Shown here piece after piece: positions 1 through 33,114 of a stretch of 33,114 bases of DNA (the first letter of the stretch is position 1; each line of letters opens with the position of its first letter). Below the pieces are notes generated by a model that was not told the DNA's origin, did not search any database, and saw only the letters and a program-made list of their open reading frames with translations. The DNA is from Campylobacterota bacterium (lineage in GTDB: Bacteria; Campylobacterota; Campylobacteria; Campylobacterales; Sulfurovaceae): the NCBI GenBank assembly GCA_015494795.1, contig WGAM01000128.1, positions 1-33,114 of the forward strand. The letters are read 5' to 3'. The position numbers were made by a program, and so were the translations under genes.

Positions 1-29
1 ATTCCTAATATTTTTAACTCTTTATTCAT
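1..29 (-). CDS. petC: Cytochrome c1 subunit of bc1 complex, 5' fragment
   Basis: On the minus strand an ATG at 29 opens a frame reading MNKELKILGI to the window edge, 10 bases after the petB stop. An AGGGGTATAGG stretch just before it supplies a ribosome binding site. Only about nine codons are visible, so the product is inferred from the operon order Rieske - cytochrome b - cytochrome c1 and from the lysine/leucine-rich start, which suits the N-terminus of a membrane-anchored c-type cytochrome. No haem-binding CxxCH lies inside the window. Confidence 0.6.
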
Positions 30-39
30 CCTATACCCC

Positions 40-1260
40 TTACAGCTTTTTCTCTAATTTTGTAATAATTGGTAAGAGTACCCAGAGTGCTATAAATATA
101 ATAGCTGCAATAAGTCCAATAGTACTCCAAATACCTTGTGGAGGTAGTTTACCCATAAATGTTAATACAATCATATCTACTAATAGTATCCAGAACCAAA
201 ATTTAAATAGACCTCTTCTACTTGCAGGTGCAACATTCGGACTTCTATCTAAGAATGGAAGTAGGAAGAAAATAACTTGAGCAAATCCAAATGCGATAAG
301 TCCTGGGTCAGTTGGAAATGGACGAAGTATCTCATAAGACCATAAGAAGTACCACTCAGGATAGATATGAGTTGGAGTTTTTAATCCGTTAGCTGGGTCA
401 AAGTTAACTGGGTCCATTGCAAACTCAAAGTGGTAAAATACTAAATAGAAGAAGAATATAAAGTATATACCCATAACAAAAACATCTTTACTTAAGAATA
501 CTGGATTAAATGGAATAACTTTAGACTCTTTTTTCTTACCCTCTTTATATAGTCTAGCAGACTCTTCAAAATCAAAATCTTCACCATCTTGATTATTAAC
601 ATGAGGTAGTCTTAATGTTCCAAAGTGAAATACTATAGCACCAATAATTACTAATGGCATAAGAAGTACATGTAGCATAAAGAAACGACTAAGGAATGCT
701 TGTCCTGGAATATAGTCTCCTCTAATCCACTCAACTAAACCATTAGCATGTAGTGAACCACCAGAGAATAGATTTGTAATAACCATACCAGCCCAATAAC
801 TCATCTGTCCCCATGGTAGCATATATCCAGAGAATGCTTCAGCAGAGAATAGTACAAAAAGTAACATACCAGATAGCCATATAAGCTCTCTTCCTCTCTT
901 ATATGAACCATAATAGATACCTGTAAACATGTGGATATAGATAATTAAAAAGACAACAGATGCACCAACACCATGAATGTGTCTCCACAACCAACCATAC
1001 CCAACTTCTGTCATAATTGTATAGTTTACACTATCAAAAGCTAAATTTGTATTTGGTTGATAATACATTAATAGGAAGATACCTGAGATTAATAGAAGTC
1101 CAAATGTAGCAGCAAGAACCATACCCATTGCCCATAGGAAATTTATATTTTTTGGTATCCAATACTCAGTTGATAATACCCTTTTTAGAGTATCAATCGC
1201 CAATCTATCATTTAACCATTGATGGCTAAATGGTTTTGCATTTTCATCAAAATGTGCCAT
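40..1260 (-). CDS. petB: Cytochrome b of the quinol:cytochrome c oxidoreductase
   Basis: This 406-residue polytopic membrane protein is the quinol-oxidising core of the bc1 complex. Visible hallmarks are the haem ligands H96/H110 in the second transmembrane helix and H197/H212 in the fourth, the GYMLPWGQMSYW segment around residue 146-156 and the Qo-site PEWY motif in YPEWYFLWSYEILR. The first histidine pair is 14 apart and the second 15 apart, the spacing seen in cytochrome b6 rather than mitochondrial cytochrome b. The N-terminal and C-terminal (subunit IV-like) halves are fused in one chain, as in bc1. It follows petA by 10 bases and precedes petC by 10 bases, so the three are co-transcribed. 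Confidence 0.97.
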   Translation of the reverse strand: MAHFDENAKPFSHQWLNDRLAIDTLKRVLSTEYWIPKNINFLWAMGMVLAATFGLLLISGIFLLMYYQPNTNLAFDSVNYTIMTEVGYGWLWRHIHGVGASVVFLIIYIHMFTGIYYGSYKRGRELIWLSGMLLFVLFSAEAFSGYMLPWGQMSYWAGMVITNLFSGGSLHANGLVEWIRGDYIPGQAFLSRFFMLHVLLMPLVIIGAIVFHFGTLRLPHVNNQDGEDFDFEESARLYKEGKKKESKVIPFNPVFLSKDVFVMGIYFIFFFYLVFYHFEFAMDPVNFDPANGLKTPTHIYPEWYFLWSYEILRPFPTDPGLIAFGFAQVIFFLLPFLDRSPNVAPASRRGLFKFWFWILLVDMIVLTFMGKLPPQGIWSTIGLIAAIIFIALWVLLPIITKLEKKL

Positions 1261-1270
1261 TCAACTCTCC

Positions 1271-1798
1271 TTATACTGGCATTGTTGTGCCATCAGCCAA
1301 CATCTTTTTATATTCAGGTCCCTGCTCACCAAGAACTAATTTTGTTCCATCAATTTTAAATGGTGGAATATCTAATCCTCTTGGAGGTGGAGCTTTTGTT
1401 ACCATTGCAGTAGAGTCATACTGCCCACCATGACAGGCACATAGAAATCCTTCTGTTTCTGGATTATAACCAGGAATACACCCAAGATGTGTACATAATC
1501 CAACAGCTACCATATAGTAGTCATCTCCAATTTTAATAAGTCTATCTATCTCTTTAGATTTTTTTGCTTTAGCTACCATCTCTTTAGATTGCTTTAAAAC
1601 AAAAATAGGTTTACCTCTCCACTTTTCTGTTACAAGAACATTTTCTGGAGCATCTTTTAAATCAATAGTGGTAAAACCAGCAGATTTAACGCTCGGAAGT
1701 GGGTCCCAAGTTTTTTTCATAGCATATAAAGCACCGATACCGCCTAGAGCAGTGAAACCACCTAGAGCCATACCCATAAAATCTCTTCTATTACTCAT
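1271..1798 (-). CDS. petA: Rieske iron-sulfur subunit of bc1 complex
   Basis: This 175-residue protein passes electrons from quinol to cytochrome c1. It carries the two Rieske cluster motifs, CTHLGC at 102-107 and CACHGG at 120-125; by family analogy C102, H104, C120 and H123 bind the 2Fe-2S cluster and C107/C122 form the disulfide. The N-terminus SNRRDFMG followed by a Gly/Ala-rich hydrophobic stretch is a twin-arginine signal that probably stays as the membrane anchor, so the folded cluster domain is exported by Tat. AAAGGAAAGGT just before the ATG is the ribosome binding site. It is the first gene of petABC and its promoter must lie in the divergent region upstream of 1798. Confidence 0.97.
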   Translation of the reverse strand: MSNRRDFMGMALGGFTALGGIGALYAMKKTWDPLPSVKSAGFTTIDLKDAPENVLVTEKWRGKPIFVLKQSKEMVAKAKKSKEIDRLIKIGDDYYMVAVGLCTHLGCIPGYNPETEGFLCACHGGQYDSTAMVTKAPPPRGLDIPPFKIDGTKLVLGEQGPEYKKMLADGTTMPV

Positions 1799-2133
1799 AC
1801 CTTTCCTTTTATATTAATTTACTTCCAATTATTACAGAAGAAAGGTTAAGTTTAACTATAAAAATAAACTATTTTTAATTTCAAAAGCAATAATTTTACT
1901 ATCTTGCACTATTAAGTTACAATTAGCAATTTTATTTAACTATAATTGTTTATACTGTTTTATGTTAAAATTTTTAATTGTTAAATTATGTAATTTTATG
2001 AACAAATATTTTAAACAGTTATATTTATAACTATCATTAATTTATTTAACTATCTTTTTAAAAATCTATATTTTTATATGAATTTGAAACTTTTTATATA
2101 TAATTCTAAACTTTGATTTAATATGAGGATAAT
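1799..2133. promoter_or_regulatory. Divergent intergenic region between petABC and the M20 peptidase
   Basis: These 335 bases are extremely AT-rich and hold no convincing ORF. For the plus-strand peptidase gene a TATAAT box lies at 2099-2104 and a GAGGATAAT ribosome binding site precedes the ATG at 2134. For petA on the minus strand the best -10 candidate is TATAGT (complement of 1855-1860), next to a GTTAAGTTTAAC near-palindrome at about 1845-1856 that could be an operator. Neither -35 is recognisable, which is usual for Campylobacterota promoters. Confidence 0.45.
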
Positions 2134-3237
2134 ATGAGATATTTAGAGGATTTAGAGAAAATTTGTAAGATAAATTCATTTACACAAAATAAAAAAGGAG
2201 TTGATAGAGTTGGTAATCAGATGAGAGAGTGGCTAGAGGAGATTGGATTTAAAACAGAGGTTCATGAGAGAGCATTAATTGGTAACCATCTTCTATTTCT
2301 ATCACCTAAAACAGAAGGGGAGAAGATACTTCTATTAGGACATAATGACACCGTATTTCCAGAGGGAAAATTTGAAGAGTTTAGAGAAGATGATAATTGG
2401 GTATATGGAGCTGGAGTCTGTGATATGAAAGGTGGTAATATTGTTGCACTTGAAGCCTTAAGAGAGATATATAGAGAGAATGGGAAAATAGAGAATATTG
2501 ATTTTCTTTTAGTAAGTGATGAGGAGAGTGGAAGTGATGACTCTAAATTTCTTACACTAAAAATTGCAAAAGATTATGACTACTGTTTTGTATTTGAGGC
2601 AGGTGGAGAGAATTTAGAGGTAGTGACGGGTAGAAAAGGGGTTGGAACTTTTACTATAACTGTAGAGGGTAGAGCCTCTCATGCAGGAACAAGTTATACT
2701 AAAGGGATAAATGCAAATTTAGAGGCAAGTTATAAGTTGATAGAGCTTACAAAATTGACAAATCTAAAAGTTGGAACTACTGTTAATGTAGGTATGATTA
2801 ATGGTGGAATTGGGGCAAATACTATTAGTCCTAGTTGTGAGTTGAAGGTTGAGATTAGATATAAGAGTAATAGTGAGAGAGATAGACTATTAAAAGAGTT
2901 AAATAGAATTACAGATAAATCGTTTGTAGAGGGGACAAAATCTACTTTAGATGGATTAATACAGAGAGATGTAATGGAGCCTACAGAGAGACAGATAGAG
3001 CTTATTAGTAAACTTGAAAAGATTACAGATACTAAAATCTTAACAGAGCAGAGAGGTGGAGTTAGTGATGCAAATCATGTCTCATCTTGCGAGGTAGTTA
3101 CTCTTGATGGATTTGGACCATTTGGAGATGGAGACCACACTGTAAGAGAGAGAGCATTAAAGAGTAGCTTTAATAGTAGAATAGAATTAATGAGTAAAAT
3201 TTTAACTTACCATCAAAAACATAAAAAAATAGTATAA
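2134..3237 (+). CDS. M20 family zinc metallopeptidase, glutamate carboxypeptidase-like
   Basis: The 367-residue cytoplasmic protein (no signal peptide) is a two-zinc exopeptidase or amidohydrolase of the M20 family, closest in layout to CPG2-type carboxypeptidases. Candidate metal ligands and catalytic residues are H70 with D72 (GHNDTV), D97 (GAGVCDMKGG), the general base E130 with E131 (SDEESGS), E155 (FEAGGEN) and H335 (GDGDHTVRERA). The dimerisation lid domain is roughly residues 170-280, starting at the GRASHAGTSY motif. Substrate cannot be read from sequence; peptides ending in glutamate or acylated amino acids are possible. It lies 15 bases ahead of trpS and is probably co-transcribed with it. 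Confidence 0.88.
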   Translation: MRYLEDLEKICKINSFTQNKKGVDRVGNQMREWLEEIGFKTEVHERALIGNHLLFLSPKTEGEKILLLGHNDTVFPEGKFEEFREDDNWVYGAGVCDMKGGNIVALEALREIYRENGKIENIDFLLVSDEESGSDDSKFLTLKIAKDYDYCFVFEAGGENLEVVTGRKGVGTFTITVEGRASHAGTSYTKGINANLEASYKLIELTKLTNLKVGTTVNVGMINGGIGANTISPSCELKVEIRYKSNSERDRLLKELNRITDKSFVEGTKSTLDGLIQRDVMEPTERQIELISKLEKITDTKILTEQRGGVSDANHVSSCEVVTLDGFGPFGDGDHTVRERALKSSFNSRIELMSKILTYHQKHKKIV

Positions 3238-3252
3238 AAAAGGGAGAGAGTT

Positions 3253-4218
3253 ATGAGAATATTAACAGGAATACAGGCATCAGGCAGACTACATATAGGA
3301 AACTATTTTGGAGCAATGAAACCAATGATAGAGCTTCAAGAGAGTGGAGAGCTTTTTACATTTATTGCAAATTACCACTCTCTTACAACATCAAAAGATG
3401 CAAAACTTCTTAAAAAGCTTACACTAGAGGCTGTAATAGACTACCTATCACTAGGGATTGACCCAAACAAGACAACATTTTGGGTACAGAGTGATGTTCC
3501 ACAAGTTTTAGAGCTATATTGGATACTATCAAAATTTACACCAATGGGACTACTAGAGAGAGCGCATAGTTATAAGGATAAGGTAGCAAAAGGGATACCT
3601 GCCAACCATGCACTATTTTCATATCCTGTACTTATGAGTGCTGATATACTACTATTAGATACCAATAGAGTTCCTGTAGGAAAAGACCAAATTCAACATA
3701 TAGAGATAACTAGAGATATTGCAACTAAATTTAATAATGAGTATGGTGAAATCTTTACACTTCCTGAATATATGGTAAATGATGAGGTGGCAACTGTATC
3801 TGGAATTGATGGGCAGAAGATGAGTAAAAGTTATGATAATGCTATTGATATATTTATGGAGAGTGAGAAGAAACTTCAAAAGAGATGTAATAAGATTATA
3901 AGCTCATCAACTCCAATGGGAGAGCCTTTAGAGTATGAGGGCTGTAATATATATAATTTAGCATCACTATTTTTAGATGAAGAGGGTAAAAAAGAGCTTC
4001 AAGCAAGATATAAATCTGGTAAAGAGGGGTATGGACACTTTAAAAAATATCTTAAAGAGTTAATATGGAGTGAGTTTGAAGAGGCAAGAGAGAAGAGAGA
4101 GTACTACTATAATAATATTGATGAGGTAAAAGATATTTTAAATGATGGAGCTAAAAGAGTACAAAATATAGCTAATAAAAAGATGGATATAGTAAGAGAT
4201 GCTGTTGGCATAATATAG
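3253..4218 (+). CDS. trpS: Tryptophan--tRNA ligase
   Basis: This 321-residue class I aminoacyl-tRNA synthetase charges tRNA-Trp. The class I signatures are present: GRLHIGN at 11-17 and KMSKS at 189-193. The GKDQIQHIEITRDIA segment ahead of KMSKS is typical of TrpRS. Length matches the usual bacterial enzyme of about 320-340 residues. An AGGGAGAG ribosome binding site sits in the 15-base gap after the peptidase gene. No tryptophan-rich leader or T-box was seen upstream. Confidence 0.97.
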   Translation: MRILTGIQASGRLHIGNYFGAMKPMIELQESGELFTFIANYHSLTTSKDAKLLKKLTLEAVIDYLSLGIDPNKTTFWVQSDVPQVLELYWILSKFTPMGLLERAHSYKDKVAKGIPANHALFSYPVLMSADILLLDTNRVPVGKDQIQHIEITRDIATKFNNEYGEIFTLPEYMVNDEVATVSGIDGQKMSKSYDNAIDIFMESEKKLQKRCNKIISSSTPMGEPLEYEGCNIYNLASLFLDEEGKKELQARYKSGKEGYGHFKKYLKELIWSEFEEAREKREYYYNNIDEVKDILNDGAKRVQNIANKKMDIVRDAVGII

Positions 4219-4313
4219 AAAAATATTTTTTAACCTATTTTAATGTAATTAATTATATAATATTAAATGTATATTAACTCACTATTTTAAGCTTAAAAAT
4301 ATAGATTAAAGCT

Positions 4314-4354
4314 TATAATAACATTAAATATACTAATTATATTAATTTAGGAAG
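4314..4354 (+). promoter_or_regulatory. Putative promoter and ribosome binding site of the modular secreted-protein operon
   Basis: After trpS there are 141 non-coding bases. A TATAAT box at 4314-4319 follows an AT-rich stretch with two AAGCTT-like copies, and AGGAAG at 4349-4354 precedes the ATG at 4360. No clear GC-rich terminator for trpS was seen; only an A/T hairpin follows its stop. Confidence 0.4.
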
Positions 4355-4359
4355 AAAAA

Positions 4360-6456
4360 ATGAAAAAAGTATATCTATTACTACTCATATTAAACATATT
4401 AAGTAGTACAACAGTTTATGAAGATGGGGAAGATGGAAAAGCTAATGATTGGAGAGTTCAAGGAAATGGAGAAGTAGCAAAAAATATATATAGTCCATCT
4501 TTAGATAGTAGAGTTATTAGATTAGAGGGTCGTGGAGGACCTTGGATACTTGGTGCAGTATCTGGACATCTAGCTTGGAATAATAGAAAAGAGAAATATA
4601 TATCTTGGAAAATGGTTATGGGTAGTAGATATACTGTCTATATTCCAGTTACAACTAAAAATGGAACTAGATACCTATTCTATAACGATTTACCAAAAAG
4701 AATTTTAAGACATGGAGTTCAAGGTGGAATTTTACACGGATTAGGTGGATATGGACATAGTGAATATAAGAATGTATGGCGTACATATACTAGAAATTTA
4801 GAGTCAGACCTAAAAGATTCAGAACCAGATAATGAACTTATATCCGTTAATGGATTTATCTATAGTGGTGCTGATGCATCATTAGATAATATTCTTTTAT
4901 ATAATCCAAAAGAGAGAATTTATGAAGATGGTACAACTCCAAATAGATGGATAGTCTCGGATAATACTCCTAATGGTGCTACTATTAGCTCTATTGATGA
5001 CCCACAAGGGGAGCATATTCAAGGAAAAGTTATAAAATTAAATGGTTCAAGATTAGATAATGGCTATAAATTAAATTTTAGTAACTCTACTGATAGTATT
5101 ATTCAGTGGAAAAGTAGATTTTATGAGACCTACTCTGTATCTTTAATAGTTCAGACAAAAAAGGGAACGAGAGAGCTACTATATACAAATAGTAATAACT
5201 ATAGACCAAGTGGGGGAGTAAGAAATAATGGTTACACAATATGGCACGAGATGGGTGGCCGTTCACTAATTGGTCAAAATGGTTGGGAGCAGCGAAGAGA
5301 TTTTGGAGCTGTTAATGATTTTTGGCAGACTGTTACAAGAGATTTAAATCAAGATTTAAAGGATTTTGAGAGAGATAATGAGTTTATATCTATAAGCTCA
5401 TTTGAGGTTAGAGGAAGTGGGCTAATTGATGATATAAAAATGTTATCAAGACCTACTATAAGTGACCCTAAAGAGGATACTGTTTATGAGAATGGAGAAA
5501 ACGGTATATCAAAATGGCATATTTATGACAATAGTCCAGAAGGAGCTACTATCTATAATATTATAGATAATAAAAAAGGGACTGTTATTGCATTTAGTGG
5601 TAATGGTTTTGAAAATGGGTATGAGATTGGAGCAAGAAGAGGTGATGGTAAATGGAATAATATGAACCATAAAGCGATTAGTTTTACTATCAATTTTAGC
5701 GAATATTATACTATCTATATAGCAGTTGATACAACTAATGGTGTTAGATATTTAACTTATGAGCCAAGAGATAATGATAGAGGAGTTATAAATAGTTATA
5801 TTAGATTTGGAGTTGGAGCTAATACAACTGATGGGACTTGGAGAACTATTAATAGGAATCTTCAAGATGATTTACATAAATTTGAGCCAGATAGCGATAT
5901 TTTAGCCATTAATGCACTCTTAGTTAGAGGAAGTGGAAAAATTGATGATATAAAAACTATGCTAACCTATAAGACTACTCTATATGAGGATGCAGAAGAT
6001 GGTAAAATAGATGGTTGGACTATTTTTTCTAATGAGTCAAATAGTGCTACTATAACAAATATATTTGATGAAAATAGAAGTAGTAGAGTTATATCTCTTC
6101 ATGGTATTGGAAAAGGAGATGGCTATATGTTAGGTTCAACTCCGTGGAATAACCACATTAATAAAAGTCTAAAGTGGAGTATGAGATATGGAGAGAACTT
6201 TACAATATATATATCTGTTCAGACAAAAAATGGAAGAAGATATTTAACATATACACCAATAGATAATAATAGAGGTCTAAAGGGTTCATATATCCGTATA
6301 GGATTAGGTTCAGATATTATTGATAACTCATGGCATACATTTACAAGAGATTTAAATGCAGATATTAAAACTGCTGAGCCTAATAATGAACTTATTGCAA
6401 TTGATAGTTTTAGAATTAGAGGAACAGGGCTTATAGATGATATTGAAGCATTTTAA
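4360..6456 (+). CDS. Secreted four-module repeat protein
   Basis: The 698-residue protein starts with a signal peptide (MKKVYLLLLILNILSS) and then consists of four copies of one module, starting near residues 20, 188, 376 and 543. Each opens with Y-E-[DN]-G/A-E-[DN]-G and W, has a middle block of aromatic/Ile strands ('W-K/S-M ... YTVYI ... TxxGxRYLxY') and closes with T-R-[DN]-L-x-x-D-[LI]-x-x-x-[EP] ... G-x-G-x-IDDI. Alternating hydrophobic strands suggest a beta-sandwich, lectin-like fold; this is inference. No catalytic motif and no C-terminal anchor are visible, so it may be released to the surface. Similar modules occur in surface proteins of marine bacteria, as far as I recall, without a function I can name. 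Its end overlaps the next gene by 20 bases. Confidence 0.8.
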   Translation: MKKVYLLLLILNILSSTTVYEDGEDGKANDWRVQGNGEVAKNIYSPSLDSRVIRLEGRGGPWILGAVSGHLAWNNRKEKYISWKMVMGSRYTVYIPVTTKNGTRYLFYNDLPKRILRHGVQGGILHGLGGYGHSEYKNVWRTYTRNLESDLKDSEPDNELISVNGFIYSGADASLDNILLYNPKERIYEDGTTPNRWIVSDNTPNGATISSIDDPQGEHIQGKVIKLNGSRLDNGYKLNFSNSTDSIIQWKSRFYETYSVSLIVQTKKGTRELLYTNSNNYRPSGGVRNNGYTIWHEMGGRSLIGQNGWEQRRDFGAVNDFWQTVTRDLNQDLKDFERDNEFISISSFEVRGSGLIDDIKMLSRPTISDPKEDTVYENGENGISKWHIYDNSPEGATIYNIIDNKKGTVIAFSGNGFENGYEIGARRGDGKWNNMNHKAISFTINFSEYYTIYIAVDTTNGVRYLTYEPRDNDRGVINSYIRFGVGANTTDGTWRTINRNLQDDLHKFEPDSDILAINALLVRGSGKIDDIKTMLTYKTTLYEDAEDGKIDGWTIFSNESNSATITNIFDENRSSRVISLHGIGKGDGYMLGSTPWNNHINKSLKWSMRYGENFTIYISVQTKNGRRYLTYTPIDNNRGLKGSYIRIGLGSDIIDNSWHTFTRDLNADIKTAEPNNELIAIDSFRIRGTGLIDDIEAF

Positions 6457-7452
6457 ATTTATGGTACTATTAATAGTTTTACTATCCAACTTAAATAGTA
6501 AAACTATTATAGAAAATGCAGAGGATAACTCAACTACTAGATGGAGAGTAGTTGAGGGCAATTCAGATGATATAGTAAATATATATGATAGTGAAATTAA
6601 GAGTAGAGTTATTGAGTTTAAAGGGGGTGGCTCATATAAACTTGGTGCAACTAATGGAAGTAAAGCTTTAAATATTAAAAATGAGACAACTATCTCTTGG
6701 AAAATGAGAGCAACTGTCCCATATACAATATATATTTTAACTCAAACTACAGAGGGACTTAGATATATCTTTTATGTTAGTACTCCTAGTCGTGGATTAA
6801 AACATGGTTTTTCAAACGGAATTCATCACGGTTTAGGTAAAGCTACAATTGATGGTAGATGGAGAACTATTACAAGAGATTTAAACTCTGATTTACAAGA
6901 TGCAGAGCCAAATAATAAAATTATATCTATAAATGGAATTATTATTAATGGTGGAGATGGTATAAGAGTTGATGATATTACTCTATATACTCCAGAAGAG
7001 AAAATATATAAAAATGACTATGTAGAGGTTAATAAATCATATAGATTAGATATTAATAGTGAAAATTTTAAAATATTACAGTGGAGATTGAAAGATTTTG
7101 GAACTCCTGAGATACTAGAGAGAAGAGGAATTATTAGAGATATAGATATTTTTGAGTTTAGAGTTCATACAACTACAGCTAATGGAAAAAAAGATTTAAT
7201 TTATACTTTGGGAGAGAAAAATTTAGGATTAATAGAGAATAATAAAACAATTCATCACGCATTAGGCGATGATAGAGCTATTGGTTCTGTATGGGTAGAG
7301 AACTATCCAGCAAACTCTCTTGGATTACCTCAAGCTATTACTAGAGATTTAGATGAAGATATAAGAGATTTTGAGCCTAATAATCATCTTTTAAAAATTG
7401 ACTCTTTTGAAGTTAAGGGTAGTGGTAAAGTTGGATATATTAAACTATTATC
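4417..7452 (+). repeat. Six tandem copies of a ~165-residue protein module across two genes
   Basis: Four copies lie in the first gene and two in the second. The conserved closing motif (T-R-[DN]-L ... [DE]xEP[DN]N ... FxxxGxG) occurs near codons 144, 325, 498 and 662 of the first protein and near codons 144 and 301 of the second. Copies three and four are closest to each other; copy two and the last copy have drifted most and lack the YEDGEDG opening in full. The repetition is visible at protein level but not as long exact DNA repeats, so the duplications are old. Confidence 0.75.
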
Positions 7453-7627
7453 TAATGTAGATACAAACCTATCTAAAATAGATATAGATAATAATAACTC
7501 CATTATCTCTTCACCAGGGGGAGATAGAAAATGTGTAGGTGTAGGCTTTAAAATCCAATATCTATTTGTATATATCCTATTAACTCTTATATTTTTTAAT
7601 AGAGAAAAATATTTTAACAGAGGCTAA
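6437..7627 (+). CDS. Surface protein with two repeat modules and a C-terminal Cys/TM/basic tail
   Basis: This 396-residue protein has a signal peptide (MILKHFKFMVLLIVLLSNLNS) followed by two copies of the module found in the gene before it, at about residues 24-187 and 188-340. A Ser/Asn-rich linker leads to PGGDRKC, a single hydrophobic helix (about residues 371-387) and a short basic end, NREKYFNRG. That layout resembles the GlyGly-CTERM and JDVT-CTERM sorting tails processed by membrane transpeptidases. The start at 6437 is preferred because it gives a basic n-region; ATG 6461 is an alternative without a ribosome binding site. It is not a frameshifted continuation of the upstream gene because it has its own signal peptide. 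Likely translationally coupled to that gene. Confidence 0.78.
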   Translation: MILKHFKFMVLLIVLLSNLNSKTIIENAEDNSTTRWRVVEGNSDDIVNIYDSEIKSRVIEFKGGGSYKLGATNGSKALNIKNETTISWKMRATVPYTIYILTQTTEGLRYIFYVSTPSRGLKHGFSNGIHHGLGKATIDGRWRTITRDLNSDLQDAEPNNKIISINGIIINGGDGIRVDDITLYTPEEKIYKNDYVEVNKSYRLDINSENFKILQWRLKDFGTPEILERRGIIRDIDIFEFRVHTTTANGKKDLIYTLGEKNLGLIENNKTIHHALGDDRAIGSVWVENYPANSLGLPQAITRDLDEDIRDFEPNNHLLKIDSFEVKGSGKVGYIKLLSNVDTNLSKIDIDNNNSIISSPGGDRKCVGVGFKIQYLFVYILLTLIFFNREKYFNRG

Positions 7628-7629
7628 TT

Positions 7630-8343
7630 ATGAGTGAAAATTTAGTTGGTGATAATATAGTTACAAAAAATGCAGGTTGGAAATTTTCAGGTAAAATGGT
7701 AGAGGATTTTGAGGAGCATGTGGCTAAATCTGTTCCTCTCTACCATGAGGGTCATGATATTATCTTAAAGATAAGTGACTATTTTGTAAAAGATGACTCT
7801 ATAGTATATGAGATTGGAACATCAACAGGTATATTATCATATAAGTTGGCAGATAGATTTCAAGATAGAGGTGCAAAATTTATCGGCATAGATATAGAAG
7901 AGGATATGATAAGGAGTGCTAAAGATAAGTATAAATTAGATAATTTAAAATTTATCTCTGATGATATATTGGAGTTTCATTTTGAGCCATCTGATTTTAT
8001 CACCTCATACTATGTAGTTCAATTTATCCGTCCAAGCCATAGACAACTTCTTATAGATAAAATATATAAAACTCTAAATTGGGGTGGTGCTTTTCTATAT
8101 TTTGAAAAAGTTAGAGCTCCAGATGCTAGATTTCAAGATATTATGACAGGAGTCTATAATGAGTATAAGTTGGAGCAGGGTTATACCCCTAATGAGATTA
8201 TTCAAAAATCAAGAAGTCTAAAGGGTGTATTAGAGCCATTCTCAACTCAAGGTAATATAGATATGCTAAAGAGAGCAGGATTTATTGATATTATGAGCAT
8301 AGCAAAGTTTGGTCCTTTTGAGGGGATTTTAGCAATTAAATAA
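7630..8343 (+). CDS. CmoA-like SAM-dependent methyltransferase
   Basis: The 237-residue class I methyltransferase fold has motif I as VYEIGTSTG (near residue 57-65) and an acidic motif II, FIGIDIEEDMI. The C-terminal half aligns by eye with E. coli CmoA, the carboxy-SAM synthase of tRNA wobble uridine modification: FIRPSHRQLLIDKIYKTLN, GYTPNEIIQK and LKRAGF all have counterparts. However the QKRS segment, whose arginine (R199 in E. coli, from memory) contacts the carboxylate of carboxy-SAM, reads QKSRS here, so the arginine is displaced by one. A paralogue using ordinary SAM is therefore as likely as a true CmoA. No cmoB is nearby; neighbours are a secreted protein and a sugar methyltransferase. 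GAGG lies 7 bases before the ATG. Confidence 0.75.
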   Translation: MSENLVGDNIVTKNAGWKFSGKMVEDFEEHVAKSVPLYHEGHDIILKISDYFVKDDSIVYEIGTSTGILSYKLADRFQDRGAKFIGIDIEEDMIRSAKDKYKLDNLKFISDDILEFHFEPSDFITSYYVVQFIRPSHRQLLIDKIYKTLNWGGAFLYFEKVRAPDARFQDIMTGVYNEYKLEQGYTPNEIIQKSRSLKGVLEPFSTQGNIDMLKRAGFIDIMSIAKFGPFEGILAIK

Positions 8344-9656
8344 TGAAAAATTTAATATATACACTAAAGTGGTTAATTAAGCGACCACTATTTTTACATA
8401 AAGAGTTTAAAAATTTATATCAAAAGATAATCTACCAATCAAAATCACAATTTCTATTAAGCAGTTATGACCCCTCAATATGCCCTTTAGAGCCTATTAA
8501 ATTTTATACTTTTATTGGAAGAGTTGGATTTGCACTTAAAGAGTTTATAGCATTAATATCTAATGAGACTTTTTTTAAAAAGAGTATATTGTTAGATGGA
8601 TTTGATAATATAGATTTAAAAAAGATATATATTGGAGATGATAATACTCCACACCCTAAACCTCCATTAGTAGAGTTAGAGAAGAGTAAAAAAATAGATG
8701 ATACTATATTTCTAACCATTGAAAAATCTTACTTTTTAGCAGATAGCCAAGACCCCGATAGATTTGATAGAGCATCTTGGTGGGAAGAGATGAGTAGAAG
8801 ATTTAGAGATGAGCTATTTAATGAAAATGGAAAGATAAATAGAGACTATTTAGTAAACTTTAGAGGTATTAAAGAGCTACCAGCAAATATTGTAAAAGAC
8901 CAATTTTTAGTGGTAAATAGAGGTTTTGGATACTATATCTCATATCTAAAAGCTATAGATTTAGTTTTAGAGTACCATAGATATGCAAAAGTAGTAAAAA
9001 AAGAGATACTATTTAGCCTATCAGAGAGTTATGCAGGGAATAATCTTGCAGTTCACTATAGAGGAGTTAGATTAAGTATTAGACTACTATTTCACTCTAT
9101 TATATTAGATAATATAATAACTAATACTAATTTTAATAGTAGAGTTACTATATGGGAGATTGGTGCAGGTTATGGAGGATTAGCTAGAGTTTTAAAGAGT
9201 TATATTAATAATAGTTGTCATATTATTTTAGATTTACCAGAGACTCTAGTATATGCCTCATACTTTATTGCCTATAATTTTCCAGATAAAAAAGTTGCCT
9301 ATCTTAGTGATATTATAGATAGATTAGATAGTTTTAATGAGTTAATAGATGAGTATGATTTTATACTTATTCCACCTTGGGTTAGTAGATATATTCCAGA
9401 TAGTAGTATAGATTTAGTAATAGATACATACTCTCTAGGAGAGATGTCAAAGAGTTATGCTAAATACTACTTAGAGCATATTGATAGAACTCTAAAAGTT
9501 GGAGGATACTTCTACTCTATAAATAAGAGATTTAAGAGAGAAGATGATAAATTAGGCTTTTATGAGTGGAGATTTAAGAGTCAATTTACAACTATACTAT
9601 ATGAGTATAGTAAATATATCCACCCTCAATGGTTAGGTAAAAAGATAAATTATTAG
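8343..9656 (+). CDS. Putative sugar O-methyltransferase (NanM-type family)
   Basis: The 437-residue protein has an N-terminal region of unknown role and a methyltransferase core from about residue 215. The SAM-binding motif reads IWEIGAGYGGLAR, followed by HIILDLPETLVYASYF and a DLVIDTYSLGEMS segment; this set is characteristic of the 'putative sugar O-methyltransferase' family (TIGR04371, recalled, not searched). It probably methylates a surface glycan. The ATG overlaps the stop of the gene before it in TAATG, so the two methyltransferases are translationally coupled. Codon use (AGA, GAG, TTA/CTA) matches the operon and differs from mcrB downstream. Confidence 0.8.
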   Translation: MKNLIYTLKWLIKRPLFLHKEFKNLYQKIIYQSKSQFLLSSYDPSICPLEPIKFYTFIGRVGFALKEFIALISNETFFKKSILLDGFDNIDLKKIYIGDDNTPHPKPPLVELEKSKKIDDTIFLTIEKSYFLADSQDPDRFDRASWWEEMSRRFRDELFNENGKINRDYLVNFRGIKELPANIVKDQFLVVNRGFGYYISYLKAIDLVLEYHRYAKVVKKEILFSLSESYAGNNLAVHYRGVRLSIRLLFHSIILDNIITNTNFNSRVTIWEIGAGYGGLARVLKSYINNSCHIILDLPETLVYASYFIAYNFPDKKVAYLSDIIDRLDSFNELIDEYDFILIPPWVSRYIPDSSIDLVIDTYSLGEMSKSYAKYYLEHIDRTLKVGGYFYSINKRFKREDDKLGFYEWRFKSQFTTILYEYSKYIHPQWLGKKINY

Positions 9657-9681
9657 GATAATTAATTTTTATAATTAGGTG

Positions 9682-9715
9682 AACATTTTAAACTACATCA
9701 AAATATTAAAATGTT
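9682..9715. repeat. Perfect 10-bp inverted repeat after the sugar methyltransferase
   Basis: AACATTTTAA at 9682-9691 and TTAAAATGTT at 9706-9715 are exact inverted copies around a 14-base loop. It lies 25 bases after the upstream operon ends and just before the structured RNA. It could be a weak terminator (no T-run follows) or the left-end palindrome of an IS200/IS605-like element whose right end is at 9859-9885. The loop is larger than typical for such left ends. Confidence 0.5.
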
Positions 9716-9750
9716 ACTATATAAAATATAAAGTTTGTGTACATGTTAAA

Positions 9751-9885
9751 ATCTTCGGATAGACTAATAAGCGACTTAAGTTAGTATCGTTGAAAATCAA
9801 ACTGAAAACAAATCTATATCAGTCAAGGTAGGGTATATCTGACTTTAAATGAAGAATTCACCTCATTCATGGGGTGGAGTATCAA
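9751..9885 (+). ncRNA. Structured RNA resembling a TnpB omegaRNA scaffold
   Basis: Four hairpins follow one another in otherwise weakly structured AT-rich DNA. (1) 9751-9760, ATC-TTCG-GAT, a C(UUCG)G tetraloop. (2) 9763-9785, ACTAA/TTAGT plus TAAG/CTTA with an AG bulge and CGA loop. (3) 9822-9843, GTCA-A-GGTA pairing with TATC-TGAC (one G-U, one bulged A), loop GGGTA. (4) 9859-9876, CACCTCA-TTCA-TGGGGTG. A TATAAA box at 9720-9725 would start transcripts just before hairpin 1. omegaRNAs are made from the 3' end of tnpB and the right end of IS200/IS605 elements, which fits the order and strand. Alternatives are a cis-regulatory leader of mcrBC or an unrelated small RNA. Confidence 0.5.
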
Positions 9886-9901
9886 TATACGGGGAATAAA
9901 T

Positions 9902-11590
9902 ATGAGTAAATTACAAAAATATTTTGATTATTTTGATAAGTACTATGGAGTTGAGAATTGGGATTGGTATAAAGAAGCAAAAAAGTGGATTAAGATATCA
10001 CAAGATATAAAACAAGAAGTTTCTACGACTAATTTTTCTAATAAAAACACTATAAAGATAAAGGAAAATCTTGAAAACATAATTGACAACAAATCAAATT
10101 CTGAATTAACAAGCATTAAGGATTATTGTCAACGCTATTTATTTGAAAGTAGTAATGGACTATCAAGAATTAGACAACAATTACTAACTCACGAAAGAAG
10201 AGATGAAATTATATCAAATTTAAATAATAAGCCAGAATTGCTTGTTAATATATTAAAAGAAAATGACATTTATGAAGCAGAAAATCTCATTCGCAACTTA
10301 GTTGTTGATAACGCTAATTCAGTTATATACAGATTTTTAAGAGCGCTATTTCCAGAAAAATTGGCATCCCCTGATGCACCGAATAGACTAAATCAAAGAA
10401 TTGAAATTATAAAATCAAAACTAGGTGTAAATATAGAAGGTAGTCATTTAGAAAAACATGAAAAATTAATGAATTCTGTTGAATCTGATGATACCATAAA
10501 AAAACAAATATTCTTTTGGGCTATATATGATATGTTAGATAGTAATCTAAATCTAAAAAAGGCAATTGTATATTACGGTGCCCCAGGAACAGGTAAAACC
10601 TATAAAGCTAAAAATATTGCAGAGCAATTTATTGATCAACATCGTATTAAAATTGGAAAGGATATTGGTAGTAATTATAAAATAAAAATAGTTCAATTTC
10701 ACCCCTCTTATTCTTATGAAGATTTCATAGAAGGAATTAGACCAAGTTCTAGTAACTCACTAAAATTATTTAATGGTACATTTAAAGAGTTTTGCAAAAA
10801 TGTAGGGAAAAAAGAAATTGAGCTGTATAAAAACAAGGATTTTATTAATAATGAAGAGTTTAAAAATAAAGGATACAAATTCAGTTTAATTAAAATATCA
10901 GAATTAAATGATGAACAAAAAGAGATATTAGAGATAAATGATAAAGATTTAGCCGAAGGTATAACTATTGAAGAAGTTATTGAGCCTGCATTCTTTATAA
11001 TTGATGAAATAAATAGAGCTGAATTGTCGCGTGTTTTCGGTGAATTAATGTATAGTCTTGAATATCGTGGCTATAATGGAAAAATTAAAACTCAATATTC
11101 ACATTTAAATAAAAAAGAAACTGATGAAAGTATTTTCTTTTGGGAGAATTCAGAAGATTGGTTTTTTATACCACAAAATGTATTTATTATTGGCACAATG
11201 AATAACATTGACCGTTCTGTTGATAGTTTTGATTTTGCATTGAGAAGGCGTTTTATATGGGAAGAAGTTGAACCAAACTTTAATATTGTAAGAAATAAAC
11301 TTAATGCAAATTGGAAAGATAATTTAGCAAGTGCATTTGAAAACTTAAATAAAAAGATTGAAAATGAAGAATTATTAGGCAAAGATTATAGGATTGGACA
11401 TTCTTATGCATTAGAAGTCTTACCTATTCAGAATAGATTTAATTCTCTAACCGAAGTAAAATCATTCCTTTGGAGTGATTTTATAAAACCTCTGTTAGAA
11501 GAATATTTGCGTGGTTTAGGAGATGAACAAAAAACACAGGAAAAATTAAATCAATTTAAAGAAAAATTTGGAATCTCTAATTCATTATGA
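9902..11590 (+). CDS. mcrB: McrB-like AAA+ GTPase of a type IV restriction system
   Basis: The 562-residue subunit is the NTP-driven motor that, with McrC, cuts modified foreign DNA. Residues 1-215 form an unrecognised N-terminal region, the position where McrB proteins hold their target-recognition domain. The AAA+ core has Walker A GAPGTGKT at 226-233, the Walker B segment FFIIDEINRAE at 364-374 and the McrB-specific MNNIDRS signature at 433-439 followed by ALRRRF. The start at 9902 is chosen because ACGGGGAATAAAT gives it a ribosome binding site; an in-frame ATG at 9869 lies inside the terminal hairpin of the upstream RNA. Glutamate is mainly GAA and CGT/CGC arginine codons occur, unlike the neighbours, indicating transfer. 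It overlaps mcrC by 4 bases. Confidence 0.92.
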   Translation: MSKLQKYFDYFDKYYGVENWDWYKEAKKWIKISQDIKQEVSTTNFSNKNTIKIKENLENIIDNKSNSELTSIKDYCQRYLFESSNGLSRIRQQLLTHERRDEIISNLNNKPELLVNILKENDIYEAENLIRNLVVDNANSVIYRFLRALFPEKLASPDAPNRLNQRIEIIKSKLGVNIEGSHLEKHEKLMNSVESDDTIKKQIFFWAIYDMLDSNLNLKKAIVYYGAPGTGKTYKAKNIAEQFIDQHRIKIGKDIGSNYKIKIVQFHPSYSYEDFIEGIRPSSSNSLKLFNGTFKEFCKNVGKKEIELYKNKDFINNEEFKNKGYKFSLIKISELNDEQKEILEINDKDLAEGITIEEVIEPAFFIIDEINRAELSRVFGELMYSLEYRGYNGKIKTQYSHLNKKETDESIFFWENSEDWFFIPQNVFIIGTMNNIDRSVDSFDFALRRRFIWEEVEPNFNIVRNKLNANWKDNLASAFENLNKKIENEELLGKDYRIGHSYALEVLPIQNRFNSLTEVKSFLWSDFIKPLLEEYLRGLGDEQKTQEKLNQFKEKFGISNSL

Positions 11591-12951
11591 ACGCAAAAGA
11601 ATTCTTTCTAAATCATATAAAGGATAATAATTATCAAGGTATTAATCTCGCTGATTATATCAAACCATCTTGGGGAGATGATATTTTTCATAATAAAAAA
11701 AGAAATAAAGCAAAATTTAGAAAAGAAGGAATTGCAAATTATTTAAAAGAATTACATAAAGAAATAGCTAATAAAAAGCTATCAGAATTAAATTTAATTC
11801 AAATAACTTTTGATGAAGAGTATGAAGCAAATATAGAACAAAAGATATTTGACATAAAGGGAGATAATTTTGACAATTTGAAAATATTTACTGGAAATAT
11901 TGTTGGTTCAATTATTTATAAATCACATAATTTTAACATTAATTGTCGATTTGGGAATGAATTTTTACAATATATGATAGCCAATACAAGTGGCTTTTTA
12001 GAACTTGAAAATTTAGGTTCAATAAATGAAAATTTGGGACTTGGCGAATGGATTTTAACTTATTATTGGAAACTTCAATTAAAAAAAGCTTTTGCACTTG
12101 GGATTTATAAAACATATCAAAAAAAGAAAGATAACTTAACATCAATTAAGGGTAAAATAGATATTAATTCTTATTTAAAAAAATCATATTTTGACGGTAA
12201 AACTGTTTGTAGTTTTAAAGAACATAGTTATAAAAATGAACTTAATTCTGTCATTAATATGGCTATGACAAAGGTTTTTAAATCCAAATATCAACCTATT
12301 GTTGCAGATATTTACAATATAAAAAATGCTTTTAATTCAATAAATACTCAAAATTTGAATTTAAGGTCAATTCAAAAGAAAAAAGTCTCAAATCCTTATT
12401 TTAAACAATATAATCAAGTATTTGATTTATCATTAAAAATACTAAAAGATGAATTTGCAAATATGGGGGAATCTAAATCAGATTTTTCAGCATTTCTTTT
12501 TGATATTTCGTTGTTATTTGAACATCATATTAGAAAAATATTAAAAAAGAGCTATTTTCTATTTCCCAAGAATAAAAAAGAATTTAGTATTCCCAATGGT
12601 ATTTATAAGAATAGTATCTATCCAGATATAATTATTGATTATGGAAACAACGAAATTGGTATTTATGACGTTAAATATAAAAATTTCGATTTTACAAACG
12701 GTGTAAAGCGTGAAGATAGATTTCAAATTGTTACATATATTGCAGCTTATTTGAATAAGTATAAAGTTAAAGAGTGTGGTATAATTTATCCTTTGAGAGA
12801 ATCAGATTATGAAAAATTCTCAAAAATAGAACAACAAACATTACATATTGCTATGAAAGAAATTCCTTTTAATATTGTATTATACAAAGTATGCAATAAC
12901 TTAAAAAATCAATTAAAAATGGATGAATTATTTATGAATGATAAAATATAA
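11587..12951 (+). CDS. mcrC: McrC-like nuclease subunit
   Basis: The 454-residue partner of McrB carries the endonuclease. The C-terminal third holds a PD-(D/E)xK core: P346-D347 in YPDIIIDYG, then D361-V362-K363 in IYDVKYK; an upstream acidic residue in the LLFEHHIRKIL helix region fits the family. The N-terminal half (VGSIIYKSHNFNINCRFGNEFLQYMI, interrupted here as NINCRFG...FLQYMI) matches the McrC N-terminal region that contacts the McrB ring. The start overlaps the mcrB stop as ATGA, so synthesis is coupled. Codon use matches mcrB and differs from the flanking glycan genes. Confidence 0.9.
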   Translation: MNAKEFFLNHIKDNNYQGINLADYIKPSWGDDIFHNKKRNKAKFRKEGIANYLKELHKEIANKKLSELNLIQITFDEEYEANIEQKIFDIKGDNFDNLKIFTGNIVGSIIYKSHNFNINCRFGNEFLQYMIANTSGFLELENLGSINENLGLGEWILTYYWKLQLKKAFALGIYKTYQKKKDNLTSIKGKIDINSYLKKSYFDGKTVCSFKEHSYKNELNSVINMAMTKVFKSKYQPIVADIYNIKNAFNSINTQNLNLRSIQKKKVSNPYFKQYNQVFDLSLKILKDEFANMGESKSDFSAFLFDISLLFEHHIRKILKKSYFLFPKNKKEFSIPNGIYKNSIYPDIIIDYGNNEIGIYDVKYKNFDFTNGVKREDRFQIVTYIAAYLNKYKVKECGIIYPLRESDYEKFSKIEQQTLHIAMKEIPFNIVLYKVCNNLKNQLKMDELFMNDKI

Positions 12952-13017
12952 ACCTAAAACATAGATACATATTAAAATTTTATTTTACTAAATAGCTTTT
13001 GAATAGTAGGATTTTTT

Positions 13018-13070
13018 GAATTTACCATTATCTCTAGTTATCTTAGATAACAATAAATTCCTATTTTTTT
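13018..13070 (+). terminator. Putative intrinsic terminator after mcrBC
   Basis: GAATTTA at 13018-13024 pairs with TAAATTC at 13054-13060, enclosing a second hairpin GTTAT-CTTAG-ATAAC at 13038-13052. A run of seven T follows at 13064-13070. It separates mcrBC from gmd and would end a defence transcript. Confidence 0.5.
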
Positions 13071-13089
13071 GTCTAAAGTGTAGTTAAGA

Positions 13090-13122
13090 TATAATTTCCT
13101 ATAAAATATATATAGAGGTAAG
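13090..13122 (+). promoter_or_regulatory. Putative gmd promoter and ribosome binding site
   Basis: A TATAAT box at 13090-13095 follows a T-rich stretch, 30 bases before the TTG start of gmd. AGAGG at about 13114-13118 gives a ribosome binding site with normal spacing, which supports the unusual TTG start. Confidence 0.5.
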
Positions 13123-13124
13123 AT

Positions 13125-14159
13125 TTGAAAAGAGCAATAGTTACAGGTATTACAGGACAAGATGGAGCATATTTAGCAGAGTTACTTTTAGATAAAGGTT
13201 ATAGGGTATATGGTACATATAGAAGAAGTGCATCTGTTAATTTTTGGAGAATAGAGGAGTTAGGAATTAAAAATCATCCTAATCTATATCTAGTTGAGTA
13301 TGATTTAATAGACCAATCAAATACAATTAGAATGGTATCAGATATTAATCCAGATGAGATATATAATCTTGCTGCACAGAGTTTTGTAGGAGTATCATTT
13401 GCTCAACCGATAGCTACTGCTAATATTACAGGATTAGGAGCTGTTCATCTACTAGAAGCTATACGAATAGTAAATCCAAAGATAAAATTCTATCAAGCAA
13501 GTACATCTGAGATGTTTGGATTAGTCCAAGAGATACCACAGAGTGAAAAGACTCCATTCTATCCTAGAAGCCCTTATGGAGTTGCAAAACTATATGCTCA
13601 CTGGATGGTTATTAACTATCTAGAGGCATATAATATATTTGGGTGTAGTGGAATTTTATTTAATCATGAGAGTCCATTAAGGGGTAGAGAGTTTGTTACA
13701 AGAAAGATAACAGATAGCGTAGCTAAGATAAAACTTGGAAAGTTAGACCATATTGAGCTTGGAAATATGGACGCAAAGAGAGATTGGGGATATGCTAAAG
13801 ATTATGTAGAGGGTATGTATCTAATGCTTCAAGCAGATACTCCAAAGAGTTATATATTAGCAACAAATAGAACTACAACAGTTAGAGATTTTGTTAAGAT
13901 GTCATTTAAGGCTGTTGATATAGATATAGAGTTTAGAGGCAAAGATGAAGATGAGGTTGGAGTAGATAGAGCGACAGGTAAAATATTACTGAAAGTTAAT
14001 CCAAAATTCTATAGACCAACTGAAGTTGATTTACTTATAGGAGACCCACAAAAAGCTAAAGATGAGCTTGGTTGGGAGGCTAAAACTACATTAGAGGAGT
14101 TATGTAGTATGATGGTAGATGCCGATTTAAAAAGGAACCAAATTGGATTTAGTTTCTAA
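13125..14159 (+). CDS. gmd: GDP-mannose 4,6-dehydratase
   Basis: The enzyme turns GDP-D-mannose into GDP-4-dehydro-6-deoxy-D-mannose, the precursor of GDP-rhamnose, GDP-fucose and related sugars. The 344-residue extended SDR protein shows the NADP-binding [11 protein letters not shown] at 7-17, SEMFG in the substrate site and the catalytic YGVAK (Y151, K155); [13 protein letters not shown] is typical of the family. Translation starts at TTG (13125), supported by AGAGG upstream and by the GxxGxxG motif beginning at residue 8. It overlaps the next gene by 17 bases. It is first in a three-gene surface-glycan operon. Confidence 0.95.
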
Positions 14160-15012
14160 TAGAGTTCTTCTTATAGGTAGAGATAGCTTTACAGGTAAAT
14201 ATCTATCAGAATATCTTAAAGATAGTGGATATAGTATATATGGAACAACTAGAAAAAGTTGTGATATTACAAAAAAAGATGATATTAAGAGAGTATTAAA
14301 AGAGATAAGAGCAGAATATATTATTCTCCTAGCAGGAGTTGCCTCTCCTGCTCATGGAGATATTGATTCCTTTTATAGAGTAAATAGTGTTGGAGCTATT
14401 AATCTATTAGAGTCGTTAATTGAGCTTAATATTAAACCTAAAAAGATAATATTAGTTAGTAGTGCTACTGTATATGGAAACTTAGGCAAAGAGATACTTG
14501 ATGAGTCACTCTGTCCCAAACCTACTAACCATTATGGAGCGAGTAAATATGCTATGGAGACTCTTGCATCTAACTACTTTAATAGATTAAATATTATTAT
14601 TACAAGACCATTTAACTATACAGGAGTAGGGCAGAGTTTAAATTTTCTAATACCAAAGATTATTTATCACTTTAAAGAGAGAAAGAGTAGTATAGAGCTA
14701 GGCAATCTTAATGTTAGTCGTGAGTTTAATGATATATATTTTGTATCTGAAGTCTATAAAAGGCTTTTAGAGAGTAGTCTTAATTCAGAAGTTGTAAATA
14801 TCTGTTCGGGTAGAGATATTAAACTTTTAGATATTATAGATATAGTATCTGATATTGCAGGATATAAGATAGATATAAGAGTTAATCCAAAGTTTATTAG
14901 GAAAGATGAGATAAAAACTCTAAAGGGTTCACCTAAAAAGTTATTCTCTCTTATAGGGGAAATTCAACAGAGAGATTTTAAAGAGACTCTAAAGGATATG
15001 TTTGAAGCCTAA
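14143..15012 (+). CDS. NAD(P)-dependent sugar reductase/epimerase, probable GDP-4-dehydro-6-deoxymannose reductase
   Basis: This 289-residue extended SDR protein follows gmd directly and probably reduces its 4-keto product to GDP-D-rhamnose or a related 6-deoxyhexose. The nucleotide-binding loop is [13 protein letters not shown], a variant without the classic second glycine, and the catalytic site is HYGASK (Y and K) after an SSATVYG segment. [11 protein letters not shown] is the substrate-binding stretch. The start is TTG at 14143, inside gmd, with AAGGA 6 bases ahead; no ATG or GTG in frame gives a complete Rossmann strand. Reductase (rmd-like), talose synthase or epimerase cannot be separated by eye, so no symbol is given. 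Confidence 0.8.
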
Positions 15013-16102
15013 ACTATTAATAGATGCTATTCCTCTACTCTCTCCACTAACAGGAATTGGAAAATATCTATATGAGGTCTCTAATGAAATATCTAAGATA
15101 GAGAGTGGTTTTGATATAGATTACTTCTATGGATACTACTCAAAAGAGTTAATTAAACCAACAACAAACCAAAATATAAAGAGTCTTAAGGCCACCATAA
15201 ATAGATTTCCTCTTATTAAGAGTATGGTAAGAGAGGCACTCTTTATATCTAGCAGACTATTTGCAAAAAATTATGATATATATTGGCAACCAAATTTTAT
15301 TCCACATAGAGGGGTTAAAGCTAAGAAGATAGTAACAACTGTTCATGATTTCTCATTTCTACTACATAGGAAGTATCACCCTAAAGAGACATTAAGATAT
15401 TTTGATAATAACTTTTTTAAAAATATATATAGAAGTAATTTGATTATTACAGGCTCTCATTATACAAAAGGAGAGATATTAGATAGATTAAATTTTAGAG
15501 AGGAGAATATAAGAGTTATCTATCATGGAGTTGACCATAATATATTTAGAGTATTTAGAGATATAGATTTAAAACTACCTAAAAAGTTTATTCTATCTGT
15601 TGGAAGTATAGAGCCTAGAAAAAATCTATTAGGGCTACTTAAGGCCTATAACTTATTAGATAAGAGATTAAGAGATGAGTATAAATTAATATTGGTTGGT
15701 TTTAGAGGGTGGGAGAATAGAGAGATTATGCAATTAATAGAGAAAAATAGTAAAAATATAGACTATTTAGGATTTATCTCAACGGAAGATTTAGCAAAAG
15801 TATATAATCTTGCCTCATGTTTTGTATATCCATCTTTCTATGAGGGTTTTGGATTGCCTATTGTTGAGGCTATGGCTTGTGGAACTCCTGTAATATCTTC
15901 AGATAGCTCCTCTCTCCCTGAAGTTGGGGGTGATGCTGTAGTATATATTAATCCAAATAGTATAGAGGATATTAAAGATAAGATAGAGTTAGTTTTAAAT
16001 AGTCAAGAGTTGAGAGAGGATTTATCTAAAAAAGGATTAGCTCAATCTAAACTATTTAGTTGGGAGAAATCTGCTAAAGCCCACTTAGAGACTTTTAGAT
16101 AA
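15002..16102 (+). CDS. GT4-family glycosyltransferase
   Basis: The 366-residue GT-B enzyme is a retaining glycosyltransferase of family 4 that probably adds a GDP-linked mannose or 6-deoxyhexose to a surface glycan at the cytoplasmic face of the membrane. The N-terminal domain has LTGIGKYLYE and VTTVHDFSFL; the C-terminal domain has ILSVGSIEPRKNL and the donor-binding E-x7-E stretch EGFGLPIVE followed by AMACGTPVISS. Translation begins at TTG (15002), overlapping the upstream stop by 11 bases, with AAAGGA just before. The reading frame ends 2 bases from a convergent gene, so there is no room for a private terminator. Confidence 0.9.
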   Translation: MKPKLLIDAIPLLSPLTGIGKYLYEVSNEISKIESGFDIDYFYGYYSKELIKPTTNQNIKSLKATINRFPLIKSMVREALFISSRLFAKNYDIYWQPNFIPHRGVKAKKIVTTVHDFSFLLHRKYHPKETLRYFDNNFFKNIYRSNLIITGSHYTKGEILDRLNFREENIRVIYHGVDHNIFRVFRDIDLKLPKKFILSVGSIEPRKNLLGLLKAYNLLDKRLRDEYKLILVGFRGWENREIMQLIEKNSKNIDYLGFISTEDLAKVYNLASCFVYPSFYEGFGLPIVEAMACGTPVISSDSSSLPEVGGDAVVYINPNSIEDIKDKIELVLNSQELREDLSKKGLAQSKLFSWEKSAKAHLETFR

Positions 16103-16104
16103 TT

Positions 16105-17418
16105 TTAGAATTTAATGATTTTTGTAAGAGACTCCTTTAGATATTTTGTATTATCTTCATCACTATACCCTTTAAAGTTTGCAATATATCCCCTATCAAC
16201 TATTCCATTAGCTGTATGAGATATATAGTTATTATAATCTCTTTCCACTTTTGATTTATCTATTTTTGTATCTAATATCTCTTTTAGAGTTAAATCTTTA
16301 TGATATTTTATAATTCCACTAAAATTTTGATACCAAGCTTTTCCAAATACAACTGTAACCTTATTAGCAAGTAATCCCTCCCAACCAACTGTACCTGTAA
16401 TTGTGGCAATAAATTCGCACCCATCAATTAAATCAAAACTATTTACCTCTTTTGATAGATATTTAACATTTTTAATAAGTAATAATCTTTTAAAAAAATA
16501 CTCTCCTCTATACCCCTCTAACTGTTTTGGATTCTCTTTTACATATATAATCCAATCCTTAGGGATAATATTTGAAATCTTCTCAATAGCTAAAATCTGG
16601 TCACTATATACTCCACCAAGAGTAGATGTTGTCATCTCTGGTTGCATCTGAAGAGGAAAATAGACATATTTTTTTGTAGTATCGATAGAGTCATATTTTA
16701 TCTTATTATAGTAATATTTAAACTTTAGACAATCAATGTGACTTTTTATCAATCCAAGAAATGTCATTCTTCCAACACTTCTAAATATATATCTTCTAAG
16801 CTTCTGTAAAAGGGTATAGTTACAACTTCTATATTTGAGTTTAATATTTTTCATATAGAATTGAACTCTATTAGCTCCAAACTCCACCTTTTGATAGGGA
16901 TATTTAAATGTAGGTAGAGATGTTTTAAAATTTCCATAATCATCTAAATCAGTCACAAATTGAAATCTATTTGGAATAAGAGATTGATACATTAGTATCA
17001 TCTTTATATTTAATTTTTTAGCTATAACAGTTAATAGATAATCACTTCCAAAGTGTGGAAACATATAGAAAATCATTAACTTTATCCTATTATCATATAG
17101 AAGTTTAGAAAAATAGTCAAAAAAGTAGTTATATAGATTAATTGCCTCTTGATGAGTAATAGCATATTGAGATGGGTTTCTTGCAAACATATCTAAAAAA
17201 GTTGTAAATGCCTCTTGGTAAACCTCATCATAAATATCACTATTAATCCCACTATATGGCTCTTTTTCAACTCTAACTCGTCTAAGTTTTCCAATATTTA
17301 TACTATTATCTCTATTTTTACCTATCCATACTTTAATATCTATAACTCCATCTGCTTCTAGTTCTCTTATAGCCTTAGTTTGACTCTTCCAGTGCATTCC
17401 ATATATTAATGTATTCAT
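16105..17418 (-). CDS. Capsule-type polysaccharide biosynthesis protein (KpsS/LipB-like)
   Basis: The 437-residue soluble protein matches the capsular polysaccharide synthesis family (Capsule_synth, recalled) through its C-terminal half: FPLQMQPE, then GGVYSDQ, WIIYVKENPKQ, ATITGTVGWEGL and KAWYQNFSG. These segments form a GT-B-like nucleotide-sugar site; in KpsS/KpsC relatives the activity is a Kdo transferase, but the acceptor here is unknown. The N-terminal half is not recognised. Its ATG overlaps the stop of the GT2-like gene in TAATG, so the two are one minus-strand operon facing the gmd operon. Confidence 0.78.
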   Translation of the reverse strand: MNTLIYGMHWKSQTKAIRELEADGVIDIKVWIGKNRDNSINIGKLRRVRVEKEPYSGINSDIYDEVYQEAFTTFLDMFARNPSQYAITHQEAINLYNYFFDYFSKLLYDNRIKLMIFYMFPHFGSDYLLTVIAKKLNIKMILMYQSLIPNRFQFVTDLDDYGNFKTSLPTFKYPYQKVEFGANRVQFYMKNIKLKYRSCNYTLLQKLRRYIFRSVGRMTFLGLIKSHIDCLKFKYYYNKIKYDSIDTTKKYVYFPLQMQPEMTTSTLGGVYSDQILAIEKISNIIPKDWIIYVKENPKQLEGYRGEYFFKRLLLIKNVKYLSKEVNSFDLIDGCEFIATITGTVGWEGLLANKVTVVFGKAWYQNFSGIIKYHKDLTLKEILDTKIDKSKVERDYNNYISHTANGIVDRGYIANFKGYSDEDNTKYLKESLTKIIKF

Positions 17419-18299
17419 TATCTTATAATAACCTCTGATGGAATACTATTTTTAGATACTACTCCTATTTTTTTTAAAAAATCTATCTCACTTTTATTAA
17501 ATATATATCTCATATACTCCTCTCTTAAATCTCCTCTATTATACTTTTTAACTAAATCTCTATAGTGGTCTCCCATTTTAACATTTGGAAAATTCTCTAA
17601 AAGCTCTTTTCTTGTAATTACTCTCTTTTCAAACTGCTTGTAACTTCTAATAGGGTAGTGATAGTTTCTAATACCTTTAATAGTTTTTTTATTCCAAAAA
17701 GCAATATGCTCAGCACTATGGTTACCTGAATTTATCTTTATTAATCCATGAGGATTAGTTATTACTTTTCTACTAGCTTGACCAAGAAGTATAGATATAT
17801 CTTCTCTATTTAAAAATCTATAACTTATCTGATTAGTAACCTCATATATTGAGTTAAAAAATATATTATCTCTATCTATCGACTCAACTAACGGCAATAT
17901 ATTAAATCTATCAACCCTGACTACTCCACCCTTAAATTTTAAATGCTCTTTTAGATTTCTATTATCTATTGGTATCCAAAACTCATCTGCATCACTATTT
18001 ATAATCCAATCAGGTTTATACTTTTTTTTAACTAAGAAAGCAAGTTTTGTCATAAATTTTTTCTGTTGATAATATCCCTTCTCATCAATAATAGTAATAT
18101 CAAACTCTTTTGATAATTTAGATAAAATCTCTCTTGTTCCATCAGTTGAGTTATTATCCATAATCATAAAAGCATCTACACCTAAATTTGAGTGAGTTCT
18201 AATATTAGCCTCTATAATATCAGACTCATTTTTAACTAATATTGTCATTACTAAAGTAATATTATTAGGGTTAAATCTATGTGTAAAATAGTCAAGCAT
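17418..18299 (-). CDS. GT2/GT92-like glycosyltransferase
   Basis: The 293-residue protein begins after a short N-terminus with TLVMTILVKNESDIIEANI, then FMIMDNNSTDGTREIL and the metal-binding D-x-D stretch INSDADEFWIP, the pattern of a GT-A fold of the Glyco_tranf_2_4 type. The C-terminal part (SGNHSAEHIAFW, then IRNYHYPIRSYKQFEKRV) is also typical of this group. No membrane segment is present. It probably works with the capsule-type protein behind it. Its start is divergent from hisH across 108 bases. Confidence 0.85.
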   Translation of the reverse strand: MLDYFTHRFNPNNITLVMTILVKNESDIIEANIRTHSNLGVDAFMIMDNNSTDGTREILSKLSKEFDITIIDEKGYYQQKKFMTKLAFLVKKKYKPDWIINSDADEFWIPIDNRNLKEHLKFKGGVVRVDRFNILPLVESIDRDNIFFNSIYEVTNQISYRFLNREDISILLGQASRKVITNPHGLIKINSGNHSAEHIAFWNKKTIKGIRNYHYPIRSYKQFEKRVITRKELLENFPNVKMGDHYRDLVKKYNRGDLREEYMRYIFNKSEIDFLKKIGVVSKNSIPSEVIIR

Positions 18300-18374
18300 A
18301 TAAAATCCTTAGAAAGTTAAATACCCATTTTACAGAGACTATCTATAATTTTTACTTAATGGTTTAACTTATTT

Positions 18375-18402
18375 TGATATAATCTCATTAAATTATACGG
18401 AG
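18375..18402 (+). promoter_or_regulatory. Extended -10 promoter and ribosome binding site of hisH
   Basis: TGATATAAT at 18375-18383 is an extended -10 box; the same nine bases occur before moeA at 27975-27983. GGAG at 18399-18402 lies 5 bases before the ATG at 18408. Confidence 0.6.
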
Positions 18403-18407
18403 TTATT

Positions 18408-19019
18408 ATGATAGGAATTGTAGATTACAATATGGGAAATTTAGCATCAGTTATAAATGCCTTTAATAAAATTGGAGCTTCTATTAGAGTAGAGAGTAAC
18501 CCTTTAAAACTTAAAGAGTATGATAAGCTAATCTTACCGGGTGTAGGAGCATTTGGTGATGCTATGCAACATTTAAAAGAGAGTGAAATGGATAGTGCTA
18601 TTATAGATTTTGTATCTACTAATAGACCTCTTTTAGGAATTTGTCTCGGAATGCAGTTACTATTTAATAGCTCAAAAGAGTTTGGGGAACATAAAGGCTT
18701 AGGTTTAATAGATGGAGAGGTTGTTCCATTTAATAGAGAAAAATTTGACCACAAACTAAAAGTTCCACATATGGGCTGGAATGAGATATTTAAAAAAAAG
18801 AATACTCCACTATTTAATGGGTTAAGAGATGAGTTCTATCTCTATTTTGTCCACTCATATCATGTTCAGTGTGATAATAGATATGTTATTGGAAAAAGCT
18901 ATTATGGATATGAGTTTGTAAGTGCTGTTAATAGAGATAATATATATGGTATTCAACCACACCCTGAAAAGAGCCATAAGAATGGATTAAAAATTATAGA
19001 AAACTTTATAGAGTTATAA
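18408..19019 (+). CDS. hisH: Imidazole glycerol phosphate synthase, glutaminase subunit
   Basis: HisH releases ammonia from glutamine and channels it to HisF in histidine synthesis. The 203-residue class I amidotransferase has the nucleophile C79 in GICLGMQLLF, the oxyanion region LPGVGAFGDAM and the H185/E187 pair in QPHPEKSH. Neighbouring hisA, and no nonulosonic-acid genes, favour the histidine pathway over the HisH2-like proteins of glycan loci, though a glycan cluster lies just upstream on the other strand. hisF is not in the window. 42 bases separate it from hisA. Confidence 0.95.
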   Translation: MIGIVDYNMGNLASVINAFNKIGASIRVESNPLKLKEYDKLILPGVGAFGDAMQHLKESEMDSAIIDFVSTNRPLLGICLGMQLLFNSSKEFGEHKGLGLIDGEVVPFNREKFDHKLKVPHMGWNEIFKKKNTPLFNGLRDEFYLYFVHSYHVQCDNRYVIGKSYYGYEFVSAVNRDNIYGIQPHPEKSHKNGLKIIENFIEL

Positions 19020-19061
19020 TATCTATCCTCTTATCAAATACTTATTTAAAGGAATATATAA

Positions 19062-19775
19062 ATGACAATACTACCAGCAATAGATTTAAAAGATGGAAAA
19101 GCAGTAAGACTTAGTAAAGGCTTAATGGATAGTGCTAAAATATACAGTGATGAGCCGTGGCAAGTTGCTAAACGATTTGAAGAGTTAGGAAGTGAGTGGT
19201 TACATTTAGTTGATTTAAATGGAGCATTTGCAGGAGAGCCTAAAAATTTAGAACAGATTAAAAAAATTAGAAAGAATTGTAACTTAAAGTTAGAATTAGG
19301 TGGTGGAATTAGAGATGAAGAGACAATTAAGATGTATCTTAAGCTTGGAATTGATAGAGTAATATTAGGTTCAGTTGCTCTCAGAAATCCAGAATTTGTA
19401 AAAGATATGGCAAAAAAGTATCCTATTGTTGTAGGTATTGATGCGATTGATGGAATGGTAGCAGTTGAGGGTTGGGGTGAAGTTAGTAGTATGAGAGCTA
19501 CCACTTTAGCTAAAGAGTTTGCTAATGCAGGAGTTGAAGCTATAATCTGTACAGATGTAAGTAGAGATGGAATGCTTAGTGGAGTTAATGTTGATTTTAC
19601 ATTAGAGATAAAAGAGGCTTCAGGAGTCGAGACTATTGCTAGTGGTGGACTTAGAGATATAGAAGATATTAAGAGATTAATTGATGCTAAAATTGATGGT
19701 ACTATTATAGGAAAAGCCTTTTATGAGGGTACTTTAGATTTAGAAGAGGCCTTTAAATTAGCTAAGGAGATATAA
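19062..19775 (+). CDS. hisA: ProFAR isomerase (phosphoribosylformimino-5-aminoimidazole carboxamide ribotide isomerase)
   Basis: HisA catalyses the Amadori rearrangement before the IGP synthase step. The 237-residue (beta/alpha)8 barrel has [12 protein letters not shown] with the catalytic Asp at residue 8, the phosphate-binding LGGGIRD, the second catalytic Asp in [11 protein letters not shown] and the C-terminal phosphate loop ASGGLRD. AAGGAATATATA precedes the ATG. Its stop overlaps the prmA start in TAATG. Confidence 0.96.
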
Positions 19776-20593
19776 TGAGAGATAAATATTATGAGTTGAC
19801 ACTTACACTAAAAGATAACTTTGTAGAATTTCTTGCTGATTTTATTGCCAATATTGCAGGTGATGGGGTTGAGATAGGAAAAGGTAAGATTATTGTTAGA
19901 AGTGAAAATAGTGTTAATTATATAAAAGATGCAGTTGAGTCCCTTATTAACTCATTAGGAAAACCGATAAAAGTTAATTATAAAATAGAGAAAAAGAGTA
20001 ATGAGGATTGGATACTAAAATATCAAAACTCCATAGAGCCGATTGAGGTTGGAGAGTTCTATATCTATCCTAGTTGGCATGAAAAAAAAGAGGGTAAAAT
20101 AAATATTAAAATAGACCCTGCATTAGCATTTGGCTCAGGACATCACGCTACAACTTTCTCATGTTTAGAGGCTATATCTAAATATGTTAAGAGTGGTGAT
20201 AGAGTATTAGATGTTGGTTGTGGCTCTGGAATTTTAGGATTAGCATCTAAAAAATTGGGTGCTAAGGTTGAACTTTGTGATACTGACCCTATATCTATTG
20301 ATAGTTGTGCTAAAAATTTTGAGTTAAATGGTGTAGAGTATGAAGAGTTATGGGAGGGGTCAGCTAATATGGCAAAAGGTGAGTATAATGCTATTATTGC
20401 TAATATTATTGCTGATGTTCTTAAGATGATAGATAGAGATTTAAAAAGAGTTCTAAAAAGAGATGGTATATTAATACTTTCAGGTATTTTAGATAACAAA
20501 GAGCAAGATGTAGCTAAAGTATATAGTGACTTAGAGTTAATAGATAGAATAGTAAAAGATGAGTGGGTAACACTCATATATAAAAAAGTATAA
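19775..20593 (+). CDS. prmA: Ribosomal protein L11 methyltransferase
   Basis: PrmA methylates ribosomal protein L11. The 272-residue protein has an N-terminal substrate-recognition domain (about 1-95), a linker and a SAM-dependent methyltransferase domain with [27 protein letters not shown] and the ANIIADVL catalytic loop, a set specific to PrmA. It is coupled to hisA by a one-base overlap and lies 18 bases before ftsH, a gene order I associate with Campylobacterota. Confidence 0.95.
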
Positions 20594-20611
20594 GGAATAT
20601 AAAAAAGAGTA

Positions 20612-22531
20612 ATGAGTAATCAAAATAGTAATAGAGATAATAATAATAACAATAACAATAATAACTTTTTTAATGACAATCCACTATTAGCATTTGCAAT
20701 ATTTTCAATAGTTGTTATTATCATTTTTAAATCGTTTATATCTGAAGGAGATAGTGATTTTAGTAGTTTTATTGGAAATCCTAAAATAAGAAAGACAGAG
20801 CATGTTAAATACTCTGATATTAAAAAATATATTAAAGAGAATAGAGTTAGCTCTGTTAAAATTACAAATAGTACTATTGAGGCTATAGATAAGAGTGGAA
20901 CAGTTAGATATATAGCAGGAAATGTACCTGCATTTGATGATAAACTTATTCCTATGTTAGAGGATAATAATATCACCTATGAGGGTAGAATTGGAGAGGG
21001 GATAATATCTCAACTTGTTAGTATGCTTCTGCCAATATTTATCTTTTTTGCAATTTGGCTATTTATTGCTAAAAAGATGAGCAAGGGAATGGGTGGAATA
21101 CTTGGTGCTGGAAAATCAGATAAACTTATAAATTCAGAGAGACCAAATGTAAAATTTGATGATGTTCAAGGTGTACAAGAGGCAAAAGATGAGGTTGTTG
21201 AAATAGTTGATTTTCTTAAATATCCAGAGAGATATATTGAACTTGGTGCCAAAATACCAAAAGGGCTACTTTTAGTAGGACCTCCGGGTACTGGTAAAAC
21301 ACTATTAGCAAAAGCTGTAGCAGGAGAGGCAGAAGTCCCATTTTTCTCTGTAAGTGGTTCTGGATTTATTGAGATGTTTGTTGGAGTTGGTGCTAGTCGT
21401 GTAAGAGACCTATTTGAACAAGCAAAAAGAAATGCTCCATCTATTGTATTTATTGATGAGATTGATGCTATTGGTAAATCTCGTGCTAGTGGTGGACAGA
21501 TGGGTGGAAATGATGAGAGAGAGCAGACTCTAAATCAACTCTTAGCAGAGATGGACGGTTTTGGAACAGATACACCTGTTATTGTTTTAGCAGCAACTAA
21601 TAGACCAGAGACCCTTGATGCTGCATTACTTAGAGCAGGGCGATTTGATAGACAAGTTTTAGTTGATAAGCCAGACTATGCAGGACGACTTGCAATATTA
21701 AAGGTACACTCAAAAGATGTTAAATTAGATAAGTCTGTTGATTTAGAGGTTGTTGCAAAACAGACAGCAGGACTTGCAGGAGCAGATTTAGCAAATATTA
21801 TAAATGAGTCAGCACTACTTGCAGGAAGAGCTAATAAAAAGAGTATAGAGCAGACCGATTTATTAGAGGCTATTGAGAGAGCATTTGTTGGATTAGAGAA
21901 GAAAAATAGAAAAGTATCTGATGTAGAGAAAAAAATTGTATCATATCATGAGAGTGGACATGCACTTATGGCAGAGCTTACAAAAGGGGCTACAAGAGTT
22001 ACTAAAGTATCTATTATTCCAAGAGGTTTAGGTGCATTAGGATATACTCTACATCTTCCAGATGATGAGGATAGATTTTTAAAACAGAAACATGAACTAT
22101 TGGCTGAAATTGATGTACTCCTTGGTGGACGAGCCGCTGAAGAGGTATTTTTAGGTGAAATTTCAACAGGTGCAGGAAATGACCTAGATAGAGCAACATC
22201 AATACTAAAAGATATGATTTCTGTATATGGAATGAGTGATGTTGCAGGGCTTATGGTTTTATCAAGAACGCAAAGCTCATTTTTGGGTGGTGGAATGGTC
22301 TCTAATGATTATAGTGAAAAGATGGCTGAAGAGATAGATGCACATATTAAAAATACTCTTAATGAGAGATATACATTTGTAAAAAATACTCTAAAAGAGT
22401 ATAGTGGAGCTATTGAGAAGATGGCTCAAGTTTTACTTGATGTAGAGGTTATTGAGGGTAGTATGGTTCAAGATATTATTAGAGAGTATGAAGAGGAGAA
22501 TGGTATAAGTTCAAGAATGGCTCATATTTAA
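20612..22531 (+). CDS. ftsH: ATP-dependent zinc metalloprotease FtsH
   Basis: The 639-residue inner-membrane protease degrades misfolded membrane proteins and regulatory substrates as a hexamer. After a cytoplasmic Asn-rich leader come a first transmembrane helix (about 25-42), a periplasmic domain, a second helix (about 130-150), the AAA+ domain with Walker A GPPGTGKT at 223-230, [11 protein letters not shown] and the arginine-finger region GRFDRQV, and the peptidase domain with HESGH at 446-450. The usual form is HEAGH; the Ser variant keeps the zinc ligands and the catalytic Glu. The aspartate ligand is in [10 protein letters not shown]. Residues 10-18 are nine consecutive Asn coded by an AAT/AAC run. 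Confidence 0.97.
20639..20665 (+). repeat. AAT/AAC trinucleotide tract in ftsH
   Basis: Nine successive Asn codons, AAT or AAC, encode a polyasparagine stretch at residues 10-18 of FtsH, before the first membrane helix. A change in copy number would alter length without breaking the frame. Confidence 0.85.
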
Positions 22532-22536
22532 AAAAA

Positions 22537-22556
22537 CACCTCATCTATATGAGGTG
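22537..22556 (-). terminator. Intrinsic terminator of the namZ-amidase-LysM operon
   Basis: CACCTCAT/ATGAGGTG forms a perfect 8-bp stem with loop CTAT. On the minus strand it is followed by at least six T (the A run at 22531-22536), making it a canonical terminator for the LysM gene that ends at 22567. On the plus strand it lacks a T-run but could still stabilise the ftsH transcript end. Confidence 0.8.
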
Positions 22557-22566
22557 AAATATTTCA

Positions 22567-23274
22567 TTATTGCTCCACATTCTTTTCTAAAGGTTTATCT
22601 AATGGAATTGTTAGATGTTCTCCTATTATTACATCTAAATTTTTATTAATTTTATCTCTATTTGCTTTATATATTCTATAATATAGATTTCTATTATTAT
22701 AAAATGCCTCTGCATAACTTGATAGACTCTCTCCTGATTGTACTTCAATTACTACATGGTCATCATATTTTTCTAATATTTTAATTTTTCTAGGAATATA
22801 TTTTGTTCTTCTCTTTTTTATATTCTTTTTAACAATATTTGCTATACCCTTTTTAACAGTCGATTTCTTCTTTTGAGTAGATTTCTCTTTAGTTATAACT
22901 TCTACTAAATGACTAAGTTTTTCTATAATCTTCTTATCTTGTTCTCTATCTTTTTTAAGTTTAGCAAGTTCATCCATAACCTCTTTAAGCTGTTTTTTAA
23001 GTTTTTCTATATCTTTATCTGTATTGAAATCTGTATTATCTAGTTGAGAACTTGTTGGTAGTTTGCTTAAGATAATCTCCTCTGGCTCTTTAGAACAACT
23101 CATCTCTTTCTTTTTAGCATGGTCATTACAACCTATAATTTTAGTCTGTTTAAGTAGATTGTTATTTGGTTTATCCACTACTAATTTAATATCTAAATCA
23201 TCTGAAGCCATAGCTACAGAAGTTGTTCCTAGATATAATAAAATTGTACCTGCTATTGATATAATTTTTATCAT
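22567..23274 (-). CDS. Secreted coiled-coil protein with C-terminal LysM-like domain
   Basis: The 235-residue protein begins with a signal peptide (MIKIISIAGTILLYLGTTSVAMA). Residues about 85-120 are a Lys/Glu-rich coiled coil (DIEKLKKQLKEVMDELAKLK), then a basic linker, and residues about 175-225 form a LysM-like murein-binding module: VIEVQSGESLSSYAEAFYNN followed by YRIYKANRDKI and IIGEHLTIP. Two cysteines lie before the coiled coil (GCNDH, MSCSKE). It probably binds peptidoglycan in the periplasm. AAAGGA precedes the ATG. It is the last gene after leuA-namZ-amidase, 77 bases downstream of the amidase. Confidence 0.82.
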   Translation of the reverse strand: MIKIISIAGTILLYLGTTSVAMASDDLDIKLVVDKPNNNLLKQTKIIGCNDHAKKKEMSCSKEPEEIILSKLPTSSQLDNTDFNTDKDIEKLKKQLKEVMDELAKLKKDREQDKKIIEKLSHLVEVITKEKSTQKKKSTVKKGIANIVKKNIKKRRTKYIPRKIKILEKYDDHVVIEVQSGESLSSYAEAFYNNRNLYYRIYKANRDKINKNLDVIIGEHLTIPLDKPLEKNVEQ

Positions 23275-23351
23275 TACTAATTCCTTTATCTTTAAAATTA
23301 ATCTTAATATAACATATTAAAGGTATAAAATCCATTATTTTATAAATTAAA

Positions 23352-23954
23352 TTATCTATCTAATTCGTCCATAATAAAATCTGCTATCTTTGTAGCAATT
23401 AAATCTAATCTTGGCTCTAACCACTCTACCTGTTTATCACAAGTTATCTCCCCTAACTCTAATACTAAAAACCCCTTCTCACTATTTACTCTGCTAAAAC
23501 CATAATAGTCTGCTAAATTTTTAGTATAATTGTTTTTGTGCCACTTAAATGGAAAATAGTTATGATATATACTTCTCCATCTTAAAGCTAATCTTCTAGC
23601 CTTTGGGTGATTTTTATCATATCCTATAGATGCCCCTGTAGAGCATGGTCTATTAGAGCCATCAAAATGTATTGCTACTGCTATTTTACAGTTTGATATT
23701 GGAATAGATGCTCCGACTCTAACTACATCAATATGGTGTCTCTTTAACTCTTTCTCTACCTCCTTTGCTATTAATATATTCCAATCAACCTCTCTATATC
23801 TTCCATTAACTGAACCAGTATTTCCAAAACTTCTACCAGCATGTCCTGCTTGAATTAATACTGTTGTATTAATTGGTCTATCTAATATTAGACTCACTAT
23901 TAATATTATAAATAGTGAGCTAATTAAAACCATAAATAGTTTTCTAATATCCAC
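23352..23954 (-). CDS. Membrane-anchored N-acetylmuramoyl-L-alanine amidase (Amidase_3-like)
   Basis: The 200-residue protein has an N-terminal signal anchor (residues 5-24) and an amidase_3-like domain that should cleave between MurNAc and the stem peptide in the periplasm. Predicted zinc ligands and base are H38 (IQAGH), E55 (YREVDW), H96 (VAIHFDG) and E166 (LELGEIT, matching the usual ELGFIS). The domain is short and carries an atypical Cys-rich pattern (C89, C104, C171), perhaps disulfide-linked. Translation starts at GTG with GGGAT upstream. It lies 9 bases behind namZ; in B. subtilis an amidase (amiE) is also paired with the namZ homologue ybbC. Confidence 0.83.
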   Translation of the reverse strand: MDIRKLFMVLISSLFIILIVSLILDRPINTTVLIQAGHAGRSFGNTGSVNGRYREVDWNILIAKEVEKELKRHHIDVVRVGASIPISNCKIAVAIHFDGSNRPCSTGASIGYDKNHPKARRLALRWRSIYHNYFPFKWHKNNYTKNLADYYGFSRVNSEKGFLVLELGEITCDKQVEWLEPRLDLIATKIADFIMDELDR

Positions 23955-23963
23955 ATCTTATCC

Positions 23964-25109
23964 CTATTTATATATAAGATAGTTCTCTCTTATCTTTCTA
24001 AACTCATTTAAGCCCTTCTCCCAACTCTTCTTTATCTCTTTAGGAGTTATACCTGCTTCTATCTGTTTACGAAGTCTATTACTACCAGCTAACTTATCAA
24101 AAAATCTATTTTTTAAAAAAAATCTATTTTTATATGGGTAGTTTTTATAGGCATCTATTAAATAGTTTAAATTTATGCCTCTATTTAAATCTATATAGGT
24201 ATCTCTTAAGTCAACACCATAACATCTTTTTCCCTCAAATTTAGGGTGTTTTGCTCCTTCCATTGAGACTGGTCTAAAACTAAAATTTCTCTTTTTATAT
24301 AGAGGATTTCCATAGACTTGAAACTGCATATTAGTTCCTCTTCCAACAGAGAAAACTGTCCCCTCAAAAAGAGCCAATGATGGATATAGATATATAGATA
24401 GCTCGTTTGGTAGATTTGGTGATGGTTTAACAGGTAGATAGTAAAAAGAGTTATGAGAGTAGTTTTTTAATGGAACAACCTTTAAATCAGCCTTTAGATT
24501 TCCATCTAGCCAACCCTCTCCATTTATCATCATAGCATACTCACCTATTGTCATACCATATAGTATTGGAACTGGGTGCATTCCCACAAAAGATTTATAT
24601 TTAAAATTTAATATCTCTCCATCAATCCTTGCCCCATTTGGATTGGGTCTATCTAATAGAATTAGTGGAATATGAGCCTTAGCAGTTGCCTCCATAATAT
24701 AGTGAAGGGTTGAGAGATATGTATAGAATCTAACTCCCACATCTTGAATATCAAAAACCATTATATCAATATCTCTTAAATCATTTGGGGTTGGCTTTTT
24801 ATATCGTCCATATAGAGATATAATTGGTAGTCCTGTAGCTCTATCTTTTCCATTTTTAACTCTCTCTCCTGCATCAGCACTACCTCTAAATCCATGCTCT
24901 GGAGCAAATATCTTAATAATATTTATCTTTTTTCTAAGAAGAACATCTATCAGATGTTCTCCTTTTACTAAAGATGATTGATTTACTACAACTCCTACTC
25001 TTTTTGATTTAAGTAGAGGTATATATTCACTAAAGTTCTCTGCACCAACCTCTATATCTGCATTAATTAATCCCATTATGAGTATTAAAAATATAACTAT
25101 TCGTCTCAT
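23964..25109 (-). CDS. namZ: Exo-beta-N-acetylmuramidase NamZ (DUF1343 family)
   Basis: NamZ removes MurNAc from the non-reducing end of peptide-free murein glycans for recycling. The 381-residue protein has a signal peptide (MRRIVIFLILIMGLINA) and the DUF1343 signatures in order: VGVVVNQSSLV, FAPEHGFRGSADAG, LPIISLYG, DIMVFDIQDVGVRFYTY, LLDRPNPNG, HPVPILYGMTIGE, PSPNLP and GTNMQFQVYG. EHG and the two Asp of DIQD are the conserved acidic set. The start lies 2 bases after the leuA stop and the amidase gene follows, which makes a peptidoglycan salvage pair joined to a leucine biosynthesis gene. Confidence 0.9.
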   Translation of the reverse strand: MRRIVIFLILIMGLINADIEVGAENFSEYIPLLKSKRVGVVVNQSSLVKGEHLIDVLLRKKINIIKIFAPEHGFRGSADAGERVKNGKDRATGLPIISLYGRYKKPTPNDLRDIDIMVFDIQDVGVRFYTYLSTLHYIMEATAKAHIPLILLDRPNPNGARIDGEILNFKYKSFVGMHPVPILYGMTIGEYAMMINGEGWLDGNLKADLKVVPLKNYSHNSFYYLPVKPSPNLPNELSIYLYPSLALFEGTVFSVGRGTNMQFQVYGNPLYKKRNFSFRPVSMEGAKHPKFEGKRCYGVDLRDTYIDLNRGINLNYLIDAYKNYPYKNRFFLKNRFFDKLAGSNRLRKQIEAGITPKEIKKSWEKGLNEFRKIRENYLIYK

Positions 25110-25111
25110 AT

Positions 25112-26659
25112 CTATACCGTCTCTTTTTTTATTTTAAGCATTCCCTCCATGCTTAAATAGCTATTTAAAGCACTAATATATGCCTTAGCACTAGCTAATA
25201 TAGTATCAATATTTAATCCATGACCAATAATTGCCGGTTCATTCTCATTAAACTTAACCTTTACAGTTACATTTGCTAATGCATCTTTCCCTTTGCTAAC
25301 AGAGGTTACCTTATAGTCCATCAGTCTCCCTTCATATCCTGAAATTCTATCAATTGTTTTAAATATAGCATCAACACTCCCCTCTCCAATATTAGCATCT
25401 ATCATATCATGATTATCTCTCTTAATAGTGATAGTTGAACTTGCAACTCCATTACTACAGTTCATTATCTGAAGTGATACTAAATCAAAAATTTGAGTAG
25501 CCTTTGTCATCTCATTTGTAACAATAGCTCTTAAATCATCATCATATATATCTTTTTTCTTATCAGCTAATATCTTAAATCTCTCAAATGAGCTATTTAA
25601 TGCTTTATCTTCTAAATTAAATCCCAATTTTATTAGTTTATCTCTAAATGCAGCTCTACCAGAGTGTTTCCCCAATACTAAAGTATCATTTATATCTAAA
25701 CCTATATCAGCAGGAGTGATAATCTCATAGGTCTCCTTATTTTTTAATACTCCATCTTGATGTATTCCACTCTCATGAGCAAAAGCATTTTTTCCTACAA
25801 TAGCCTTATTTGGTTGAGGCTCAATCCCTGTAATATTTGCTATTAGTCTGCTAGTTGGATATATCTCTTTTGTATTAATATTAGTTTGAAAATTAGGAAA
25901 TATATCTCTTCTAGTCTTTAATATCATGACAATCTCCTCTAATGAGGCATTTCCTGCTCTCTCTCCTAATCCATTAATGGTACACTCAATCTGTCTAGCC
26001 CCATTAATAATCGCCTCTAATGAGTTAGCCACAGCTAACCCTAAATCATTATGGTTATGTACCGATATAGTAGCTCTACTACCTATATGTTGGTGCATCT
26101 TATTTATCATCTCTCCAATCTCACTCGGCATTCTAAAACCAACTGTATCTGGTAGATTAATTGTAGTTGCCCCTGCCTCTATAACTGCATCACTTATCTC
26201 TTTTAAAAAAACAATATCACTTCTTCCTGCATCTTCACAACTAAACTCAACATCATCAGTAAAACTCTTAGCATACTCTACTGAACTAACTGCTCTTCTA
26301 ATAACCTCATCTGAACTCATCTTTAACTTATACTTCATGTGAATTAGACTAGTTGCAATAAAAGTATGTATTCTTCTATATTTAGCCTCTTTAATTGCCT
26401 CACCTGCCAATTTTATATCATTATCAATTGCTCTAGCTAAAGAGCAAACTCTTGACTCTCTAACTCTACTAGCTATTTTTGAAATTGCATCAAAATCACC
26501 GGGACTCGCTGCTGCAAAACCTGCCTCTATAATATCAACTCCAAGTTTCTCTAACTGAATAGCAATTTGGATTTTCTCCTCTGTATTCATAGATGCACCT
26601 GGACTCTGCTCTCCATCTCTTAAAGTTGTATCAAATATTTTAATCGTATCTATATTCAT
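25112..26659 (-). CDS. leuA: 2-isopropylmalate synthase
   Basis: LeuA condenses 2-oxoisovalerate with acetyl-CoA, the first committed step of leucine synthesis. The 515-residue enzyme shows the DRE-TIM barrel start [13 protein letters not shown] (R14, D15), the metal-binding [15 protein letters not shown] with its HxH, and [14 protein letters not shown]. The C-terminal LeuA dimerisation/regulatory domain spans about residues 370-505, as needed for leucine feedback. AAGGG lies 7 bases before the ATG. It is preceded by a leucine-rich leader peptide and alternative hairpins, so leucine supply probably controls it at RNA level as well. Confidence 0.96.
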
Positions 26660-26681
26660 AAATTTCCCTTATTATATATAA

Positions 26682-26751
26682 ACATAAAACTATTTATGTA
26701 AATTTACTATCTAATTTTATCCAAAAGTAGATATATTAGAAACTATTATCT
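26682..26751 (-). promoter_or_regulatory. Candidate attenuator: mutually exclusive hairpins between leader ORF and leuA
   Basis: On the minus-strand RNA three segments can pair in two ways. AGATA (complement of 26747-26751) can pair with UAUCU (within 26728-26733), or that second segment, as TATCTA, can pair with TAGATA (complement of 26708-26713); the latter stem continues inside with TTTT/AAAA around loop GGAT. A further hairpin ACATAAA-TAGT-TTTATGT (26682-26699) lies just before the leuA ribosome binding site and is followed by a T/A-rich but not pure T tract. The set resembles a 1:2 / 2:3 / terminator attenuator, although the last stem is weak. Confidence 0.5.
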
Positions 26752-26777
26752 GCTAATTGTAGTGTAAAATTGTGGTA

Positions 26778-26846
26778 TTAGAGTGTTAGAAGTAGCAGGG
26801 GAGATATAACTTTAATTTGTCTATCAGTTTTAATAATCTTTTGCAT
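26778..26846 (-). CDS. leuL: Leucine-rich leader peptide of leuA
   Basis: A 22-codon ORF begins with ATG at 26846, 6 bases after a strong GGAGAG Shine-Dalgarno (26852-26857), and ends at 26778. The peptide starts MQKIIKTDRQIK and ends SPLLLLTL, giving five Leu in the last six residues, four consecutive. This is the layout of leader peptides where ribosome stalling on scarce charged tRNA-Leu alters downstream RNA folding. The Leu codons are CTG, CTA, CTT, CTA and CTC, none of them the TTA common in this genome. It lies 118 bases ahead of leuA on the same strand. The ORF is too short for ordinary gene callers. Confidence 0.82.
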   Translation of the reverse strand: MQKIIKTDRQIKVISPLLLLTL

Positions 26847-26873
26847 ATTATCTCTCCTATATTAGTTTTTATA

Positions 26874-26882
26874 ACTATATCA
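26874..26882 (-). promoter_or_regulatory. Extended -10 promoter of the leuL-leuA operon
   Basis: On the minus strand TGATATAGT (complement of 26874-26882) forms an extended -10 box behind a T-rich stretch. Transcription would begin near 26866, about 20 bases before the leader ATG. rsmE ends at 26904 on the same strand, so read-through from rsmE is also possible. Confidence 0.55.
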
Positions 26883-26903
26883 TGACTAAACTTAAAAAAT
26901 CAA

Positions 26904-27569
26904 CTATAATAAAATATTAGAAGCTACAGCACAAACTGCACTCTCACTTCTTAAAATCATTTCTGTATTTAGTCCAACTATATCTTTAGAGTTAAAAAGA
27001 GATAACTCGTCTTGAGTAAATCCACCTTCACAACCGATAACTATACTATCTATATCTTTTGATAGGGTATAGTTTTTTGAGAAGTTTAATATTTTACTAT
27101 CTGGATAGAGTTTTAAAAACTCTTCTAAACTATTGAGTATCTCTAATCTCATTAGATTACTTCTTCCTGACTGTTGAGACGAGTTTAATAAAATCTTATC
27201 TAATCTTTTTAAATCTACTCTAAAGCTTTTTTGTGACCTTTTACAGTATATAAAAGAGATAGAGTTAACTCCAATCTCATTTAATAGAGGTAGTACCTTT
27301 TCAATATTTTTAGGCTCAATAATACACCAACCAATATGTAGCTCTTTTTTAGCTTTTATCTCTAAATATCTACTCTCTTTTAGAGTTAAGAGTGCCTCTC
27401 TTTTTCTTATATCTATTATCTTATAGTTATATAGTATATTATCTTTTAAATTACGAAGAGAGATTATATCATTTTTTTTATGACGACGAACTCTAACTAT
27501 ATATCTATAGTCACTATCTTTTAAGATTAAATTCTCTCTACCTGACTCTTCACTATATAGATACTGCAT
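26904..27569 (-). CDS. rsmE: 16S rRNA m3U1498 methyltransferase
   Basis: RsmE methylates N3 of U1498 in 16S rRNA. The protein of about 221 residues has an N-terminal PUA-like domain (YIVRVRRHKKNDII) and a C-terminal SPOUT/knot domain with the family motifs SQQSGRSNLMRLEI, VIGCEGGFTQDELSLF and LILRSESAVCAVASN. The start MQYLYSEESG at 27569 is preferred by family resemblance; an ATG two codons earlier (27575) is equally in frame and neither has a clear ribosome binding site. It overlaps the end of the upstream membrane-protein gene by about 17-23 bases, which implies coupling. Confidence 0.93.
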   Translation of the reverse strand: MQYLYSEESGRENLILKDSDYRYIVRVRRHKKNDIISLRNLKDNILYNYKIIDIRKREALLTLKESRYLEIKAKKELHIGWCIIEPKNIEKVLPLLNEIGVNSISFIYCKRSQKSFRVDLKRLDKILLNSSQQSGRSNLMRLEILNSLEEFLKLYPDSKILNFSKNYTLSKDIDSIVIGCEGGFTQDELSLFNSKDIVGLNTEMILRSESAVCAVASNILL

Positions 27570-27939
27570 GAGCATGTACCCAACCGATTACTGCTATTAA
27601 TATGAAAATATTAGTTAGGCTATATTTAATATTTATATCTTTTGGGCAACCTTTTTTAAACTTTAGATATTTTATACTCTCTATAGTAGATATAGCTAAA
27701 TATGCTATTATCATTAGGAGTATATTTAAATTAAATGCCATTTTTGCAAAAGTAAATGCAACTAATCCACTAAATGCTACTGTAGTAGCTACTCCATGAA
27801 ATATAAATATATATACTCTTAATCTCTTAACTATACTATTACAATCTCTATTTAAAAGAGGAGTTACAAATCCTATAATAACCACTAATAGTAGAGTATA
27901 TACCAAGATAGAGTGGTAGAAAATCATCTCATTAAACAT
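27553..27939 (-). CDS. Four-helix membrane protein of unknown function
   Basis: The 128-residue protein has four predicted transmembrane helices (about 8-27, 44-65, 70-86 and 108-125) joined by short basic loops. Histidines fall inside or at the edge of helices one (FYHSILVY), two (FIFHGVAT) and four (WVHAHAV), a distribution seen in small haem-binding or metal-sensing membrane proteins, but no family could be named and it does not look like HemJ. AAAGG precedes the ATG. It is translationally coupled to rsmE and divergent from moeA. Confidence 0.7.
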   Translation of the reverse strand: MFNEMIFYHSILVYTLLLVVIIGFVTPLLNRDCNSIVKRLRVYIFIFHGVATTVAFSGLVAFTFAKMAFNLNILLMIIAYLAISTIESIKYLKFKKGCPKDINIKYSLTNIFILIAVIGWVHAHAVSI

Positions 27940-27974
27940 TCAAAACCTTTTTTAAATGGAATTATACTCTAATT

Positions 27975-27983
27975 TGATATAAT
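27975..27983 (+). promoter_or_regulatory. Extended -10 promoter of moeA
   Basis: TGATATAAT, identical to the box before hisH, lies 30 bases before the moeA ATG at 28014. AAAAGG at about 27999-28003 is a ribosome binding site with slightly long spacing. Confidence 0.6.
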
Positions 27984-28013
27984 CATTTAAATTTCATAAA
28001 AGGTTAATAATAT

Positions 28014-29231
28014 ATGGTAAATATAGATGAGGCATTAGATATTATATATAAAAGAGTTGGACAAAAAAGTAGAGATATAGTACCGATAGAAGATAGTATA
28101 GGTAAAATTGTAGCAAAAGAGTATAGAGCATCGTTTGATTTACCACGATTTGATAACTCTGCAATGGATGGATACGCCGTAAAATTAGTTGATGCTAATC
28201 GCTCTGTTAGGGTTGTGGATACTATATATGCAGGAGATACTCCAGAAAGGGAGTTAAGAGATGGTGAAGCTATAAAGATTATGACAGGAGCTCCAATTCC
28301 AAAAGGGTCTGAAGCTATTGTACCTATTGAAGATACGAAATCTTTAACTAAAGATACTATTATTTTACCTCCAAATATAAAAAAAGATACAATGATTAGA
28401 TGGAGAGGTGAAGATATTAAGAGTGGAGAGATATTTTTAGAAGCAAATAGAAGAGTTACAGGTTATACTCTAGCACTTCTTGCATCACAAGGTATTAGCC
28501 ATATAGAGGTATTTAGAGAGCCAAAGGTTGTTATATTTAGTACAGGTGAAGAGTTAAAGGCTCACTATGAGAAGATAGAGAAACATCAACTCTATAACTC
28601 AAATGCACCTATGTTTTATGCTAGAGCAAAAGAGCTTGGAGCTGATGTTAGTTATATATCTAGTTCAGGCGATAATTTAGAAGAGCTTAAAGAGTCTGTA
28701 AAAGAGGCATTAGATGCTGATTTAATATTGACTTCTGGTGGTGTTAGTGTTGGAGATAAAGATTTTACAATAGATGCCTTTAGAGAGCTTGGTATGGAGA
28801 TACTATTTTCTAAAGTAGATATTAAACCGGGTAAACCAACAACATTTGGTAGAATTGATAACTCTTTTATTGTAAATCTCCCCGGTAATCCATTAGCATC
28901 TATGGTCAATTTTGAGATGTTTGTAAAGCCAATTATCTTAAAACTATCTGGAACTTTAGAATTTTATCATAAAACTATAACTACTAAAATTAGAGAAAAT
29001 TATAGCTTTAGAGGTGGAAGATATAGTGTTATTTTAGGAGAGTGGAATGGAGATACCTTTATGCCTATAAAAAATCAAAAACCGGGTATGGTATCACCAT
29101 TAGATAGAGCTGATGGGATGGTTGTAACTACACCTAATATCAATTCGTTTAGTAAAAATCAGATAGTAAAAATGATACCAATTAAATTTAATCTTGGAAG
29201 TAGTAAAAATATAGATTTTATGCAGAAGTAG
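28014..29231 (+). CDS. moeA: Molybdopterin molybdenumtransferase
   Basis: MoeA inserts molybdate into adenylated molybdopterin to form the molybdenum cofactor. The 405-residue protein shows DNSAMDGYAVK near residue 47-57, TGAPIPKGSEAIVPIEDT, the MoCF-binding segment with STGEELK, SGGVSVGDKDF and KPGKPTTFG, then LPGNPLASMVNFEMFV, followed by the C-terminal domain IV. Length and motif order are those of bacterial MoeA. No other cofactor genes are in the window. Its end shares a bidirectional hairpin with convergent accA. Confidence 0.96.
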   Translation: MVNIDEALDIIYKRVGQKSRDIVPIEDSIGKIVAKEYRASFDLPRFDNSAMDGYAVKLVDANRSVRVVDTIYAGDTPERELRDGEAIKIMTGAPIPKGSEAIVPIEDTKSLTKDTIILPPNIKKDTMIRWRGEDIKSGEIFLEANRRVTGYTLALLASQGISHIEVFREPKVVIFSTGEELKAHYEKIEKHQLYNSNAPMFYARAKELGADVSYISSSGDNLEELKESVKEALDADLILTSGGVSVGDKDFTIDAFRELGMEILFSKVDIKPGKPTTFGRIDNSFIVNLPGNPLASMVNFEMFVKPIILKLSGTLEFYHKTITTKIRENYSFRGGRYSVILGEWNGDTFMPIKNQKPGMVSPLDRADGMVVTTPNINSFSKNQIVKMIPIKFNLGSSKNIDFMQK

Positions 29232-29246
29232 TTTAAAAACTACTTC
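29225..29246. terminator. Bidirectional hairpin between convergent moeA and accA
   Basis: GAAGTAGTTT at 29225-29234 and AAACTACTTC at 29237-29246 are exact inverted repeats with a 2-base centre (about four bases unpaired in practice). The stop codons of both genes lie inside it and only 8 bases separate them. A second inverted pair, TGCAGAAG (29221-29228) with CTTCTGCA (29251-29258), overlaps it. No clean T-run follows on either strand. Confidence 0.6.
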
Positions 29247-30184
29247 TCATCTTCTGCAAATGCACCAACAGATGTTAGATGTTTATATCTTCTATCTAAC
29301 ATCTCCTCTACTGATAGCTTTTTTAACTCTTTAATATTTTTTAAAAAGTACTCTTTTATAACCTCTGCAGAGCGTTTTTTATCTCTATGAGCTCCAATTA
29401 GTGGCTCATCTAAAATATCATCTATTAAGCCATGAGCTAGTAGGTCATCAGGGGTAATTTTTAGTGCATTACTTGCCTGTTCTACCTTTTTAGGGTCATT
29501 CCATAATATAGCAGCACAACCTTCTGGCGAGATAACAGCAAATACAGAGTATCTCATCATAGCTAATTTATCAGATACACCAATAGCTAATGCTCCTCCA
29601 CTTCCACCTTCTCCAATTACAATTGATACCATTGGGACTTTAATATTTGTGAACTCAAAAAGATTTCTAGCAATTGCCTCACTCTGTCCTCTCTCTTCTG
29701 CTCCAAGTCCAGGGTATGCACCGGGGGTATCTATAAGAAACAGAACAGGGATATTAAATTTCTCTGCTAATCTTACAGCTCTTAGAGCTTTTCTATACCC
29801 TTCTGGATTTGGCATACCAAAGTTTCTTTTTAATTTATGTTTAGTCCCTCTCCCCTTCTGCTCACCTATAATCATACTCTTTTGACCATTAATATATCCA
29901 ATATAGCATAGTATTGCAGGGTCGTCACGAAATGCTCTATCTCCATGTATCTCATAACCATCTTCTAATATAAGACGAATATAATCTAGTGCGTAAGGTC
30001 TATCAGGGTGTCTTGCTAATTGAAGTTTTTGATAGTCACTTAGAGATTTAAATGTTTTTGTTATCTCTTTATCTAAATCTTTTTGAAAAGACTCTAAAGC
30101 AAACTTATCATCTCTTGCACGAGCAGAATCAATATCTTGTTGTATCTGCTCAATCTTTTTTTCAAACTCTAGGTATGTTGCCAT
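29240..30184 (-). CDS. accA: Acetyl-CoA carboxylase carboxyltransferase subunit alpha
   Basis: AccA with AccD transfers the carboxyl group from biotin to acetyl-CoA in the first step of fatty acid synthesis. The 314-residue protein has the family landmarks [71 protein letters not shown] and [10 protein letters not shown]. Length is standard. AAGGT precedes the ATG, 9 bases after the fabF stop, giving the lipid operon acpP-fabF-accA. Confidence 0.97.
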
Positions 30185-30193
30185 ATATTTACC

Positions 30194-31411
30194 TTATACT
30201 TTTTTAAAAATTACAACTCCATTTGTTCCACCAAAACCAAAAGAGTTACTCATAACAACATTAAGCTCGGCATCTCTTGCTCTATTTGGAACATAATCTA
30301 AATCACAATTTTCATCAGGAGTTATATAGTTAATGGTTGGTGGAAGTTTACTATCACGCATAGCCATAATAGATACAATCGCTTCAATAGTTCCAGCAGC
30401 ACCTAAACAGTGTCCAATCTGTCCCTTAATAGAGCTAACAGGTGGGCAGTTCTCTTTTCCTCCAAATAGCTCTTTTATAGCTGAAGTCTCATTTTTATCA
30501 TTTGCAGGTGTACTTGTTCCATGAGCATTAATATAGTCTATCTTTACATCTCCTGCCATATTAAGAGCAGCTCTCATAGCTCTTAATGGTCCATCTACAA
30601 TAGGTGTTGTAATATGATTAGCGTCACCACTCTCTCCAAATCCAATAATCTCAGCATATATTTTAGCACCTCTAGCTTTAGCACTATTATACTCTTCTAA
30701 TACTAATGCACCAGCTCCCTCTCCCATTACAAAACCATCACGATTTGCATCAAATGGTCTTGAAGCCTCTTGAGGATTATCATTATTTGTACTAAGTGCT
30801 TTCATTGAGGCAAATCCACCTATACCAGCACCACATATTGCTGATTCTGCTCCAATCACTAACATCTGGTCAGCTCCACCTAACATAATAGTTTTTGTAG
30901 CTTCAGATATTGCATGAGTTCCAGCCGCACATGCTGTTACAGATGATAGATTTGGACCCTTTAATCCATGTTCAATTGAGATAAATCCACCTAACATATT
31001 TGCTAAAGATGATGGGATAAAAAATGGAGATATTCTTCTAGGTCCTCTAGTTTCACAGATAATAGAGTTCTTTTCTATATTTGGTAATCCACCAATTCCT
31101 GATGCTGAAGAGACACCAAATCTCTCTTTATCAATTTCATTATTAAAATTAGCATCAACCATTGCCTCTTTTGCTGCTTTAATTCCTAATTGAATAAATC
31201 TATCAGCCTTCTTAACCTCTTTTGCATCCATAACCCCTTTTGGGTCAAATCCAACAATCTCTCCTGCAATTTTTACAGAAAATTTACTAATATCAAATAG
31301 TTTAATTGTTTTAATACCACATTTTCCATTTAAAATGGCAGAAAATGATGTCTCTTTATCTTCTCCTAGACTATTAATCATTCCTAAACCAGTAACTACT
31401 ACTCTTTTCAC
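30194..31411 (-). CDS. fabF: 3-oxoacyl-[acyl-carrier-protein] synthase II
   Basis: FabF elongates acyl chains on ACP with malonyl-ACP. The 405-residue thiolase-fold enzyme has the nucleophilic Cys in SSVTACAAGTHAI and two catalytic His in NAHGTSTPANDKNE and IGHCLGAAGTIE; the C-terminal SNSFGFGGTNG is typical. Translation begins at GTG (31411) with a strong GGAGAT ribosome binding site. Two hairpins lie in the 104 bases between acpP and this gene and may set the ratio of the two products. Confidence 0.97.
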   Translation of the reverse strand: MKRVVVTGLGMINSLGEDKETSFSAILNGKCGIKTIKLFDISKFSVKIAGEIVGFDPKGVMDAKEVKKADRFIQLGIKAAKEAMVDANFNNEIDKERFGVSSASGIGGLPNIEKNSIICETRGPRRISPFFIPSSLANMLGGFISIEHGLKGPNLSSVTACAAGTHAISEATKTIMLGGADQMLVIGAESAICGAGIGGFASMKALSTNNDNPQEASRPFDANRDGFVMGEGAGALVLEEYNSAKARGAKIYAEIIGFGESGDANHITTPIVDGPLRAMRAALNMAGDVKIDYINAHGTSTPANDKNETSAIKELFGGKENCPPVSSIKGQIGHCLGAAGTIEAIVSIMAMRDSKLPPTINYITPDENCDLDYVPNRARDAELNVVMSNSFGFGGTNGVVIFKKV

Positions 31412-31432
31412 TCTATCTCCTGTGTTGGATTA

Positions 31433-31475
31433 TAAGATATATATCAATACTCCTAAAATATTGATATATATCTTA
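31433..31475 (-). repeat. Perfect 17-bp inverted repeat upstream of fabF
   Basis: The arms at 31433-31449 and 31459-31475 are exact inverted copies (core AAGATATATATCAATA) around a 9-base loop. On the minus-strand mRNA the hairpin ends about 10 bases before the fabF Shine-Dalgarno and lacks a following U-run, so it is more likely a processing or stabilising element than a terminator. Confidence 0.7.
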
Positions 31476-31480
31476 ACTAT

Positions 31481-31509
31481 AGAGAAGATTATTTAAATCC
31501 CTCTTCTCT
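31481..31509 (-). terminator. Hairpin just after acpP, possible partial terminator
   Basis: AGAGAAGA at 31481-31488 and TCTTCTCT at 31502-31509 pair in the RNA immediately after the acpP stop (31516). No U-run follows. Together with the second hairpin it could hold back read-through into fabF and protect the 3' end of a short, abundant acpP mRNA. Confidence 0.5.
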
Positions 31510-31515
31510 AATATA

Positions 31516-31749
31516 TTAAGCTTGAATATCTTCAATATACTTAATAGCATCACTTACATTTGTAATTTTTTCTGCAGCTTCATCAGGAATTTCAATATCA
31601 AATTTCTCTTCAAGTGCCATTACAAGTTCAACTACATCAAGACTATCAGCTCCTAAATCTTCTACAAATTTAGACTCCTCTTTTACCTCATCTGGATTAA
31701 CATTTAGTTGCTCTACAACTACCTCTTTTACATCATCAAATAGTGCCAT
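31516..31749 (-). CDS. acpP: Acyl carrier protein
   Basis: The 77-residue acidic protein carries fatty acyl intermediates on 4'-phosphopantetheine attached to S36 in the [10 protein letters not shown] motif. Helices and acidic patches ([15 protein letters not shown]) match bacterial AcpP. AGGAG precedes the ATG. It is the first gene of the acpP-fabF-accA operon and has a good extended -10 promoter 36 bases upstream. Confidence 0.98.
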
Positions 31750-32075
31750 GACACTCTCCTATATCGTTTAAATTTATGCTCGTAAGTATAGCAAAAAAAA
31801 TATAAAAGCTAATTACTATTCGTAAAAATATAATTTAATTATATAAATAATAAGATAAAAAATTATTTTTTAATTTTATTTACCTTACATATATTATATA
31901 AATATTTTTAAAAATTAGTTAAAAAGCACTCTAAAGTATTGAAAAATAGTTATTTCTTACTATCTCTACATCTTGTTTTATAAATTGAAAATTTATTACA
32001 AATTTAACTAAAATTATTTTATTTTAAGATTTTCAAGGTATAATTCTAAAATTTTTTCAAAAAAAGGTGTATAAC
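31750..32075. promoter_or_regulatory. Divergent promoter region between acpP and the glucosaminidase gene
   Basis: The 326 bases contain no supported ORF. For acpP (minus strand) TGCTATACT, the complement of 31785-31793, is an extended -10 box after a run of eight T; this predicts a start near 31778. For the plus-strand gene TATAAT at 32039-32044 and AAAGG at 32063-32067 precede the ATG at 32076. The centre, about 31830-32030, is almost pure A/T with no recognisable operator. Confidence 0.55.
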
Positions 32076-32975
32076 ATGATTAAATATTTACCAATATTTA
32101 TTACCATGACAGTTGCATTATTCTCTAATGAACAGGAGTATTTCAATTTTGAAAACTCTTTAGAGAACTATATTTATGATGTAAAAACATCAAAAAGCAA
32201 CTCTAAAGTAGTAGATATAAATCTACATAAGGGGGTTAAAAAGGAGTCTTGTACAGAGTTTGTAAAACCTCTAAATAAGAGAATTCATTCTCCAGAAGAT
32301 ATTACTATTTTTAAAAATAGAGATATTAAACCTATTAATTATGTTAATACTATATCTCTAAATAAACTAGAGGTATCTGAGAAGAAAAAGAAATTTTTCA
32401 ATATGATACTTCCTGCCATTTTAATTAGTAAGCAGAAGTTTAAGGTTTTACGAAATAGAGTTAAAAGGATTATAAATAGTATTAATCCTTCATCTTCTGA
32501 TTTAGCTTTTCTTAACAAGATGTATAAAAAGTTTAATACCACAGATAATAAAGAGCTTTTAATTAGAATGAAAACTCACCCTGTGAGTATAGTTTTAGCA
32601 CAAGCTGCAATAGAGTCAGCTTGGGGTGAGTCTAGGTTCTTTAAAAAGGGAAATAATATTTTTGGTGTCTGGTCATATAATAAAAATGAACCACGAATGA
32701 GAGCGAAAGAGAAGAGAGGTAAAAAACATGTCTATCTTAGAAAATACAAATCTCTTAGTGATGCAATTGATGACTATTTTGTAATAATTGGAAGAGGTGC
32801 TTATAAAAGTTTTAGAAAACATAGAAACATGACTGATAATCCACTTCAATTAGTCCAATATCTTGTTAATTATTGTGAATTAAAAGAGAAATATACTAAA
32901 AAACTTAGAAGTTTTATTATTAAAAATAGACTTACTAAGTTTGATAAGTATAGAATTGATAAAAAATATATATAA
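32076..32975 (+). CDS. Bax-like secreted glucosaminidase
   Basis: The 299-residue protein has a signal peptide (MIKYLPIFITMTVALFS), a basic middle region and a C-terminal glucosaminidase-type domain (about residues 160-285). The catalytic Glu is in LAQAAIESAWGESRFF, followed by GNNIFGVWSY, YKSLSDAIDDYF and NPLQLVQYLVNY, the arrangement of E. coli Bax and FlgJ relatives that cut murein glycan strands. The ATG at 32076 is chosen over the in-frame GTG at 32067 because AAAGG fits only the former. No flagellar genes are nearby, so a housekeeping murein role is more likely than rod penetration. Confidence 0.85.
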   Translation: MIKYLPIFITMTVALFSNEQEYFNFENSLENYIYDVKTSKSNSKVVDINLHKGVKKESCTEFVKPLNKRIHSPEDITIFKNRDIKPINYVNTISLNKLEVSEKKKKFFNMILPAILISKQKFKVLRNRVKRIINSINPSSSDLAFLNKMYKKFNTTDNKELLIRMKTHPVSIVLAQAAIESAWGESRFFKKGNNIFGVWSYNKNEPRMRAKEKRGKKHVYLRKYKSLSDAIDDYFVIIGRGAYKSFRKHRNMTDNPLQLVQYLVNYCELKEKYTKKLRSFIIKNRLTKFDKYRIDKKYI

Positions 32976-32982
32976 ACTAAAT

Positions 32983-33012
32983 AGGAACTATTTATCTATA
33001 TATATAGTTCCT
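32983..33012. terminator. Hairpin between convergent genes at the right edge
   Basis: AGGAACTAT at 32983-32991 and ATAGTTCCT at 33004-33012 form a 9-bp stem with a 12-base AT loop. It follows the glucosaminidase stop by 7 bases and overlaps the last codons of the minus-strand partial gene, so it may end transcripts from both sides. No T-run follows on the plus strand. Confidence 0.5.
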
Positions 33013-33114
33013 CTATTAATTATTGGCTTTTTACTGTTAATTAATTTTTTATTAAACTCTTCAATATTATCAATCGGTTGAATATTAGGTAGAGACTTAT
33101 ACTCACTATAAGAT
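32988..33114 (-). CDS. C-terminal fragment of an unidentified gene
   Basis: From the window edge a minus-strand frame stays open for 41 codons and stops at 32988. It reads through YKSLPNIQPIDNIEEFNKKL and ends NRGTIYIDK. Codon choice (AGA, GAG, ATA, TTA) agrees with the neighbouring genes. No family was recognised and the start lies outside the window. Confidence 0.45.
   Translation of the reverse strand, partial: SYSEYKSLPNIQPIDNIEEFNKKLINSKKPIINRGTIYIDK

What the first reader, a model, noticed from the sequence alone, without database searches (positions are those of the whole stretch)
9751..9885. Structured RNA resembling an orphan omegaRNA directly upstream of mcrBC
Four adjacent hairpins, including a UUCG tetraloop and an 8-bp stem with one bulged A, end in a terminal hairpin plus GGAGTATCAA, the style of an IS200/IS605 right end. 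No tnpA or tnpB exists here. TnpB guide RNAs are known to come from this part of such elements and have been exapted with nuclease-dead TnpB-like regulators. An orphan scaffold placed at a restriction operon could be a decaying remnant, a trans-acting guide for a TnpB elsewhere, or a new cis-regulator of mcrBC.
Basis: partly seen in the sequence, partly recalled or inferred. Interest (0 to 1): 0.75.

Follow-up and report, generated by a model that had tools for sequence, protein, structure and literature searches.

The report
Decayed guide-RNA-only jumping gene remnant
The sequence in front of the mcrBC restriction genes is the worn-out remains of a tiny jumping element that carried no protein, only the guide RNA of a TnpB nuclease; it has probably lost that function here, but intact copies of the same kind have multiplied recently in a relative.

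Summary
Window ~9701-9885 is a degenerate, protein-less derivative of an IS200/IS605 (ISDra2-like TnpB) element in the 5' leader of mcrB. Its last 68 nt are the 3' core of that element's omegaRNA. In Sulfurovum/Sulfurimonas-type relatives, tnpB genes run directly into the same right end (...CACCTCATT.ATGGGGTGGAGTATCAA). A covariance model built only from ten tnpB-linked ends finds the window copy (40.9 bits, E=8e-7). Stem A has the same geometry (bulge after the fifth pair, 5-nt loop) but mostly different letters, and its loop can pair with the TATC of the right end, matching the known TnpB-RNA pseudoknot. The present copy is broken: no left-end hairpin was found, a 33-nt deletion removes stem B, and no cognate tnpB is found in the draft genome (a decayed tnpB tail is). 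Other copies flank unrelated genes and two mcrB orthologues lack it, so a dedicated mcrBC regulator is unlikely. Verdict: decaying remnant of a guide-RNA-only, PATE-like element. In relative G048 nine near-identical 275-bp copies, each right after TTAT, show such elements moved recently. Known kind, new member; the guide-RNA-only family is the interesting part.

The parts
9701..9885 (+). Degenerate protein-less IS605-type element (left limit approximate)
   Evidence: 9701-9732 matches own-genome C4 copy at 94%; 9715-9805 aligns with G019:C3 copy, score 110 against a best of 51 in 2000 shuffles; 9731-9851 and 9849-9885 match the G013:C76 element at 76% and 97%
9714..9733 (+). AT-rich promoter-like stretch (TATAAAATATAAAG), similar in relatives; promoter activity is inference
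   Evidence: Alignment; not called by the consensus scan
9751..9760 (+). AUC-UUCG-GAU mini-hairpin; the flanking stem seen in relatives (GCGU/ACGC, GUGU/ACAC) is broken here
   Evidence: Sequence
9763..9785 (+). Second hairpin (ACUAAUAAG-CGA-CUUA-AG-UUAGU)
9788..9804 (+). Degenerate hairpin D with loop GAAAATCAA (GARAACCAA in relatives)
9821..9844 (+). omegaRNA stem A; loop GGGUA (9831-9835), of which GGUA can pair with UAUC of the right end (pseudoknot)
9847..9854 (+). Deletion scar AAAT|GAAG: 33 nt with the 5' arm of stem B and the inner stem missing relative to the own-genome C81 copy
9859..9876 (+). Right-end hairpin (stem C)
9876..9885 (+). Right-end terminus GGAGTATCAA, the scaffold/guide boundary; UAUC is the pseudoknot partner
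   Evidence: Same terminus after tnpB in relatives
9886..9901 (+). Flank that would be the guide (TATACGGGGAATAAAT); also holds the mcrB ribosome-binding site
   Evidence: Position after the right end; guide length taken from ISDra2 (PMC10097598)
9902..11590 (+). mcrB-type gene (AAA_5)
11587..12951 (+). mcrC-type gene (PF10117 McrBC)

Best explanation
A short IS200/IS605-family element without tnpA or tnpB, but with its transposon ends and the guide-RNA (omegaRNA) scaffold of an ISDra2-like TnpB, inserted just upstream of mcrB and has since decayed. Shown: common origin with tnpB-linked right ends; stem A, a loop able to pair with the right end, and the right-end hairpin preserved; stem B deleted; left-end hairpin not found. 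Inferred: intact relatives are moved by a TnpA in trans and make an omegaRNA whose guide is the flanking DNA, so a TnpB supplied in trans could cut element-free sister sites and favour keeping the element. In this copy the scaffold is probably non-functional, so it is now mainly leader sequence of mcrBC.
For: Same right end directly after tnpB in G013:C25 and in Sulfurovum, Sulfurimonas and Arcobacter MAGs. Ten tnpB-linked ends share one fold with compensating changes, 0 of 500 shuffles reaching the covariation score. A model from those ten finds window 9818-9885, 40.9 bits, E=8e-7, all stem-A pairs standard, stem B missing. Loop/right-end pairing kept in 13 of 14 examples over three end types, as reported for ISDra2 (PMC10097598). 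Complete protein-less elements with both ends: G013:C76 and nine 275-bp copies after TTAT in G048. Decay: no left-end remnant above chance, 33-nt deletion, no cognate tnpB at E<=1e-20, decayed tnpB tail in C19.
Against: No expression data. Non-function is inferred: loss of stem 3b is tolerated in ISDra2, and which parts of stem B matter in this family is untested. The genome is a draft (154 contigs, many ending in IS sequences), so a cognate tnpB may be missing from the assembly. No element-free allele of this locus was seen.
Confidence: 0.85

Rival explanations
1. Functional trans-acting guide: the remnant is still transcribed and its RNA loads a TnpB made elsewhere in the cell, targeting mcrB-leader alleles that lack the element.
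For: Stem A, loop pairing and right end are intact; the cell carries TnpB genes or gene fragments of other families.
Against: Stem B is deleted; no TnpB of this family found in the genome; the others examined here have different right ends, either GTTCAC or ATTGACT, with GAAC loops in the GTTCAC family.
Confidence: 0.05
2. Accidental or co-opted leader: the element now supplies promoter or 5' UTR features that change mcrBC expression, independent of any TnpB.
For: It fills most of the 245-bp gap between the upstream gene and mcrB and ends 16 nt before the mcrB start; an AT-rich promoter-like stretch lies at 9714-9733.
Against: No + strand promoter or terminator by consensus scan; two mcrB orthologues lack a match; no expression data.
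Confidence: 0.2
3. Dedicated RNA regulator of mcrBC, for example with a nuclease-dead TnpB-like protein.
For: Position directly upstream of a restriction operon.
Against: Other copies of the family flank unrelated genes; no match at two mcrB orthologues; no TnpB-like gene in the window.
Confidence: 0.03
4. Chance hairpins or an unrelated repeat.
For: Folding energy not significant; short solo hairpins of the family resemble REP-like repeats.
Against: Homology to tnpB-linked right ends and independent model detection; 9 of 20,000 shuffles.
Confidence: 0.02

Closest known systems
ISDra2 TnpB omegaRNA/reRNA (Deinococcus radiodurans; PMC10097598)
   Same: Related TnpB (L053 vs 8bf8, E=3e-53); scaffold from tnpB 3' end plus right end; stem near the 5' side whose loop pairs with the last bases before the guide
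   Different: Window copy lacks the stem-B region and any tnpB; this family's elements insert after TTAT, ISDra2 uses TTGAT
PATE-like element of Halanaerobium hydrogeniformans (PMC7290912)
   Same: About 271 nt, left-end hairpin, last 58 nt of tnpB and a complete right end, no transposase
   Different: Single copy, not interpreted as an RNA; here many copies, a fold with compensating changes, and recent mobility in G048
PATEs of Haloquadratum walsbyi (PMC3119063)
   Same: Protein-less IS605-related elements with near-terminal palindromes, no target duplication, some reduced to fused ends, as in the short solo hairpins here
   Different: No guide-RNA scaffold reported in the passages read
IS608/ISHp608 of Helicobacter pylori
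   Same: Campylobacterota IS605 element; from memory it targets TTAC and ends in TCAA, as these end in TCAA
   Different: TTAT instead of TTAC; different hairpin and scaffold sequences; relation not tested here
TldR systems (nuclease-dead TnpB-like RNA-guided repressors; PMC13418256, abstract only)
   Different: No TnpB-like gene in the window and no support for a regulator here

Membership tests
TnpB omegaRNA (ISDra2-like) | Scaffold overlaps tnpB 3' end and the transposon right end | tested here: met
   Same right end and scaffold directly at tnpB 3' ends in relatives; in the window itself no tnpB is attached
TnpB omegaRNA (ISDra2-like) | Stem with loop pairing to the last bases of the right end (pseudoknot) | tested here: met
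   GGUA/UAUC in the window; kept in 13 of 14 examples over three end types
TnpB omegaRNA (ISDra2-like) | Complete set of scaffold stems, including stem B with inner stem | tested here: not met
   33-nt deletion removes it; so the window is filed as a defective relic, not a working omegaRNA
TnpB omegaRNA (ISDra2-like) | RNA is made and guides a TnpB | not testable with these tools
   No transcript or biochemical data
TnpB omegaRNA (ISDra2-like) | Match to a curated Rfam model | tested here: not met
   No hit for the window or for tnpB-bearing and protein-less relatives; Rfam does not appear to cover this family, so this is not evidence against
PATE (non-autonomous IS200/IS605 element) | No transposase gene | tested here: met
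PATE (non-autonomous IS200/IS605 element) | Near-terminal palindromes at both ends | tested here: not met
   Right-end hairpin present; left-end hairpin not found in this copy, present in relatives
PATE (non-autonomous IS200/IS605 element) | Insertion without target duplication at a short fixed site | tested here: inconclusive
   Left boundary lost in the window; met in G048, nine copies after TTAT
TldR-type regulator | Nuclease-dead TnpB-like gene beside the guide RNA | tested here: not met
   No TnpB-like gene in the window

The most novel reading that the evidence does not exclude
These elements form a lineage of transposons that encode nothing but a guide RNA: the fold and its pseudoknot are kept by compensating changes, perhaps with their own promoter, because they use TnpA and TnpB supplied by other elements to move and to be retained. 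The window holds a dying member beside a restriction operon.
Probability: 0.4. Interest if true: 0.7.

Novelty: new member of a known kind. Interest (0 to 1): 0.45.

Why it matters
Protein-less IS605 derivatives are usually seen as passive passengers of TnpA. If their guide RNA is maintained, they are natural test cases for whether TnpB-based retention can be exploited in trans, and they give natural short omegaRNAs with recent, precisely bounded insertions (275 bp, always after TTAT) from which target motif and guide can be read directly. For the window itself the value is mainly correct annotation: this is a transposon relic, not a regulator.

Tried and rejected
Rfam: no family. Folding energy as evidence: not significant. 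Promoter/terminator scan: nothing on the + strand, no terminator. Search for a left-end remnant in 9640-9713: at chance level. Viral contigs, plasmids and phages: no match. MAFFT alignment of window and non-autonomous copies misplaces stem A, so stem A was compared with the covariance model and by explicit pairing. Three papers looked up by DOI from memory (on TnpB retention, OMEGA systems and TldR) are not held, so whether guide-RNA-only PATEs are already described could not be checked there; from memory, protein-less elements carrying omegaRNA-like sequence may have been mentioned in the 2023 TnpB retention literature, which is why novelty is rated conservatively. One copy list (L101) has a stop in its tnpB frame and was used only for its RNA part.

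Full report
What is there. The window has no tnpA or tnpB. Energy alone does not make the stretch stand out (z -0.97, 34 of 200 shuffles as good), so the case rests on comparison.

Link to tnpB. A search of the window's own genome and 40 relatives found at least partial matches in ten genomes. One of them, G013:C25, shows a tnpB gene (382 aa; Pfam OrfB_IS605 and TNB domains; E=3e-53 to the solved ISDra2 TnpB 8bf8) that runs directly into GAAGAATCCACCTCATTCATGGGGTAGAGTATCAA, the window's right end apart from two letters. Related elements in Sulfurovum, Sulfurimonas and Arcobacter MAGs have the same layout: a left end with hairpin CCACCTC...GGTGG, in several of them tnpA or its remnants on the opposite strand, then tnpB and this right end.

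The RNA fold. Ten tnpB-linked 3' cores (about 98 nt) were aligned. RNAalifold gave the same fold as drawn by hand apart from a few extra pairs: stem A, stem B with an inner stem, and stem C, the right-end hairpin. Counting pairs: 99.2% of cells pair, 6 of 25 pairs change on both sides, and none of 500 shuffles reaches the covariation score. A covariance model from these ten only finds window 9818-9885 at 40.9 bits, E=8e-7, with every stem-A pair standard and stem B missing; the next window hit has 20.2 bits. Protein-less copies elsewhere score 68-98 bits, and lower-scoring relatives occur in G048 and others.

Stem A and the pseudoknot. In the tnpB genes stem A reads UUG-C-CCGUG[GGAUA]CACGG-CAA; in the window it reads AGUC-A-AGGUA[GGGUA]UAUCU-GACU. 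The architecture is the same (bulge after the fifth pair, five-base loop beginning GG) although most paired letters differ. The ISDra2 structure paper reports that right-end bases -5 to -3 pair with bases -105 to -103, which lie between the two arms of stem 1 (PMC10097598). Here the last four bases of the loop pair with right-end bases -6 to -3 in 13 of 14 examples across three end types: GAUA or GGUA with UAUC, GACA or GGCA with UGUC, GAAC or GGAC with GUUC; the G048 copy has one mismatch. Because G-U pairs are allowed, GAUA and GGUA loops would also fit UGUC, so the test separates the GUUC type well and the other two only partly. Stem A geometry plus this pairing appears in 9 of 20,000 dinucleotide shuffles.

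Damage in this copy. Relative to the own-genome C81 copy, 33 nt between 9850 and 9851 are gone, removing the 5' arm of stem B and its inner stem. No left-end hairpin can be found upstream, although the segment 9715-9805 still aligns with the relative G019:C3 far above shuffles. The genome has no tnpB of this family at E<=1e-20, only a decayed tnpB tail at C19, with the caveat that this is a draft of 154 contigs. ISDra2 tolerates loss of stem 3b, so loss of function is likely but not proven.

The family. A complete protein-less element with both ends exists in G013:C76. In G048 nine copies of exactly 275 bp, 98-100% identical, all lie directly after TTAT, end in GTTGTCAA and have different flanks, so such elements moved recently. 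No full-length tnpB of the G045 partner type was found in G048; only two distant partial matches came up, in an assembly rated 84% complete. The internally deleted tnpB of G019:C40 (start fused to the last part of the gene) shows how such elements can arise. Mobilisation in trans and retention through TnpB are inferences from the biology of IS200/IS605 elements and TnpB, not shown here.

Relation to mcrBC. The element occupies most of the gap between the upstream gene and mcrB. The downstream genes are mcrB-type (AAA_5) and mcrC-type (PF10117). Two mcrB orthologues in the order have no match to the model in their loci, and other family copies flank unrelated genes. A dedicated regulator is therefore unlikely; an accidental contribution to the mcrBC leader or promoter remains possible.

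Literature. PATEs are known from Haloquadratum (PMC3119063), and a PATE-like element retaining the last 58 nt of tnpB and the whole right end is known from Halanaerobium (PMC7290912). The thing is thus a new member of a known kind. What would be new is proof that such elements keep a working guide RNA; the compensating changes seen here point that way but rest on few sequences.

Noticed in passing
L217, L221, L223, L225-L230 (relative G048): Nine complete 275-bp protein-less IS605-type elements, 98-100% identical, all directly after TTAT, each with a different flank; a TATAAT-like box lies upstream of the scaffold.
   Followed up: partly
L029, L030, L050, L217, L218; window 9788-9804: Hairpin D: a constant loop GARAACCAA inside stems that change by compensation (CUGU/ACAG, GUAG/CUAC, CUAC/GUAG, CAG/CUG); the same letters code for E-N-Q in the RuvC-II region of family tnpB genes. 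Function unexplained.
   Followed up: partly
G000 C58, C133, C110; many places in G048, G019 and G001: Solo hairpins of about 45 bp that look like left-end and right-end hairpins fused into one (TATCAAACCGTAGC..CCACCTCATTCATGGGGTGGAGTATTAA), comparable to the end-only PATEs of Haloquadratum.
   Followed up: partly
window 9869-9901: The mcrB frame stays open into the right-end hairpin (possible start at 9869, MGWSINIRGIN-), so the relic could extend the protein; the start at 9902 has the better ribosome-binding site and fits an orthologue's N-terminus.
   Followed up: no
G000 C11, C41, C101, C111, C143, C75 (L002, L014, L015, L009, L016, L020): A second IS605-type family in the window's genome (right end ..GGCGGGGTAGTTCAC, stem-A loop GGAAC) sits at many contig ends, so it is probably multi-copy and breaks the assembly; in C11 a tnpA copy of it has inserted into a relative of the window element.
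   Followed up: partly
G000:C134:5356-6627 (L055): Intact tnpB-like gene (424 aa) without the usual E-D-L motif in the RuvC-II region (reads VIGDFSDIK), as in TnpBs with rearranged catalytic residues (from memory).
   Followed up: no
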